Shown here piece by piece: positions 1 through 64,000 of a stretch of DNA of 64,000 nucleotides (positions are counted from its first letter, which is position 1; the number at the start of each line of letters is the position of its first letter). The position numbers were made by a program, and so were the translations under genes. This DNA comes from Bacteroidota bacterium (GTDB taxonomy: Bacteria > Bacteroidota > Bacteroidia > AKYH767-A > OLB10), in the NCBI GenBank assembly GCA_019136655.1, contig JAGVTU010000006.1:1-64000 (forward strand), in the 5' to 3' direction. Below the pieces are notes generated by a model, which saw only the letters and a program-made list of their open reading frames with translations, was not told the DNA's origin and did not search any database.

Positions 1-1
1 T

Positions 2-229
2 AATCCTGCAGACAACTACATCACCATAGAGTGGAATGCTTCAGAGCAAGGTACTACACACATTGTTCTGACAGACATTGCAGGAAAACTGGTGAAAGAA
101 AACAACATCCATAACACTACAGGAATAAATGCAGTAACAATGGATGTAAGCATGTTGCCAAAAGGAGTTTATGTGCTTTCAGCAATCAACAACAAAGGAA
201 CGATTAACAAGCGGGTTGTCATTGAATAA
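2..229 (+). CDS. C-terminal end of a secreted protein with a type IX secretion (type A) sorting domain (partial)
   Basis: The gene enters from the left edge and only its last 75 residues are visible. The fragment starts NPADNY, continues with an ITDIAGKLV-like strand (VLTDIAGKLVKE), has LPKGVYVLSA and ends NKRVVIE before TAA. This matches the T9SS type A C-terminal sorting domain pattern (NP, then G-K-V, then L-x-x-G-x-Y, then a terminal K-x-V-V). By family knowledge such a protein crosses the outer membrane through the type IX system and is trimmed or anchored by a PorU-type sortase. The identity of the cargo part lies outside the window. Confidence 0.82.
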   Translation, partial: NPADNYITIEWNASEQGTTHIVLTDIAGKLVKENNIHNTTGINAVTMDVSMLPKGVYVLSAINNKGTINKRVVIE

Positions 230-250
230 TCCATTGTAGATTGACATACA

Positions 251-280
251 AAAAAGACTGCTCATCTGAGCAGTCTTTTT
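251..280 (+). terminator. intrinsic terminator, probably bidirectional
   Basis: A 13-bp perfect inverted repeat (AAAAAGACTGCTC, loop ATCT, GAGCAGTCTTTTT) runs straight into a T-rich stretch. It lies 21 bases after the stop of the T9SS cargo gene. Confidence 0.85.
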
Positions 281-316
281 TGTTTTTAACCTTTATAAAA
301 TATTATCATTATAACC

Positions 317-324
317 TACCTTTG
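317..324 (+). promoter_or_regulatory. Bacteroidota -7 promoter element (TACCTTTG)
   Basis: TACCTTTG fits the TAnnTTTG consensus of the Bacteroidota primary sigma factor. Only four bases (CAAC) separate it from the ATG at 329, so transcription should start at or within a few bases of the start codon (leaderless or nearly so). Confidence 0.65.
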
Positions 325-328
325 CAAC

Positions 329-1204
329 ATGAGTGCAGTAAAACAAAGCGATGCTTGGATTTCAGTCATTGACGAGTCGTTGCATGCTGATGTATCCCGA
401 AACATGAATTTATTTTTGCAATGTGGTTCTGATTTCTTCGCAGCAGCAGTTTTAGATACCGACAGAAATAAATATGTAGCCTTGCTTGATTACCGGTTTC
501 CATATCCTATGGAGCCACGCGACTTGCATGAAAATATTCTTGGTATTATTGAACAAAACAAGACTCTTCTTGATAATCGTTACGAAAGTGTTTCACTCAG
601 TTTATGCGGGTTTAAAAACACCTTGCTTCCTGATGTTTTTTTTGATGCAGATAAAATGGAAACTCTATTCCGCATCAATCATGCGTTAGAGGATAACGAA
701 ATGGTTTTATATGATAATCTCAGACGTATTTCAGCTAAAAACCTGTATGCTGTTCCAAAGGAGTTGTATCGTTTTTTTACCTCATATTATTCTAATCTCT
801 CCGTCTTCCATGGCGCCACACCATTGATTGAAGGTTTGCTGACACAACATAAAAACACTACAGGCAAAGTAGTTACCATCAATGTTCAGGGCAGATATTT
901 TGAAATGGTGGTAACCACCGGTGGGGATCTTGAATATTACAACAGGTTTGATTTTCAGACACCGGAGGATTTTATGTACTATCTGGTATTTGTGTATGAA
1001 CAACTTGAATTAAATCCTGAAACTGATACATTAAATATTGCAGGAACAATAGAAAAAACTTCAGCATTGCTGGCTCTCATTCGTAAATACATACGCAACA
1101 CACAGTTTACACAGCGCCCTGCATTTTGTTTTTACAGCTATGGTTTTGATGAGGTCTCTCCTTATTATCATTTCAGTCTGTACAATCAGTTTCTGTGCGT
1201 ATAA
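329..1204 (+). CDS. DUF3822 family protein
   Basis: A 291-residue protein with no signal peptide or membrane segment. Its length and its position directly in front of an rsmD-type methyltransferase gene fit DUF3822, a Bacteroidota family of unknown function that I recognise mainly by this neighbourhood. Sequences such as LSLCGFKNTLLPDVFFD and the C-terminal FCFYSYGFDEVSPYYHFSLYN look typical, the latter resembling the end of an actin/ASKHA-like fold, but that is an impression. The next gene starts inside its last codons, so the two are probably translated in a coupled way. Confidence 0.7.
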   Translation: MSAVKQSDAWISVIDESLHADVSRNMNLFLQCGSDFFAAAVLDTDRNKYVALLDYRFPYPMEPRDLHENILGIIEQNKTLLDNRYESVSLSLCGFKNTLLPDVFFDADKMETLFRINHALEDNEMVLYDNLRRISAKNLYAVPKELYRFFTSYYSNLSVFHGATPLIEGLLTQHKNTTGKVVTINVQGRYFEMVVTTGGDLEYYNRFDFQTPEDFMYYLVFVYEQLELNPETDTLNIAGTIEKTSALLALIRKYIRNTQFTQRPAFCFYSYGFDEVSPYYHFSLYNQFLCV

Positions 1205-1731
1205 TCAGCGGAAAATTCAGAGGTAAAAAAATTGAAGCCCCACATGAGCTTCCTGTTCGCCCTACAACCGATTTTGCTAAAACAGGACTGTTTAATATTC
1301 TTTCGTTCCGAAAAAATTTAGCTGATTGCAAAGTGCTTGATCTTTACGCAGGGACAGGCAATATTACCTATGAATTTATTTCCAGAGGAGTTAAGCATAT
1401 TACTTCTGTAGATTATCACAAAGGATGTACTTCCTTTATTACATCCACATTAAAAAAACTTAATGCAGATAATTCACAGGTAATAACATCTGATGCTTTG
1501 GAGTGGTTGGAAAACTGCCATCAGCAATATGATATCATTTTTGCAGACCCACCTTATGAAAATTCACCGGTGGCAGAATTAGTAAACATTATATTCAACA
1601 ATCATTTACTTAAAACTGACGGATTGCTGATAATAGAACACAGCAGTAACATAAAACACGTAACAAATCCTGTAGCTGACGAAATCAGAAAATATGGTGC
1701 CGTAGCTTTCAGTATATTCGCATCAAAATAA
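1195..1731 (+). CDS. rsmD: RsmD family 16S rRNA (guanine-966-N2)-methyltransferase
   Basis: A 178-residue SAM-dependent methyltransferase that, by family, methylates N2 of G966 in 16S rRNA within the 30S subunit. It has the family start MRIISGKFRGKKI, the SAM-binding motif LDLYAGTGNI and the catalytic N6/N2 motif DPPY at residues 118-121. The start is GTG at 1195, giving a 10-base overlap with the upstream gene; the conserved MRIISG start supports it. coaD follows after 12 bases, a conserved pairing. Confidence 0.93.
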   Translation: MRIISGKFRGKKIEAPHELPVRPTTDFAKTGLFNILSFRKNLADCKVLDLYAGTGNITYEFISRGVKHITSVDYHKGCTSFITSTLKKLNADNSQVITSDALEWLENCHQQYDIIFADPPYENSPVAELVNIIFNNHLLKTDGLLIIEHSSNIKHVTNPVADEIRKYGAVAFSIFASK

Positions 1732-1743
1732 ATTGACTGTACA

Positions 1744-2196
1744 ATGAAAACTGCCGTATTCCCGGGTTCGTTTGATCCGATCCATAATGGTCATCGTGAA
1801 ATAGTAGAGCGCATGCTGCCACTGTTTGACAAGTTAATCATCGCTGTAGGTGTGAATGCAGATAAAAAATATCTGTTTACAACTGAGCAACGTCTGCAAT
1901 GGCTTAAGGAAGTATTCGGCAACGAACCAAAAATTTCTATTGAACAGTATTCCGGGCTTACTGCTGATTTTTGCAAACAAAGAAATGCTGCTTATCTGAT
2001 ACGCGGGTTGCGCAACAGCAGTGACTTTGAATTTGAAAAAGCAATTGCACAGATGAACAGAAAACTGGGCGGTGTTGAAACCGTATTTGTTATTTCAAGT
2101 CCCGAACATGCACCATTGTCTTCAACCATTCTCCGTGATATAATAGTCAATGGAGGAAGTGTGAACGACCTTGTTCCTGTAAAGATTACAATGTAA
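1744..2196 (+). CDS. coaD: pantetheine-phosphate adenylyltransferase (CoaD)
   Basis: This 150-residue enzyme transfers AMP from ATP to 4'-phosphopantetheine to make dephospho-CoA, the penultimate step of coenzyme A synthesis in the cytoplasm. The N-terminal nucleotidyltransferase signature PGSFDPIHNGH contains the H14-x-G-H17 motif. The substrate-site segment LIRGLRNSSDFEFE and the C-terminal ISSPEHAPLSSTILRDI are both present. The length is normal for CoaD (about 155-160). It follows rsmD by 12 bases, as in many bacteria. Confidence 0.96.
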   Translation: MKTAVFPGSFDPIHNGHREIVERMLPLFDKLIIAVGVNADKKYLFTTEQRLQWLKEVFGNEPKISIEQYSGLTADFCKQRNAAYLIRGLRNSSDFEFEKAIAQMNRKLGGVETVFVISSPEHAPLSSTILRDIIVNGGSVNDLVPVKITM

Positions 2197-2225
2197 TAAG
2201 TCTGTTACTGTTCAACCAAAATTGG

Positions 2226-3986
2226 TTAATCGGTGACTATTCCAAAAGGAAGACGCATTTGAATTCTATCCTTCTGACCAATATGCTGGATGTAGCGCAT
2301 GGTATTGAGGCTTTCTTTCATGTAATCAGGCAACATCACACTTGCTGTTTCACCTTTTAACTCATCCAGAAATTCCTGCAGTGGTTCTTTCTGCTCGGGC
2401 AGTTCCTTAATACGATAATTATCAATTCCAGCTTTTTTAGCAGCTAATTCAACTGCATCGTTCAAGCCGCCAAACATATCTACCAAACCTATCCTCTTTG
2501 CATCAACAGCACTCCATACCCTTCCCTGACCAATACTGTCAACATCTGCTTTAGTAATGTGCCGACCTTCTGCAACACGCGAAATAAATGTATCATACAC
2601 TTCTTCTACACCTTTCTGAATTTTTTCACGCTCCATAGGTGAGAGCCCTCTTGTTGGCAAACCCATATCGGCATAAGGTCCGGTTTTGTATGTATCGAAT
2701 GTAAGCCCAAGTTTATTAGTCAGTAATTTCTGAGCATTCATCAATAACCCGAACACACCAATGGAACCTGTGATGGTGTTGGGTTGTGCAACGATAGTGT
2801 CTGCAAGACAACTGATGTAATAACCTCCAGAAGCAGCCACATCACCCATACTTACAATAAAAGGTTTTGCCTCTTTGGCTAATTTTGTTTCTCTCCAGAT
2901 TACATCGGAAGCAAGCGCACTACCTCCGGGAGAATTTACACGCAATACAATAGCCTTCACTTTGTTGTCTTCGCGAGCTTTTTTGATGGCTGCAGCAATA
3001 TTATCAGATCCCATCTGACCTCTTTCACCTTTTCCGCTTACAATTTCACCAGTAGCATAAATCACAGCGATGCGCTCTTGTGCAAACTTTTTATCAGTTT
3101 TCGGAGCCGGCACATCTTTGTACTTAACAAGTGATACATAACTGATTTTATCTTCCTTCTCTCCATTTTTTGATGCTATAATTTTTTCCAACTCATCCAG
3201 ATAGGTTAGCTGATCAACCAAATGTAGTTGCAATGCATCATTTGCATTTTCAGCAGAAAGGCTATCGGCAATATTTTCCAACTCTTCGCGTGAAATTTTT
3301 CTTGACTCAGTAATTTCAGTACATACGGTTTCCCAAACTGCATTGACATAGGTAGCAGTTTGTTCTCTGTTTTCGGGGCTCATCTTATCAAGAATAAAAG
3401 GCTCAATAGCACTTTTAAATTTACCATGTCGGATTATTTCCGGTTCAATTTCAAGTTTTTCGAGTGCCCCTTTAAAAAACACCAACTGCGTAAACAACCC
3501 TCTGAAATCTACTGCACCCTGTGGATGTAAATAAATTTTATCGGCAACACTTGCCAGATAATACGCCTTGGTAGTATAACCTTCAGAATATGCAATGACG
3601 TATTTCTTTGATTTTTTAAACTCAATTAACGCATTTCGTAATTCGCGTATAGATGCATAGCCTCCTTCAAGGTAATTGAGATTAAGTAAAACTCCTTTGA
3701 TATTTGCATCTGCAGCTGCATTTTCCAGACATTTGGTAATGTCGTTTAACCCAGGTTGATTGGATGGTTTCAACGAAGTAAGATTCAGGTTTTTAAAAGG
3801 ATTGTCATCGGTACGTTCGTCCAAAGGTTGACTGAATTCAATTTTAAGCACTGAATTAGCTTTAATAGTGGCCACCTCTTTCTGAAATGCTGAACCTAAT
3901 AAGGCACCAAAAACAAAAAAGATGATGATGCAGAAAAGAAACAGCGCGGTAAGTGATGCCAATAAATATTTAAAGAATTGTTTCAT
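2226..3986 (-). CDS. sppA: signal peptide peptidase SppA, 67K type
   Basis: A membrane-bound serine protease of 586 residues that digests cleaved signal peptides. One N-terminal membrane segment (about residues 6-28) is followed by two tandem ClpP/crotonase-like domains, as in the long SppA form. The Ser-Lys dyad can be placed: Lys191 in HGKFKSA and Ser386 in AASGGYY. I chose ATG 3986 (MKQFFKYLL) because it puts the membrane anchor at the N-terminus; an in-frame upstream start at 4046 would add 20 residues and run over the folK promoter. It is transcribed divergently from folK. Confidence 0.93.
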   Translation of the reverse strand: MKQFFKYLLASLTALFLFCIIIFFVFGALLGSAFQKEVATIKANSVLKIEFSQPLDERTDDNPFKNLNLTSLKPSNQPGLNDITKCLENAAADANIKGVLLNLNYLEGGYASIRELRNALIEFKKSKKYVIAYSEGYTTKAYYLASVADKIYLHPQGAVDFRGLFTQLVFFKGALEKLEIEPEIIRHGKFKSAIEPFILDKMSPENREQTATYVNAVWETVCTEITESRKISREELENIADSLSAENANDALQLHLVDQLTYLDELEKIIASKNGEKEDKISYVSLVKYKDVPAPKTDKKFAQERIAVIYATGEIVSGKGERGQMGSDNIAAAIKKAREDNKVKAIVLRVNSPGGSALASDVIWRETKLAKEAKPFIVSMGDVAASGGYYISCLADTIVAQPNTITGSIGVFGLLMNAQKLLTNKLGLTFDTYKTGPYADMGLPTRGLSPMEREKIQKGVEEVYDTFISRVAEGRHITKADVDSIGQGRVWSAVDAKRIGLVDMFGGLNDAVELAAKKAGIDNYRIKELPEQKEPLQEFLDELKGETASVMLPDYMKESLNTMRYIQHIGQKDRIQMRLPFGIVTD

Positions 3987-4013
3987 TGAAATAAATGTTA
4001 AGTAACTAAAATT

Positions 4014-4021
4014 TAGTTTTG
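4014..4021 (+). promoter_or_regulatory. -7 promoter element (TAGTTTTG) for folK
   Basis: TAGTTTTG matches TAnnTTTG and lies 19 bases before the proposed folK TTG start, in the divergent gap with sppA. No convincing -33 TTTG was picked out. Confidence 0.45.
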
Positions 4022-4040
4022 CAAAGCTAAAAAAATAGAA

Positions 4041-4559
4041 TTGCACGTTGTTAATTTAAAACCGAACTCAGCCATATTGTTGACAGGAAGCAACATGGGC
4101 CAACGCTTACTGCATCTGCAACAGGCAGCCAAAGCCATTGTGTCTGAAATCGGAAAGATTGAAAAATATTCTGAAATTTATGAAACTTCGGCATGGGGTA
4201 ATACACAACAACCTGCATTCCTGAATCAGGCCTTACTGATTGAACCGAAATTATCACCGGACGAACTGTTAACCAAAATTTTGCATATAGAAAAATCTAT
4301 GGGAAGAGAGAGGAAAGTACGGTGGGAGCCTCGAATTATTGACATAGATATATTGTTCTATGGTTCTGAAGTTTCAGAAAACAAACATCTTACCATTCCA
4401 CATCCCGAAATACCCAACCGCAGATTTGTACTTGAACCTTTAAATGAACTTGTGCCTGAAATGGTACATCCGTTGCTCAAAAAAACCATCAGTCAGTTGC
4501 TAAACGAATGCAACGACCCTCTGACGGTGACCAAACTGAATTCACATGTACAGAAATAA
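4041..4559 (+). CDS. folK: 2-amino-4-hydroxy-6-hydroxymethyldihydropteridine diphosphokinase (HPPK)
   Basis: Transfers pyrophosphate from ATP to 6-hydroxymethyl-7,8-dihydropterin in folate synthesis. It has the early TGSNMGQRLLHL segment (family LGSNLGD), YETSAWG (family YeT.p.g) and the signature RWEPRIIDIDILFYG with its Mg-binding Asp pair. C-terminal PHPEIPNRRFVLEPL is also standard. At 172 residues it is of normal size. The start used is TTG 4041; there is no ATG that would keep the conserved beta strand, so a rare start codon is likely. It overlaps the kinase gene downstream by 14 bases. Confidence 0.92.
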   Translation: MHVVNLKPNSAILLTGSNMGQRLLHLQQAAKAIVSEIGKIEKYSEIYETSAWGNTQQPAFLNQALLIEPKLSPDELLTKILHIEKSMGRERKVRWEPRIIDIDILFYGSEVSENKHLTIPHPEIPNRRFVLEPLNELVPEMVHPLLKKTISQLLNECNDPLTVTKLNSHVQK

Positions 4560-5166
4560 ATATCTAATTATAGAAGGTAACATTGGAGCAGGCAAGACAT
4601 CTCTTGCCAAACTAATTGCAAAGGAGTTTAACTTTCATCTGATACTTGAAGAGTTTGCAGAGAATACCTTTCTCCCACAATTTTATAACAATCCCGAAAT
4701 TTTTGCATTCCCACTGGAAATGTCATTTATGGCAGCACGATTCAAGCAGATGAAAGAATTCTTCTCTAAACATACTTTGCCTTTTCCTGTAGTAAGTGAT
4801 TATATGTTTCATAAAACCCTGCTTTTTGCCAAATCCAACCTTAAACCGGGAGAATTTAAATTGTTTGAACAGTTTTTCCAGATGTTGAATACAGGATTAC
4901 CAAGTCCTCAATTAATTGTATTTCTATACAAGGAAGTACCTCAGTTGCAAAAGAACATCAAGAAGCGGGGAAGGAGTTATGAGATGGACATTAAAGACGA
5001 TTACCTGACACGAATTGATAAAGCATATAACTCATTCTTAAAAAGACCCCCTAAAGCCTCTAAAATATTAAAAATCAATACAAACGAATTGGATTTTGTC
5101 AAAAACAAATATGATTTTGAACATATTTTGGCTGAAATCAGAAAAACCGGATTCAAACTAGACTGA
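4546..5166 (+). CDS. deoxynucleoside kinase family protein
   Basis: A 206-residue P-loop kinase that, by family, phosphorylates deoxyribonucleosides in salvage. The Walker A motif GNIGAGKTS sits at residues 11-19. EEFAENTFLPQFYNNP fits the substrate-binding region after strand 2, and KKRGRSYEMDIKDDYLTRI fits the lid segment with its R-x-x-E. The substrate base (dA/dG versus dC/T) cannot be told from sequence. The folK-dNK overlap of 14 bases is a recurrent Bacteroidota arrangement and suggests one operon. Confidence 0.88.
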   Translation: MYRNKYLIIEGNIGAGKTSLAKLIAKEFNFHLILEEFAENTFLPQFYNNPEIFAFPLEMSFMAARFKQMKEFFSKHTLPFPVVSDYMFHKTLLFAKSNLKPGEFKLFEQFFQMLNTGLPSPQLIVFLYKEVPQLQKNIKKRGRSYEMDIKDDYLTRIDKAYNSFLKRPPKASKILKINTNELDFVKNKYDFEHILAEIRKTGFKLD

Positions 5167-5207
5167 TGGGGTGTTATTAATTACCCATTTTAGCTAAAAA
5201 TTAAATT

Positions 5208-5237
5208 TTTGTATTTAAAATCATTGTATTATACTTG
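5208..5237 (+). promoter_or_regulatory. Bacteroidota-type promoter for the OmpA-family gene
   Basis: A -33 TTTG (5208-5211), an 18-base spacer and a -7 TATACTTG (5230-5237, one mismatch to TAnnTTTG) lie about 43 bases before the ATG at 5280. Confidence 0.6.
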
Positions 5238-5279
5238 CACCTTGAAATGTTAAAATAATTTATTAAACCACTCTATAAG

Positions 5280-6734
5280 ATGAAAGGTAAAACTCTACTC
5301 ATTACTTCTTTTTTATTGGCTGGAAGTCAGCTGCTCTTTGCGCAGGAATCTTCTAATTACAGCCTTCCCAACAAGAAGGATTTTGACAAATGGTCAGTTG
5401 GACTCACAGGAGGATTAAACTGGTTTCAGGGAGACTTAAACGACCACACTAAAGACAATAACAGTATTCTTAAGAACATTCAGGATCCAGTTATAGGATT
5501 AAAATTAGGATATCAATTGACACATGCCGTGCAATTGAATGTTAGAGGTAATTACACCAATCTGTCAGGACAGAAGGATAAAACTACCTTTAGTTATCCT
5601 AATCCTGTAACCGGACCTAACAGAGTTACCAGAAATATTAAGTTTAAATCAACCGTAATACAAGGTAGTTTTAACATCAATTACACTATCGGTAACATCA
5701 GTTTCCTGCAACGTAACAAGCGTGTTCACTTCTATGGTGAAATCGGGGTTGGAGCATTTCAGTTTGCACCTACCGTTACTGATTTGGACAATGGAACTAA
5801 GTATGTAAAAAAAGGAAATGTGGTAGAAGGAATTATTCCGGTAAGTTTCGGACTGAAATACCAGTTCAAAAGATTTGATGCAGGATTGATGTACACCTTC
5901 AACAAAACGCTTACCGACAAGGTTGACCAGGTTTATGATTCAAAAACTGAAACTGATAACTGGTCGTTCTTTCAAATCGCCTTAAACTATACTTTCGGTA
6001 AGAAACAAGCGATGATGGAGTGGGTGAACCCAATGGAAGTGGTTTACAACGACCTTTCAGATATGAAAAATCGTATTGATGTTATCTCAGGTGATAAAGA
6101 CAAAGACGGTGTTTCTGACTTATTTGATAAAGACAATTCAACTCCTGAAGGTGTGAAAATTTATGGTGATGGAACTGCATTGGACAGCGATGGTGACGGA
6201 ATTCCTGACTATAAAGATGATGATCCATACTCCAATAAGGGAGCAAAAGTTGGTGCTACCGGTGTGGAACTGGATGCTGATGGCGATGGAGTTCCTGACA
6301 GTAAAGACATGGAGCCAAATACTCCAAAAGGAAACTTAGTTAATTTCCAGGGCGTAACCATTGCTCCTGAAGGTTCTTACGGAAAAGAAGGCATTTCAAG
6401 CAGTTCTACCGGTTGGTTACCATCTATTTTCTTCGATGTTGATCAGTCAGTACTTAAGCCTGCTTCACTTGACCGCCTCAATACAGTTGCACGCGTAATG
6501 ATTAAGAATCCTAACTTGAAGATTAACATTATTGGTAACTGTGATGTGGATGCTTCAGAATCTTATAACGATAAATTGGGCATGAGAAGAGCAGAAGCAG
6601 CACTCAACCACTTAGTAAAAGTTTATGGTATAGATGCTTCACGCCTGACAGCAACTTCACTTGGTAAGAAAGAACAATTGGCAAAAGGTGTTAAGAGAAT
6701 GAACAGAAGGGTTGACTTTGAAGTAGCCAAATAA
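5280..6734 (+). CDS. OmpA family outer membrane protein with thrombospondin type 3 repeats
   Basis: A 484-residue protein. A signal peptide (about residues 1-21, ending LLFAQ) precedes an N-terminal beta-barrel-like region (about 35-245). A calcium-binding TSP3 linker (about 265-345) follows, with repeats such as DKDKDGVSD, DSDGDGIPD and DADGDGVPD. The C-terminal OmpA peptidoglycan-binding domain (about 380-484) includes FFDVDQSVLKPAS and the NRRVDFEV end. It should tether the outer membrane to peptidoglycan. It has its own promoter and terminator, so it is probably monocistronic and abundant. Confidence 0.9.
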   Translation: MKGKTLLITSFLLAGSQLLFAQESSNYSLPNKKDFDKWSVGLTGGLNWFQGDLNDHTKDNNSILKNIQDPVIGLKLGYQLTHAVQLNVRGNYTNLSGQKDKTTFSYPNPVTGPNRVTRNIKFKSTVIQGSFNINYTIGNISFLQRNKRVHFYGEIGVGAFQFAPTVTDLDNGTKYVKKGNVVEGIIPVSFGLKYQFKRFDAGLMYTFNKTLTDKVDQVYDSKTETDNWSFFQIALNYTFGKKQAMMEWVNPMEVVYNDLSDMKNRIDVISGDKDKDGVSDLFDKDNSTPEGVKIYGDGTALDSDGDGIPDYKDDDPYSNKGAKVGATGVELDADGDGVPDSKDMEPNTPKGNLVNFQGVTIAPEGSYGKEGISSSSTGWLPSIFFDVDQSVLKPASLDRLNTVARVMIKNPNLKINIIGNCDVDASESYNDKLGMRRAEAALNHLVKVYGIDASRLTATSLGKKEQLAKGVKRMNRRVDFEVAK

Positions 6735-6750
6735 TCTTTAGAAACAGAAT

Positions 6751-6784
6751 AAAAAAACGCTCCGCAAAAACGGAGCGTTTTTTT
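6751..6784 (+). terminator. bidirectional intrinsic terminator
   Basis: AAAAAAACGCTCCG / CGGAGCGTTTTTTT with a six-base loop sits between the convergent OmpA-family gene (plus) and trmH-like gene (minus). A-run and T-run on either side allow it to work on both strands. Confidence 0.9.
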
Positions 6785-7313
6785 ATGGCTTTAGTTTGCA
6801 GAATAAATCATAGATAAAAATTCCGGCACACACCGCCACATTCAGTGAATGCTTGGTGCCATACTGTGGAAGTTCAAGACAACCATCGCACAGTTGCAAA
6901 GTTTCATCGCTTACACCATCCACTTCATTTCCAAAAATCAAAACGAGTTTCATATTACTTTCCGGCATAAAATCAGGAAGTAAAATCCCTGAGTCAGTCT
7001 GTTCGGCAGCATAAACTTTGTATCCCCCTGCCCGCTGTTGTTCAATGGCCGTGGATGTATCAGAAAAATATTCCCAGTTTACTGAATTGGTAGCCCCTAA
7101 TGCAGATTTTAAAATATCTTTGTGAGGTGGTTGTGCGGTGAACCCCGTGAGAATAATTTTTTCAACGGCAAAAGCATCGCACGTCCTGAAAACCGAACCG
7201 GTGTTTAATGCACTTCTAACATTTTCAAGAATGACAACTAATGGTATCTTTATAGAATCTTTGAACTCGCTTACTGAAAGTCGTCCGAGTTCGTTAAGTT
7301 TTAATTTTTTCAT
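6783..7313 (-). CDS. TrmH/SpoU family RNA 2'-O-methyltransferase
   Basis: A 176-residue SPOUT methylase. ENVRSALNTGSVFRTCDAF gives motif 1 with the N-x-G-x-x-R pattern. The SAM-binding knot follows at the C-terminus: IFGNEVDGVSDETL (motif 2) and LPQYGTKHSLNVAVCAGI (motif 3). The compact size lacks the extra RNA-binding domain of TrmB/RlmB types, so the target (tRNA G18, rRNA or other) is not known. ATG 7313 (MKKLKLNEL) was chosen because it sits just before the conserved region; an open frame continues upstream into mutS but is non-conserved in look. Confidence 0.88.
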   Translation of the reverse strand: MKKLKLNELGRLSVSEFKDSIKIPLVVILENVRSALNTGSVFRTCDAFAVEKIILTGFTAQPPHKDILKSALGATNSVNWEYFSDTSTAIEQQRAGGYKVYAAEQTDSGILLPDFMPESNMKLVLIFGNEVDGVSDETLQLCDGCLELPQYGTKHSLNVAVCAGIFIYDLFCKLKP

Positions 7314-7322
7314 TATCCGTAA

Positions 7323-9944
7323 TTGAAGACAAAAGAAAAAAATAAAGCCGAAACTCCGCTCATGCAGCAGTATAATGCCATTAAGGCGAAATATCCTGAT
7401 GCGTTGTTGCTGTTTCGTGTGGGTGATTTTTATGAAACATTTCAGGAAGATGCCATTAAAACATCTAAAATACTCGGCATTGTACTTACCAAGCGCTCCA
7501 ATGGTGCTGCCTCTGAAATGGAGCTTGCAGGTTTTCCTTATCATGCATTAGACACCTATCTTCCAAAATTAGTTCGTGCCGGACAGCGTGTTGCCATCTG
7601 CGATCAGCTGGAGGATCCAAAGTCAACAAAAACAATTGTAAAACGTGGCGTTACAGAATTAGTAACACCAGGCGTAACTTACAATGATAAAATACTCGAT
7701 TATGGCAGCAATAATTTTTTGGCAGTAGTTCACCTTACCGAAAAAATTTCGGGAGTAGCATTTGCTGACGTTTCCACAGGAGCATTTTTTGTAGCACGAG
7801 GCAATGATGATTATATAGAGAAGTTGTTGCAGAATTTCAAACCGAGTGAGGTGATTGTGCAAAAGCAACATCTCAAATCATTTGAACAGCGTTTCGGTGA
7901 AGGTTATTATACCTACACACTTGACGAGTGGGTGTTTCAGCAAGCATACACTGAAGAGGTTTTGCTTCGGCATTTTCAGACTACTTCGCTCAAAGGATAT
8001 GGCATTCAGGAAATGGATGAAATGGTGATAGCTGCAGGTGCTGCCATACACTATCTGGGGCAAATGCAACAACAGTCACTGGCACATATTACCGGCATAT
8101 CACGTGTGGACGAAGACCAGTATGTGTGGCTTGATAAATTTACCATCCGCAACCTGGAATTGATTTCGTCACCCCATGAAAATGCACGTACACTCATAGA
8201 TGTTCTTGATTTTACTGTGACACCAATGGGCTCGAGATTGCTTAAACGCTGGCTATTGCTTCCATTGAAAGATCTTAATACCATTGAAGAACGGCAACAT
8301 GCTGTAGCAGCATTTACTTCAGATGATGTGCTGATGCAAAATACTGCCAACATTTTGAAACAGGCAGGTGATGTGGAGCGTATGCTTTCTAAAATAGCGC
8401 TTCGGAAAATTTCTCCGCGTGAGCTGGTACAACTCAAGCGCTCGCTGGAACAGATTTCTCCGCTGAAAGATTTATTTTCAAAATCTGAAAACAGAACCTT
8501 CGCTGTATTTGCTGAACAACTCAACCCTTGCAATTTATTATTGCAGAAAATTCAGGAAGCATTAACTGATGATGCACCTGCACTTGCTTCCAAAGGTGGA
8601 TTTATAGCTAAAGGTTATCATGCTGCATTGGATGAACTGCGAGAAATTGCTTATTCAGGAAAAGATTATCTGCTGAAACTGCAACAACGCGAATCGGAAC
8701 AAACAGGAATTACTTCTCTGAAAATTGCATTCAACAATGTGTTTGGTTATTATATTGAAGTGACCAATGCGCATAAACATAAAGTACCTGAAACGTGGAT
8801 ACGCAAGCAAACACTTGTAAATGCTGAACGATATATTACACCTGAACTGAAAGAATATGAGGAAAAAATACTTGGAGCTGAAGAAAAAATTCTTGCTCTC
8901 GAAACAGAGCTTTATAATGAACTGATCAGCTTTGCACAAAATTACATTCAACCACTGCAGGTGAATGCATCCGTTCTGGCGCAGGTTGATTGTTTGCTGT
9001 CGTTTGCAAGAGCTGCTATTCAGAATAACTACACACGACCGGTGGTGAATGACAGTCTTGTCATCAATATTCAGGAAGGGCGTCATCCTGTTCTTGAAAA
9101 AGAAATGCCGCTTGGAGAAGAATATATTTCAAACAATTTATATCTGGATCCTGCTTCGCAGCAGATTATCATGATTACCGGACCTAATATGTCGGGTAAG
9201 TCGGCATTGCTCAGGCAAACTGCACTGATAGTGTTGTTGGCGCAGTGCGGAAGTTTTGTTCCTGCAAAAAGTGCTGAAATAGGTTGGGTAGATAAAGTGT
9301 TTACACGTGTTGGTGCAAGCGACAACATTTCATCAGGTGAATCAACCTTTATGGTTGAAATGAATGAAACAGCAAGCATTCTCAATAATGTAACCGGCCG
9401 CAGTCTGGTATTGCTTGACGAAATAGGGCGCGGCACAAGCACGTATGATGGTATTTCCATTGCATGGTCTATAGCCGATTATCTGCACGAATTTCCAACT
9501 GCAAGGGCTAAAACATTATTTGCCACACACTATCATGAACTGAATGAAATGACCAATAGCTATGCGCGTATAAAAAACTTCAATGTGGCAATCAAAGAAT
9601 CGGGGAATAAAATTTTGTTTCTGCGAAAACTGGTGGCAGGCGGCAGTGAGCACAGTTTTGGAATTCACGTAGCAAGGATGGCGGGAATGCCTCCAAAAGT
9701 CATTACCAAGGCTCAGCAGATGCTGGCATTGCTCGAAAAAGCTCATGGTAAAGAAATGCTTAAAAAAGCTGAACATAATGCCGCCAAAGAAGCCATGCAA
9801 CTTAGTTTTTTTCAGCTGGATGACCCATTGCTGCAACAAATAAGGGATGAAATAATGAATACGGATATTAATTCGCTGACACCCGTAGAGGCCCTGTTCA
9901 AGCTGAATGAAATCAAGAATCTGCTGACAAAAAATAACAAGTAA
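7323..9944 (+). CDS. mutS: DNA mismatch repair protein MutS
   Basis: Recognises mismatches and small loops and recruits MutL. At 873 residues it is of full MutS1 length. The mismatch-binding Phe-x-Glu segment is in FRVGDFYETF near residue 40, and lever/clamp domains follow. The ATPase has Walker A GPNMSGKS at 620-627, then SSGESTFMVEM, the Walker B/signature DEIGRGTSTYDG and the TH-Y loop ATHYHEL. The start is probably TTG 7323 (MKTKEKNKAETPL), giving the usual short tail before QQYNAIKAKYPDALLLFR; ATG 7362 is the alternative. It is divergent from trmH-like with only 9 bases between start codons. Confidence 0.96.
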   Translation: MKTKEKNKAETPLMQQYNAIKAKYPDALLLFRVGDFYETFQEDAIKTSKILGIVLTKRSNGAASEMELAGFPYHALDTYLPKLVRAGQRVAICDQLEDPKSTKTIVKRGVTELVTPGVTYNDKILDYGSNNFLAVVHLTEKISGVAFADVSTGAFFVARGNDDYIEKLLQNFKPSEVIVQKQHLKSFEQRFGEGYYTYTLDEWVFQQAYTEEVLLRHFQTTSLKGYGIQEMDEMVIAAGAAIHYLGQMQQQSLAHITGISRVDEDQYVWLDKFTIRNLELISSPHENARTLIDVLDFTVTPMGSRLLKRWLLLPLKDLNTIEERQHAVAAFTSDDVLMQNTANILKQAGDVERMLSKIALRKISPRELVQLKRSLEQISPLKDLFSKSENRTFAVFAEQLNPCNLLLQKIQEALTDDAPALASKGGFIAKGYHAALDELREIAYSGKDYLLKLQQRESEQTGITSLKIAFNNVFGYYIEVTNAHKHKVPETWIRKQTLVNAERYITPELKEYEEKILGAEEKILALETELYNELISFAQNYIQPLQVNASVLAQVDCLLSFARAAIQNNYTRPVVNDSLVINIQEGRHPVLEKEMPLGEEYISNNLYLDPASQQIIMITGPNMSGKSALLRQTALIVLLAQCGSFVPAKSAEIGWVDKVFTRVGASDNISSGESTFMVEMNETASILNNVTGRSLVLLDEIGRGTSTYDGISIAWSIADYLHEFPTARAKTLFATHYHELNEMTNSYARIKNFNVAIKESGNKILFLRKLVAGGSEHSFGIHVARMAGMPPKVITKAQQMLALLEKAHGKEMLKKAEHNAAKEAMQLSFFQLDDPLLQQIRDEIMNTDINSLTPVEALFKLNEIKNLLTKNNK

Positions 9945-9948
9945 AAAA

Positions 9949-9978
9949 TTTGCAGATGCACTATTTTTTATACTTTTG
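9949..9978 (+). promoter_or_regulatory. promoter of the tRNA-Gly/tRNA-Leu unit
   Basis: TTTG (9949-9952), an 18-base spacer and TACTTTTG (9971-9978) give a full-consensus Bacteroidota promoter about 40 bases before the tRNA-Gly gene. Confidence 0.8.
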
Positions 9979-10017
9979 CAATCCCTTCAAACGAGAAGGG
10001 AAATTGGCAAAAAATAA

Positions 10018-10090
10018 GCGGAAGTAGCTCAGTTGGTAGAGCGCGACCTTGCCAAGGTCGAGGTCGCGGGTTCGAACCCCGTCTTCCGCT
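10018..10090 (+). tRNA. tRNA-Gly (anticodon GCC)
   Basis: Full cloverleaf: acceptor GCGGAAG pairs with CTTCCGC (10083-10089), discriminator T, D-arm AGCTCAGTTGGTAGAGC, anticodon stem CGACC/GGTCG around TTGCCAA, and T-arm GCGGGTTCGAACCCCGT. The 3' CCA is not encoded. Confidence 0.97.
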
Positions 10091-10189
10091 CTGAGTAAAA
10101 GTTACCGGTGTAGAAGGCTTCTGGTTAGCAATATAAACCGGCAGCTACTGAAAAGCGGTAACTTTTTTTTTGAAGTTCATTGACAGCAT

Positions 10190-10276
10190 ATCCGGATGGT
10201 GGAACTGGTAGACACGCAGGACTTAAAATCCTGTGGACCTTATACGTCCGTGCGGGTTCGATTCCCGCTCCGGGTA
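10190..10276 (+). tRNA. tRNA-Leu (anticodon TAA)
   Basis: An 87-base type II tRNA. The acceptor ATCCGGA pairs with TCCGGGT (10269-10275, one T-G wobble) and the discriminator is A. The anticodon stem AGGA/TCCT encloses CTTAAAA. A variable arm (GTGGACC..ACGTCCGTG) is present, and the T-arm is GCGGG-TTCGATT-CCCGC. No CCA is encoded. About 100 bases after tRNA-Gly, without an obvious promoter of its own, so probably co-transcribed. Its last 20 bases are repeated five more times downstream. Confidence 0.97.
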
Positions 10277-11323
10277 CTTTTTTTAACGTCAACTTTTTTG
10301 CAGTGACAAGAAAAGCATGAATTGTTTCGTGCATGGTCTCGAGGTAAGCTCGCGATGAATTACTTCCTGCGTGGTCACGAGGCAAGCTCGCGATGAATTA
10401 CTTCCTGCGTGGTCACGAGGCAAGCTCGCGATGAATTGCTTTGCAAATGATCAGCGAGGCAAGCTCGCGATGAATTGCTACGCAATTCATTCGATTCCCG
10501 CTCCGGGTACTTTTTTTAACGTCAACTTTTTTTGCAGTGACAAGAAAAGCATGAATTGTTTCGTGCATGGTCTCGAGGTAAGCTCGCGATGAATTACTTC
10601 CTGCGTGGTCACGAGGCAAGCTCGCGATGAATTGCTTTGCAATTCATTCGATTCCCGCTCCGGGTACTTTTTTTAATGTCAATTTTTTTTCAGAGACAAG
10701 AAAAACTTGAATTGTTTCGTGCGTGGTCTCGAGGCATGCTCGCGATGAATTGCTTTGCAATTCATTCGATTCCCGCTCCGGGTACTTTTTTAACGTCAAC
10801 TTTTTTGCAGTGACAAGAAAAGCATGAATTGTTTCGTGCGTGGTCTCGAGGTAAGCTCGCGATGAATTGCTGCGCAAATGATCAGCGAGGCAAGCTCGCG
10901 ATGAATTGCTGCGCAAATGATCAGCGAGGCAAGCTCGCGATGAATTGCTGCGCAATTCATTCGATTCCCGCTCCGGGTACTTTTTTTAACGTCAACTTTT
11001 TTTGCAGTGACAAGAAAAGCATGAATTGTTTCGTGCGTGGTCTCGAGGTAAGCTCGCGATGAATTACTTCGTAAATGATCAGCGAGGCAAGCTCGCGATG
11101 AATTACTGCGCAAATGATCAGCGAGGCAAGCTCGCGATGAATTGCTGCGCAAATGATCAGCGAGGCAAGCTCGCGATGAATTACTTCGTAATTCATTCGA
11201 TTCCCGCTCCGGGTACTTTTTTTGACGTCAACTTTTTTTGCAGTGACAAGAAAAGCATGAATTGTTTCGTGCGTGGTCTCGAGGCAAGCTCGCGATGAAT
11301 TGCTGCGCAAATGATCAGCGAGG
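10257..11323 (+). repeat. nested tandem repeat array, each super-unit beginning with the 3' end of tRNA-Leu
   Basis: The 21 bases at 10257-10277 (last 20 of the tRNA-Leu gene plus C) recur exactly at 10490, 10647, 10765, 10960 and 11196. The super-units are 233, 157, 118, 195 and 236 bases, plus a last one truncated at about 11323. The sizes fit a 118-base core plus 3, 1, 0, 2 and 3 copies of an inner 38-39-base repeat. The inner repeat contains the hairpin GCGAG-GCAAG-CTCGC and GATGAATT. After each tRNA fragment comes a T-run, then GTGACAAGAAAAGCATGAAT. No spacer-like unique sequence is present. Open frames here are repeat artefacts on both strands, so the stretch holds no credible protein gene. 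Confidence 0.93.
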
Positions 11324-11350
11324 TCTTATCAATAAATCTATTTTAATTTA

Positions 11351-12580
11351 TCAATAGACTGTTCTCACTTTAATGGTCTCATTGCACTTTTTCAGGTCTG
11401 TTAAAATGGATGCTGATGTTTTTTTGTCAATATCTGTAGCCACATATCCAATGTCTGTATTGGTTTGCAAATACTGACCTAAAATATTCGCTTTGTTTTT
11501 ATTCATTATACTATTCACCTGTGACATCACACCAGGTATATTTTTATGTATATGCAAAATGCGATGAGCATTGTGCTGCACAGGCAAATTAAGCTGTGGA
11601 ACCGATACACTTCCCATACTGTTTCCTGTTTCTAAGTAGTGAATGAGTTTGCCCGCAACATCCAAACCAATATTTTCCTGTGCCTCCATGGTTGAGCCAC
11701 CAATGTGTGGCGTTAGCAAAACATTATCGAGATGTTGCAATGGCGAATAAAAAGTATCACCTGCACCTTCAGGTTCTGAAGGGAAAACATCTGCAGCCAA
11801 ACCACCCAGATGTTTATTGCTGATTGCTTTGGCAACTGCATTTACATCCATCACTTCGCCCCTGCTAAGGTTAATCAGCACACTGCCTTGTTTCATCTTT
11901 TTTAAGAATGATTCATTCACCATGTTGCGAGTTGATTCGCCTCCGGGGACATGCAACGTTACAATATCAGAGCGAGACAACAATTCATTCATTTGTTTGC
12001 ATGCATGTGCATTGCCCAGACTCAACTTTGGTTCGGTATCATAAAAAATAACATTCATTCCCAGTGACTCTGCCAAAACTGACACCTGACTTCCAATGTG
12101 ACCGTAACCAATTATTCCCAGCGTTTTTCCTCTTACTTCAAAACATCCTTTGCTGTCTTTGAGCCAGCGACCTTCGTGAGTTGCTTTATTCTTTTCGGGA
12201 ATCCTTCGCATGAGCATAATGCAGGATGCAATTACAAGCTCAGCAACTGAACGTGTATTACTGAACGGAGAATTAAAAACAGCTACTCCCCTGCTCATGG
12301 CATGCGGCAGGTTTACCTGATTTACTCCAATACAAAAACATCCTGCTGCAAGAAGTTTTTCAGCCTGACTAAATACTGCAGGAGTAAGTTTTGTTTTAGA
12401 ACGAATTCCCAACACATGAACCTGTTTTATTTTTTTGCGCAACTCTTCTTCCGAAAGTGCTTTGCTGATAAGTTCTATCTGATGATAGCCATGCTCTTTG
12501 AACAGACTTACAGCTGCAGGGTGTATGCCTTCAAGCAACAGTATTTTAATTCTCTCTCTGGGGTAACTTGTTTTTGCCAT
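11351..12580 (-). CDS. serA: D-3-phosphoglycerate dehydrogenase, E. coli SerA type
   Basis: Oxidises 3-phosphoglycerate to 3-phosphohydroxypyruvate, the first step of serine synthesis. The 409 residues match the E. coli-like class: substrate domain with GCFCIGVNQVNL and FNSPFSNTRSVAELVI, NAD-binding GKTLGIIGYGHIGSQV, active-site Arg in LINLSRGEV and His in LTPHIGGST, and a C-terminal ACT domain (HIHKNIPGVMSQVN) for serine feedback. It is the last gene of an apparent recQ-mpg-mtgA-serA operon, 35 bases after mtgA. Confidence 0.95.
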   Translation of the reverse strand: MAKTSYPRERIKILLLEGIHPAAVSLFKEHGYHQIELISKALSEEELRKKIKQVHVLGIRSKTKLTPAVFSQAEKLLAAGCFCIGVNQVNLPHAMSRGVAVFNSPFSNTRSVAELVIASCIMLMRRIPEKNKATHEGRWLKDSKGCFEVRGKTLGIIGYGHIGSQVSVLAESLGMNVIFYDTEPKLSLGNAHACKQMNELLSRSDIVTLHVPGGESTRNMVNESFLKKMKQGSVLINLSRGEVMDVNAVAKAISNKHLGGLAADVFPSEPEGAGDTFYSPLQHLDNVLLTPHIGGSTMEAQENIGLDVAGKLIHYLETGNSMGSVSVPQLNLPVQHNAHRILHIHKNIPGVMSQVNSIMNKNKANILGQYLQTNTDIGYVATDIDKKTSASILTDLKKCNETIKVRTVY

Positions 12581-12615
12581 TACGGTTTATTAAAAAAGTG
12601 TTCAATCAATTAAAA

Positions 12616-13317
12616 TTATTTTTCTTCCAGCCCTTCTGAATAACGCATATATCTTTTTATCCATTCAGTTCTCCGCACAACCCTTGCATTGGGTTTAACA
12701 GGCGACCATTTGAGTGGCAACGGAAGTATTGCAGCCAACGAAGCAGCCTGTTGCATACTTAGTTTTGACGCAGGTTTGTTGAAGTAATATTGCGAAGCAG
12801 CTTCAGCGCCATAAATTCCATTCCCAAGTTCAATCACATTCAGATAAACTTCCATGATGCGTTGTTTGCTCCAGAATATTTCTATCAGAAAAGTAAAATA
12901 TACTTCAAACCCTTTGCGCAACCAGGTACGCGAAGGAAACAAAAAAACATTTTTGGCAGTTTGCTGTGAGATGGTGCTTGCTCCCCTTTTCCTGTTCTTA
13001 TGTTTTTCATTGTATTGCGCAGCTTTCTGAATGGCTTCCATGTCGAGACCGAAATGTTCATTGAACCGCTGGTCTTCGCTGGTGATGACTGCCTTTACAA
13101 GCAATGGTGAAATATTACTTATCGGTTCCCAGTCTTTCTTAAACTGAATATCGCGCTCCGGGTCAAACATTTGTTCCACAAAACGAATAGCCATCAGCGG
13201 AGTGAAAAACACAGGAATAAATCGAAATAAAATTACTGAAGCAATGCTTAATATAAAAAACCACTTAATGATTTTGAATAAGATATTTTTTGCCTTTATC
13301 AGAATTGCTCTCATCAT
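12616..13317 (-). CDS. mtgA: monofunctional biosynthetic peptidoglycan transglycosylase
   Basis: Polymerises lipid II into glycan strands at the outer face of the inner membrane. It has 233 residues with one N-terminal membrane segment (about 15-37) and a single GT51 domain. The catalytic Glu lies in ITSEDQRFNEHFG, followed by GASTISQQTAKNVFL, KQRIMEVYLNVIELGNGIYGAEAAS and the LSMQQAASLAAILPLP helix. There is no transpeptidase domain, which is why MtgA rather than PBP1 is called. The start (MMRAILIK) overlaps the end of the glycosylase gene by 4 bases. Confidence 0.94.
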   Translation of the reverse strand: MMRAILIKAKNILFKIIKWFFILSIASVILFRFIPVFFTPLMAIRFVEQMFDPERDIQFKKDWEPISNISPLLVKAVITSEDQRFNEHFGLDMEAIQKAAQYNEKHKNRKRGASTISQQTAKNVFLFPSRTWLRKGFEVYFTFLIEIFWSKQRIMEVYLNVIELGNGIYGAEAASQYYFNKPASKLSMQQAASLAAILPLPLKWSPVKPNARVVRRTEWIKRYMRYSEGLEEK

Positions 13318-13898
13318 TTTTCATTTTTTTGACTGAACACAAAACGATAAGGCAGCAATGCATCTTCACCTGCATAGTCCACACCTATTCTGGGAGTAAT
13401 GATCAAATCTTTTTCTTCAACATTCATTGCATCTTCAATCCAGATGCTATTGCCACAGAGACTAAGCCCGGTATAACTGTAATGAATGCCTAGTACCTTT
13501 GAAACATTTCCCGGTCCTTCCACATACTCTGAAATTTTTCTTCCATCTCTGCGCTGCTGCATCCATTTTATTCCATCCACAGGTTTAACACTTCTTATCA
13601 AAACTGCATGAGGAATATCCATTTGATTTGTTACCACATTAAATAAAGAGTGAATACCGTAGCAAAGATATACATAAGCAACACCACCAGGCTGATACAT
13701 GACTTCTGTACGATTGGTTCTGCGATTGCCATAAGCATGCGATGCCTTATCCACTACACCGTTATATGCTTCCGTCTCGGTGATAATTCCTGAAGTAATA
13801 TGACCATTGAATTTTGTCACCAATAATTTCCCCAACAATTCACGTGCAATCATTACCACATCCTGCCGCAGATAAAATTCTTTCTTCAGCTTACTCAT
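13314..13898 (-). CDS. 3-methyladenine DNA glycosylase (AAG/MPG family)
   Basis: A 194-residue base-excision repair enzyme that removes alkylated purines. The family signature is clear: ARELLGKLLVTKFNG, the catalytic Glu in IITETEAYNG, DKASHAYGNRRTNR, MYQPGGVAYVYLCYGIHSLFNVVT, AVLIRSVKPVDG and GPGNVSKVLGI. I chose ATG 13898 (MSKLKKEFYLRQ), which overlaps the recQ stop (ATGAGTAA) by 8 bases; the frame can be read from 13925 with nine extra residues. It sits with recQ in what looks like a DNA-repair pair within the operon. Confidence 0.93.
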   Translation of the reverse strand: MSKLKKEFYLRQDVVMIARELLGKLLVTKFNGHITSGIITETEAYNGVVDKASHAYGNRRTNRTEVMYQPGGVAYVYLCYGIHSLFNVVTNQMDIPHAVLIRSVKPVDGIKWMQQRRDGRKISEYVEGPGNVSKVLGIHYSYTGLSLCGNSIWIEDAMNVEEKDLIITPRIGVDYAGEDALLPYRFVFSQKNEK

Positions 13899-15807
13899 TC
13901 CAAACAAGGAATTGTTTTTCGTCAAATACTATTACTTCTGTATCCATCAGCCATTGCAGCGCATGCAGGTAATTATTTTGCTGCGAAGCAGGAAACTTAC
14001 TGTTGATATCGGAGTAAGTAACTTTTCCTGCATTTACCCACTCCTTGATAATCTGTCTGATTCGTTCAAATTCCAGATCATTTAACTCCAGCTTATTTCT
14101 GTTGCGGCAATAGTCGCAATTGCCACATCGTGTAGTAACTTTTTCACCAAAATAATCAAGCAACATCATACTGCGGCAGGCTGCATTGTTCTCTGCATAG
14201 TTCAGCATAGCCGATACCCGTTCTTTAAATCTTTTTTTTCTGAATTCGAGAAGTTTTAAATCAGGCAGCACATCTTCGGCACGCAGACGCGGAATCAGAA
14301 ACGTCAGTTGCGGTTTGTCGGTTTGAGGCTGATAGTCGAGAATACCGCATTTACTGAAGTAAGACAATTGTTTCTGTACAAAAGTTACATCCACATTCAA
14401 CCGTTTTGCCAAATCACTCTCACTAATTTTTACATACTGATCAAAAGTGCCACCATAGGAACGCAAAATCATTTTTATCATTTTATCGGCACCGGGGTTC
14501 TGCACCTGAAAATTGTACAACTCTGTGTTGTCAATCAGAAATTTTAAACGTGCAGGAATAAACACTGCCTCCGACAGTGAAATATACTCAGCTTCGGCAA
14601 GAATACGCAATGCATGATGCGTAAGCAAAGGATTAAGATTGAAGTTGGAAGCAAATGCAGCAATATCAAAATCAAAACTTATACCCTTCCCGCTGCTTAA
14701 AGCTACCTTGCAGAAATTGCCAAGTGCATTATAAACCGTGCGTATATATTTTATGTCAGGAAAAGTGTGTTCAAAAATCTGTTCCAGATCAAGTCTGTCT
14801 GCTGTCTGATAAAGTAAAACGGCATAAGCAGCTTTCTCATCACGTCCTGCACGTCCTGCTTCCTGATAGTAAGCTTCAGGGCTTTCAGGCAAATCGAGAT
14901 GTATCACAGTGCGCACATCAGGCTTGTCAATACCCATCCCAAAAGCATTGGTTGCCACCATCACCTGCGTTTTGTTTTGCATCCACTCCATCTGACGTTT
15001 TGTTCTCTCACTCTGCTCAAGTCCGGCATGATAATAATTTGCTTTGATTCCATTCGCCAGCAGATAATCAGAAACATCCCTGGTACGTCTGCGACTTCTC
15101 ACATAAACAATAGCACAGCCTCCAACCCCTCTGAGAATATTTACAGCCTTATTCAGTTTATCTGCATTATGATAAACCAGATAACTCAGATTTCCTCTTT
15201 CAAAACTTTTTACAAAAACTTTTCCATTGCTGAAACTTAATTTCTGCATGATATCATCACGTACCTGTGGCGTAGCAGTAGCAGTCAGCGCCATCACAGG
15301 CACTTCAGGAAATTCTTTACGCAAATCAGCAATATGCAAATATGATGGTCTGAAATCATAACCCCATTGCGAAATACAATGTGCTTCGTCAACAGCGATA
15401 AGATTTATTTTCATCTGCCGCAGACGAATCAAAGCAATATCTGTCAGCAACCGTTCTGGTGAGAGGTATAAGAATTTAAAATTTCCGTGAATGCAATTAT
15501 CAAAGGTGACATCAATTTCGGTACGGCTCATTCCGGAAACTACTGCAGCTGCTTTAATATTTTTCTTACGCAGATTTTCCACCTGATCTTTCATCAGCGA
15601 AATCAATGGAGATATTACTACGCAAATGCCGTCACGGTAAAGTGCAGGTACCTGAAAGCAAACCGACTTTCCACCTCCTGTTGGCAACAGCGCAAGGGTA
15701 TCATGCCCCTCAAGTACCGACTGAATAATTTCAGACTGCAGCGGACGAAAGCGAGAATGACCCCAATACTTGAGTAATATTTCCTGTATTTCTGTCTCAA
15801 CCGGCAT
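13891..15807 (-). CDS. recQ: ATP-dependent DNA helicase RecQ
   Basis: A 3'-5' superfamily 2 helicase of 638 residues. Walker A TGGGKS lies near residues 43-48, then the DEAH box DEAHCISQWGYDFRPSYL and the motif VI region YYQEAGRAGRDE. The RecQ-C-terminal zinc-binding region contains CRSMMLLDYFGE and CGNCDYC. After the winged helix the protein ends without a clear HRDC domain; the last about 90 residues instead resemble a short helical RQC-linked tail (VTYSDINSKFPAS). A -7 element directly abuts the start codon. Confidence 0.94.
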   Translation of the reverse strand: MPVETEIQEILLKYWGHSRFRPLQSEIIQSVLEGHDTLALLPTGGGKSVCFQVPALYRDGICVVISPLISLMKDQVENLRKKNIKAAAVVSGMSRTEIDVTFDNCIHGNFKFLYLSPERLLTDIALIRLRQMKINLIAVDEAHCISQWGYDFRPSYLHIADLRKEFPEVPVMALTATATPQVRDDIMQKLSFSNGKVFVKSFERGNLSYLVYHNADKLNKAVNILRGVGGCAIVYVRSRRRTRDVSDYLLANGIKANYYHAGLEQSERTKRQMEWMQNKTQVMVATNAFGMGIDKPDVRTVIHLDLPESPEAYYQEAGRAGRDEKAAYAVLLYQTADRLDLEQIFEHTFPDIKYIRTVYNALGNFCKVALSSGKGISFDFDIAAFASNFNLNPLLTHHALRILAEAEYISLSEAVFIPARLKFLIDNTELYNFQVQNPGADKMIKMILRSYGGTFDQYVKISESDLAKRLNVDVTFVQKQLSYFSKCGILDYQPQTDKPQLTFLIPRLRAEDVLPDLKLLEFRKKRFKERVSAMLNYAENNAACRSMMLLDYFGEKVTTRCGNCDYCRNRNKLELNDLEFERIRQIIKEWVNAGKVTYSDINSKFPASQQNNYLHALQWLMDTEVIVFDEKQFLVWNE

Positions 15808-15811
15808 AATA

Positions 15812-15819
15812 CAAAGATA
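15812..15819 (-). promoter_or_regulatory. -7 promoter element (TATCTTTG) abutting the recQ start
   Basis: On the minus strand TATCTTTG is followed by TATT and then the recQ ATG (15807). The four-base gap equals that of the DUF3822 gene and predicts a leaderless transcript. Confidence 0.65.
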
Positions 15820-15880
15820 ATTAAACGGCTGTTCTGAAACAGTATATCAGATATTGTCCGTCAGCTAAAAATCACTTTAG

Positions 15881-17254
15881 TCAATTAGTTGCCTGTGGTG
15901 CTTCTGCTGAATGAATCTCACCAGCTGCATGTTTGCCTCTAGCCGAAAGAAACCAGATGTAACTCATCCACAGAATCGGAAAAATAGCCATACGGTAACG
16001 ACTGCATCCAACAACTCCCGTAAAAATCACTATATAAGCTATCAGAATCAGAAAAACAATTCTGTCGGGGATGGCAATGTTTCTTGCAAATAAAAAACGA
16101 ATCAAACAATAGAAAATAAAAATATTAAACAGTGCTGTCAGTCCGAGATACAATACCACAATCGGATTAAAAGTTTTTACATAATCCACTACACCTGAAA
16201 TTCCATTCTGAGAATAATAATATTTCCATCCCTTCTCCTGCACATAGTCAGGGTTCACAAAAAATGCCATCAGGTCGAAGCGTCCATGGTCGGTGAAGAA
16301 ATATACCATGCCTTTTAACTGTGCCCATACAAATCGTGCTTTGTTTTCTTTCACCAGTTTAAAACTTTCACGCATCAGCATATCGCTGTAACTCTTCAAG
16401 TCGGGTTGTTGCCTTGCAACCTGCACAACACTGTCAATCTTTGCCTGTGCAACTGCATTGCCTCTTTCGCCAACAGCGAGATAGGCTCCATACTCTGAAA
16501 AATATTTTTCATTAACTGTACTGTAATGGAAATAACCGGTTACATGATAATTATAGGCTGACATGGAGATGACAACAGCCAGTGGCAGCAATGAAATAAG
16601 CACTTCGCGGAGATGGAATATTTTCTTGGTATAAAACAACAGCGCGATAACCGGTACTGCAACACTGAACAAATACAACACAGGCTTGGTTAGAATGGCA
16701 AGTGCAATACATATACAAAAACCTAAAAATGCTTTTGCATCACGTATTGAATGATGAAAAAATATCAGTGCCAGAATCAGAAAAAACTGAAACAGCACAT
16801 CTGCCATAACCATGTTGGCATAGATAAACTGCGTTGGAAAAAACAACAATGGCAACAATGCCAGCCATCTTTTTACAGGACGAATGCCTGTGAGTTGCCA
16901 GAATAAAAAACAGCAAAGTATCAGCGAAAAAACACTGATTATGTTCTGTATGGCAAGTGCAAAAAAAGTATTGGTGGAGATAAACTGAATCAGAAATAAA
17001 AATATTGCATACAAAGGCGGTCGCCTCGAATACATGGTATCATCATGCGGCAAACCCCAGTCTCCGGCATACCATGAGCCATGTGCTCTAAGGTTGGTTG
17101 CCTGATGCAGGTAATCTGTACTGTCCACAGAAAAAGCAATGTGGTTGTATTTCATTGCAAGCAGAAAAAACAACAAATGCAATGCAGCCAGCACGATTAC
17201 CAGAAAAACATTTCTGGAAAGCCAAAGATTAAAGTGCGTTATTAATGACCTCAT
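15881..17254 (-). CDS. glycosyltransferase family 39 (ArnT/PMT-like) integral membrane protein
   Basis: A 457-residue polytopic membrane protein with about ten hydrophobic segments. After the first one comes a periplasmic loop with DSTDYLHQATNLRAHGSW and YSRRPPLYAIFL, matching the D-x-x-x-Y and R-x-P-x-Y-P layout of GT-C enzymes that use polyprenyl-phosphate sugars. A second soluble part (about 255-330) resembles the GT39 loop. The substrate cannot be told. It starts 19 bases after the PorU2 gene, so it may be read through from it. An attractive but untested idea is glycosylation of exported proteins. Confidence 0.75.
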   Translation of the reverse strand: MRSLITHFNLWLSRNVFLVIVLAALHLLFFLLAMKYNHIAFSVDSTDYLHQATNLRAHGSWYAGDWGLPHDDTMYSRRPPLYAIFLFLIQFISTNTFFALAIQNIISVFSLILCCFLFWQLTGIRPVKRWLALLPLLFFPTQFIYANMVMADVLFQFFLILALIFFHHSIRDAKAFLGFCICIALAILTKPVLYLFSVAVPVIALLFYTKKIFHLREVLISLLPLAVVISMSAYNYHVTGYFHYSTVNEKYFSEYGAYLAVGERGNAVAQAKIDSVVQVARQQPDLKSYSDMLMRESFKLVKENKARFVWAQLKGMVYFFTDHGRFDLMAFFVNPDYVQEKGWKYYYSQNGISGVVDYVKTFNPIVVLYLGLTALFNIFIFYCLIRFLFARNIAIPDRIVFLILIAYIVIFTGVVGCSRYRMAIFPILWMSYIWFLSARGKHAAGEIHSAEAPQATN

Positions 17255-17273
17255 AGGCTTTGCATGGTATGCA

Positions 17274-20200
17274 CTATTTCAGCAAATACATTTTACCCCA
17301 TCCTTTGCCGATAAATTTATCGGCAGAAGTAGCGCGATGGTCAATGTCGTCACCGTTAATTTTTGTAATCACGCGATAAAGGTAAACACCTTTTGCCAAA
17401 CGATCGCCAAACTCATCCTTGCCATCCCATGCAAACTCACTGATGTTTCTTCCAATATGCATAGGCCCCAGCTCGTCCTGCGTAATCTCCCTCACCACTT
17501 TACCGCTGATGTTGATGATTTGTATTTTGAAATAGGTAGGAATTTCGGAGCCGGTAAGTGTGAACACAAAACGTGTGCTTGTGGTAAACGGATTCGGATA
17601 ATTGAACACATGCGTAATAGAGCTTTTTGTAATCACTTCAAACGAAATGCGGTAGTCGTTGCTGCCACTGAGGTTTCCCGACTCATCTCGCGCCTGTGCC
17701 CGAAGTTCGTAAATGCCGTCCACGTTGAATATGGGATGATATTCTATCCTGAAAACATTGTCGGGCAACTGTGCCGGTGTCCACTGCAACAGGTCGGGCG
17801 ACATGGATGTATTGGAAGCAGGTTCAAAGAATAACTGTTGTTCAACTCCGTCAGGTGATTTGATATAAATCTTATACTTTGAAGTATCGTTGAGTGCCAG
17901 GTATCTGTTCTCGTCTTTCAGTTTTATAACTATCAGTGGTTTTGCAGATACAATATCACCATTCAGAATATGTTGTCCGTCAAATGTAACATCAAGTATG
18001 GGATTGGTTACGTCTTTGTTTACGTTGAAACTAATTTTAGCAAAGTTGTTGAAGTGATATTGCTCAGGCTGATCATTTCGCGGGTTTACTTCCATCCACA
18101 GTGTGTTTATGCCCGGATAATTCTGCGTGCTGAATTTTACAGAAGCATTCAGCGTATCGCCATGCAGCAATGCACGAAAGCGTGGTGATGCAATATCTTT
18201 TCTTACATTGTTGTTGTCGTAGAGATAATAATCCACCAGCAAGTCGCTCATATCAGAAGTACTTATATTCTCAACCGGCATTTTCCAGTAAATGGTATCT
18301 CCCTGTTCCACATCAGCCGACATAAACTCAGCACCTACAGGATTCAACACTGCCTCCGGTACTTCCTGATAATATATCTGCCAGCGATTCAGCTGTGGTG
18401 GTGTTCTGAAAACTGAATCTTCCATATAGCATCTCAAAAATAATTTCGGATAAACATACGGACTGATGTTCAGATTAAAATCCATTTGTGATGGCTGTAT
18501 GGCAGTGTACAATGTATGTTCTGTACCAACTGTATCAATTCCTACAATGTCAAGTGCAAGTGTGTCTGTAGCAGTTGGCTCCACACTGTTGCTGGCCCAG
18601 TGAAGCGAGTTCCATTGTATGGCAGGTCCTATAACTTCTGATGTAACATATCCTTTATACCAGTTGCCACCAATGAGTGTGGTGAAAGTAATATTCTCTA
18701 CTGTATCATTTGCGGCAACAACTGTTTGCGCTGTTGACGGAATTCCTTTTCTGAAAAAGAAAATAAAATGCTTGCTGTTGGGAATCGTATCCACATTATT
18801 TATTCCGTTCTGTGACAGTGCAAACCTAAACTGCCCCGACCATGAGCTGCTCATGTAATGATTGGTAACACTGTAGAGCAACACATAATTTCCTGTTGGA
18901 ATACGATTGATAAAATTTGCAAGACTGTCAAGGTTGCGGTAAATCAAATGTCCTTTAACTGAAAATACCGAATCGGTGGAGAAAGCAAAAAACGGCTGCG
19001 CTCCGTTTACTACTGCCTGGCAGGAGTCGTTATATGGTGGCTGATTGATATTTCCAAACTGCCCTGCATAGGTTCCTGTATTCCAGTTTTCGAGTGAAAT
19101 GGAATCGAGTACAACTGCATAAATTGCATTATAATTACATCCTCCTGTTGCTATCAGCTGATTATTGAGCTGAACATTATCGGAAGTGATACCCTGCCCG
19201 GGAACTTTCCATGTTGACACCCGTAGTTCGGCCTGCGTATTGTCGAAGTCCCATCTGCGCTGTGGTTTATCATACACAATATTGGAGTAGCCATCATTCT
19301 TAAACTGAAAGAAATGCGCCTGACTCCACCCTGTTTTCTGTGGAATGTAAATGAATGAACTTTCTTTCCAACGGTAATTATTCGGATAAAGCGAAGGGTC
19401 GAGGCTTACGCGCCAGTAATACACTCTGCCACTGTCGCATGTAAACGGCAATGGCCATTTCACCACTCCGCCTGTCTGAGTAAATGTCTTGGTACGAAGG
19501 AATGGTGAATTGAATGCATCGGTAGTATCCACTTCGAAGCGGTAAGTTTTTGATGGTGCATAAATGTTATCCGTAGTTGCTTTCAGTATTACTGATGCAT
19601 CAGGAACAATAGCATACTTAAACGGATATACCGGAGTAATATCTGTAGAGATAATCTGCAATGGAATGTTCAACACATTATTGTTGGCTTCATTACATTC
19701 AGTTATCACTCCGCTGTAGTCAACCGTTACATCAAAATAATTAAATCCCGGTCCGCGGTTCAGGTCGGTGCTGAATGTTACACGTAATGTATCCGTATAG
19801 GGTATGTAGCGCAACAACGTATCAATGGTAAGTGTTGAGTTGTCAGGAAACTTGCGAACGATATGCACCGATACAGAATCGGTGGTTACTCTTCCCAAAT
19901 TCTTTATAACCACATTCAAATCAAAAGTCGGAAGGTCTGTGGTAACTTCTGCGGGATTAAAAAACACTGATGGTTGTTTTATTTCATAGTCGGGCAAGTC
20001 AGATGGCGCAAGTTTCAGAGCAGGATCACCATGCCACAACATTCCCAATGCAGTAGATTTATAAACGATTCCTGCATTGTTGTAATACATCACTATCAAA
20101 GAGTCTAATGCATTTTTAATTGATATGCCCACAGGCAGACTGTAATCGCGATAGGCAATATTTCTGTATAACTGCAATGAGTAATCACCCAGCTCCTGAA

Positions 20201-22340
20201 TATTTCCAAGTCGTGGTTTTGCAAGAAACCCTACTGAACCTTTTTGCGGCAGCAACACAAAATCTTCGTTAAGCAATCGCGTAGGCGAATAAATATCACC
20301 CACATTACACGACTGTGCAAACACCACCGGATATCGTCCTGCATTGTGCCAGTTTTGAGGAATGTCTGTTGCTATATCGAAAGTAGAACCGGCAGCATGA
20401 CCAAAAAATGTCATGATGTTTACACCACTGTCAATGCGTGCCTGCAATTCAAGTGCCTGAATATATTCTATTGGGTCTGTCGAAATTTTATAATAGCTCG
20501 TCACCGTTGCACCCATCAGCGTATCACTAATGGCAGCAGCATTCTGATCCATATAATTTTTTATGCTCTGCTGCTCAAATCCTGTGTTGCCTCCCACAAA
20601 ATGCAATACATGCTTAAGCCAGTCTTCAGGACAAACCTGTCTCGCAGCTTCATGCGACTGTGCTTTCTCCAAATAGTTGGCTACATCCGTTGTGTTTTGC
20701 GCAGCAAGACGGCCTGTTGCCAAATGTGGCACATAGGTAGTGTCTGTAATTTTATTGCTGAACATGAAATCCGATGGCGGATTGCCATAGGTAGGCACCA
20801 GACTCAATTCGTTGTATGCGGGATTTAATCTTACCACTTCGGGATAAATGGCCTTGCCTATCAGAAATAAATACTGAGGTTTGTTGTTGAATGTATTGAT
20901 GGCATAAGCGCAAAAGTTTTTAATGGACAGTGAATGTTGGTTAATACCATAAGCAAACTGATCATACAAATCGCTGATGTCAGCCAGCAGTGGGTTATAA
21001 CCTGTGGCAAGTCTGAAATTGGAATAGTTAACAGCTTCGCTCCACAATTTTTTATGCGAAACAATCAGGTAATCATATTGCGGCTGATTATATGCGTAAT
21101 TGATAAACCGTGCAAACTTTTGCGGATCGGTATCGGTGTTCACAGGTGCAATCAGAAAATCTGCTGACGTACTGTAGGAAGCTGATTCGGCAGCCAACAG
21201 ACAACTGCTTTCTGTTCCGCCAAAAGGTATGAGTGCCTGCAGAAGATTGCCGGTGCGCACAGTGGTAATTTTACTTATCGTATCTCCGGCTAACAGATAA
21301 ATATAACGGGGGGTATTGTCGCTGTTCAGATAATCATTCAGGTCAACGCGAAGTTTGCTGCCACTGCCGCTGACAGAAAAAAACTGAAAAGGTGTGCTCT
21401 CTCCCGAAAAAGTATTTGCATGAGCATATCGCAGGTTGTAATATGTTACCGACATGCGGTTGGAGCCTCCGCCATTGGCAGTGCCCGAAAACTGCAACGT
21501 ATTATTTGCAGCGAGTGCAGTAAGCGAAAGAGTAAAATTAAAATCGTAGCGCGTGTATCCGAAAATATTATTGTCGGTAAAAACCTGATTGCCGTTTATC
21601 GCAACATTAAACGTATGAAAATATCCGTCATAGTTGGCATTCACCATTCGCACATCCATCACAGGTGGTGGTGCATTCACTGAGGTCGAAAGGTTGGGTG
21701 TGTCAAATGTTTCTGATGGAGTGTTCACGCTGAATGGTGTTCCTGAAAAACCTTCGGGGCCTGAATATGATGGATCTATATCACCCTGCGAATCGCCTTT
21801 CAGATATTCACCTGTATAATTTTTACGACTCACCTTTGTGATATAATCCAGTGGCGTATATGCACTGAAGTTTACATCGTTCTCAAGAATCATTCTTTTT
21901 ACGGGAGTGCCCGGCAACACTGCTGCCGTAAGAAAATAAACTGCCGTATCGCTGAACAAACTGTAGTCGGGGTTTAGCTGATCCGAAGGATTTTCATACA
22001 GCGGTTTGTCGGCCCATCCGTCATTGGGTTTGCCATAAAATTCAATATAATCTGTCGGGTCAAAAGTGTTGTCGGCTTCGCCTGCTACGTAGATGTATTG
22101 CTCCGTGCCGTTATGAAAAATCTGAAAGTTGTGCGGGTTTTGTGTTACGTTAAATCCTGCCTGCTGCAAGGTGGAATAGTCCAGCCGGTAAATTCCTTTT
22201 TTCCAGACTTTAATTTTGAAATACTGCTGTGCCGAATAAGGCTGCGAGCCGTTGAAGTTAATCCAGCTGTTGGCATACTGTGCATTTAACACAGCAGGAC
22301 TCAGAAACAGAATAAAAATTAACGAGTAAAGTTTTCTCAT
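17274..22340 (-). CDS. porU2: PorU2-type C25 (gingipain-like) protease of the type IX secretion system
   Basis: A 1688-residue exported protein with a signal peptide (about 1-20, ending LNAQ). Beta-rich N-terminal domains (about 25-400) precede a C25 peptidase domain (about 400-790). The Cys-His pair can be placed at His648 in FFGHAAGS and Cys678 in AQSCNVGD. A series of Ig-like CARDB/Big modules (about 800-1550) follows, and the C-terminal FlgD-like/T9SS-type domain (NYPNPFTTSTRF ... LAKGVYLYRV). Canonical PorU is about 1100-1300 residues, so the extra length and the Ig string point to the PorU2 paralogue, whose cargo is less understood. The start codon overlaps the stop of the PorV-like gene (ATGA). 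Confidence 0.85.
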   Translation of the reverse strand: MRKLYSLIFILFLSPAVLNAQYANSWINFNGSQPYSAQQYFKIKVWKKGIYRLDYSTLQQAGFNVTQNPHNFQIFHNGTEQYIYVAGEADNTFDPTDYIEFYGKPNDGWADKPLYENPSDQLNPDYSLFSDTAVYFLTAAVLPGTPVKRMILENDVNFSAYTPLDYITKVSRKNYTGEYLKGDSQGDIDPSYSGPEGFSGTPFSVNTPSETFDTPNLSTSVNAPPPVMDVRMVNANYDGYFHTFNVAINGNQVFTDNNIFGYTRYDFNFTLSLTALAANNTLQFSGTANGGGSNRMSVTYYNLRYAHANTFSGESTPFQFFSVSGSGSKLRVDLNDYLNSDNTPRYIYLLAGDTISKITTVRTGNLLQALIPFGGTESSCLLAAESASYSTSADFLIAPVNTDTDPQKFARFINYAYNQPQYDYLIVSHKKLWSEAVNYSNFRLATGYNPLLADISDLYDQFAYGINQHSLSIKNFCAYAINTFNNKPQYLFLIGKAIYPEVVRLNPAYNELSLVPTYGNPPSDFMFSNKITDTTYVPHLATGRLAAQNTTDVANYLEKAQSHEAARQVCPEDWLKHVLHFVGGNTGFEQQSIKNYMDQNAAAISDTLMGATVTSYYKISTDPIEYIQALELQARIDSGVNIMTFFGHAAGSTFDIATDIPQNWHNAGRYPVVFAQSCNVGDIYSPTRLLNEDFVLLPQKGSVGFLAKPRLGNIQELGDYSLQLYRNIAYRDYSLPVGISIKNALDSLIVMYYNNAGIVYKSTALGMLWHGDPALKLAPSDLPDYEIKQPSVFFNPAEVTTDLPTFDLNVVIKNLGRVTTDSVSVHIVRKFPDNSTLTIDTLLRYIPYTDTLRVTFSTDLNRGPGFNYFDVTVDYSGVITECNEANNNVLNIPLQIISTDITPVYPFKYAIVPDASVILKATTDNIYAPSKTYRFEVDTTDAFNSPFLRTKTFTQTGGVVKWPLPFTCDSGRVYYWRVSLDPSLYPNNYRWKESSFIYIPQKTGWSQAHFFQFKNDGYSNIVYDKPQRRWDFDNTQAELRVSTWKVPGQGITSDNVQLNNQLIATGGCNYNAIYAVVLDSISLENWNTGTYAGQFGNINQPPYNDSCQAVVNGAQPFFAFSTDSVFSVKGHLIYRNLDSLANFINRIPTGNYVLLYSVTNHYMSSSWSGQFRFALSQNGINNVDTIPNSKHFIFFFRKGIPSTAQTVVAANDTVENITFTTLIGGNWYKGYVTSEVIGPAIQWNSLHWASNSVEPTATDTLALDIVGIDTVGTEHTLYTAIQPSQMDFNLNISPYVYPKLFLRCYMEDSVFRTPPQLNRWQIYYQEVPEAVLNPVGAEFMSADVEQGDTIYWKMPVENISTSDMSDLLVDYYLYDNNNVRKDIASPRFRALLHGDTLNASVKFSTQNYPGINTLWMEVNPRNDQPEQYHFNNFAKISFNVNKDVTNPILDVTFDGQHILNGDIVSAKPLIVIKLKDENRYLALNDTSKYKIYIKSPDGVEQQLFFEPASNTSMSPDLLQWTPAQLPDNVFRIEYHPIFNVDGIYELRAQARDESGNLSGSNDYRISFEVITKSSITHVFNYPNPFTTSTRFVFTLTGSEIPTYFKIQIINISGKVVREITQDELGPMHIGRNISEFAWDGKDEFGDRLAKGVYLYRVITKINGDDIDHRATSADKFIGKGWGKMYLLK

Positions 22341-23410
22341 GTTTTTTTCTGCTTATAAATATTCAGTCTTATTGAAAACACGTTTGAATACAAATTGTTG
22401 CTGTTGCCAATGTTGGTGAGGGCATAGTCTATTGACAAACTTTTGAGCCGTATGCCCACTCCGAGGTTTGGCTGCACGGTAGTTTTCTTTTTTCCGTCCA
22501 TATCAGTCACCTGCTGAAAGTTGCTGATGCCTGTTCGCAGAAATATCAGATGGTTGTAGCCTGCTTCAATTCCTACACGCGGATCAATGCTGGCAAAATT
22601 TGTTTTAATGAGTGTATTCCTTTTTCCGTCAAAAGTCATTTCAAGATCGAGTGCAGGCGCTATGCTGAATTTTTTCAGTATAAACTCTCTCGACACTCCG
22701 GGTATCAGGCGAGGCAATATAAGCTCCAAACCGTTTTCGGGAATCTCGTTTCCTGTTTCAATAAAAACTTCTTTTGTGCGGTCGTTCAGCGAGTAGCTCC
22801 ATGCGTTGAAGGTAGAAGTTACATCTCTGAGCACTGCACCCACTCGCCATTCACCGGTGGTATATTGCAAACCTGCATCCAGGCCAAATCCCCATGCTTT
22901 GGCAAAATCGCCTACCTTGCGGTGAATGATTTTTACGTTGGCGCCATAGTGCAGCCCCGTGATGCGCGACTTCGAAGCAAACGAAATAAGAAATGCATAA
23001 TCGGCAGCCGAAAATCCGGTAATGCGGTCGTAGTTGATGTTGCCGTCTTTGTCTTTGAGGTCAATGGTGTTGGCAATATCGTCAATGCCGAAACGCAACA
23101 CCGAAACACCAATGTGGCGCATGGAGTCTATAGGAGCAGTAATACCCAAATAATCGTACTTGGCAATGCCTGCAAAATATTCGTTGTGCATAAATGCCAG
23201 CTGAATGTCGCCTTTGGCAAGTGCCAGACCTGCAGGGTTCCAGTAGCCGGCTGTTACATCGTTGACCTGCGACACCTGTGCACCACCCATGCCCAGAGCG
23301 CGGCCACCTACTCCGAGCGACAAAAATTCATTGCTGTATTTAGGTGCGGTTTGTCCCCATGCCTGCAAACCAATGCCTGTGGCCAAGGCCAGAAGGGCTG
23401 CTCTTATCAT
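22337..23410 (-). CDS. PorV/PorQ family outer membrane protein
   Basis: A 357-residue beta-barrel with a signal peptide (MIRAALLALATGIGLQAWGQ). The family signature at the mature N-terminus reads EFLSLGVGGRALGMGGAQVSQVNDVTAGYWNPAGLA, close to PorV/PorQ and more distantly FadL-like. PorV shuttles T9SS cargo to the PorU sortase; a 4-base overlap with porU2 suggests this copy serves PorU2. ATG 23410 was chosen because it gives a clean signal peptide. An in-frame ATG at 23497 lies just after a minus-strand AGGAGG and would add 29 residues. Confidence 0.82.
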   Translation of the reverse strand: MIRAALLALATGIGLQAWGQTAPKYSNEFLSLGVGGRALGMGGAQVSQVNDVTAGYWNPAGLALAKGDIQLAFMHNEYFAGIAKYDYLGITAPIDSMRHIGVSVLRFGIDDIANTIDLKDKDGNINYDRITGFSAADYAFLISFASKSRITGLHYGANVKIIHRKVGDFAKAWGFGLDAGLQYTTGEWRVGAVLRDVTSTFNAWSYSLNDRTKEVFIETGNEIPENGLELILPRLIPGVSREFILKKFSIAPALDLEMTFDGKRNTLIKTNFASIDPRVGIEAGYNHLIFLRTGISNFQQVTDMDGKKKTTVQPNLGVGIRLKSLSIDYALTNIGNSNNLYSNVFSIRLNIYKQKKT

Positions 23411-23514
23411 ACTTTGTTTAAGTTGGTTAAATTTTTTAAACGTGAAATGACATAAAATATTTCTTATGCCTGCTAACTTGCTTTTATGGAAAATCATCTG
23501 AAAAAATACCTCCT

Positions 23515-23522
23515 CAAATGTA
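23515..23522 (-). promoter_or_regulatory. possible -7 element (TACATTTG) for the porV-like/porU2 operon
   Basis: On the minus strand TACATTTG fits TAnnTTTG, about 105 bases before the chosen start and 18 before the alternative ATG at 23497. No -33 TTTG at the right distance. Confidence 0.35.
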
Positions 23523-23581
23523 TAGTTTCCGCAGAAATTCCGGTAACGGCTCAGGTTTTATTTTCTAACAAAATAAGGGGG

Positions 23582-23656
23582 AATGGAGAGTTGAGAATGG
23601 ATAATTGAAAATGGAGAGTTGAGAATGGATAATTGACAATGGAGAGTTGAGAATGG
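23582..23656 (+). repeat. 28-bp direct repeat, three copies
   Basis: Units begin at 23582, 23610 and 23638 with AATGGAGAGTTGAGAATGG followed by ATAATTGA; the last unit is partial. AT-rich, non-coding. Confidence 0.85.
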
Positions 23657-23665
23657 TCTGCATTG

Positions 23666-23850
23666 CCTTGGCGCACCCGTGGCCTTAGAGGGCGCTGACG
23701 CAATAATTTTTTTACACATTCCTTCGCGCACCCGTGGCCCTAAAGGGCGCTTACGCGCTTCGAATATGATGGGCAAGAGGCAAGCTCTCGCTGGGTTGTT
23801 TACATCTTACACCCAGCAGTTCCGCAGTACTGCGGAATACCGGGTGTCAG
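23666..23850 (+). repeat. interspersed intergenic repeat, copies 1 (partial) and 2
   Basis: The first module (GCACCCGTGGCCTTAGAGGG) occurs at 23672 and again at about 23729 (CCTAAAGGG variant). The second is followed by CGCTTCGAATATGATG, a variable part, and the hairpin module GCAGTTCCGCAGTACTGCGG with flanking ACACCC / GGGTGT arms. The same two-module element recurs at 24111, 34273 and 40166. Confidence 0.8.
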
Positions 23851-23871
23851 GGATTTTTAAAAACAAAAGGT

Positions 23872-24084
23872 GATGAATTATGGGAAGGCAGGGAGAGGTT
23901 ATGTTGAGGCAGGAATAAATTATGATAAGGCAGGTGTTGTTGATGGTGAGGCAGGAATATGTTATGTGCCGACAGGGATTAGTGAAGGTGCGACAGGAAC
24001 CAATTATGTGACAAAAGGAATGTGTTATGGGTAGTTAGGAACGGTTAAAGGGCCGTTAGGAATGGATTATGTGACGATATGGCA
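23872..24084 (+). repeat. degenerate 21-bp tandem repeat (about 10 units) with a 53-residue heptad-repeat open frame
   Basis: Successive 21-base units share NNNTTATGNNRAGGCAGGAAT and drift steadily. Ten units can be aligned with one single-base insertion near the start. Because 21 is a multiple of three, one frame (ATG 23873 to TAG 24034) stays open for 53 residues and reads as heptads of the form N-Y-x-x-A/T-G-I, for example NYDKAGV and CYVPTGI. No ribosome site or promoter is evident; translation is uncertain. Confidence 0.7.
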
Positions 24085-24110
24085 GCGTTTTATTTTGGGA
24101 GATGTTGTAT

Positions 24111-24227
24111 TTCCTTCGTGCACCCGTGGCCTTAGAGGGCGCTTACGCGCTTCGAATACGATGAGCAACACAGCAAGATAACGTTTTACACCCTGCAGTT
24201 TCGCAGTACTGTGGAATGCAGGGTTGT
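24111..24227 (+). repeat. interspersed intergenic repeat, copy 3
   Basis: CACCCGTGGCCTTAGAGGGC at 24121 with CGCTTCGAATACGATGAGCA, then the second module with TTTCGCAGTACTGTGGAA inside CCCTGCAG / CTGCAGGG-like arms. About 117 bases. Confidence 0.8.
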
Positions 24228-24246
24228 TTCTATTAATTCTTATTAA

Positions 24247-24445
24247 TTGTTCTTTTGGCTTGAACCAATCCCGCAGTTCAGCGGGACCAAAAGTTCAAGG
24301 CTGTATAAGAATATTTTGTTTCATTGTTCTTTTGTCTTGACACAATCCCGCAGTTCAGCGGGATTGCTTAATGTAATCACTCTTAATTGTTCTTTTGTCT
24401 TGACACAAAAGAACCAAAAAGTCAAGCCTGATGAAAAATCAACTA
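24247..24445 (+). repeat. TTGTTCTTTTG repeat family, three copies with CCCGC-N6-GCGGG hairpins
   Basis: Copies start at 24247, 24324 and 24387 (TTGTTCTTTTGTCTTGACAC, the first with GGCTTGAACC). The first two carry the small palindrome CCCGCAGTTCAGCGGG. The third continues into AAAAGAACCAAAAAGTCAAG, which is self-complementary with its own start. I recognise this as a common Bacteroidota intergenic repeat. Open frames across it are not credible genes. Confidence 0.75.
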
Positions 24446-25096
24446 AAATATTGTTCATTTCATCACGCAACCCAATGTCGCTGCGCTCGGGGTTGCTTAC
24501 TTGTGCCTTACGCTTTGAAATGAACTGCTATTTCTTAACGTTGATTTTTCATAGGGCGGTTTGGGGGTTAATATTTAAAAGCGTATTCGTGTTGTTTAAG
24601 TGTTGCTATTTTTTAATTGATTTTTTATAGGATGGTTTATATGATAAAATCAGGGGTGATTTTTGAAAAAAATTGTAAATAATTGATAGTCAGATGTTTA
24701 TGATTTTGGGAGGTTTTGTAAGGTTTGGTGGATTTGTGTGCGGAATTGTGGACTGATTTTGATGGCCGGAATGGTTGGGTTGGTGGTGGCCAGGGGGTGT
24801 TTTGCGGCCTGAATGATGGTGGTTGTTTGGAGAAAAGTTTTTGCAGAAAAGGGTTAAGGATCAGAGGGGTGAAGTGATTGAAGGAAAGGTTGTGTTGTGT
24901 GGTTTTGAAAAAGTGGTTGGGCAAATTTTATTTTCAGAAAAATGAAACTTTTATTTTTTGAAGGTTGTAAAAGGATGCAGAAAAGCGGTGTAAGAAAAGT
25001 TGAAACTGAGAGTTGCAAAAACCAAGCCGCAAATTGAATAAAACGAATCGAATTGAAAAATAAATATTCTTTTAAACACTAATTAAATTATTAAAA
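24446..25096. other. gene-free stretch, partly C-poor and G+T-rich
   Basis: No convincing gene. About 24460-24560 carries another palindromic piece (CAACCCAATGTCGCTGCGCTCGGGGTTG). About 24640-24960 is markedly poor in C on the plus strand, with runs of GGTTGGTGG type. The last 100 bases are AT-rich and lead into the gene at 25097. Confidence 0.6.
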
Positions 25097-26092
25097 ATGA
25101 AAAACGCAAAATTTAACTGCGCCATGGGGCTGATGTATTTGGCCGTGCGCAAAATGTGGCAGAACTGTAAACTGAATATTACAGATATGCATAATTTTAA
25201 GAGTAAATATACGGATGCATTTTGCGATGCACGTATAGCGGAAGTGGATGCAGCAGAAGCGATGCCTACGGAAGAGGCACGTGCAGCGGCACACTCGATG
25301 TTGCGCCTGGAGTTGATGACCACAGGCAGAACATGCAGACAAGACTGGCAAAGTCTGAAGATGTATATAAAGACTGCGTTTGCTCCTGAGCAATGGCAGA
25401 TACAATGGGATGCAGCAGGGATGAACAGCTACTATGCTGCGGGCAACAACAACTGGACGAGTTTGACGGAGTTGATGTCGGAGGGCAGTGCATATATTGC
25501 AGCAAACAAAGCGGTGTTGCTTGCAGGTGATAATATGCCTGCGGGTTTTGAAGCGCAGTTTAATGCATCGAAGGCAGAACTGAATGTTAAGCTGAGCGCG
25601 TTTACGGATGCAGAGGTGAATGCAGAGTTTGGACAGGAGCAGAAGATGGATGCGAGCAATAGTGTGTATGACCAGGCGATAATGATGGGCGAAGACGGGT
25701 TTCACCTGTTTGACGGACAGGAACTGAAACAGAATATGTTTTCGTTTGCAGCAGTGTGTGAGCTGATAGATCCGAGAGGTTCGAGTACGGCCATACTTAC
25801 AGTGCTGAATGCAACGACAGGTACACCGATAATAGCAGAGGTGGAACTTGTGGGCAGCGACCGCAAGGTGACCAGTGGTGCAGATGGCCGTGTGGAAATG
25901 GGACATCTTGCACAGGGTGAAAACAGCTTTAAGGTGACGGCAGACGGATTTACAACACAGACAGTGACGCTGAACCTGAACGTGGGAGCAACATCGCGCA
26001 CAGAGGTGGAAATGGCACCGATGTTTGGTGAAACGGTTTCGGAAGTGACTCCGATACCGGGAGCAGAGCCAGTGCCTGTGCCTGTGAGCTGA
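25097..26092 (+). CDS. orphan protein with a C-terminal carboxypeptidase-regulatory-like domain
   Basis: A 331-residue protein that I do not recognise as a whole. No signal peptide. The N-terminal half (1-225) is Ala- and Met-rich and helical in look. The C-terminal part (about 232-312: ILTVLNATTGTPIIAEVELVGSDR ... GADGRVEMGHLAQGENSFKVTADGFTTQTVTLNL) has the layout of a carboxypeptidase-regulatory/PEGA-like beta sandwich. The end is Pro/Val-rich (PIPGAEPVPVPVS). It is followed by a strong terminator. It sits alone in repeat-rich DNA beside the RM operon, and its wording (GCG, GTG, GAG codons) looks different from that operon. Confidence 0.65.
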   Translation: MKNAKFNCAMGLMYLAVRKMWQNCKLNITDMHNFKSKYTDAFCDARIAEVDAAEAMPTEEARAAAHSMLRLELMTTGRTCRQDWQSLKMYIKTAFAPEQWQIQWDAAGMNSYYAAGNNNWTSLTELMSEGSAYIAANKAVLLAGDNMPAGFEAQFNASKAELNVKLSAFTDAEVNAEFGQEQKMDASNSVYDQAIMMGEDGFHLFDGQELKQNMFSFAAVCELIDPRGSSTAILTVLNATTGTPIIAEVELVGSDRKVTSGADGRVEMGHLAQGENSFKVTADGFTTQTVTLNLNVGATSRTEVEMAPMFGETVSEVTPIPGAEPVPVPVS

Positions 26093-26127
26093 TGCGATAA
26101 AGAAAAAATAAAGTCATATTAGTAATA

Positions 26128-26163
26128 CCCCCTTTGTGCGAGAGCATGAAGGGGGTTTTTTTT
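26128..26163 (+). terminator. intrinsic terminator
   Basis: CCCCCTT, a 14-base loop, AAGGGGG and eight T residues, 36 bases after the stop of the 331-residue gene. Confidence 0.85.
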
Positions 26164-26236
26164 GTGTTGTTTGGGAGGGAGAGGGAGAGTGTGTGATTGG
26201 GGTTAAGCTAAAGTATTTTGTGTTTATCAGGATTTT

Positions 26237-26256
26237 CTCCGCCATAAATGGCGGAG
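26237..26256 (+). repeat. perfect 20-bp palindromic repeat, copy 1
   Basis: CTCCGCCATAAATGGCGGAG followed by TTATTTTT. An identical palindrome with the same following bases is at 40122-40141. Lies in the promoter-side spacer of the RM operon. In plus-strand sense it could also act as a terminator (T-rich tail). Confidence 0.8.
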
Positions 26257-26378
26257 TTATTTTTTGGGGGGATTTGAGAATTAAGGATGAGATGTTTTAA
26301 TTTGTGGAGAGGACATCATAAATGAATAGGATAAAAGATGATACTTTAGCAAATCGTTGAGGAAAACACAATTATATC

Positions 26379-27833
26379 ATGTTCGAGCAAACTTTTAAAA
26401 ACATAGACGACATTCTTCACAAAGACGCAGGTTGCGGAAGTGAATTAGATTATGTGGAGCAAACTTCTTGGATTTTGTTCCTCAAATATTTGGACGACTT
26501 AGAGAAAGATCGTGCCACAGCAGCCGAACTAACAGGTAAGACTTACACGCCTATCATTGACAAAGATTACCAATGGACAGTGTGGGCAATGCCCAAAGGC
26601 AAGGACGGAAAACTCGACCATCACAACGCCCTGACAGGCGATGATTTGACGGACTTTGTAAACAACAAACTCTTTCCTTTCCTCAAAAAATTTAAGCAAA
26701 GTGCCGACAGTGCCGACACCATTGAATACAAGATTGGCGAAATTTTCAGCGAACTGAAAAACCGCATACAAAGCGGTTACAATTTGCGTGAAGTGATTAA
26801 CCGCATTGACGAGTTGCGTTTTAGAACCCACGCAGAGAAGCACGAAATGAGCCACCTCTACGAAGACAAAATAAAAAATATGGGCAATGCAGGGCGAAAC
26901 GGTGGCGAATACTACACGCCCCGACCGCTCATTACCACCATTGTAAAAGTAGTTGCCCCAAAAATTGGTGACAAAATTTATGATGGTGCAGTTGGTTCAG
27001 CGGGCTTCTTATGTGAAGCGTTCGACTATCTGAAAAACAGCAAATCACTTTCTACCAAAGAAACCGAGATACTGCAAAAACACACCTTTTATGGCAAAGA
27101 GAAAAAATCATTGGCGTATATCATTGGCATTATGAATATGATTTTGCACGGTGTGGAAGCTCCCAACATTATACATACCAATACGCTTGCTGAAAACCTT
27201 GCCGACATACAGGAAAAAGACCGCTATGATGTAGTGCTTGCCAATCCGCCTTTTGGTGGAAAGGAACGTGCTGAAGTGCAACAAAACTTCCCGATTAAAA
27301 CAGGCGAAACCGCTTCGCTTTTTTTGCAGCATTTTATTAAAATTTTGAAAGCAGGTGGCAAGGCAGGCGTGGTAATTAAAAACACGTTTTTGAGCAATAC
27401 CGATAATGCAACAGTTGCCATACGCAAAACCTTGTTGGAAAACTGCAACCTGCATACCGTGTTGGATTTGCCGGGTGGAACATTTACCGGTGCAGGTGTA
27501 AAAACCGTTGTGTTGTTTTTTGAAAAAGGCAAAGCCACGCAAAAAGTTTGGTTTTACCAGTTGAACCTCGACCGCAATTTGGGCAAGACCAACCCACTGA
27601 ACGAAAACGATTTAGCAGAATTTGTAGAACTGCAAAAAACCTTTGCCGATAGCGAAAACTCGTGGACGGTAAATGTGAAGGACATTGACCAAAGCACCTT
27701 TGATTTGAGCGTAAAGAACCCGAATAAAAGAGAAGAAGTAACGCTACGCCAACCACAAGCTATTTTGGAAGAAATGAAAGCATTAGACGAAGAAAGTGCC
27801 GAAATCCTTAACTCAATTTTGGAATTGCTATGA
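26379..27833 (+). CDS. hsdM: type I restriction-modification methyltransferase subunit HsdM
   Basis: The modification subunit, which with HsdS methylates adenine in a bipartite site. 484 residues. N-terminal helical HsdM_N (FEQTFKNIDDILHKDAG, EQTSWILFLKYLDDLEKD) leads to the N6-adenine methylase domain, with YYTPRPLI near 178-185, the SAM loop DGAVGSAGFL near 200 and motif IV NPPF at 289-292. ATG 26379 is the natural start. The stop overlaps the hsdS start by 4 bases (ATGA). A weak -7-like TACTTTAG lies at 26342. Confidence 0.95.
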   Translation: MFEQTFKNIDDILHKDAGCGSELDYVEQTSWILFLKYLDDLEKDRATAAELTGKTYTPIIDKDYQWTVWAMPKGKDGKLDHHNALTGDDLTDFVNNKLFPFLKKFKQSADSADTIEYKIGEIFSELKNRIQSGYNLREVINRIDELRFRTHAEKHEMSHLYEDKIKNMGNAGRNGGEYYTPRPLITTIVKVVAPKIGDKIYDGAVGSAGFLCEAFDYLKNSKSLSTKETEILQKHTFYGKEKKSLAYIIGIMNMILHGVEAPNIIHTNTLAENLADIQEKDRYDVVLANPPFGGKERAEVQQNFPIKTGETASLFLQHFIKILKAGGKAGVVIKNTFLSNTDNATVAIRKTLLENCNLHTVLDLPGGTFTGAGVKTVVLFFEKGKATQKVWFYQLNLDRNLGKTNPLNENDLAEFVELQKTFADSENSWTVNVKDIDQSTFDLSVKNPNKREEVTLRQPQAILEEMKALDEESAEILNSILELL

Positions 27834-29173
27834 TTAAAACAGAAGTCATAAAAGATACAGGATATGAGTTGTTTCAACAATTACTTTCCGAAAAGAGAAA
27901 GCTCATTGCTGAAAAATTAATTCTTGATAAAAAGGACAATCACAAATATCCGATTGAAAATATTCCGTTTAATATACCTGACAATTGGCATTGGTGCTAC
28001 CTCTCAGATATTTCAATTATTCAAGAAGGTCCAGGAATAAGAAAACACCAGTATCAAGACGAAGGAATTCAATTTTTAACTGTTACTAATATTCTCGAAG
28101 ATGCTATTGATTTAGAAAAGTCTAAAAAATACATTTCAAAAAGTGAATATGAAAAAACATACAGCCACTTTACTATAAAAAAAGGAGATATAGTTACTGC
28201 TTGTTCAGGTGGAAGTTGGGGAAAGTCGGCTATGTTTGATTTAGATGATAAGTTAATCTTAAATACAAGCACTTTAAGGCTTAGATTTTACAACGATTTA
28301 GGCGATAATAGATATTTGTATTATCTGACAAAGACAAGTTACTTTAAAGACAGTTTAAGTTCATACATAACAGGACAACAACCTAATTATGGTTATTCGC
28401 ATTATTCCAAGATTCCAATCCCTCTTCCCCCTCTCCCCGAACAACAACGCATTGTTTCCATCTTAGATGAAGCCTTTGCCGCCATAGCCAAGGCAAAAGC
28501 CAATGCCGAACAAAACCTCAAAAACGCCAAAGAACTTTTTGAAAGCTATTTGCAGGGGGTGTTTGAGAATAAAGGTGATGGTTGGGAGGAGAAGAGAATT
28601 GACGAAATATGTAAATTGATAAATGGAAGAGCCTACAAGAAAGATGAATTGCTTAATAAAGGTAAATATCGTGTTTTACGTGTCGGCAACTTTTTTACAA
28701 GCGACCATTGGTATTATTCAGATTTAGAGTTGGATGAAGACAAGTATTGTGATAAGGAAGACTTACTCTATGCTTGGTCAGCCTCATTTGGTCCTAGAAT
28801 TTGGAAAGAAGAAAAGGTAATCTACCACTATCATATATGGAAAGTAATTCCAAATGAAAATTTAGTGACAAGGGATTTTCTTTTCACCCTATTTGAATGG
28901 GATAAAGAAAAAATAAAGGCAGCACAAGGAACCGGAACAACAATGTTACACGTTTCAAAAGGCTCGATGGAAAATAGGATTGTTCCTGTTGCACCACTCA
29001 AAGAACAACAGACCATCGTTCGCAAATTAGATGCCCTGCGAGCCGAAACACAAAAGTTGGAAGCAGTGTATCAAAAGAAAATAGATGATTTGGAAGAACT
29101 GAAAAAATCCATCTTGCAAAAGGCATTTGCGGGAGAATTGAAAACTGAAACTAAATTACAAATAGCAAATTAA
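27830..29173 (+). CDS. hsdS: type I restriction-modification specificity subunit HsdS
   Basis: Provides DNA sequence specificity to the complex. 447 residues with two target-recognition domains (about 45-195 and 245-388). Each is followed by the conserved helical spacer start: PLPPLPEQQRIVSILDEAF near 197 and PLKEQQTIVRKLDAL near 388. The protein ends with the DLEELKKSILQKAFAGEL segment typical of HsdS. The recognised site cannot be predicted. The ATGA overlap with hsdM and the one-base gap to the next gene indicate one operon. Confidence 0.94.
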   Translation: MIKTEVIKDTGYELFQQLLSEKRKLIAEKLILDKKDNHKYPIENIPFNIPDNWHWCYLSDISIIQEGPGIRKHQYQDEGIQFLTVTNILEDAIDLEKSKKYISKSEYEKTYSHFTIKKGDIVTACSGGSWGKSAMFDLDDKLILNTSTLRLRFYNDLGDNRYLYYLTKTSYFKDSLSSYITGQQPNYGYSHYSKIPIPLPPLPEQQRIVSILDEAFAAIAKAKANAEQNLKNAKELFESYLQGVFENKGDGWEEKRIDEICKLINGRAYKKDELLNKGKYRVLRVGNFFTSDHWYYSDLELDEDKYCDKEDLLYAWSASFGPRIWKEEKVIYHYHIWKVIPNENLVTRDFLFTLFEWDKEKIKAAQGTGTTMLHVSKGSMENRIVPVAPLKEQQTIVRKLDALRAETQKLEAVYQKKIDDLEELKKSILQKAFAGELKTETKLQIAN

Positions 29174-29174
29174 A

Positions 29175-31895
29175 ATGCGATTATTCAAGATATTCTTAGC
29201 CTCACCAGGCGACACAGATGCTGAAAGACTTGTAGCAGAAGAAGCAGTTGAAGAAATCAATAAATCAATTGGTTCAAGAGATAATTTCAGACTTGAATTG
29301 CTGAAATGGGAAAATGACACCTATCCATCTGTTGGTGAAGATGGGCAAGATGTTATCAATAAACAGATTGGTAGCGATTATCAAATTTTTGTAGGCATAA
29401 TGTGGAAGAAATTTGGCTCACCAACCAAAAGAGCAGGTTCGGGCACAGAAGAAGAATTTAATCTTGCTTACGACCGATATAGAAGAAAAAAGGACATTCA
29501 AATTATGTTCTACTTTAATTCTGCACCAATTCCTCAAGATGCAGACTTAGTGCAATTTCAAAAAGTAAGAGAGTTCAAAAAGAAAATTGAAGATTTAGGA
29601 GCATATCATAAACCATTTGATTCTACCAAAGATTTTGAAAAGAGTTTAAGAATGGATTTAACCCGCTATGTTAAAGACATTATAAAAGAAGAAATTCAAG
29701 AAGCAGTTATCAGCAAACCCGAAGAACTACGGCAGGTTATACCAGAGATTAAAGAAAGTTTCAAAATATATTTGAACGACTTAGAAGCAAACTTTGCTCA
29801 TAGCAAAGTTGACCCTTTACGCCTTGAAGATATTTACATTGCACCCGATTTAAAAGACCTAAACAATGGCAAGAAAACAACTACTGTTAAGGTTGAAAAT
29901 CTTGATGCTTTAACTGATGCCATAGATGTCGAAGGAACAAAATTTGCTTTTCTTGGTAATGACTCGGCAGGAAAATCCGCAAACTGCAAATATCTATTTC
30001 AAAAATACTTTGAACTCGGACTTTATCCAGTTCTAATTAGTGGTTATGATGTTGGTTCAAATATTCGTCCTGACACACTGCAAAACCTCATTGAAGAAAA
30101 GATTACTGAACAATATGAAGTTCCTTTCAGCTTATCTGTAATTGACAAAACAAGGGTAATCGTAATTATTGATGATTTTCACAAAGCAACCAAAGGAAAA
30201 AATAGATATTGGCCAGCTTTGATGAAGAACTTAGAAGATTTGTTCCATCACATTATTGTAACAGGCAATTCTTTAATGCTGATTGAAAACCTTAATAAGC
30301 AAGACGCATTTAAGAACTTTAAAGTATATGCCATTTTAGAGTTTGGTCCTAAATTTAGATATGATTTAGTAAATAAGTGGAACACTATTGGAATTGAAAC
30401 CCGATTCCAAGACCACAATGAAATCCTAAGAAAAAATGATGCTTACCTCTCCCATATTAAAGCGATAATTGGTAAAAATTATATTCCTTCATATCCGTTC
30501 TATTTGCTTTCAATGCTTCAAGCCCTTGAAAGTGGCAATGTTCAAAATACGAATTATTCAATTCACGGCTTCTACTATGAAGTTTTGATAAATGAATGTT
30601 TTAGCAAAGCAATTAAGGACAGAAAAGAAATAAGTCTATACTACAATTACCTTACTCAATTTTGTTTCTTCCTGTTTGAGCAAGGTGTTAAAGATGTTTC
30701 GCTTGAAGAATTTGACGCTTTTCACAATATGTATTGTGAGAAGCATGATTTAACCTACCGAAAAGAAACAATTCTTGAAACTTTTGATTCCGCTAAACTG
30801 CTATACATCAACAGTCGGGTTTACATCAAGGAAAAATATGTTTACTACTTTTTTGTAGCAAAATATATCGCCAATGAAATTGCTAACAGACAAGAAATAA
30901 AGGAACTTGTTACAAAAATGTGTTATCGTGTATTTCGTGATGAATACGCAAGCATTATAATGTTTGTAACCCACCTTTCAAAAGACAATTTCATAATTAG
31001 CGAACTTATTAAAATTGCAAACTCTTTATTTCCCGAAGCAAATGTTGCTCAATTACAAGATGACATCAACGAAATAAATGAACTTGTTGAAAGTATTCCC
31101 GAGCAAGTTTTAGAAATTGTAAATGTTGATGACCAACGCAACGAAGAACTTCAAGAAGAAGAAGAATATGAAAAACTTGAAAAAGAACTTGAAGAAGAAA
31201 AAACCAATTACGACAAGTTCTCCTTAGATGATGATATTTCAAGTATTGACTTTTTCGCAAGAATTTCGAGAGCATTAAAAACGATTGACATATTAGGTCA
31301 GGTTGCCAAAAAACATTGGGGCGAATTAGACGGAGAGCAAAAATTAAGTTTAGTAACAACTACTTATGATGTAGGATTGAAAACACTTGATTTCTATTTG
31401 CAACTTCTTCAAAGAAATTCAAAAGACATAGTTGAACACATCAGCCAGTTAATAAAAGAAAAGCATTTTAAAGACAAACACAGTTTAGAACAAGGTATTG
31501 AAGAAGCATCTCGCAATTTTGTTTTTAGACTTTGTTTTATGGCTTCTTTCGGAATTACTAAAAGAGTTTCAAATGCTATTGGCTACGATAAACTGAGAAA
31601 TACTTTTGATAAAGCGTTAACAGCACAACCATACAATTCTGTAAAACTAATTGACCTATCTATAAAATTGGGCTATTCAAGCATTGCCACTCAAATTGAA
31701 TTGATTGAAGAATATAAGGACGATATGGCAAAGAATAAACTTAGCACTGTTGTTCTCCAAAATCTCGTTATTGATTATATGTATATGTTCGACACAGACT
31801 ATAAAACAAGAAGTAGAATTTGTAATAAGTTGGGTATTAGTGTGCTGGAGCAAATCAAAATAGACCAAACTTCTACTGTAAAAAAGAAAGATTAA
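29175..31895 (+). CDS. DUF4062 plus STAND-type P-loop NTPase, embedded in the hsd operon
   Basis: A 906-residue protein between hsdS and hsdR. The N-terminus (1-175: LFKIFLASPGDTDAERLVAEEAVEEIN, then YQIFVGIMWKKFGSPTKRAGSGTEEEF) is a DUF4062 domain, a TIR/SEFIR-like fold often placed before NACHT/STAND NTPases. An NTPase follows with Walker A GNDSAGKS at 261-268 and Walker B VIVIIDDF with Asp333-Asp334. The rest is helical, with a Glu-rich coiled coil (about 652-690) and a C-terminal helical region that could be the sensor. The gene lies one base after hsdS and two bases before hsdR, so it is translated as part of the operon. Role inferred: defence effector or a guard of the RM complex. Confidence 0.8.
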   Translation: MRLFKIFLASPGDTDAERLVAEEAVEEINKSIGSRDNFRLELLKWENDTYPSVGEDGQDVINKQIGSDYQIFVGIMWKKFGSPTKRAGSGTEEEFNLAYDRYRRKKDIQIMFYFNSAPIPQDADLVQFQKVREFKKKIEDLGAYHKPFDSTKDFEKSLRMDLTRYVKDIIKEEIQEAVISKPEELRQVIPEIKESFKIYLNDLEANFAHSKVDPLRLEDIYIAPDLKDLNNGKKTTTVKVENLDALTDAIDVEGTKFAFLGNDSAGKSANCKYLFQKYFELGLYPVLISGYDVGSNIRPDTLQNLIEEKITEQYEVPFSLSVIDKTRVIVIIDDFHKATKGKNRYWPALMKNLEDLFHHIIVTGNSLMLIENLNKQDAFKNFKVYAILEFGPKFRYDLVNKWNTIGIETRFQDHNEILRKNDAYLSHIKAIIGKNYIPSYPFYLLSMLQALESGNVQNTNYSIHGFYYEVLINECFSKAIKDRKEISLYYNYLTQFCFFLFEQGVKDVSLEEFDAFHNMYCEKHDLTYRKETILETFDSAKLLYINSRVYIKEKYVYYFFVAKYIANEIANRQEIKELVTKMCYRVFRDEYASIIMFVTHLSKDNFIISELIKIANSLFPEANVAQLQDDINEINELVESIPEQVLEIVNVDDQRNEELQEEEEYEKLEKELEEEKTNYDKFSLDDDISSIDFFARISRALKTIDILGQVAKKHWGELDGEQKLSLVTTTYDVGLKTLDFYLQLLQRNSKDIVEHISQLIKEKHFKDKHSLEQGIEEASRNFVFRLCFMASFGITKRVSNAIGYDKLRNTFDKALTAQPYNSVKLIDLSIKLGYSSIATQIELIEEYKDDMAKNKLSTVVLQNLVIDYMYMFDTDYKTRSRICNKLGISVLEQIKIDQTSTVKKKD

Positions 31896-31897
31896 AA

Positions 31898-34216
31898 ATG
31901 AACGAAGCAGAAACAAGAGCAGAACTCATAGACCCAAAGCTAAAAGCTTGTGGTTGGGGCGTTGTGGAAGGCTCTAAAGTCCTTCGTGAATACAACATCA
32001 CCGCAGGTAAAATTCAAACAGGCGGTGGCAGGGGCAAACGAGAAATTGCCGATTATGTGTTGGTTTACAAAGGCATCAAATTGGCAGTGGTAGAAGCCAA
32101 AAGTGATGAATTAGAAGTGGGCGAAGGCGTAATGCAAGCCAAGAAATATGCGGACAAACTAAAATTAGAAACCACATACAGCACCAACGGCAAAGCCATT
32201 TACCAAATCTGTATGAAATCAGGCGAAGAAGGTTTGGTAACAGATTTTCTAAGCCCAAAAGAACTTTGGAATAAAACCTTTGCAGAGAAAAACGATTGGA
32301 GAGAAAAATTTGCTAATATTCCGTTTGAAGACAAAAGCGGAAGTTGGCAGTTAAGATATTATCAGGAAATTGCCGTTCAACGCACCGTTGAAGCCATTGC
32401 ACAAAGCAAAGAAAGAATTTTGCTCACCCTTGCCACAGGAACAGGAAAAACAGCAATCGCTTTTCAAATTGCGTGGAAACTGTTTCAAACCCGTTGGAAC
32501 TTAAAACGAGACGGCAACCGAAGACCGAGAATTTTATTTTTAGCCGATAGAAACATATTAGCCGACCAAGCCTACAATTCATTTTCGGCTTTTCCCGAAG
32601 ATGCTTTGGTGCGGATAAAACCCAATGAAATAAAGAAAAGCGGAAAAGTGCCGACCAACGGCAGTATTTTCTTTACCATTTTTCAAACCTTTATGAGTGG
32701 CACGGATGCAGAAGGAAAAGCTGCACCCTACTTTGGCGAATATCCAGCCGACTATTTTGATTTCATCATCATTGATGAGTGCCACCGTGGCGGAGCAAAT
32801 GACGAAAGCAATTGGCGAAGCATTTTAGAGTATTTCAGTCCGGCAGTGCAATTGGGTTTAACCGCTACTCCCAAGAGAAAAGACAATGTTGATACTTACA
32901 AATATTTTGGCGAACCAGTTTACATCTATTCGCTGAAAGAAGGAATTAATGACGGTTTCTTAACGCCTTTCAAAGTAAAACGCATTAAAACCACTTTAGA
33001 TGATTACCGCTACACATCAGACGACACGATTGTAGAAGGAGAAATTGAAGAAGGTAAATTGTATGAAGAAAAAGACTTTAACCGCACGATTGAAATTGTA
33101 GAGCGAGAAGCCAAGCGGGTAAACATCTTTTTAGATGAAGCCAACCAAAACGAAAAGGCAATTATCTTTTGTGCCAATCAAGGACACGCAGCATTGATAA
33201 GAGATTTGGTAAACCAAAATGCCAAGAGCAAAGACCCGTTTTATTGTGTTCGTGTTACTGCCAATGACGGAGAAGAAGGCGAAAGATTGTTGAGAGAATT
33301 TCAGGACAACGAAAAAACAATCCCAACCATTCTGACTACTTCGCAAAAACTCTCCACGGGAGTTGATGCAAGAAACATTCGGAATATCGTTTTGCTTCGC
33401 CCGGTCAATTCAATGATTGAGTTTAAACAAATCGTTGGTCGTGGCACACGCCTATTTGACGGCAAAGAGTTTTTCACCATTTACGACTTTGTAGATGCTT
33501 ACAAACATTTTTCAGACCCTGAATGGGACGGAGAACCTTTGGAAGAAGAACCAAGCGGAGTAAAAGAACCAAAAGGCGAATACAAACCAAGAGAGCCTAA
33601 AGAACCGACTGAAACCGAACGAAAGCAGAAAATCAAAATCAAATTGCGAAACGGAAAAGAAAGAGAAATACAATCAATGATTTCTACTTCGTTTTGGAGT
33701 GCGGACGGCAAACCGATTTCAGCAGAAGAATTTTTGAATAACCTATTTGGCGAGTTACCGAAACTATTCAAAGACGAAGAAGAACTGCGGAAACTTTGGA
33801 GCAATCCAATCACCCGAAAAATTTTGTTGGAAAATTTAGATGCAGCAGGTTTCCCCAAAGGCGATTTACTGACTTTGCAAAAGTTGGTAGATATGGAAAA
33901 AAGCGACTTGTATGATGTGTTAGAATATGTTTTCAATGGCGATTACATCGCAATGACAAGAGAAGCCAGAGCCAAAGCAGCCGAAGCGACAATTTTTGCC
34001 TTACTCAACGACAAACAAAAGGAGTTTATCACTTTCGTTTTGAGCAAATACATTGAAACAGGCGTGGACGAACTCGACCAAGAACAGATTCCGACTCTGT
34101 TAAAAAACAAATATCACACGTTGGAAGATGCACGAGAAATATTGGGTAACCTAACAGACATCAGTAAACTGTTTATAGAATTTCAAGAACATCTTTACAA
34201 ACAAAGAGTAGCATAA
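31898..34216 (+). CDS. hsdR: type I restriction-modification endonuclease/translocase subunit HsdR
   Basis: Motor and nuclease subunit that cuts unmodified DNA after translocation. 772 residues. The N-terminal PD-(D/E)xK nuclease has Asp52 and Glu66-x-Lys68 (VVEAKSDE). The SF2 helicase motor has ATGTGKT near 178-184, DECH at 293-296, LTATPKR, and a motif VI region VGRGTRLF. The C-terminal region (about 560-772) is helical with a charged linker (REPKEPTETERKQK) and probably contacts HsdM. Shorter than EcoKI-type HsdR (about 1170), as in the compact subfamily. A copy of the interspersed repeat follows 57 bases after the stop. Confidence 0.94.
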   Translation: MNEAETRAELIDPKLKACGWGVVEGSKVLREYNITAGKIQTGGGRGKREIADYVLVYKGIKLAVVEAKSDELEVGEGVMQAKKYADKLKLETTYSTNGKAIYQICMKSGEEGLVTDFLSPKELWNKTFAEKNDWREKFANIPFEDKSGSWQLRYYQEIAVQRTVEAIAQSKERILLTLATGTGKTAIAFQIAWKLFQTRWNLKRDGNRRPRILFLADRNILADQAYNSFSAFPEDALVRIKPNEIKKSGKVPTNGSIFFTIFQTFMSGTDAEGKAAPYFGEYPADYFDFIIIDECHRGGANDESNWRSILEYFSPAVQLGLTATPKRKDNVDTYKYFGEPVYIYSLKEGINDGFLTPFKVKRIKTTLDDYRYTSDDTIVEGEIEEGKLYEEKDFNRTIEIVEREAKRVNIFLDEANQNEKAIIFCANQGHAALIRDLVNQNAKSKDPFYCVRVTANDGEEGERLLREFQDNEKTIPTILTTSQKLSTGVDARNIRNIVLLRPVNSMIEFKQIVGRGTRLFDGKEFFTIYDFVDAYKHFSDPEWDGEPLEEEPSGVKEPKGEYKPREPKEPTETERKQKIKIKLRNGKEREIQSMISTSFWSADGKPISAEEFLNNLFGELPKLFKDEEELRKLWSNPITRKILLENLDAAGFPKGDLLTLQKLVDMEKSDLYDVLEYVFNGDYIAMTREARAKAAEATIFALLNDKQKEFITFVLSKYIETGVDELDQEQIPTLLKNKYHTLEDAREILGNLTDISKLFIEFQEHLYKQRVA

Positions 34217-34272
34217 GAGAGTGACTCGTCCTAACAAAAGTTTGATGTATAATTATTAAGTGCAGATGCTTA

Positions 34273-34371
34273 CCTCCGCGCACCCGTGGCCTTAGAGGGC
34301 GCTGGCACGCTTCGAATACGTTGCGCGTTGATGAACAACCCGGCAGTTCCGCAGTACTGCGGATTGCCGTA
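34273..34371 (+). repeat. interspersed intergenic repeat, copy 4
   Basis: CTCCGCGCACCCGTGGCCTT begins at 34275, then CGCTTCGAATACG, and after a short variable part the hairpin module GGCAGTTCCGCAGTACTGCG. Sits just downstream of hsdR. Confidence 0.8.
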
Positions 34372-34409
34372 TGTCATTTTAATTTACACATCCATATACA
34401 TCCTATCCC

Positions 34410-34417
34410 TACATTTG
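34410..34417 (+). promoter_or_regulatory. -7 promoter element (TACATTTG) abutting pssA
   Basis: TACATTTG, then CAACCTG and the ATG at 34425. A seven-base gap predicts a leaderless or nearly leaderless mRNA. Confidence 0.65.
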
Positions 34418-34424
34418 CAACCTG

Positions 34425-35198
34425 ATGCGGCTGACTAAACATATTCCCAATTTTATCACCTGTTGCAATTTGCTTTGCGGCTGCGCAGGCATTGTGCTTT
34501 GTTTCAACGGACATATTGCAGGTGCAGGCATGATGATAATGGCTGCTGCATTGTTTGATTTTTGTGATGGCTTTGCAGCACGTGCACTGCATGCCTACTC
34601 TGCCATAGGCAAGGACCTGGATTCGCTGGCCGATGTGGTTTCCTTTGGCGTATTGCCGGGCATGATTATGATGCAGGTGTTTATTGCAGTAAATCCCGAT
34701 TATCATATAGGCAGTGCCATACCTTATCCTCAGGCATTGCTGCCGTGGGTGCCCTGCCTCATTCCTGTGTTTTCGGCTTTGAGGCTTGCAAAATTCAATA
34801 ACGACCCGCGGCAAACCGACAGTTTCAGAGGGCTGCCTGTGCCTGCCAATGGTTTGCTCATAGCCGCGCTGCCGTTTGTTGTGCAGTCGTATCTGGTGAA
34901 TGCCGCAGGTGGCAGTGTTTCGTTTATTGAGCAGGCCGTTTACACGCTTTTCAGTACTCCGGTGCTGATGATTATTTTTGTGTTGTTGATGTGTTTTCTG
35001 CTGGTGAGTGAGCTGCCGTTGTTTGCACTTAAATTTAAGTCGTACGGTTTCAGTCAAAACAAATATGCATACGTGCTCATAGCCTCATCGGCAGTGCTGC
35101 TTTTGTTCTATCGCATTGAAGCCTTACCGCTGATAATCATTTTGTATGTACTTTTGTCGGCAGTAAAACATTTTATTCCAACATCTGATAAGCAATGA
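34425..35198 (+). CDS. pssA: CDP-diacylglycerol--serine O-phosphatidyltransferase
   Basis: Makes phosphatidylserine, the precursor of phosphatidylethanolamine, in the inner membrane. 257 residues with about eight hydrophobic segments. The CDP-alcohol phosphotransferase motif is complete: D45-x2-D48-G49-x2-A52-R53-x8-G62-x3-D66-x3-D70. The early HIPNFITCCNLLCG fits the PS-synthase branch (P-N-x-x-T-x-x-N). Overlaps purS by 4 bases (ATGA). Confidence 0.93.
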   Translation: MRLTKHIPNFITCCNLLCGCAGIVLCFNGHIAGAGMMIMAAALFDFCDGFAARALHAYSAIGKDLDSLADVVSFGVLPGMIMMQVFIAVNPDYHIGSAIPYPQALLPWVPCLIPVFSALRLAKFNNDPRQTDSFRGLPVPANGLLIAALPFVVQSYLVNAAGGSVSFIEQAVYTLFSTPVLMIIFVLLMCFLLVSELPLFALKFKSYGFSQNKYAYVLIASSAVLLLFYRIEALPLIIILYVLLSAVKHFIPTSDKQ

Positions 35199-35446
35199 AG
35201 TTTACAGCAAAAATAAACGTGATGCCACTGAAGGCTTTGCTCGATCCGCAGGGCAAAACCGTTACTGCAAGTATGAAAAGAATAAACCTTCCTGAAATTG
35301 AAAACGTGCGCATAGGAAAACACATCACTCTTGAAATTGATGCAGCAGACCAGGCCGCAGCCGAACAAAAGGTGGAAGACGCATGTAAAAAACTTCTTGC
35401 CAACCCCATCATGGAGTTTTACGAATACAGCGTTACAAAAGCCTGA
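35195..35446 (+). CDS. purS: phosphoribosylformylglycinamidine synthase subunit PurS
   Basis: The small 83-residue subunit of the three-part FGAM synthase (PurS-PurQ-PurL) in purine synthesis; it bridges PurL and PurQ. The sequence (VMPLKALLDPQGKTV, LPEIENVRIGKHITLEID, CKKLLANPIMEFYEYSV) matches the family from end to end. purQ and purL are not adjacent. It is translationally coupled to pssA, an unusual functional mix. Confidence 0.93.
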   Translation: MKFTAKINVMPLKALLDPQGKTVTASMKRINLPEIENVRIGKHITLEIDAADQAAAEQKVEDACKKLLANPIMEFYEYSVTKA

Positions 35447-35624
35447 GCAAGCAGCATCATTGCATTGATTTAATTTTTATCTGACGGAAAAATTTTCTTT
35501 ACAGCGATTCCCTCTGCAATTCCATCTGCATTTTACAAATAACTTGTTGTGAAATAAAAAACCGGGGCATCAGTAATTATCACTCACTACTCCCCTATCT
35601 TCGCGCATCCATTTTTTTTAAAGT

Positions 35625-37508
35625 ATGCGCATACAAGTTTTTATATTGATAATTCTTACAACATTAAGTGCAACACTGAAGGCACAGATGATGCACGTGA
35701 ATCATGATTCGGTGGTGATAAAAGACAACAGAATGCAGATGCCGCTCATCATGCAAAACCGCAACATCACACTACTCGACAGAGAACAGATAGAAGCATT
35801 GCCTGCAAAATCAGTCAATGAGTTGCTGGCCTGCATCAGCGGTATTGACATCAGGCAGCGTGGCCCATGGGGAGGTCAGGCCGATGTGAGTATAGACGGC
35901 AGCACCTTCGATCAGGTGTTGGTGCTCATCAACGGAATAAAAATTTCGGATGCACAAACCGGCCACAATATGCTGAACCTCTCTCTGCCGCTGAGTGCGA
36001 TAGATCATATAGAAATTCTCAGAGGACCGGCTGCGCGCGTTTATGGCGTAAATGCCTTAGCCGGTGCCATCAATATTGTAACACGCATTCCGCAGAGCAA
36101 TGAAGTATTTGTTCAGGTAACAGGAGGCAGCAGTTTTGAAAAAGATACATCAAACGGAAAAACATTTTTGAGCACAGGCATACAGCCTACAGTGAGTTTG
36201 CTTACAAAAAAAACAGCACAAACACTGAGTGCAGAATACAACACCGGCAATGGTTACAGATACAACACTGCTTATGACAACCGGAAATTATTTTATCAGA
36301 ACCAAATAACAACAGGCAACGGCAAACTGAATGCAACAGGAATTTATTCGAGAAATAAATTTGGTGCTAACGGCTACTACAGTGCTCCGCGTGATGTGGA
36401 ATCGGAAGAAACTGTAGAAACCATTCTTGGCAGTGTGGATTATACGCATGAGCATGAGCGGTGGAAAATTATGCCTCGCATATCGTATCGCTACAACAAA
36501 GATCATTATGTTTTTGTCCGTCAGAATCCTGAAATATATCAGAACATTCATGAGAGCAATACCTTAACCGGTGAACTGCACAGCACATACAGTGTGCGCA
36601 ACGGAAAATTGGGAGCAGGTGCTGAATGGCGCAATGAGCAAATAAACAGCAGCAACCTTGGCGACCACAGTCGTTATAATGTAGGTTTGTATGCAGAATA
36701 CCGTCATTTGTTTTTTCAGAAACTGAATGTGAGCGGTGGTATGTATGCCAATTACAATTCGGATTACAGCTGGCAGTTTTTTCCGGGAGTGGATGCCGGC
36801 TACTGGCTTACAAAAAATATAAAACTGTTTTCGTCATACACCACAGGGCAGCGTTTGCCTACCTACACCGACCTTTATTACAGAGGGCCGCTGAACATTG
36901 GCAACAGCGAACTTAAACCTGAACTTTCAAGCAACTTTGAAGCGGGAGTGAGTGTTTCAAATGCATATCTGTCAGTAAAGGGAAGTTATTTTTATCGCCA
37001 CACATCAGAGTTTATTGACTGGGTGAGAGAAAATGATACGCTTCCGTGGCAGCCGCGCAACTTTCAGGTGCTGAACACCAGCGGATGGACACTGCAAACA
37101 ACAGTGAACAGTCCGGACGGATGGCTTGCAGCGCACAATGCCAATCTGAATTTGTCGTACACCTATCTGAATCAAGCGGTGCAGGCTTCTGATGATATGA
37201 TTTCGAAATATGCAATAGAAATTTTGCGACATCAGTTCACAGGATCATTTCACGTCAGTATAGTGAAAGGAATGGATGTGACTGTAAGCGGAAGATATTT
37301 GCAGCGCGTAAACGGAAATGATTATACGGTGGCTGATTTGCGATTGAGTTATGAGTGGAACCAGTGGCAAATATTTGCAGATGCAAATAATATTCTTGAT
37401 ACACAGTATAAAGAAATCGGTACAATACTCATGCCCGGAAGGTGGTTTAACTTAGGACTGCGTTTCAGAACAAACTTCAACACCGACATTCAGCAGGAAG
37501 GAAAATAA
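35625..37508 (+). CDS. TonB-dependent outer membrane receptor
   Basis: A 627-residue gated barrel. A signal peptide (about 1-20, ending LKAQ) precedes a short N-terminal stretch with MQNRNITLLDREQIEALP and a plug domain (about 45-150: SVNELLACISGIDIRQRGPWGGQADVSI and IEILRGPAARVYGVNALAGAINIVT). The barrel starts about 165 and ends GRWFNLGLRFRTNF. The compact size and plug resemble BtuB-like/catecholate receptors rather than SusC. I saw no cobalamin riboswitch in the 178-base leader, so the ligand is open. A degenerate -7 (TATCTTCG) lies near 35593. Confidence 0.88.
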   Translation: MRIQVFILIILTTLSATLKAQMMHVNHDSVVIKDNRMQMPLIMQNRNITLLDREQIEALPAKSVNELLACISGIDIRQRGPWGGQADVSIDGSTFDQVLVLINGIKISDAQTGHNMLNLSLPLSAIDHIEILRGPAARVYGVNALAGAINIVTRIPQSNEVFVQVTGGSSFEKDTSNGKTFLSTGIQPTVSLLTKKTAQTLSAEYNTGNGYRYNTAYDNRKLFYQNQITTGNGKLNATGIYSRNKFGANGYYSAPRDVESEETVETILGSVDYTHEHERWKIMPRISYRYNKDHYVFVRQNPEIYQNIHESNTLTGELHSTYSVRNGKLGAGAEWRNEQINSSNLGDHSRYNVGLYAEYRHLFFQKLNVSGGMYANYNSDYSWQFFPGVDAGYWLTKNIKLFSSYTTGQRLPTYTDLYYRGPLNIGNSELKPELSSNFEAGVSVSNAYLSVKGSYFYRHTSEFIDWVRENDTLPWQPRNFQVLNTSGWTLQTTVNSPDGWLAAHNANLNLSYTYLNQAVQASDDMISKYAIEILRHQFTGSFHVSIVKGMDVTVSGRYLQRVNGNDYTVADLRLSYEWNQWQIFADANNILDTQYKEIGTILMPGRWFNLGLRFRTNFNTDIQQEGK

Positions 37509-37575
37509 TTTGTCGGAAAGAAAAACGTAATTGCAGAGTTGTGGTGAATACATCACACATAGCTTAAAAATTAAA

Positions 37576-37620
37576 GAGCAAGTACAAATACGATTTGTGA
37601 TTTCGTATTCATACTTGCTC
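37576..37620. terminator. long imperfect hairpin between convergent genes
   Basis: GAGCAAGTA (37576-37584) and AATACGA pair with TCGTATT and TACTTGCTC (37612-37620) across two-base mismatches and a nine-base loop. It lies between the TonB receptor and the minus-strand pspC. There is no good T-tract, so it may be a bidirectional end structure rather than a standard terminator. Confidence 0.55.
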
Positions 37621-37679
37621 GTGTTGGTTAAAGTCGGCCTGCTAAACAGAACAATTTACCGTAAAGCGGGCTGCAACTT

Positions 37680-39377
37680 TTATTTTGCGTCTTCTGTTTT
37701 TACGTGCATTCCGCTTTTATCAATTTTGATGTTTACGTTTTTGTCATTGTCGTTGGCATCCTTTCCTTTTATGCGGATACCGTGCTGATCAATATTAATA
37801 TCCACATCATCAGAATCAACGGTATTTGATTTATTAGTTGTAAAGTCAAAGTCGGTACACATCAGTCCGGCATCGGTCATTTTCCATGTATGTCCGCCCA
37901 TATCGCCATCCCATGTGTTGGTTACATTGTCAATATCATCCAGAATATCAACCATTGATTCATCAATATAAATACTTTTTCCAACAGGAACTTTAAGAAT
38001 CAACAGTACTTTTTGATTACGAAACTTTACACCTTTTGGAATGGGGAAGTGATCGCTTAGCATCAGTGTAGAATCTTTCTGTTCGAAATTGTATTTAATA
38101 CTTTTTGCATTGTCCATTGCTTCCTTTTCAGTTCTTCCTTCAGCAGAAAAAATCTGTATCAACTCAAACTGATCGGTAGGAGCTTTTTCAATTTTAAAAT
38201 CTACGTTGTCCTGATTGAAAACAAAATCAGAGCCTGTGGTAACGCTGAAGTTTCCTCCGCGTGTACTGAAAATCCGGGATTGACTTTCCTCATCGTATTT
38301 GGGATCGTCCATAATACGGAGTGAGAGTGTTTGTGCAGATGGATTAAGAACTTCGACAGTGTTGCGAATTTTGGCATCCTTAGCAAAATCACGTGCAATA
38401 TCATACACATTAAAAAATGCTACTGCCAAACCAAGAATGAATAAAATTCCTACTGCAACATTGAGGCGATGGGTGTTGTATTTAATATTAAACATCCATT
38501 TTACAAGACGTATGATTAACCAAACAGCAGGAATTGCAAAGAGCAGAATAAATGCTACTGTTGTCCACATCTGCTGATCGCGTGATAAAAACTGATCGGA
38601 AATAAACACAGGAATGGTGAGCCCGCCTACACCGAGCATAGCCATTATTCCCATTCCTATTGAAAACAATACGATTAGTGCAATGAATGCAAAGAATGCA
38701 GTGATGATGTAAACAATTCCTTTGAGTATGATTTTGATACCGGAAAGCATCAAATCAAAAAAGTTTGAAATACCTGATGGTTCGCGCTTTACTGCAGGAG
38801 ATTCTGTTTCCTTGCGAATGGTGCTGATGTTTACAGGGTCGCCACGCATCTCCAGTTTTTGAGTGGGAGTGATAGCTTTTGGCAGAATGATGGCAAGAAC
38901 AATGTATATCAACAAGCCACTGAAGCCCATAAAGAAGATGATGATAAACAATAAGCGTAACCAAACTGCGTCAATGCCGAAGTAGTGGCCCAGGCCTGAG
39001 CACACACCTGCAATCACACGCTCATCAGGATCGCGATAAAGTCTGCGCTTGATGGTTGCTTCATTTGCAGTGGCATCACCGTTAGTTTGAGAAGTGCTGC
39101 AGGCAGCATCATCAGCTCCGGAGAAATCTTCGGGTTTGCCCATTACGGACATTACCTGATCAACATCTTCTGATGTAACCACCTGACGTGATTTGCCAAG
39201 AATCTGCAAGAGTATTTCAGCAATACGACTTTCGATGTCTTCAATAATTTCGTCACGACCATCGCTGACGCTGAAATGACAGCGTATATTCTGCAGATAA
39301 TTTTTTAATTTGTCATAGGCAAGTTCTTCAATGTGAAAGACCATGCCACCAATGTTTACTGTTACTGTCTTATTCAT
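37680..39377 (-). CDS. PspC domain-containing membrane protein
   Basis: A 565-residue protein. The soluble N-terminus (1-95: TVTVNIGGMVFHIEELAYDKLKNYL, IEDIESRIAEILL) is a Bacteroidota-specific lead. A PspC domain follows (about 110-170: KRRLYRDPDERVIAGVCSGLGHYFGID plus a membrane helix), then four to five membrane segments to about 330. The C-terminal soluble part is rich in Asp/Lys/Asn and looks like an adhesin-type (DUF2807/GIN-like) beta region. PspC proteins respond to envelope stress. Its start overlaps the stop of padR by 4 bases, so the two are co-regulated. Confidence 0.85.
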   Translation of the reverse strand: MNKTVTVNIGGMVFHIEELAYDKLKNYLQNIRCHFSVSDGRDEIIEDIESRIAEILLQILGKSRQVVTSEDVDQVMSVMGKPEDFSGADDAACSTSQTNGDATANEATIKRRLYRDPDERVIAGVCSGLGHYFGIDAVWLRLLFIIIFFMGFSGLLIYIVLAIILPKAITPTQKLEMRGDPVNISTIRKETESPAVKREPSGISNFFDLMLSGIKIILKGIVYIITAFFAFIALIVLFSIGMGIMAMLGVGGLTIPVFISDQFLSRDQQMWTTVAFILLFAIPAVWLIIRLVKWMFNIKYNTHRLNVAVGILFILGLAVAFFNVYDIARDFAKDAKIRNTVEVLNPSAQTLSLRIMDDPKYDEESQSRIFSTRGGNFSVTTGSDFVFNQDNVDFKIEKAPTDQFELIQIFSAEGRTEKEAMDNAKSIKYNFEQKDSTLMLSDHFPIPKGVKFRNQKVLLILKVPVGKSIYIDESMVDILDDIDNVTNTWDGDMGGHTWKMTDAGLMCTDFDFTTNKSNTVDSDDVDINIDQHGIRIKGKDANDNDKNVNIKIDKSGMHVKTEDAK

Positions 39378-39715
39378 TTTTCAGTGGAGTTGTGGTATGT
39401 CTGGTTAACTGCGTCAACCAATTCATCCCATGTTTTTTTTAATTCTTTTAAATGTTCCTGGCCCAATGGTGTCAGTTTATAGTATTTGCGCGGAGGACCT
39501 GCATTACTTTCCACCCAATTGTATGAAAGCAAACCTGCGTTTTTCAAACGGGTGAGCAATGGATACAAGGTACCTTCCACAACAATGAGTTTAGCTTCTT
39601 TCATTTCATCTATGATATCGCTGGGATAAACTTCTCCCTTGGAGATGATAGACAATATGCAGAACTCTAAAACTCCTTTTCGCATTTGCGACTGTGTGTT
39701 TTCGAGATTACCCAC
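39374..39715 (-). CDS. PadR family transcriptional regulator
   Basis: A 113-residue winged-helix repressor. The N-terminal region (RKGVLEFCILSIISKGEVYPSDIIDEM) is followed by the recognition part VVEGTLYPLLTRLKNAGLLSYNW and the wing GPPRKYYKLTPLGQEHL. This is the canonical PadR pattern of the short (PadR-s2-like) subfamily. It probably represses its own operon through the palindrome at 39781-39801, and a second operon at the right edge of the window through an identical site. Confidence 0.93.
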   Translation of the reverse strand: MGNLENTQSQMRKGVLEFCILSIISKGEVYPSDIIDEMKEAKLIVVEGTLYPLLTRLKNAGLLSYNWVESNAGPPRKYYKLTPLGQEHLKELKKTWDELVDAVNQTYHNSTEK

Positions 39716-39753
39716 GATGTTGTTGTTTAATTGTTTGACTTAATTGTAAATAA

Positions 39754-39815
39754 CGATGCAAAGATATATTCAAAGAATGGTACTATGCAACACATAGTAC
39801 TAAAATATTTTATAT
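39754..39815 (-). promoter_or_regulatory. padR promoter with palindromic operator (copy B)
   Basis: On the minus strand the block holds GTACTATG-N5-CATAGTAC (39781-39801) and a -7 TATCTTTG (39760-39767), about 45 bases before the padR ATG. The palindrome covers the place of the -33 element. The whole 62-base block matches 63455-63516 with one mismatch. Confidence 0.85.
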
Positions 39816-39889
39816 TATATTGATATTCAATTAAATTATTTTTGATGGGATGGTTGTTTTGGGGGAAATTTAGGATTAAACGCCTGTAT

Positions 39890-40239
39890 TACTGAAGTGC
39901 TGTGGGATGGGTTGGAGGCATTTCATGCGTACATTCGAGCACAAGATGGGTAATGGTGCACGCTGGTGTTTTTTATATTCGATTCCTACGGAGTCGGTGA
40001 AATGTTTTTGTTGTTCATGCTATCAATATGTAATCCCTACGGGATTAGAGATAATCAAAGCTGAGAAGGAGAGTTGTGATTAAGGTCAAGGCTAAAGCCC
40101 TTTTTAATTTACTGGTTTAGTCTCCGCCATAAATGGCGGAGTTATTTTTCGGGAGATATTGCATTTCCTCCGCGTACCCGTGGCCCTAAAGGGCGCTGGC
40201 GCGCTGGTGTTTATACAGCCCCAAAGTACTGCGGGATGA
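39890..40239. repeat. cluster of palindromic intergenic repeats, including copy 2 of the 20-bp palindrome and copy 5 of the interspersed repeat
   Basis: The 590-base gap between padR and ftsZ holds no gene. It contains GATTCCTACGGAGTC near 39979, AATCCCTACGGGATT near 40031, AAGGCTAAAGCCCTT near 40088, the palindrome CTCCGCCATAAATGGCGGAG at 40122-40141, and the interspersed element (TACCCGTGGCCCTAAAGGGC) from 40166 with a degraded second module ending about 40239. Confidence 0.8.
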
Positions 40240-40247
40240 AGACATGC

Positions 40248-40283
40248 AAAAAAAATCCGGCAGCGATTAGGCTACCGGATTTC
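40248..40283 (-). terminator. intrinsic terminator of the dcw operon
   Basis: Read on the minus strand, AAATCCGG (with inner AGC/GCT pairing) folds with CCGGATTT and runs into eight T residues, 23 bases after the ftsZ stop. Confidence 0.85.
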
Positions 40284-40305
40284 ATATCAATTCGTAATTA
40301 AAATG

Positions 40306-41913
40306 TTAGTCGGCTTTGTCGTGCAGAAACTTGTTGTTGTTTTTCAGATCGGGACCTTGTGGTCCATCATCATTCAATGAAAGACGAGAATAATTAGTAT
40401 CATCAGATGATAACACATTCGAAAGTTTCACATTCTTGCGTTTGTATGCAGGCTCTCTCTCCATATCATTCAGCACCTGAGGACTTGAAATGTGAGGCAT
40501 CTGCTTCATTCTTTCCAGCCTCTCACGTGTACGACTGTAAACATCATCAGGTTTTACTCTCACTTCATTCTGTACATGTTGTTCTTGCGAAAAAGTGTCA
40601 GGCTTTTGTTGCAACACAGGTTGTGGTATTTCATTTACAGGTGATGATTCCAGAATATCTTCCTGCTGATCTTCTGTCAGCTCATGAGTAATAACGTTCG
40701 GAAAATCGGTGAATGTAAATTCCTGTGATAACAATTCCGGCTCAGGCTCTTTGGTGTTCTCAGGAGAAAAATAATCAACTGAAGTAATCGGAACTTCTTC
40801 GTCAATTGTTTTGAGCACAGGCTCGTCAGATGCTACAGGAGAAAGTTGATTTTCTTCTTCTCTTTCATTTGTAACATCAGGCATTGACGCATTATAAATA
40901 TCATACTTGATGACTTCAGGTTTCTTCACAGACTCCTGACGTTTTACTTCACTTGTTTTGAATCCTGTTGCAATGATGGTGACTGCAATTTTATCACCTA
41001 ATGATTCATCACTGCCAACACCCATAATAATTTCGGCAGTTTGTCCTGCTTTTTGCTGGATATACTCGGTAATATCACTCATTTCATCCATGGTAATTTC
41101 GTCATTACCGCTGGTGATGTTCAGCAAAATATAACGTGCACCTTCAATGTTATTATCATTCAGCAAAGGCGAATCAAGAGCCAGCTCAGCTGCATGTATT
41201 GCACGGTTATCCCCTGATGATATGGCAGATCCCATAATAGCCACACCGCTGTCGCGCATTACTGTTTCAACATCTGCAAAATCTACGTTGATGTGAAGTG
41301 TAACACTGATTACCTCTGCAATACTCTTTGCAGCAGTAGCAAGTACGTTGTCAGCATATCCGAATGCATTGGTGAGTTTGAGGTTGCCATGTATCTCACG
41401 CAATTTATCATTGCAGATGATGAGTAACGTATCAACATTACGTTTGAGTTCTTCAATTCCGAGGTCGGCCTGTTGTTTGCGTTTGCGTCCTTCAAATGCA
41501 AACGGAACAGTAACAATTCCAACAGTAAGAATTCCCATTTCTTTAGCAATACCTGCAATGATAGGTGCTGCACCTGTTCCGGTGCCACCACCCATACCGG
41601 CAGTGATAAATACCATTTTGGTATTGTCTTTCAGAATAGCTTTCAGTTCTTCAATATTTTCAATAGCCGATTGTTTTCCTACTTCGGGCATAGAACCGGC
41701 ACCACGTCCTTCGGTAAGGCTTGGACCTAACTGCACCTTGCGTGGAACGGGACTCATTTCGAGTGCCTGCAAATCGGTATTGCACACTACAAAATCAACT
41801 CCTTTGATTCCGAGTTTGTACATAAAGTTTACAGCATTGCTGCCGCCACCGCCTACTCCAATTACTTTTATAATGGAAGGCTGTTCGTTAGGCATAAATT
41901 CAAAGTTCATCAT
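40306..41913 (-). CDS. ftsZ: cell division protein FtsZ
   Basis: Tubulin-like GTPase that forms the Z ring. 535 residues. The GTP-binding part has GVGGGGSNAV (about 17-26), the tubulin signature GGGTGTGAAP (about 115) and the T7 loop NVDFADVETVM. After about residue 325 comes a long acidic, low-complexity linker (about 180 residues), then a conserved C-terminal peptide (EREPAYKRKNVKL). The linker is longer than in E. coli (383 residues total) but usual for Bacteroidota. Last gene of the dcw cluster, 38 bases after ftsA. Confidence 0.97.
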   Translation of the reverse strand: MMNFEFMPNEQPSIIKVIGVGGGGSNAVNFMYKLGIKGVDFVVCNTDLQALEMSPVPRKVQLGPSLTEGRGAGSMPEVGKQSAIENIEELKAILKDNTKMVFITAGMGGGTGTGAAPIIAGIAKEMGILTVGIVTVPFAFEGRKRKQQADLGIEELKRNVDTLLIICNDKLREIHGNLKLTNAFGYADNVLATAAKSIAEVISVTLHINVDFADVETVMRDSGVAIMGSAISSGDNRAIHAAELALDSPLLNDNNIEGARYILLNITSGNDEITMDEMSDITEYIQQKAGQTAEIIMGVGSDESLGDKIAVTIIATGFKTSEVKRQESVKKPEVIKYDIYNASMPDVTNEREEENQLSPVASDEPVLKTIDEEVPITSVDYFSPENTKEPEPELLSQEFTFTDFPNVITHELTEDQQEDILESSPVNEIPQPVLQQKPDTFSQEQHVQNEVRVKPDDVYSRTRERLERMKQMPHISSPQVLNDMEREPAYKRKNVKLSNVLSSDDTNYSRLSLNDDGPQGPDLKNNNKFLHDKAD

Positions 41914-41951
41914 TGTATGTTTATATTATATGGTTATGGGAATTATATTTT

Positions 41952-43247
41952 TTAAATTTCTTTATCGTTAGTGTCGTCACTGAATATTCTTTTTGTTGAG
42001 TCCATAAAAATATTGAACCAACTTCCTCTGTGTTTCACTGTAGTTTCAGGCGAAGCTTTTTGTACACCTGCTGCTCTTCGTTTTCCAAGTTCATCAATTC
42101 CTTTTATCACCAGACCAACACCGGTTGCATACATCGGACTTTTAAGTTCATCAGGAGCTTTTCCAAGATATTCACTGGGGTTTCCTATACGAGCATCCAT
42201 ACCAGTGATTAATTCAAACAACTGAACAATATGTCGCAGCTGAGCGCCACCACCTGTAATTACAAGTCCGCCTATGAGTTTGCGTTCATAACCTGATGAT
42301 TTGATTTCGTAATACACATGCTCGATAATTTCTTCGGCACGTGCCTGAATGATACTTGCAAGATTTTTTACTGAAATTTCTTTTGGTTCACGTCCGCGCA
42401 GTCCGGGGATAGAAACAATTTCATTGTCTTTCATTTGACCTGAAAGTGCTGATCCGAATTTTATCTTCAGCAACTCAGCCTGATTACGTATGATACTGCA
42501 ACCTTCTTTAATATCTTCAGTAATAACATTTCCGCCAAAAGGAATTACAGCCGTATGACGAATTATCCCCTCATGAAAAATGGCAACATCTGTTGTTCCG
42601 CCTCCAATATCAACCAGCACAACACCTGCTTCTTTTTCTTCGCTGGTGAGCACTGCATCAGCACTTGCCAAAGGTTCAAGTATTAAATCTACAGGACTAA
42701 GTCCTGCTCTGGTAACACACTTATTGATGTTGTTTGCGGCAGTAATCAATCCTGTGATGATATGACAATTTGCCTCTAATCTGATACCGGACATTCCAAC
42801 CGGATCTTTAATTCCCTGTTCGTTATCTACAATAAACTCCTGTGGGATGACATCTATAATTTCTTCACCGGGAGCCATCGCCAGTTTATACATATCATCC
42901 ACCAGTGCATCAATATCTCTCTGACTGATTTCGTCTTCTGTGTTATTTCGTGTAATCATTCCTCTGTGCTGAAGGCTTTTGATATGTTGCCCTGCAATAC
43001 CTACGTGTACAGATTTAATATTTACACCACTTTTATTTTCAGCTTCGGCTACTGCCTGCTTAATGCTGGCAACCGTTTTTTCAATGTTAGCAACCACACC
43101 TCTCGACACACCAACTGATTCTGCTTTGCCGAATCCAAGAATTTCTATTTTTCCATGCTCATTTTTGCGGCCAACAATAGCAGCAATTTTGGAGGTTCCT
43201 ATATCAAGACCTACAATTATTTCGTTTTCTTTAACCGTATCTGTCAC
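41952..43247 (-). CDS. ftsA: cell division protein FtsA
   Basis: Actin-like ATPase that tethers FtsZ to the membrane. 431 residues. Phosphate 1 motif VGLDIGTSKIAAIVG, the 1C SHS2 domain (about 90-170), phosphate 2 VVLVDIGGGTTDVAIF and adenosine motif GGLVITGGGAQLRHI are all present. The C-terminal end (HRGSWFNIFMDSTKRIFSDD) is the membrane-targeting amphipathic helix. It lies between ftsQ and ftsZ, as in most bacteria. Confidence 0.96.
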   Translation of the reverse strand: MTDTVKENEIIVGLDIGTSKIAAIVGRKNEHGKIEILGFGKAESVGVSRGVVANIEKTVASIKQAVAEAENKSGVNIKSVHVGIAGQHIKSLQHRGMITRNNTEDEISQRDIDALVDDMYKLAMAPGEEIIDVIPQEFIVDNEQGIKDPVGMSGIRLEANCHIITGLITAANNINKCVTRAGLSPVDLILEPLASADAVLTSEEKEAGVVLVDIGGGTTDVAIFHEGIIRHTAVIPFGGNVITEDIKEGCSIIRNQAELLKIKFGSALSGQMKDNEIVSIPGLRGREPKEISVKNLASIIQARAEEIIEHVYYEIKSSGYERKLIGGLVITGGGAQLRHIVQLFELITGMDARIGNPSEYLGKAPDELKSPMYATGVGLVIKGIDELGKRRAAGVQKASPETTVKHRGSWFNIFMDSTKRIFSDDTNDKEI

Positions 43248-43267
43248 AAATTGTCAGTTTATATTTG

Positions 43268-44098
43268 TTAACTATTTCTTTTTTTACATACCACCTGATT
43301 TTTATACTTCAGGTTAATCAGTTCATACTGTTCCCATCCTGTCGAGGGTAATCCGTGCTTATACAGATTATCGAGTTTCTCCAGTTTTTCGTTCAGGTTG
43401 GTGATGTCACCTAACAAAATCACCTGATTTCCTAAACGAGGAATAAGTTCAATTTCATTGTTCTCGTTTACATACATCTGCTCAAACATGGCATCCCATG
43501 AGGAGTCACTTTTTAGTTTTTCAGCTAACAAAAACAACTGCGTCAGCACAGGAAGTTTCTGCAATGAGTCACTTTCCAACGTCAACTCTTCATCAAACGG
43601 AGCTAATTGTTGCTGCACATAGGTGTCGTGAAGATTGCCGTTTGCAATCATCACAGGCTCCGAATATTTTTCAGCTAATGGCATAAATTTCCCTCTGTCG
43701 TCAATATAAAAACTCTCGTCTTTTGAATTAATTATTCTTAAAACAGGGCTGCGTTGTTTGATGTCAACATGCACCCATCCATCAATCGTTGAATATACCT
43801 CGGACTTAAAAACGTAAGGGTTGGCATCAATGATTTTTTCCAACACATTCGTGTTAATATCAACCAATGGACTTCCTATTATTTTTTTGCCTTTCGACAG
43901 TATCATTTCCATCACATCACTGCGGTCAACAAAGCCTTTGATGCTTTCATCTTCAATGTTGATGATGACTCCTTCGCAAAGCACTTTTGCGCTGCGGTGG
44001 TTTGCAAAACTCATCAATACCAATACTACACCTGCGATCACAACATACCCTGTTACCGTCAGTATTCCTGTGATTTTTTTGTTCAGATTGATTTTCAT
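43268..44098 (-). CDS. ftsQ: cell division protein FtsQ (DivIB type)
   Basis: A bitopic divisome protein of 276 residues. One membrane segment (about 10-31) precedes a POTRA-like domain (about 38-110: CEGVIINIEDESIKGFVDRSDVMEMI ... IDANPYVFKSEVYSTIDGWVHVDIKQRSPVLRI), followed by the beta domain. Similarity to E. coli FtsQ is weak, so the call rests on topology, the KQRxPVxRI-type strand and its place between murC and ftsA. Confidence 0.88.
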   Translation of the reverse strand: MKINLNKKITGILTVTGYVVIAGVVLVLMSFANHRSAKVLCEGVIINIEDESIKGFVDRSDVMEMILSKGKKIIGSPLVDINTNVLEKIIDANPYVFKSEVYSTIDGWVHVDIKQRSPVLRIINSKDESFYIDDRGKFMPLAEKYSEPVMIANGNLHDTYVQQQLAPFDEELTLESDSLQKLPVLTQLFLLAEKLKSDSSWDAMFEQMYVNENNEIELIPRLGNQVILLGDITNLNEKLEKLDNLYKHGLPSTGWEQYELINLKYKNQVVCKKRNS

Positions 44099-44112
44099 TT
44101 CAGTGACATTTT

Positions 44113-45507
44113 TCAGTTAGCGGTACTAAGATTTTTCTTCATCAGCATATTTCGAAGCGGCAACACACATGTATCAATATCTCCCGCTCCCAATGTGAGC
44201 AATACTTCCGGAGTATGATTTTCAACATATTCTACCAACTTCTCTTTGCTCAGCATTATTTTATTCGCACAATTTATTTTCTTAAAAATTATTTCAGAGG
44301 TAACTCCTTCAATCGGCAATTCGCGTGCAGGATAGATGTCCAGCAAAATCACCTCATCTAACAATGAAAGACTTTTTGCAAACTCATCAGCAAAATCGCG
44401 CGTACGGCTGAACAAATGTGGCTGAAATACACCCGTAATTTTTTTGTCGCTATAAAGTTCTTTTACTGAAGATATGGCTGCACTCAGTTCTTCGGGATGA
44501 TGCGCATAATCGTCAATAAAAACTAGATTTTCAGTTTTTATCTGACAGTCAAATCTCCTGTTCACACCTGAATAAGATGCAAGGGCTTCACGGATTTTTT
44601 CCTCGGGAAGGTTTAGTTTGAAAGCTACTGCAATAGCTGCAACTGCATTTTCGATATTGTGTCGTCCGGGAAGACCTAATACTAAATTTTCTATCAGGTG
44701 ATTTCCAACCATCACGTTAAACTTATAAGAACGATTACTGATGGTTATGTCCGCAGCATGCACTTCAGCATCTGACTGAAGAGAGTAAGTAGTAATATCC
44801 GCTTTAACATCGCTTACCTTCAATCCATTTTTTAATATCAGATGTTCTTTTACCTGACCGGCAAAAGCATTGTAAGAACGAACAAGTTCGTCATGCGTTC
44901 CATAAATATCGAGATGATCAGCCGACATGCTGCTGATAACTGCAATGTCCGGGAACAAAGTGAGAAATGAACGGTCAAACTCATCTGCTTCCACCACGTT
45001 GACTATTTTATTATCCCCCTTAGGGAGTACAAAATTGCTGTTGAAGTTTTTTGCAATACCACCAAGGAATGCTGCAATATTTACTCCACATGAATGAAGT
45101 ATATGCGCAATCATACTCGAAGTTGTTGTCTTGCCATGTGTGCCGGCAACTGCTACTGTATAATTTGCAGAGGTAATCAACCCAAGCACTTTAGAACGTT
45201 TGACAACACTGAAAGCATTGTCATTAAAATAATTTAACTCAGAATGCGACTTAGGAATGGCAGGCGTGTAAATAACAAGAATTTTATCTCTGTTGCTTTT
45301 ATCTAAAAATGCAGAAGAAATAAGCTGAATATTGTCTTCAAAGTGAATGTCCATTCCTTCGGCAATCAGTTGCGATGTGAGTGTTGTGGCTGTGCGGTCA
45401 TATCCGGCTACCTGTTTGCCCAACGTTTTGAAATAACGCGCCAGTGCACTCATGCCAATGCCACCAATGCCAATGAAGTAAATATGAGTTATCTGATTCA
45501 GGTTCAT
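44113..45507 (-). CDS. murC: UDP-N-acetylmuramate--L-alanine ligase
   Basis: Adds L-Ala to UDP-MurNAc, the first peptide step of the precursor. 464 residues. The N-terminal Rossmann motif FIGIGGIGMSALARYF, the ATP loop AGTHGKTTTSSMIAHIL, the central NVVEADEFDRSFL and YAHHPEELSAAI are standard Mur ligase features. It overlaps murG by 4 bases and precedes ftsQ by 14. Confidence 0.96.
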   Translation of the reverse strand: MNLNQITHIYFIGIGGIGMSALARYFKTLGKQVAGYDRTATTLTSQLIAEGMDIHFEDNIQLISSAFLDKSNRDKILVIYTPAIPKSHSELNYFNDNAFSVVKRSKVLGLITSANYTVAVAGTHGKTTTSSMIAHILHSCGVNIAAFLGGIAKNFNSNFVLPKGDNKIVNVVEADEFDRSFLTLFPDIAVISSMSADHLDIYGTHDELVRSYNAFAGQVKEHLILKNGLKVSDVKADITTYSLQSDAEVHAADITISNRSYKFNVMVGNHLIENLVLGLPGRHNIENAVAAIAVAFKLNLPEEKIREALASYSGVNRRFDCQIKTENLVFIDDYAHHPEELSAAISSVKELYSDKKITGVFQPHLFSRTRDFADEFAKSLSLLDEVILLDIYPARELPIEGVTSEIIFKKINCANKIMLSKEKLVEYVENHTPEVLLTLGAGDIDTCVLPLRNMLMKKNLSTAN

Positions 45508-46658
45508 GCAGGCATTGAGGTTTTATCGTTAACAGGTTGACCGGATTTCTTTTCTGATGCCAGAGCAATTACTTCTCCTGCAATTTTCTCTGCCGAATTG
45601 GGAAGAGCCTGTGCTGCTGCATTTGAAGCTAATGATTTAAGAAGTTGTTCGTCACGGAGAGTATCAAGTGCAGTTGCAACCAACTGTGCAGATGCATCAG
45701 CATCGCGCACCATCAGTGCAGCATTTTTGCGAACCATGGCTTCAATATTTTTTGTCTGATGATCTTCGGCAGCTGTAGGCAGCGGAACCATAACAGAAGG
45801 TTTTCCTACAAGCAAAATTTCTGAAACAGTGCTTGCACCGGCACGCGAAACAATTAAATCTGCAGCAGCATAAGCAAAATCCATCTGATAAATAAAATCA
45901 AACACGCGCACATTTTCCATTCCTGCTGATGAAACTGCATTCTGTGCTTCGTCATAAAACAATTTTCCTGTCTGCCACACTACTTGCACATCTGCCTGAC
46001 GGATTTCATTAAGCCCTGCAAGAATGCTTCTGTTGATAGAGCGAGCACCCTGACTTCCTCCAACAACAAGAATGGTTTTCTTTTCAGGGTTAAGTCTGAA
46101 AAAAGAAAATGCTTCCTGACGTTTGCCTTCAATCTTCAAAACATTTTCTCTGACAGGGTTACCTGTCAACAATATTTTTTCTTTGGGAAAATATTTTTCC
46201 ATTCCGTCATAAGCCACACAAATTTTCTGAACACGTTTTGCCAGAATTTTATTGGTTATTCCCGGATAAGAATTCTGCTCCTGTATCAAACAGGGTATAT
46301 TTTTTAATGATGCTGCATATAACAACGGACCGCTGGCATAACCACCTACTCCAACTGCCACATCAGGTTTGAACTCACGGATTATTCTTAATGCTTTACT
46401 TACACTGGACAAAACCTTAAAAGGAAATGAAAGATTATCTATTGTCAGTTCTCTCTTAATTCCACTAATCCATAACCCTTCAATTTTATAACCTGCAGCA
46501 GGAACTTTTTCCATCTCCATTTTTCCCTGTGCACCTACAAATAAAAATTCTGTTTCAGGATTAAGCTTACGTATTGCATTAGCAATGGCAAGTGCAGGAA
46601 AAATATGTCCTCCTGTACCTCCACCACTGATGATTACTCTAAGCTTATGCTGTTGCAT
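45504..46658 (-). CDS. murG: UDP-N-acetylglucosamine--N-acetylmuramyl-(pentapeptide) pyrophosphoryl-undecaprenol GlcNAc transferase
   Basis: Makes lipid II from lipid I at the cytoplasmic face of the membrane. 384 residues, GT-B fold. Features are the first G-loop SGGGTGGHIFPALAIA, VGVGGYASGPLLYAA, LIQEQNSYPGITNK, GGSQGARSIN and the donor-site segment LIVSRAGASTVSE. It overlaps ftsW by 14 bases and murC by 4. Confidence 0.96.
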   Translation of the reverse strand: MQQHKLRVIISGGGTGGHIFPALAIANAIRKLNPETEFLFVGAQGKMEMEKVPAAGYKIEGLWISGIKRELTIDNLSFPFKVLSSVSKALRIIREFKPDVAVGVGGYASGPLLYAASLKNIPCLIQEQNSYPGITNKILAKRVQKICVAYDGMEKYFPKEKILLTGNPVRENVLKIEGKRQEAFSFFRLNPEKKTILVVGGSQGARSINRSILAGLNEIRQADVQVVWQTGKLFYDEAQNAVSSAGMENVRVFDFIYQMDFAYAAADLIVSRAGASTVSEILLVGKPSVMVPLPTAAEDHQTKNIEAMVRKNAALMVRDADASAQLVATALDTLRDEQLLKSLASNAAAQALPNSAEKIAGEVIALASEKKSGQPVNDKTSMPA

Positions 46659-47799
46659 GCGCTACTCTTTTTAGTTGTTCCTGTTCAATATTTCTGCTCA
46701 CACTGAGAATAATTCCTATAGCTACACTGGTAAACCAGATAGAAGTACCTCCCATGCTCAACATCGGCAATGGCTGCCCCGTTACAGGGAAAAGATTGAC
46801 TGCTACTGCCATATTAATCATTGCCTGAAACACCAGACTGAATGCGCAGCCAACAGCAAGTAAAGTGGCAAAGGCAAACGGACTTTGCCGGACTATGACC
46901 ACAGCTCTGTAAAACAAAACCAGATAAAGCAACACTACGATTGTTCCTCCTAAAAATCCATACTCCTCCACAATAATGGCAAATATAAAATCGGAATACG
47001 GGTGAGGAAGAAAATTGCGCTGTGTACTGTTGCCGGGGCCTTTGCCCATAATTCCTCCTGATGCAATTGCAATCTTAGCCTGTTGTGTCTGATAATTTCC
47101 ATTGTCGTCACCACTCTTAAAATTTTCGATGCGCTTTTTCCATGTACCGATGCGGCCTTCATAACCTGAATACAGTGCAATGGAAATAAACAATGTCAGT
47201 CCTGCAATTCCAATTCCTATGAGTGAAAGAATGTATTTAACTTTTATACGACCGAAGAACATCAGTATAAGACAAGTGGTAAACAACACTGCAGCAGTAG
47301 AAAAATTTGCAGGAAGAATTAATCCGCATACCAGACATACAGGTAAAATAATTGGCAAAAAAGCAGATTTAAAATCTTTGATGTTATCCTGTTTCTTAGA
47401 GAGTGAACGTGCAACAAACAGAAGCAATGCAATTTTTGCAAGGTCTGAAGTCTGAAATGATAAGTTTATCACAGGTAATGTAAGCCAACGGGAAGCTTCA
47501 TTGAGGTGAGTTCCTGTGATGAGAGTAAGAAGAAGCAAAGGCACGGCAACGATGATGGCGATTTTAGAAATACGCGCATACAATGTGTACTTTGCAAGAT
47601 GTGTAAAATACATTATGGCAAATCCCAGCAACATGATGATTCCATGCTTGAAGAGATAATACTCAGTGTTTCCCGACTGGTATTTGTAAGCCAGTGTTCC
47701 TGTGGAACTATAAACAGCGAGTATTGAAAACAATGAAAGCAAAATAACTACAATCCATATAATGCGATCACCTTTGAAATATGTTTCCAGCCAGTTCAT
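46645..47799 (-). CDS. ftsW: FtsW/RodA/SpoVE family peptidoglycan polymerase (FtsW)
   Basis: A SEDS-family glycosyltransferase with about ten membrane segments over 384 residues that works with the class B PBP in septal synthesis. ARSLSKKQDN, QTQQAKIAIASGGIMGKGPGNSTQRNFLPHPYSDFIFAIIVEEYGF and LPVTGQPLPMLSMGGTS-like wording (FPVTGQPLPMLSMGGTS) match. FtsW rather than RodA is chosen from its dcw position between murD and murG. Confidence 0.94.
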   Translation of the reverse strand: MNWLETYFKGDRIIWIVVILLSLFSILAVYSSTGTLAYKYQSGNTEYYLFKHGIIMLLGFAIMYFTHLAKYTLYARISKIAIIVAVPLLLLTLITGTHLNEASRWLTLPVINLSFQTSDLAKIALLLFVARSLSKKQDNIKDFKSAFLPIILPVCLVCGLILPANFSTAAVLFTTCLILMFFGRIKVKYILSLIGIGIAGLTLFISIALYSGYEGRIGTWKKRIENFKSGDDNGNYQTQQAKIAIASGGIMGKGPGNSTQRNFLPHPYSDFIFAIIVEEYGFLGGTIVVLLYLVLFYRAVVIVRQSPFAFATLLAVGCAFSLVFQAMINMAVAVNLFPVTGQPLPMLSMGGTSIWFTSVAIGIILSVSRNIEQEQLKRVAHATA

Positions 47800-47821
47800 C
47801 TATTCTTCTTGATTAATTAAA

Positions 47822-49165
47822 TTATAATGAGCGCACAGCAGTTTTAAACTGGCGTCCTCTGTCTTCGTAATTTTTAAACAAATCAAAACTTGCACAGCAT
47901 GGTGAAAGCAGAACCACATCACCTTTCTTACTCATTTTGTAAGCCAGTGCAACAGCTTCTTCAGCTGAGGTTGCATCAGCCATATCTTTGATAATATTGC
48001 CAAATGCATCGTGAATTTTTTTATTGTCAGTTCCCATGCACACGATAGCTTTCACTTTTTCTTTTACAAGATCAGTCAGGATGGAGTAGTCATTACCTTT
48101 ATCAATTCCGCCTACAATCCAAATCACGGGTTTTTGCATACTCTCGAGGGCAAACCATGCACTGTTTACATTGGTAGCTTTTGAATCATTGATAAAATCA
48201 ACACCATGTACGGTAGTTACAAATTCCATACGATGTTCTGCATTTCTGAAATCAGCAAAACTATCGCGAATAACTTCTTTACGAATGTCGAGGATACGTG
48301 CCGCAACTCCCGCTGCCATGCTGTTGTAGAGGTTGTGTTTGCCCTGTAAGGCGAGTTCGAAGATTGACATAGTAAATAATTTGTTTTGAATATTAAGTTG
48401 AAATTGATTGTCCTTTAAAAAAGCACTCATCCCCTCTTCTTTATGAATTGAAAAAGGATAGCATTGTGCAATGGGATTACGTTTCAGTATTTCTGTTTCT
48501 ATCAGTGTATCATCTGCGCAGTAAATAAATGCATCGTTTGCAGTTTGATTTTGCAGAATTCGGAATTTGGAGTTAATATAATTCTGCAGTGAGTATTCAT
48601 ATCTGTCGAGATGATCGGGAGTAATGTTCAGCAGAATGCCGATATCAGCTTTGAAGGAATACATTCCGTCCAGCTGAAAACTGCTCAGCTCAATTACATA
48701 ATGGTCAAAATTTTCTTCTGCCACCTGCCAGGCAAAACTTTTACCTATGTTTCCTGCAAGTCCTACATTGAATCCTGCTTTCGATAAAACATGATAGGTA
48801 AGCAATGTGGTTGTTGATTTGCCATTGGTTCCGGTTATACAAATCTTTTTTGCATCTGTATATCGTCCTGCAAATTCAATTTCTGAAATTACAGGCGTAC
48901 CTTGCTCTTTAAATTTTTTGATTATTTCTGCCTTATCAGGTATGCCCGGGCTTTTGATTACTTCACCGGCATTGCCTATCAGCGACCAGGTATGATTGCC
49001 TTCTTCAAATGCAATATTACGCTGAGACAATTGCTGGCGATATACTTCGGCAATGCGTCCTGCGTCAGAAACAAAAACGTCATACCCCTGTTTTTGTGCA
49101 AGGATGGCAGCACCAACTCCGCTTTCGGCAGCTCCCAGTATAGCAATGCGTTTTTGTTGACTCAT
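47822..49165 (-). CDS. murD: UDP-N-acetylmuramoylalanine--D-glutamate ligase
   Basis: Adds D-Glu to UDP-MurNAc-L-Ala. 447 residues: N-terminal domain (RIAILGAAESGVGAAIL), ATP loop ITGTNGKSTTTLLTYHVL, central VIELSSFQLDG and NITPDHLDRY, and the C-terminal FINDSKATNVNSAWFAL and LLSPCCASFDLF. Four bases separate it from mraY. Confidence 0.96.
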   Translation of the reverse strand: MSQQKRIAILGAAESGVGAAILAQKQGYDVFVSDAGRIAEVYRQQLSQRNIAFEEGNHTWSLIGNAGEVIKSPGIPDKAEIIKKFKEQGTPVISEIEFAGRYTDAKKICITGTNGKSTTTLLTYHVLSKAGFNVGLAGNIGKSFAWQVAEENFDHYVIELSSFQLDGMYSFKADIGILLNITPDHLDRYEYSLQNYINSKFRILQNQTANDAFIYCADDTLIETEILKRNPIAQCYPFSIHKEEGMSAFLKDNQFQLNIQNKLFTMSIFELALQGKHNLYNSMAAGVAARILDIRKEVIRDSFADFRNAEHRMEFVTTVHGVDFINDSKATNVNSAWFALESMQKPVIWIVGGIDKGNDYSILTDLVKEKVKAIVCMGTDNKKIHDAFGNIIKDMADATSAEEAVALAYKMSKKGDVVLLSPCCASFDLFKNYEDRGRQFKTAVRSL

Positions 49166-49169
49166 CAGG

Positions 49170-50426
49170 TTAGCGAAGTTTTAAGGTTATAATACTGATG
49201 ACTGCTAACATGATGCCCACAATCCAAAACCGTGTTACGATTTTTGATTCATGGTATCCCAGTCTCTGATAATGATGATGCAATGGCGACATCTTGAAAA
49301 TTCGTCTTCCTTCGCCATATTTCTTTTTGGTATATTTGAAATAAGCAACCTGCATCATTACCGAAAGATTTTCAATCAGAAATATTCCGCAGATTACAGG
49401 AATCATTAATTCTTTTCGGATGGCAATGGCAAACACTGCGATAATACCTCCCAGAGCAAGGCTGCCTGTATCGCCCATAAACACCTGTGCAGGATAAGCA
49501 TTGTACCAGAGAAATCCTACACATGCACCAATGAATGCTGCCATGAAAACCATCAGCTCACCGGCATTGGGAATGTACATTATGTTCAGATAGTTGGCAA
49601 AAACCGTATTACCTGACACATAAGCAAAAACAGCAAGAGTTAAACCGATTATACCTGAACTTCCTGCAGCAAGCCCGTCAATACCATCAGTTATATTGGC
49701 ACCGTTGGAGACTGCTGTGATGATGAGAATGACTACAGGAATAAAAATAAGCCATGCAAATTTTTTATAATTATCACCCATCCACGACAAGAGTGATGCA
49801 TAATCAAATTCATTGTTCTTGAAAAACGGAATGGTGGTAATTGTTGATTTGATATTTGTTGATGAAAACAGCACTCCTTCCTGATTCTGCAAATCATCTA
49901 CCAGCGTCTGACCATGATGCAGTTTTACGTCAGCTTTAGAAGCTTTTTCACGCACCACTACATGATCATTAAAATATAACACACTGCCTACAATTACACC
50001 CAGACCAACCTGTCCTACTACTTTAAATTTCCCTGCAAGACCTTTTTTATTTTTCTTGAAAACTTTAATGTAGTCATCAAGAAAGCCAATTAAACCTAAC
50101 CACACAGTTGTAATTAGCATTAAAATCACATATACATTCTGCAACTTGGCTAACAACAACGTTGGAATGAGTATTGCGGAAAGGATAATCAGTCCACCCA
50201 TGGTAGGTGTTCCCTGTTTTTCTATTTGTCCTTCCAGTCCGAGGTCACGAATTGTTTCACCCACTTGCTTTTTTCTAAGGAAGTTTATCAATCTTCGTCC
50301 GGTGAAAAATGAAAACATCAGTGAGAAAATAATTGCAAGAGCTGCACGGAAGGAGATGTATTTGAACACTCCTACTCCCGGGAAGTGATAATGCTTGTCA
50401 ATATATTCAAAGAGATAGTATAGCAT
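49170..50426 (-). CDS. mraY: phospho-N-acetylmuramoyl-pentapeptide-transferase
   Basis: Transfers phospho-MurNAc-pentapeptide to undecaprenyl phosphate to give lipid I. 418 residues with about ten membrane segments. The conserved parts are [24 protein letters not shown] (Asp pair), [27 protein letters not shown] and [12 protein letters not shown]. It is about 60 residues longer than E. coli MraY; the extra bases encode a polar insert (about residues 155-230) that I take as the usual Bacteroidota form. One base overlaps murE. Confidence 0.96.
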
Positions 50427-51889
50427 CAGGCATTGAGTGATTTAAATGATTCCTGTAAAATTTGTTTATCGTCAAACGGATGTTTCACTCCGTTGATTTC
50501 CTGATACGTTTCATGGCCTTTTCCTGCAATAAGAATAATGTCACCGCTTTTTGCAAGATTGCATGCTACACGAATTGCTTCTTTACGATCGGTAATTGCC
50601 ATCACTCTTGCTGCAAGATGAGCAGGAACTCCTGCACGCATTTGCTCAATGATCAGTTGCGGATCTTCGTTTCTCGGATTATCTGAAGTAAGAATAACTT
50701 TGTCACTTTGTTCTGCAGCAATCTGTGCCATTACCGGTCTTTTAGCCGTATCACGGTTTCCTCCGCAGCCTACAATTGTAATCACCGATTCATTGCGTGT
50801 TCTGATATCATTGATGGTTGAGAGAACATTCTTCAGTGCATCAGGTGTATGGGCATAATCCACAATTCCCATAATTTTATTAGCTGAAATCTGATAATCA
50901 AATCTTCCGCTTACTGATTCAAGTGTGCTGAGTGCAGTAAGCGCATGCTGCTTGTCAATTCCAAGCAAAACTGTAACTGCGTAAATAGCCAACAGGTTAT
51001 AAGCATTGAAGCTGCCGATAAGTTTGCACAGCACTTCAGTGTTGTCTATCTGTAATAACAATCCGTTGAAATTATTTTCAATGATTTTGCATCTGAAATC
51101 AGCCATAGAATGCAATCCGTAAGTTTTTACAGTTGCTTGCGTATTCTGTACCATAACTGATCCATTGCGGTCATCTGCATTTACCAAAGCAAATGCAGTA
51201 TCGGGGAGCATATCAAAGAATTTCTTTTTAGCTTTTATATATGCATCAAATGTTTTGTGATAATCAAGATGGTCGTGTGTGATGTTGGTAAATACTCCTC
51301 CCGCATAATGCAGAGCATCTACACGATGTTGCACAACAGCATGCGAACTGACTTCCATAAAACAGTATTCACAACCTTCGAGCACCATTCGGCTGAGCAG
51401 TTGATTCAGCTGTATAGGATCAGGAGTAGTATGGGTTGCCGGAATAACTGTATCGTTAATTCTGTTTTCAACAGTTGATATCAACCCACATTTAAAATTC
51501 AACTGCATAAACATTTTATATAACAATGTTGCAGTGGTGGTTTTGCCGTTGGTGCCTGTGATACCAACCAGCTTCAGATGGGATGACGGGTGATTATAAA
51601 AATTAGCACAAACCTCAGCAAGTGCTATCCCTGTATTTTTAACGCGTATATAATTGATACCGGCCTGAATGGTTTCAGGCATGTCTTCACACAGAATGGC
51701 TACAGCACCTTTTTCAATTGCACTGTTTATAAAACTGTGACCATCTACACGTGTTCCTCTCAGTGCTACATACATTTCCTGAGCACGCACCTCATTAGAG
51801 TTTATACAAATACCATTGACAGAAGTATTGGTATTCCCAATTACCTCTTCAATACCGGCTTTGTATAATATTTCTTTTAAGAGTGGCAT
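50426..51889 (-). CDS. murE: UDP-N-acetylmuramoyl-L-alanyl-D-glutamate--2,6-diaminopimelate ligase
   Basis: Adds the third residue of the stem peptide. 487 residues with the ATP loop [45 protein letters not shown] and [15 protein letters not shown]. The motif D403-N404-P405-R406 marks meso-diaminopimelate-specific MurE (lysine enzymes differ here), so the wall is of the DAP type. It overlaps both neighbours by one base. Confidence 0.96.
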
Positions 51890-53988
51890 CAGCTTAATTC
51901 TATAGTTATGAGTTGACCTTTACTGATTTTAGTACCAGGAGGAACAGATTGTTTGCTGACAGCACCACGTCCCATTACCTTCACCTGTAGTCCGCTGCTT
52001 TCCAACAAATACATGGCATCACGCAATCCCATACCCTTCACATCAGGAACCTGCCCGCTTTTTACCTGTAAGTTCTTAAGTGTTTCTGTTGTTTCGCGTT
52101 TGCTTGTCTCTGCCCACTTGCCTGTTTCGCCCAACATTTTTACAGCAATATTGGCTTTGTTACATGCAACAATGGTTGCTTTTGCATTTCCCGGTTTTGC
52201 AAGTGGAATATTTGCCATTTGAACGTCAAGCTCCTTATGCATATCAAGATTGGTTGCATATACCTTATCAGCTATATCTTTAAAAACAGGAAGCGCAACT
52301 TCGCCTCCGTAATAGCCGGCAACTGAAGGATTATACACCACAACAATACATGAGTAAGCCGGATGATCTGCAGGGAAATATCCGCAGAAAGAAGCCTGAT
52401 ATCTTATTTTACCTGATTTGTAGCCACCTTTGCTGTTGGCCATCTGCGCTGTTCCTGTTTTTCCTGCTACAGAATAAACACATGCCTTCAACTTACTTCC
52501 TGTACCATTCAACACAACACCCTCTAATAACTCTTTAGCTTGGGCAATGGTGCGTGAAGAACAAATAGAATCAGCTATGACAGTGGTATTAAAAGTCTGA
52601 ATGGTTTTACCTCTGTATTTTATTTCTTTTACAAAAAGTGGTTTTACCATCTTACCATTATTGGCAACGGCATTGTAAAAAGTAAGTGTATGTAAGGGTG
52701 TGACAATTGACTCGTATCCGATTGAAATATATGGCAACGATATTTTACTCCAGTCTTTGTCTGTCGTTGATTTTATTCTTGGTTTTCCTTCTCCGGCAAG
52801 TTGTAAATTCAGCTTCTTGCCAAAACACATTTTGTTGATGCGGTCAATAAATGCCTGCGGATTTTTGCGATAGTATTTATAAACGAGTTTTGAAACACCA
52901 ACATTAGAGGATACTTCAAAAGCATGTTTAGCAGTAATTTTATTAAGCCCTTCATGAGAGTCGCGCATGATTATTCCGGGAGCATAACTTGTTCTTCCCC
53001 CCGTTGCATTTAGTGTATCTTCCAAATCAATATAACCATCTTCAATACCGGCCATCATACTGGCTAACTTGAATGTGGAACCCGGTTCGGTAGCATAACC
53101 TATTGCATAGTTAAAATCCTCGCGGTAGTAACCTGAGTCAACGCGTGAGAGATTTACAATTGCCTTAATCTCCCCTGTAGCTACTTCCATCAACACTGCA
53201 CAACCTGCCTCAGCATTGTTTTTCACCAATTGATTATAGAGTGATTGCTGTGCAACATCCTGTATGTTTAAATCAATGGTTGTATAAACATCACTGCCGT
53301 CTTTCGCTTCAATTTCATTGTCAATGTTTACAGGCTTCCAGATGTTGCCTGATATTTTCTGCATCAGTCTTCTTCCGCTCTCACCACGCAAACTTTCGTT
53401 AAATGCTCCTTCTATTCCAACAGGAGTTACGTTATCTATTTTATAACCAATGGTACGTGATGCCAACTCCCTGAATGGTTTTTGTCTAAGATTTTTCTGT
53501 TCAATAATCAAACCTCCCTTGTATCGGCCTTTATTAAATATTGGGAAAGTTTTAACTCTTTTCAGATCTGCATACGAAACATTTCTCTTCAAAAGAAAAT
53601 ATCGCTCACCGTCACGCCTTGCTTCGCGCAGCATTCTCTTGTACTCATCTTTGCTTTTATCTTTAAACAATCCGGCTAAACATAACGACAGTGAATCCAA
53701 CTTCTCATTAAACAATTCCTTGGTAATGCCATCTGCTTTCGTATCCATTCGCAAATCATAAAACGGAACGGATGTAGCAAGTAAACTTCCGTCAGCACTG
53801 AAAATATTTCCTCTTGAAGGTTCGATGGTGCGATAAGCCAGAGTAAGACTGTCTGCTTTCCCGCGCCAGTAATCTCCCTCAACAAACTGTAATTGAAAAA
53901 CCCTTCCTATAATTGCCAGTGCAAAAAGGCACATAAACGCATATACTACGTAAACTCTGGTAAGTATGCTTTTCTTTATATTAGACAT
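51889..53988 (-). CDS. ftsI: class B penicillin-binding protein (FtsI type) with a C-terminal PASTA domain
   Basis: The septal transpeptidase. 699 residues: one membrane segment (about 10-31), pedestal domain (about 45-240), and transpeptidase with Ser304-x-x-Lys307 (GSTFK), SSN in FEVSSNVGVSKL and KTG at 510-512. A single PASTA domain closes the protein (VPDVKGMGLRDAMYLLESSG ... VPPGTKISKGQLITIELS), unlike E. coli FtsI. Shares one base with murE and ftsL, reflecting tight coupling. Confidence 0.95.
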   Translation of the reverse strand: MSNIKKSILTRVYVVYAFMCLFALAIIGRVFQLQFVEGDYWRGKADSLTLAYRTIEPSRGNIFSADGSLLATSVPFYDLRMDTKADGITKELFNEKLDSLSLCLAGLFKDKSKDEYKRMLREARRDGERYFLLKRNVSYADLKRVKTFPIFNKGRYKGGLIIEQKNLRQKPFRELASRTIGYKIDNVTPVGIEGAFNESLRGESGRRLMQKISGNIWKPVNIDNEIEAKDGSDVYTTIDLNIQDVAQQSLYNQLVKNNAEAGCAVLMEVATGEIKAIVNLSRVDSGYYREDFNYAIGYATEPGSTFKLASMMAGIEDGYIDLEDTLNATGGRTSYAPGIIMRDSHEGLNKITAKHAFEVSSNVGVSKLVYKYYRKNPQAFIDRINKMCFGKKLNLQLAGEGKPRIKSTTDKDWSKISLPYISIGYESIVTPLHTLTFYNAVANNGKMVKPLFVKEIKYRGKTIQTFNTTVIADSICSSRTIAQAKELLEGVVLNGTGSKLKACVYSVAGKTGTAQMANSKGGYKSGKIRYQASFCGYFPADHPAYSCIVVVYNPSVAGYYGGEVALPVFKDIADKVYATNLDMHKELDVQMANIPLAKPGNAKATIVACNKANIAVKMLGETGKWAETSKRETTETLKNLQVKSGQVPDVKGMGLRDAMYLLESSGLQVKVMGRGAVSKQSVPPGTKISKGQLITIELS

Positions 53989-54386
53989 TACTTTTCAGTT
54001 GAAGATTTTAAAACAATTTTTTTAGGAGGCACTTCAAGTTGTTTAATACCTAATGGCAATACCTCTTTTGCAACCTGCGACTGTCTGCTCTTGAACATCA
54101 GGTCAGATTTCACTGAGATATACTCCGAACGCAATTCCTTAATCTCCTTTGCAGTTTTGTCTATTTCACGAATATTTTTCTCTGCAACGTAACTGTTGGC
54201 TATATATACCAGCGACAATCCCATCAGAAAAAATGCAAAAGGAAGCATCTTTAACATCAGTTTTTTGTCAATCAGTCCGATGAAATTGAGCATACCGATG
54301 TATTTGCGTGCTGCTGAAATTCTACCGGTACTTTCCGATGATTTTTTTTCTTTTGATTTCTTGTCCTGCTCTTTAAAAGTGTTCAT
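53988..54386 (-). CDS. FtsL-like cell division protein
   Basis: A 132-residue bitopic protein. A charged cytoplasmic N-terminus (about 1-45, KKSKEKKSSE) is followed by one membrane segment (MLPFAFFLMGLSLVYIANSYV, about 45-66) and a short periplasmic helix likely to coil. Sequence similarity to FtsL is too low for a firm call, so size, topology and its position between rsmH and ftsI carry it. Confidence 0.8.
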   Translation of the reverse strand: MNTFKEQDKKSKEKKSSESTGRISAARKYIGMLNFIGLIDKKLMLKMLPFAFFLMGLSLVYIANSYVAEKNIREIDKTAKEIKELRSEYISVKSDLMFKSRQSQVAKEVLPLGIKQLEVPPKKIVLKSSTEK

Positions 54387-54390
54387 GTCG

Positions 54391-55299
54391 TTATATTTTT
54401 TGAGCTATGCGTAAACGTGCACTTCTTGAACGTGGATTAATCTGTTGTTCTTCGGCATCTGCCTCAAGTGGCTTCTTATTAATGGCTGTAAATGTTTTTG
54501 AAGTTATGTTGCCGAATAAATCTTTATCCATTACTCCACTTACATTTCCTGAAGCAATAAAATTTTTTACCATGCGGTCTTCCAGCGAATGGTAACTCAT
54601 GAAACAAATTCTGCCTCCACTCTTGATTATTCCCGGAAGTTGATTCAGCAGGGATTCCAGTTCCTGCATTTCTTTATTTACTACAATGCGTAAAGCCTGA
54701 AACAACTGAGCATAAAAGCGGCTTTCATCTTGTTTAGGTACCAGATGTGCTACTGCATTCTTCAGATCGAAAGTTGTTCTGATTGTTTTTGCATTACGTG
54801 AATGAACTATTGCCTTTGCCACCGATTTGGAATTGCGCAACTCGCCATAGAGAGAAAACATTTTCCATAATTCCTCTTCTGAAAATGTGTTTACTACGTC
54901 TGCAGCTGTCATGGAATCATTCACATTCATGCGCATATCAAGACTGCTTTCAAAACGAAAAGAAAAACCTCGCTCAGGTTCATCAAACTGATGTGACGAT
55001 ACGCCTAAGTCGGCAAGCAGCCCATCAACAGCAGAAATTCCTCTTGCGTTGAGCTCCTCTGTGATAGATGAAAAATTAGCGTGTATCACTATCAGATTTT
55101 TGGTGGTTATACTATTTTTTATTGCATCGGCATCTCTGTCAAATGCTATTACTTTTCCTGTTGTAAGCCTTGCGGCTATTGCTCTTGAATGTCCCCCTCC
55201 CCCGTACGTTACATCTGCATAAATTCCATCTTCTTTAATATTCAACCCCTCGATGCACCTGTGAAGCATCACCGGCACATGGTATTCATCACTGCCCAT
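54391..55299 (-). CDS. rsmH: 16S rRNA (cytosine-1402-N4)-methyltransferase
   Basis: Methylates N4 of C1402 in 16S rRNA (formerly MraW). 302 residues with HVPVMLHRCIEGL, the SAM loop ADVTYGGGGHSRAI, FDRDADAI, LLADLGVSSHQFDEPERGFSFR and the C-terminal SYHSLEDRMVKNFI and RSRSARLRIAQ. Overlaps the end of mraZ by 11 bases. Confidence 0.96.
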   Translation of the reverse strand: MGSDEYHVPVMLHRCIEGLNIKEDGIYADVTYGGGGHSRAIAARLTTGKVIAFDRDADAIKNSITTKNLIVIHANFSSITEELNARGISAVDGLLADLGVSSHQFDEPERGFSFRFESSLDMRMNVNDSMTAADVVNTFSEEELWKMFSLYGELRNSKSVAKAIVHSRNAKTIRTTFDLKNAVAHLVPKQDESRFYAQLFQALRIVVNKEMQELESLLNQLPGIIKSGGRICFMSYHSLEDRMVKNFIASGNVSGVMDKDLFGNITSKTFTAINKKPLEADAEEQQINPRSRSARLRIAQKI

Positions 55300-55765
55300 C
55301 CGATGGATTTTTTCCTCCCAGTTTTTCTTCTACCAGCTGCTCCAGATTTACACTGTGCTCTTTAATAAACTTATGGTATGCACGCTTATCCCAAATTTCA
55401 ATCCTGTCGTTAGCACCTGCCAGCACAATATCTTTTTTAATACCTGCATACGTCAAATGATCTTTCACTATCAGAAATCTTCCGTTGCTGTCCAACTCCA
55501 CATTGCGAACTCCATAGTAAAAGAGTGTAATCAACTCCTGATTTGATTTCAGAAATGTGTTTAGCTTACCTACATCCTGAGAAAGCACATTCCAGGTTTG
55601 CACTGGAAAAAACTCCAGTGACTTTCTGAAAATATTTTGCTTGATAACAAATCCGTCTCCGAGTACCTTCTCAAGAGTTTTCTTGTAAGGAGAAGGAAGC
55701 AATACACGGCCCTTAGCATCAACCGTGCTTTCATACACTCCAAACAGATTTATTACCTCACTCAC
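55289..55765 (-). CDS. mraZ: transcriptional regulator MraZ
   Basis: DNA-binding regulator of the dcw cluster, with two SpoVT/AbrB-like repeats. 158 residues from the proposed GTG 55765: first repeat LFGVYESTVDAKGRVLLPSPYKK and second VELDSNGRFLIVKDHLTYAGI (D-x-x-G-R in each). The start was chosen because the MraZ fold begins at LFG, and the longer frame from 55870 would place codons across the promoter and the MraZ boxes. CTG 55747, which has GAGG eight bases upstream, is another possibility. First gene of the cluster. Confidence 0.9.
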   Translation of the reverse strand: MSEVINLFGVYESTVDAKGRVLLPSPYKKTLEKVLGDGFVIKQNIFRKSLEFFPVQTWNVLSQDVGKLNTFLKSNQELITLFYYGVRNVELDSNGRFLIVKDHLTYAGIKKDIVLAGANDRIEIWDKRAYHKFIKEHSVNLEQLVEEKLGGKNPSDGQ

Positions 55766-55784
55766 AATAGAAGAAATTGATGCG

Positions 55785-55827
55785 CGAATGTAAAAAGAAT
55801 TTTCCCACGAAAACCCACATTTTCCCC
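55785..55827 (-). promoter_or_regulatory. mraZ promoter with three MraZ boxes
   Basis: On the minus strand GGGGA, TGGGT and TGGGA (55823-55827, 55813-55817, 55803-55807) repeat every ten bases with five-base spacers, the known MraZ operator pattern. The -7-like TACATTCG (55785-55792, one mismatch) follows, so the boxes sit over the -33 region. Confidence 0.8.
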
Positions 55828-55968
55828 TTTTTGTTGAAAACTTTCGTTTTTTGATGTATTTATGTCCCACCTTATGCGTTTTTTAGCTTCCGGTTTTCAG
55901 GGCAGGCTATTGCAGCAGATTCACGAATTTTGCACCGACATAAGCCTGAAAAAGTTGTTTTACTGAGT

Positions 55969-56820
55969 ATGAGTGAGGAGAATAAGAAGTTTATTGATGT
56001 AGCGGAAGTGATCCGTAGCAAGAATCCGCGGCTATATAAAATGCTGCCCGGGTTTGTAACTCGTTATATCAAGAGAATCGTTCACGAGGACGAGGTCAAT
56101 GATTTTATTTCCCGTCACGGACATAAAACATCTTTTGAATTTGTGGATGCCATCATTGAAGAATTTCAGATCAGCATTAAAATTTACGGAGAAGAAAACA
56201 TCATCCGTGAGGGCCGTTGTATTTTTGCAGGCAATCATCCCATTGGCGGACTGGATGCCATGGCTCTGATTCATCAGATAGGACTGCACAGGCGCGACCT
56301 GATGTTTATAGTAAATGATATTCTGCTTCAACTAAAAAATCTCAAAGACCTGTTTATTGGAGTAAACAAGCATGGAAAAAATTCAGTTCAGTCTTTCAAA
56401 GCAATTGATGCATTGTATGCCTCTGACAAAGCAACCTTAATTTTTCCTGCAGGACTGGTATCGCGCAAACAGGGCAACATCATCAAAGATCTTCAATGGA
56501 AGAAAAGTTTTATCATCAAGTCAAAACAATACAACAGTCCGATAGTTCCTGTATATATTGACGGACGTAATTCAAACTGGTTTTATAATCTGGCCAACTG
56601 GCGAAAGCGTTTGGGCATACAGGCAAATATTGAAATGCTTTATCTGATGGATGAAATGTATTACCAAAGAGGAAAAACAGTAAGCCTCACTTTTGGCAAA
56701 CCGGTTGATTCTTCAGTTTTTGACGACAGCGTAAATGATGGCACATGGGCAGAGTTGATGAAAGAACATGTCTATAGTTTAAAAAATAACCCCAATAATA
56801 TATTTCATGCCGGCCGATAG
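55969..56820 (+). CDS. lysophospholipid/glycerol acyltransferase family (PlsC domain) protein
   Basis: A 283-residue acyltransferase. The acyl-transfer motif is NHPIGGLDAM (His-x5-Asp), a variant of HxxxxD, and IFPAGLVSRKQ matches the third block (E/FPEG). IVNDILLQLKNLKDLFIGVNKHG fits block II. The size and wording (early helical MSEENKKFIDVAEVIRSKNP) resemble the ornithine lipid/1-acyl-glycerol-type subfamily, but the acceptor is not known. ATG 55969 was chosen; a TTG at 55930 would add 13 residues and overlaps the likely promoter. It is divergent from mraZ and overlaps murQ by 14 bases. Confidence 0.85.
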   Translation: MSEENKKFIDVAEVIRSKNPRLYKMLPGFVTRYIKRIVHEDEVNDFISRHGHKTSFEFVDAIIEEFQISIKIYGEENIIREGRCIFAGNHPIGGLDAMALIHQIGLHRRDLMFIVNDILLQLKNLKDLFIGVNKHGKNSVQSFKAIDALYASDKATLIFPAGLVSRKQGNIIKDLQWKKSFIIKSKQYNSPIVPVYIDGRNSNWFYNLANWRKRLGIQANIEMLYLMDEMYYQRGKTVSLTFGKPVDSSVFDDSVNDGTWAELMKEHVYSLKNNPNNIFHAGR

Positions 56821-57634
56821 GAAAAAATTTTTGCGTACGACAGAAAAAGATTCGCATTATCGTCATCTTGAGAAAATGAAAGTGACGGAACTGCTGCTCA
56901 ACATCAATAAAGAAGATCATACTGTGCCGCGCATCATCAAAAAAAATATTTCAGCTGTTGAAGCGCTGACTCAAGCTGTCATCCGTAAAATGAAAGCCGG
57001 AGGAAGGCTTTTTTATATTGGTGCAGGCACCAGTGGACGGCTGGGTATTGTGGATGCATCGGAATGTCCGCCCACCTATGGCATTGCACATGGCAGAGTG
57101 ATTGGACTCATTGCCGGTGGCGACAGTGCCATTCGCAAAGCTGTTGAATTTGCAGAAGACAGTGAGTTGCAGGGATGGCTGGATCTTAAAAAATATAAAA
57201 TCACTAAAAAGGATGTCGTAATAGGTATTGCAGCTTCAGGAACTACTCCTTATGTAGTTGGTGCATTAAAAAAATGTGTCGAACATAAGATTACCACAGG
57301 ATGTATTGTTTGCAACAAGAACTCACCTGTAGCTTCTTTTGCCGATTATCCTGTTGAGATAATAACAGGTCCTGAATTTGTTACCGGAAGCACACGAATG
57401 AAAGCCGGTACTGCACAAAAATTAGTACTCAACATGATCAGTACTTCGGTGATGATAAAACTCGGTCGGGTGAAAGACAATAAGATGGTGGATATGCAGC
57501 TTACCAATAACAAACTGGTGAACCGCGGTGAACGTATGATTATGGAAGAACTTAAAATACCTGCCGCAAAAGCTCAGGCATTGCTGAAGAAACACGGAAG
57601 TGTGCGAAATGTCATAAAAAATTACAAGCCATAA
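56807..57634 (+). CDS. murQ: N-acetylmuramic acid 6-phosphate etherase
   Basis: Cleaves the lactyl ether of MurNAc-6-P to give GlcNAc-6-P in wall recycling. 275 residues. SIS-domain features: GRLFYIGAGTSGRLGIVDASECPPTYG with the catalytic Glu, GIAASGTTPYVVGAL, and the MurQ signature GPEFVTGSTRMKAGTAQKLVLN. A slightly short MurQ (usual about 300). The overlap with the acyltransferase suggests co-expression. Confidence 0.94.
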   Translation: MPADRKKFLRTTEKDSHYRHLEKMKVTELLLNINKEDHTVPRIIKKNISAVEALTQAVIRKMKAGGRLFYIGAGTSGRLGIVDASECPPTYGIAHGRVIGLIAGGDSAIRKAVEFAEDSELQGWLDLKKYKITKKDVVIGIAASGTTPYVVGALKKCVEHKITTGCIVCNKNSPVASFADYPVEIITGPEFVTGSTRMKAGTAQKLVLNMISTSVMIKLGRVKDNKMVDMQLTNNKLVNRGERMIMEELKIPAAKAQALLKKHGSVRNVIKNYKP

Positions 57635-57659
57635 TCTGCTTATTTCTGTTTTTCTGAAT

Positions 57660-57667
57660 TATTTTTG
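57660..57667 (+). promoter_or_regulatory. -7 promoter element (TATTTTTG)
   Basis: Fits TAnnTTTG, 25 bases before the ATG of the 189-residue gene at 57693. Confidence 0.5.
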
Positions 57668-57692
57668 CAGTACACAAAAGTGGAGTTGAGCA

Positions 57693-58262
57693 ATGCAGGA
57701 CATCGAACCTTTTTATAACTGGATGGACTTATATCTGGCTTCAGAGGATGAGCTGAGTCCATTTTATGGAAGGGTGTATAGTGAGTTCGAATACAGCAAT
57801 ACGCTATATAATTATTTCATTCACCCGCAGTGGGACGACTTTGGCTCATCTACGCTTTATCTTAAAGTAATATATTGTGATTACGAAAAGTCGTTTGCCA
57901 TCATTGAGCTGATGGGCGAATGGAATGATGCCATCAGCAATGATATTATGATGCTGAAACGTGATGTGATTGAGAACATGATGGAAAACGGAATCTGCAA
58001 ATTCATTCTTATCGGTGAGAACGTACTCAACTTTCATGCTTCAGACGATTGCTATTACGAAGAATGGTTTGAAGAAATAAATGAGAACGGTTGGATAGCT
58101 GCCATCAACTTCAGAGAGCATGTGCTTTCAGAAATGCAAAAAGCCAATATTGATTATTACGTGCTGTTTGGCGGAGAACTGGATAACCTGAACTGGCGAA
58201 CTTATCGCCCCACACAGTTGGTCAACCGTGTGAACGACATCATCCGTCACAGAATAGGATAA
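57693..58262 (+). CDS. conserved hypothetical protein
   Basis: A 189-residue acidic soluble protein with many aromatic residues (YNWMDLYLASEDELSPFYGR, CDYEKSFAIIELMGEWND, YYVLFGGELDNLNWRTYRP). It has no signal peptide or membrane segment. I do not recognise a named domain. Good coding wording, its own promoter element and a stop abutting the next (convergent) gene make it a real gene. Confidence 0.75.
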   Translation: MQDIEPFYNWMDLYLASEDELSPFYGRVYSEFEYSNTLYNYFIHPQWDDFGSSTLYLKVIYCDYEKSFAIIELMGEWNDAISNDIMMLKRDVIENMMENGICKFILIGENVLNFHASDDCYYEEWFEEINENGWIAAINFREHVLSEMQKANIDYYVLFGGELDNLNWRTYRPTQLVNRVNDIIRHRIG

Positions 58263-58505
58263 TTATTTTTTTTCTGAAAACAACCGGTCAATAGCTTCGG
58301 CAAGTTGTCTGTCTTTTTCAGTTACCTTATTTCCGGCATCATGTGTTGACAGATTTATTTCAACCGTATCGTAAACATTTCGCCAGTCGGGATGATGATT
58401 CATTTTCTCGGCAAGAAAAGCCACCTCTGTCATAAAAGCAAATGCCTGAGTAAAATCTTTAAACTTAAAAGTTTTCTGAAGGCGGCTATCTTTTTCAGTC
58501 CACAT
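58263..58505 (-). CDS. 4a-hydroxytetrahydrobiopterin dehydratase (pterin-4a-carbinolamine dehydratase)
   Basis: Dehydrates the carbinolamine pterin product of aromatic amino acid hydroxylases, or acts in pterin recycling. 80 residues. The active-site segment [26 protein letters not shown] gives the family pattern H-H-P-x-W...Y..V...L.THD. Short at both ends, so it may be the minimal form. It follows ade by four bases. Confidence 0.9.
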
Positions 58506-58509
58506 CGTT

Positions 58510-60147
58510 TTAAGTATTTAATGTTGTCAATTCAAATTTGTCCACATCAAACAATCCTTTATCACCAATTTTAAAATGTGGAATCACCAACAAAGCCATA
58601 AATGATAAGGTCATAAAAGGTGCCCTGAGCTTTGAGCCAAGTTGCTTTGCCATAGCATCCAGTTCGCTGTAGGCATTGCCTGTTTCAAGGCAACTGTCAG
58701 TACTCATCAGCCCAGCCACAGGAAGAGCAATGCTTTTTTTATCCTTTCCGTTCACTACGCAAAGGCCACCACCGTAATTCATCAGTGTATTAATTGCTTC
58801 CACAATATCTTCATCGTTTACGCCTACTGCAATTATATTATGTGAGTCGTGTGCTACAGTTGATGCAATGGCCCCGCTTCTAAATCCGAAATTTTTTATA
58901 AATCCGATAACCGGAGGTGCTTTGCGGTAGCGGTTCACTACCGTTATTTTTAATATATCCTTAGAAATATCACTCACCCAGCAATTATCTTTTGAGGCAG
59001 GCTTGTCATGAATGCAACGGGTAATCAGTTGTCCGTCTAATGCTTCAATAATTTTAATGGCTTCACCAGTAATTTTTACTTTCAGCTCATCCTGTTGAAT
59101 CGGAGAAGACTTAAAATGATTGATAGCTGCATGCTTTTTGGGTTTCAGGTTCGAAACTCCATTTTCGGCTAAACAAACGCCATCAATCCATGTTTGCATC
59201 ACGTTGAATTCGGTAAGGTTATCCACTACAATAAAATCTGCCGCATCTCCATTGCGCATTAATCCTGTATTCAGGTTGTAATGCAGCACAGGATTCACAC
59301 AGGCACATTGCAACACATCAAACAACTGATGACCTTTTTGTAAAGCACGTTTTACCAGTTCATTGATATGACCTTTCAGCAAATCATCCGGATGTTTATC
59401 ATCACTGCAAAGCATGGTAACAGAAGGATGCGAAGAAATCAGTGAATGAAGTGCTTCAAAATTTTTAGCAGCAGAGCCTTCACGTATAATTATCTTCATG
59501 CCGAAGTTGATTTTATCAAGAGCTTCCTCTAAAGTAAAGCATTCGTGGTCGGTGCTGATGCCGGCACTGATGTATTTTTTTGCCTGCTCACCCCTCAATC
59601 CGGGAGCATGGCCATCCACAGGCTTTCCATATTTATGTGCAGCAGCAATTTTCTTCATCACCTCAGCATCATCAAACAACACACCCGGGTAATTCATCAT
59701 CTCACTGAGGTATTTTATTTCGCTGCGCTGAAGCAGTTTTTCAGTCATTGCAGCGTCAATCACAGCACCTGCCGTTTCAAAACCGGTGGCAGGCACACAG
59801 GAAGGTGCTCCGAAGTTTATTTTTAGTCCAGCATCACGGGCATTTTCAATCATAAAGTCTATGCCTTCCAATCCACATACATTCGCTATTTCGTGAGGAT
59901 CGCTCACGGTTGACACTGTGCCATGAGTGAGAGCAATCCTGGCAAACTCATAAGGTACCAGCATGCTGCTTTCTATATGAATGTGGGCATCGGTGAAGCC
60001 GGGCAAAATATATTCTGAAAAGTGGCCATCCACAGGGGCGATTTCTTTAATTTTTCCCTCCTGAATCAAAATCTCACCGGCATATATCTTCCGGCTGAAA
60101 ACATCCACAATATTGCCCTTTATCTTTGTCTGATGTTGTTTATTCAT
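58510..60147 (-). CDS. ade: adenine deaminase
   Basis: Converts adenine to hypoxanthine and ammonia. 545 residues of the amidohydrolase superfamily: metal ligands in [40 protein letters not shown] and [10 protein letters not shown], and the C-terminal ade-specific region with [18 protein letters not shown]. Pairs with the pterin dehydratase downstream; divergent from the cold-shock gene. Confidence 0.94.
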
Positions 60148-60189
60148 CTAAAAAACTTCCGGAATTATCTTATTTGTAATTAAATAGTT

Positions 60190-60197
60190 TATCTTTG
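60190..60197 (+). promoter_or_regulatory. -7 promoter element (TATCTTTG) of the cold-shock gene
   Basis: Exact TAnnTTTG match 33 bases before the ATG. A TTTG at 60173 is only 13 bases upstream, short for a -33 element. The leader is AT-rich and short, unlike the long cold-sensing leader of E. coli cspA. Confidence 0.55.
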
Positions 60198-60230
60198 GCG
60201 CATTAATTCACAAATTTAATTATTTATTTA

Positions 60231-60425
60231 ATGAAAACCGGTAAAGTAAAATTCTTCAACAGCTCTAAAGGCTTTGGATTTATTGTTGAAGATGATGGCG
60301 GAAAAGAACTGTTTGTTCACCAAACAGGATTAGTTGACCGCATCACGGACAATGACCTTGTAACTTATGAAGTAGTACAGGGCAAAAAAGGCTTAAATGC
60401 CGTTAATGTTAAAAAGCAACAGTAA
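60231..60425 (+). CDS. cold-shock domain protein (CspA family)
   Basis: A 64-residue single OB-fold RNA chaperone. TGKVKFFNSSKGFGFIVEDDGGKELFVH holds RNP1 (KGFGFI) and RNP2 (LFVH), followed by VTYEVVQGKKGLNAVNV. Own promoter; followed by a hairpin at 60459-60486. Confidence 0.93.
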   Translation: MKTGKVKFFNSSKGFGFIVEDDGGKELFVHQTGLVDRITDNDLVTYEVVQGKKGLNAVNVKKQQ

Positions 60426-60458
60426 AAAGATATTTTACTAGTAATTTTTTAATGTTAT

Positions 60459-60486
60459 ATCCCCGATTGTTCACTCAGTCGGGGAT
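60459..60486 (+). terminator. hairpin terminator after the cold-shock gene
   Basis: ATCCCCGA, a 12-base loop and TCGGGGAT followed by a loose A/T tail (TTAAATTTTA). The weak T-tract lowers certainty. Confidence 0.6.
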
Positions 60487-60603
60487 TTAAATTTTATTCC
60501 GGTTATAGAATTACGAAGTCATTGAAGCAGGAATAATATACGTTTACACCTGTTGTCAGAAAAATGATTTAATTTTCTGCACAGTGCAATGACGAATGCA
60601 GTA

Positions 60604-60634
60604 TTTGCTGTCATAATAAAGAATCCTACTTTTG
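60604..60634 (+). promoter_or_regulatory. promoter of tRNA-Pro
   Basis: TTTG (60604-60607), a 19-base spacer and TACTTTTG (60627-60634), 15 bases before the mature tRNA start. Confidence 0.75.
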
Positions 60635-60649
60635 CTCTCTCAAAAAATT

Positions 60650-60726
60650 CGGGAAGTAGCGCAGCCCGGTAGCGCACCACGTTCGGGACGTGGGGGTCGC
60701 AGGTTCGAATCCTGTCTTCCCGACCA
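60650..60726 (+). tRNA. tRNA-Pro (anticodon CGG), CCA encoded
   Basis: Acceptor CGGGAAG pairs with CTTCCCG (60716-60722), discriminator A and encoded CCA (60724-60726). Anticodon stem CCACG/CGTGG around TTCGGGA; T-arm GCAGGTTCGAATCCTGT. Unlike the Gly and Leu genes at 10 kb, the 3' CCA is in the DNA. Confidence 0.96.
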
Positions 60727-60786
60727 ATAGGTTTCAAGCAATCGCTCTTATAAATCTTAAAACTCATTAAGTTTTTCGTTGAATAC

Positions 60787-60794
60787 TATTTTTG
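60787..60794 (+). promoter_or_regulatory. possible -7 element (TATTTTTG) for recG
   Basis: TAnnTTTG match 43 bases before the recG ATG; no clear -33. Confidence 0.35.
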
Positions 60795-60837
60795 TTTTTA
60801 TTACAGTGCATTATTAAAGTAATATCAGCTCTATTAT

Positions 60838-62937
60838 ATGAGTTTGTATCTTCAAAAAGACATAGAGTTTGTAAAAACAGTAGGGCCTCAGCGTGCGCAG
60901 ATATTTCGTACTGAGCTTGGCATTTTTACGGTTGAAGATTTATTGCATCACTTCCCTTTCAGATATGTTGATCGCTCCAGGTTTTACAGTATTTCGGAAC
61001 TGAATGCCGATTTACCTTATGTGCAACTCAAAGGAGTAATTACATCCATTTCAGGTTTCGGAAACAAGCGCACTACACGTCTGCAGGCATCTTTCAGAGA
61101 TGAAACAGGAACAATGGATCTGGTATGGTTTCAGGGAATAAAATGGATACGCGAAAGTGTGAAAGCAGGAACACCATACATCATCTTTGGCAAACCTACC
61201 CTCTTTAACGGAGTGTGGAATATGGTGCATCCCGAATTGGAAACGCAGGAAAAATTTGACGAAAATCCTTTTAAAGGTTTTCAGCCGGTGTATGCCACTA
61301 CAGAGAAAAGCAAAACCAAAGGTTTAGACAGCAAGGGAATTATGCGTGCCATGCATGCTGCGCTTAAAGGTCTTCCATCGCAACTTGCCGAAACACTCCC
61401 TAATGAAATACTGCATAAACATCAGTTGCATCCTGTATATGATTCTTATCTGCAGATTCACTTTCCTTCTGATGCTGATTCACTTCGCAAAGCCCGTCAG
61501 CGTTTTAAATTTGAAGAATTGTTTTATATACAGCTGAAACTTTTACAAAACAAACAGGTAAGAACAGAAGCCCATAAAGGAAGAGTTTTTGACCAAGTAG
61601 GATATCTGTTTAACACATTTTATAAGGACTATCTGCCCTTTGAACTTACAAATGCTCAGAAACGTGTGTTGAAAGAAATAAGAAAAGATACTGTAAGCGG
61701 AAACCAAATGAACCGGCTGGTGCAGGGCGATGTGGGCAGTGGAAAAACGGTGGTTGCACTGTTGGCAATGTTGCTTGCCCTTGATAATAAACAACAGGCC
61801 TGCATGATGGCGCCAACTGAAATTCTGGCAAATCAACATTATGCTTCAGTAAAAGAATTGCTGAAAGACCTTCCTGTAAATGTAGGTTTGCTTACAGGTT
61901 CTGTTCCTGAGTCAAAAAAGAAAGAGCTGATTGCGCAGCTTTCAGATAAAGAAATACACCTGCTCATAGGTACACATGCACTGATAGAAGACAGAGTGAA
62001 ATTTGCAGATCTTGGAATAGTGGTTATTGATGAGCAACATCGCTTTGGTGTGGAGCAACGTGCAAAGTTGTGGATGAAAGAAAATCCTCCACATGTACTG
62101 GTGATGACTGCAACACCCATACCGCGCACATTAGCCATGACTTTGTATGGCGACCTTGACATGTCGGCTATTGATGAAATGCCTGCAGGCCGAAAGCCGA
62201 TAAAAACTTTGCATAAGTTTGAATCATCACGTCTGCGTGTGATTGGTTTTATGAAAGAGCAGATACGGTTGGGCCGACAGATATATATTGTATATCCTCT
62301 CATTGAAGAATCTGAAAAAATGGATTATCAGAATCTGATGGATGGTTATGATATTTTGAGAAGAGAATTTCCATTGCCTGATTATTACATCAGCATTGTG
62401 CATGGCAAAATGAAACCTAAAGACAAAGACTATGAGATGGAACAATTTGTAAAAGGCCGCACACATATAATGATTGCAACAACCGTAATTGAAGTGGGTG
62501 TGAACGTGCCCAACGCATCGGTAATGATTATTGAAAGTGCTGAGCGTTTTGGTCTTTCGCAACTGCATCAGCTGCGCGGGCGTGTGGGTCGTGGTGCCGA
62601 ACAATCGTACTGCATACTGATGACAGGTGACAAACTTTCGACAGTTGCACGTATGCGAATGCAAACCATGGTGAACACCAACAATGGTTTTGAAATTGCT
62701 GAAACAGATTTGAAACTACGTGGCCCTGGCGACATTACCGGAACACAACAAAGTGGTTTGCTTGATTTGAAAATTGCTGATATTGCAAAGGACGGAGCCA
62801 TTCTTGAAGCAGCACGCAAGAGTGCTATTGATTTATTACAGGATGACCCACATCTGACTGATGCAAAAAATCAGTTGTGCAAACAACAACTGATAAAAAA
62901 GAGACAAGGAAAACCTAACTGGAGTAAGGTGAGTTGA
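60838..62937 (+). CDS. recG: ATP-dependent DNA helicase RecG
   Basis: Remodels stalled forks and Holliday junctions. 699 residues: the N-terminal wedge (OB fold, about 45-200: VQLKGVITSISGFG) is followed by an SF2 motor with GDVGSGKTVVA near 300, MMAPTEILANQH, DEQHRFGVEQR, TATPIPRTLAMTLYGDLD and LRGRVGRG, then the TRG-type RecG C-terminus (LRGPGDITGTQQSGL). Full length for the family. Confidence 0.96.
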   Translation: MSLYLQKDIEFVKTVGPQRAQIFRTELGIFTVEDLLHHFPFRYVDRSRFYSISELNADLPYVQLKGVITSISGFGNKRTTRLQASFRDETGTMDLVWFQGIKWIRESVKAGTPYIIFGKPTLFNGVWNMVHPELETQEKFDENPFKGFQPVYATTEKSKTKGLDSKGIMRAMHAALKGLPSQLAETLPNEILHKHQLHPVYDSYLQIHFPSDADSLRKARQRFKFEELFYIQLKLLQNKQVRTEAHKGRVFDQVGYLFNTFYKDYLPFELTNAQKRVLKEIRKDTVSGNQMNRLVQGDVGSGKTVVALLAMLLALDNKQQACMMAPTEILANQHYASVKELLKDLPVNVGLLTGSVPESKKKELIAQLSDKEIHLLIGTHALIEDRVKFADLGIVVIDEQHRFGVEQRAKLWMKENPPHVLVMTATPIPRTLAMTLYGDLDMSAIDEMPAGRKPIKTLHKFESSRLRVIGFMKEQIRLGRQIYIVYPLIEESEKMDYQNLMDGYDILRREFPLPDYYISIVHGKMKPKDKDYEMEQFVKGRTHIMIATTVIEVGVNVPNASVMIIESAERFGLSQLHQLRGRVGRGAEQSYCILMTGDKLSTVARMRMQTMVNTNNGFEIAETDLKLRGPGDITGTQQSGLLDLKIADIAKDGAILEAARKSAIDLLQDDPHLTDAKNQLCKQQLIKKRQGKPNWSKVS

Positions 62938-62951
62938 AAAACGAAATGCAG

Positions 62952-63149
62952 TTATTGCGTTTCGTCATGTAAATAATTTAAAAGCTCAGGTGAGTTGACT
63001 GTATTATCGCTGTTTTGCGATTGCTTTTTCCAGAGTTGACCATTTTTGCGGTGCGCACGTAACTGTCGGGCCGGTCGTGAAGCGATAAGATAAGCTATAC
63101 CAAAACACAGTAAAGCTCCTCCTAACAAAATAATATCTATTGCGTGCAT
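62952..63149 (-). CDS. small single-pass membrane protein
   Basis: A 65-residue frame starting MHAIDIILLGGALLCFGIAY, one hydrophobic helix (about 4-22), then a basic stretch (RPARQLRAHRKNGQLWKKQ) and a polar end. Convergent with recG, which stops 14 bases away. No family recognised. A TAACTTTT -7-like string just before the ATG is weak support. Confidence 0.45.
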   Translation of the reverse strand: MHAIDIILLGGALLCFGIAYLIASRPARQLRAHRKNGQLWKKQSQNSDNTVNSPELLNYLHDETQ

Positions 63150-63454
63150 AAAAGTTATTTTCTGCGTGGTTATACTTCTGCATCACTATTTGGTTACATC
63201 AAAATGTGCTGTTGTTCTTACATTTGAAAAAAGGAATCAGCTTTAAACTTAAACCGCCCTTCCTACTTTTCTCCTCCCTTTTTAATTTTTAATACCAACC
63301 CTGTTGGGCAATAATGCTTAAGAAAGTTTGGTGTCAACCTGTAACTTTTGGCATTTTCAGGCCGTCTTATTCATGAATTCCGGGCATTGAAACCCATTTA
63401 AAAGTACCACAAAGTTAATTTACAGTAAAATTTTTAAAATGATTGTCAACAAGT
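63150..63454. other. intergenic stretch without a gene
   Basis: About 300 AT-rich bases. They include a palindrome-like CAACCCTGTTGGGCA near 63297, similar to the CCCTACGGG repeats at 40 kb, and a stray TACATTTG at 63219. Nothing else could be supported. Confidence 0.6.
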
Positions 63455-63516
63455 TATAAAATATTTTAGTACTATGTGTTGCATAGTACCATCCTTTGAA
63501 TATATCTTTGCATCGT
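63455..63516 (+). promoter_or_regulatory. promoter with palindromic PadR operator (copy A)
   Basis: Contains GTACTATG-N5-CATAGTAC (63469-63489) and -7 TATCTTTG (63503-63510). All 62 bases match 39754-39815 (reverse strand) with one mismatch. The palindrome's middle TGTTG sits at the -33 position, so binding should block sigma. Confidence 0.85.
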
Positions 63517-63549
63517 CAAATCAATCAAAAACACATAAAAACAAAAAAA

Positions 63550-63912
63550 ATGAAAAAGCTGCTCATCACCATCGCCCTTGGCGCATTAGTAATTCCAAAT
63601 CTTGGATTTACTCAAACTGAAAAAGAGCCTGTATTAACACCGGCCTACATTCAAAATGGAGAAGTAATACCTGTTGTTACTCTGCCTGAGGTAACCATTC
63701 GTGCTACTGAAGACAATTCAGAAATGACCGGATATACTTTACCTGAAGTAACCATCACTTCCGACCGAACTCCTGATAATGTATATCCTGCTGTGTTGTA
63801 TCATTCTGAATATATAGCTTCAGTGAACTTAAAAGAGGTGGATATAGTTGCAAAACAAAAAAGAGTTACACTTGCTTCGCTGTTTTCATTCAAATGGCTG
63901 TTCCATAAATAA
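63550..63912 (+). CDS. small exported protein with repeated LPEVTI motifs
   Basis: A 120-residue protein with a signal peptide (about 1-21, ending GFTQ). TLPEVTI occurs twice (44-50 and 63-69) and a related LKEVDIV at 94-100. These resemble the TonB-box wording LxEVVVTA of Bacteroidota receptors, though no barrel follows. ATG 63550 was chosen because the signal peptide starts there; the TTG at 63496 lies inside the operator block. It leads an operon with the ABC gene 21 bases downstream. Function unknown. Confidence 0.75.
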   Translation: MKKLLITIALGALVIPNLGFTQTEKEPVLTPAYIQNGEVIPVVTLPEVTIRATEDNSEMTGYTLPEVTITSDRTPDNVYPAVLYHSEYIASVNLKEVDIVAKQKRVTLASLFSFKWLFHK

Positions 63913-63933
63913 CTTATCACAACAAATTACTTT

Positions 63934-64000
63934 ATGCAACTTTCCATCCGCAGTTTAACAAAAACGTATCCCAACGGAGTGCGTGCATTAAACAACATCA
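63934..64000 (+). CDS. ABC transporter ATP-binding protein (N-terminal fragment)
   Basis: Only the first 22 codons are in the window: MQLSIRSLTKTYPNGVRALNNI. The pattern L-x-K-x-Y-x-x-G-x-x-A-L-N is the usual start (A-loop Tyr) of an ABC ATPase, probably of the bacitracin/lantibiotic-export type often driven by PadR. Walker A is beyond the edge. Confidence 0.75.
   Translation, partial: MQLSIRSLTKTYPNGVRALNNI

Follow-up and report, generated by a model that had tools for sequence, protein, structure and literature searches.

The closest described counterpart of the locus studied here is the dyad of HAAS and a PadR-like wHTH found in PspA-free PSP systems (mSystems 2024, PMC11237479), for which the authors proposed that HAAS relays a membrane signal to PadR. 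The parts of that study on which we draw give gene neighbourhoods and no operator, whereas here a candidate operator, its position in the promoter and a predicted second target operon are defined. LftR of Listeria, a member of the PadR-2 subfamily, offers another point of comparison, as this PadR of about 110 aa controls a transporter and binds, within its own promoter, a site that is partly palindromic; unlike for the PadR described below, a PspC partner is not mentioned in the sections of the paper used here (PMC6457526). A literature search returned nothing on point for a PadR with a toast-rack protein, for HAAS together with an operator, or for TonB-box decoys.

The window is a stretch of 64,000 nucleotides from a Bacteroidota bacterium (GenBank assembly GCA_019136655.1, contig JAGVTU010000006.1, positions 1 to 64,000). 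Its padR gene (39374..39715, minus strand, GTG start) encodes a protein of the small PadR-2 type with 113 aa (Pfam PF03551, 1.5e-18), which is the sole PadR above the family cut-off in the whole genome and has PDB 5h20 ('putative PadR-family transcriptional regulatory protein') as its closest solved relative (phmmer 1.1e-39). The adjoining pspC-like gene (37680..39377, minus strand) encodes 565 aa comprising a HAAS-like N-terminus followed by PspC, LiaI-LiaF-TM and Toastrack domains, with PF04024, PF22571 and PF22744 all scoring above cut-off. The locus thereby has the layout of a HAAS-PadR dyad, namely a stand-alone PadR-like wHTH next to a HAAS-like membrane protein with the two genes overlapping by 4 bases, and it has the GxP motif (MGKPE in the window protein) that is conserved in the described dyad (PMC11237479, in the portion used here); GxP is invariant in 11 sequences. 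In Pfam the matches to HAAS itself stay below cut-off, at 0.015 in the window protein and 1.3e-5 in a relative, and a search of the PDB gave no significant fold match for the predicted N-terminus of the PspC-like protein. The pair fits the predicted HAAS-PadR/PspC dyad with these below-cut-off HAAS matches, and the PspC, LiaI-LiaF-TM, Toastrack and HAAS-like domains, together with what the cited parts of PMC11237479 describe, make an envelope-stress regulon plausible.

Upstream of padR lies a promoter/operator block (39753..39814, minus strand) that matches a block upstream of a secreted-protein gene (63455..63516, plus strand) at 61 of 62 bases (BLASTN within the window, E 3.7e-26). The preliminary description had reported this match with a start at 39754, one base off; the match itself holds, as do the palindrome and the -7 box described for both copies. 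The palindrome reads GTACTATG-TGTTG-CATAGTAC at 39780..39800 (minus strand) and recurs at 63469..63489 (plus strand), the arms of the pattern GTACTATG-N5-CATAGTAC showing zero mismatches in both of these predicted operators. In each copy the -7 box TATCTTTG starts 13 bases past the palindrome (39759..39766, minus strand, and 63503..63510, plus strand); it conforms to TAnnTTTG, the -7 box of flavobacterial sigma-A (PMC9723704). The TTG in the palindrome spacer (39788-39790, the -33 candidate, and 63479-63481) lies 21 bases upstream of TATCTTTG, so that the palindrome spans the -33 region, as had been claimed. Within the window, two sites are found at up to three mismatches against 0.2 expected by chance, and the genome-wide search for GTACTATG-N5-CATAGTAC that had been proposed as a check returns exactly these two, with no third site at up to two mismatches in all 2.96 Mb (27 contigs), and a 91-bp query likewise finds the block in these two places only. 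A degenerate consensus with two mismatches allowed finds 8 places in the genome, fewer than the 15 found with a reversed control pattern, and thus lends no support to targets beyond the two sites. The copies face opposite ways at a distance of about 23.7 kb, with a stretch containing ftsZ (40306-41913) between them; ftsZ is on the same strand as padR and directly upstream of it. To judge by gene order, the long minus-strand gene run behind ftsZ may be a division and cell-wall cluster, which the two operators would then flank. The region upstream of padR (39401-40200) also matches 23659-26268 and 34267-34306 in short interspersed segments of 33-93 bases at 81-94% identity; these may form a small repeat family that has nothing to do with the operator.

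The conservation of the palindrome was assessed in 80 loci from other Bacteroidota species, each encoding a PadR orthologue (63-99% identical). The palindrome is present upstream of padR with at most four mismatches in 79 of the 80 loci, and with at most two in 65, while downstream DNA of equal length gives a best match of 5-7 mismatches in 76 of the 77 loci compared. Across the 79 loci, the information is found chiefly in the 21 palindrome bases, with a weaker share in the -7 box, whereas there is little in the 13 bases that separate these two elements or in those upstream of the palindrome. Among the 39 loci, at up to three mismatches, in which a spacer TTG and a -7 box are both recognised, the two lie 21 bases apart in 34, a fixed spacing that fits a repressor seated on the -33 element. 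We further compared the occurrence of PadR and of the site, defined as differing from the strict or the degenerate consensus at no more than one position, in 41 genomes of the order: the site occurs in 35 of 36 genomes with PadR and in one of the five without, the latter being a single weak match. Since, at one mismatch, the degenerate pattern yields reversed-control matches in some genomes as well, single weak matches are meaningless; with the strict pattern only, the counts are 26 of 36 and none of five (Fisher P 0.004). On this comparative evidence the palindrome is a conserved PadR operator of Bacteroidota, nearly absent where relatives lack this PadR. The palindrome can also form a stem, and one copy is listed as terminator-like on the antisense strand in a pattern scan, yet we give very little credence to an RNA hairpin or terminator in place of a protein-binding site, as the palindrome sits upstream of the -7 box. 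Moreover, among 48 distinct operators the fifth pair of the arms is complementary in 31 (31.6 expected) and the sixth in 15 (22.6 expected); with no general excess of complementary pairs, it is the sequence that is kept and not the pairing.

The block on the other side precedes a gene for a small secreted protein of 120 aa (63550..63912, plus strand), followed after 21 bases by an ABC ATPase gene (292 aa, plus strand, starting at 63934, within the window to 64000 and running to contig position 64812) and after a further 8 bases by a gene for a fusion of an ABC-2 permease with an M1 peptidase (1192 aa), which lies beyond the window at contig positions 64821-68399. Both operators are common to the window genome (hereafter G000) and its three sister species in the genus, G001 (Bacteroidetes bacterium OLB10), G002 (UBA6661) and G003 (SZAS-1), in the same places and with the same neighbours, the second operator always standing ahead of the secreted-protein and ABC genes. 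In G011, from the same family, the two targets form one operon in the order operator, secreted protein, padR, pspC, the secreted protein being 39% identical to that of the window, and in G006 a longer protein with similar motifs occupies the slot between operator and padR. In other genera (G007, G009, G012, G015, G016, G017), the operator stands ahead of a stand-alone relative. Given the shared operon in G011, the second site is, by gene arrangement, a genuine co-target, and the simplest reading of these arrangements would be one ancestral regulon whose genes were joined or split by lineage. The proposal that PadR controls its own operon and the secreted-protein/ABC operon is thereby supported by comparative genomics, with one restriction: only in the genus of the window do the ABC genes stand behind the secreted-protein gene, so that, by position alone, they would belong to the regulon at the level of the genus. 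PadR might instead govern padR-pspC and the secreted protein while the ABC genes have their main source of transcription elsewhere, which would agree with the lack of these ABC genes behind any operator-linked secreted protein outside the genus. We regard this as rather unlikely, as the genes lie on the same strand with gaps of 21 and 8 bases, this arrangement is kept in four species (G000 and G001-G003), and no terminator-like site was found between the genes on the coding strand.

Starting from an operator whose conservation, position, linkage to PadR and place in the shared operon of a relative are evident from sequence, we propose the following model. The promoter would be of the Bacteroidota type with its -33 region inside the PadR operator, and a PadR dimer would most likely bind GTACTATG-N5-CATAGTAC and keep RNA polymerase off the -33 element, jointly repressing the padR-pspC and the secreted-protein/ABC operons. 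The PspC/Toastrack protein would sense a membrane signal and relay it via its HAAS-like N-terminus to PadR, and the repression would then be lifted. PadR binding, the direction of regulation, the signal and co-transcription with the ABC genes are steps that we infer. Taken as a whole, the reading that PadR represses both promoters via shared operators, and that their near-identity arose by recent ectopic gene conversion, appears likely to us. The predicted HAAS-PadR stress dyad of Bacteroidota would in this way gain a candidate operator, a promoter geometry and a second target, and with operator and geometry in hand its regulons should be readable from sequence across the phylum.

The near-identity of the two blocks had been ascribed either to strong constraint or to a recent duplication; neither proposal is borne out. 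Because both sites occur in all four species, the pair is old by this comparison and predates the divergence of the genus. The padR-side copy of G000 is what stands out. In G001, G002 and G003, the right arm of the padR-side palindrome reads CATGGTAC, followed in G001 and G003 by TATCTTTTAAATATATC, while G000 reads CATAGTACCATTCTTTGAATATATC instead. The padR-side copies of G000 and G001 differ at seven positions within the block, and at all seven the G000 base agrees with the secreted-protein-side copy of G001, to which the padR-side block of G000 is identical over 62 of 62 bases; directly outside the block, the G000 flanks are of the padR type. Five of the seven differences are informative, the other two being possibly private to G001 or recurrent. 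Four of the five count as derived on the secreted-protein side in the common ancestor of G000 and G001, being absent from both copies in G003; the fifth is a palindrome base (A/G). By parsimony, orthology takes 19 steps, against 14-15 when the padR-side copy of G000 is grouped with the other side. A tract that lies inside orthologous flanks and shares derived bases with the other copy bears the marks of ectopic conversion, and the pattern is best explained by short-tract ectopic gene conversion of 51-62 bases, as judged from five informative bases in one draft genome. The secreted-protein-side promoter, the putative donor type, would recently have overwritten 51-62 bases of the padR-side promoter, 39753..39814 being the longest possible tract, and a later T to C change at one base of the secreted-protein-side copy of G000 would account for the 61 of 62 matches. 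The likeness to gene conversion among repeats in bacteria, for instance rRNA operons, as treated in the cited part of PMC8022953, lies in the homogenisation of distant copies within one genome; the case here differs in that the tract is about 60 bases of promoter and passes between single-copy regulatory sites.

The alternatives to conversion fare less well against these data. If the whole 62-bp block were functional and independently conserved at each site, the strong conservation of palindrome and -7 box across the 79 loci would follow, but constraint is confined to those two elements: most of the converted bases fall between them, in the low-information stretch, the two copies within a genome differ at 7 (G001) and 8 (G003) of the 62 positions, and near-identity is peculiar to G000, which makes constraint alone very improbable. 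That one of the sites arose when the promoter block was recently duplicated or transposed merits almost no credence: it would explain the 61 of 62 identical bases but not the orthologous sites with the same neighbours in G001, G002 and G003, and with only two copies in the genome the block is not a repeat element, a candidate we rejected. Concern that the apparent conversion is an error of assembly or binning comes from the draft state of the genome (27 contigs) and from the sister genomes being metagenome-assembled; we consider it improbable, since the block is located inside a 72.7-kb contig with the correct padR-side flanks on either side and the mosaic is more complex than a simple swap. 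An inversion of 24 kb through both copies was likewise rejected, because the MHAID reading frame, the inner neighbour of the second site, keeps its place and relative orientation in G000, G001 and G003. We also note that the padR of G001 (L041:4821-5158) is split over two frames near codon 95, by a frameshift or a sequencing error.

Gene conversion, favoured here over these alternatives, would also have affected the operator. The padR-side operator carries one palindrome mismatch in G001, G002, G003, G012 and G016, while the secreted-protein-side operator is perfect in G001, G003, G012 and G016, though not in G002. On this comparison the conversion is what made the padR-side operator of G000 perfect, and autorepression in the species of the window would presumably be tighter. 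The locus would also show gene conversion at work in nature on a regulatory site of about 60 bp, which matters in that near-identical promoters are usually taken as a sign of selection.

The secreted protein has no Pfam or NCBIfam match and features three TonB-box-like motifs, LPEVTIRA, LPEVTITS and LKEVDIVA. We scored these with an 8-residue matrix of 18 TonB boxes, built by eye from the N-termini of the genome's own TonB-dependent receptors, and obtained 13.5, 17.1 and 14.3 bits, respectively (training median 16.2). Three matches compare with 0.27 in shuffled sequences (P 0.0005), where the shuffling leaves the effect of internal repetition in, and relatives of the protein carry from one to four or more such motifs. 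In several other Bacteroidota, small secreted proteins are encoded first in the padR-pspC operon, after the operator (L116, L132, L157, L141 and others), their profile and predicted fold being similar to the C-terminal domain of TonB/TolA but short of significance; in others a DUF2807 protein takes the slot between operator and padR. For six of the small secreted proteins none scored above cut-off with the TonB_C profile, two matching below it (0.0024 and 0.059). For this first gene of the operon, a profile search of the PDB ranks TonB first (E 0.02-0.06), and Foldseek ranks 1-14 are all TonB/TolA domains (E 0.03-0.3, middling model with pLDDT 70), HasB and FusB being counted as TonB homologues. 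The occurrence of TonB-box-like and TonB-C-terminal-like products in the same slot suggests that the regulon may modulate TonB; the TonB-box-like repeats, and a TonB-C-terminal-like protein in that slot elsewhere in Bacteroidota, are new here and unproven. A tentative and rather doubtful extension would have the PadR-PspC regulon throttle TonB: in the family of the window the secreted product would act as a polyvalent TonB-box decoy, and in other Bacteroidota the slot would supply a free TonB-C-terminal-like domain. If true, either would uncouple TonB from outer-membrane receptors under inner-membrane stress, saving proton-motive force, and the operator-homogenising conversion would have re-tuned autorepression relative to the target. 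The TonB-like features of the secreted products hint at a testable connection of inner-membrane stress with import across the outer membrane. Regarding the secreted-protein gene, we also observed that in G010 (L036:5276-6554) it occurs together with the operator as a tandem duplicate, 866 bases apart.
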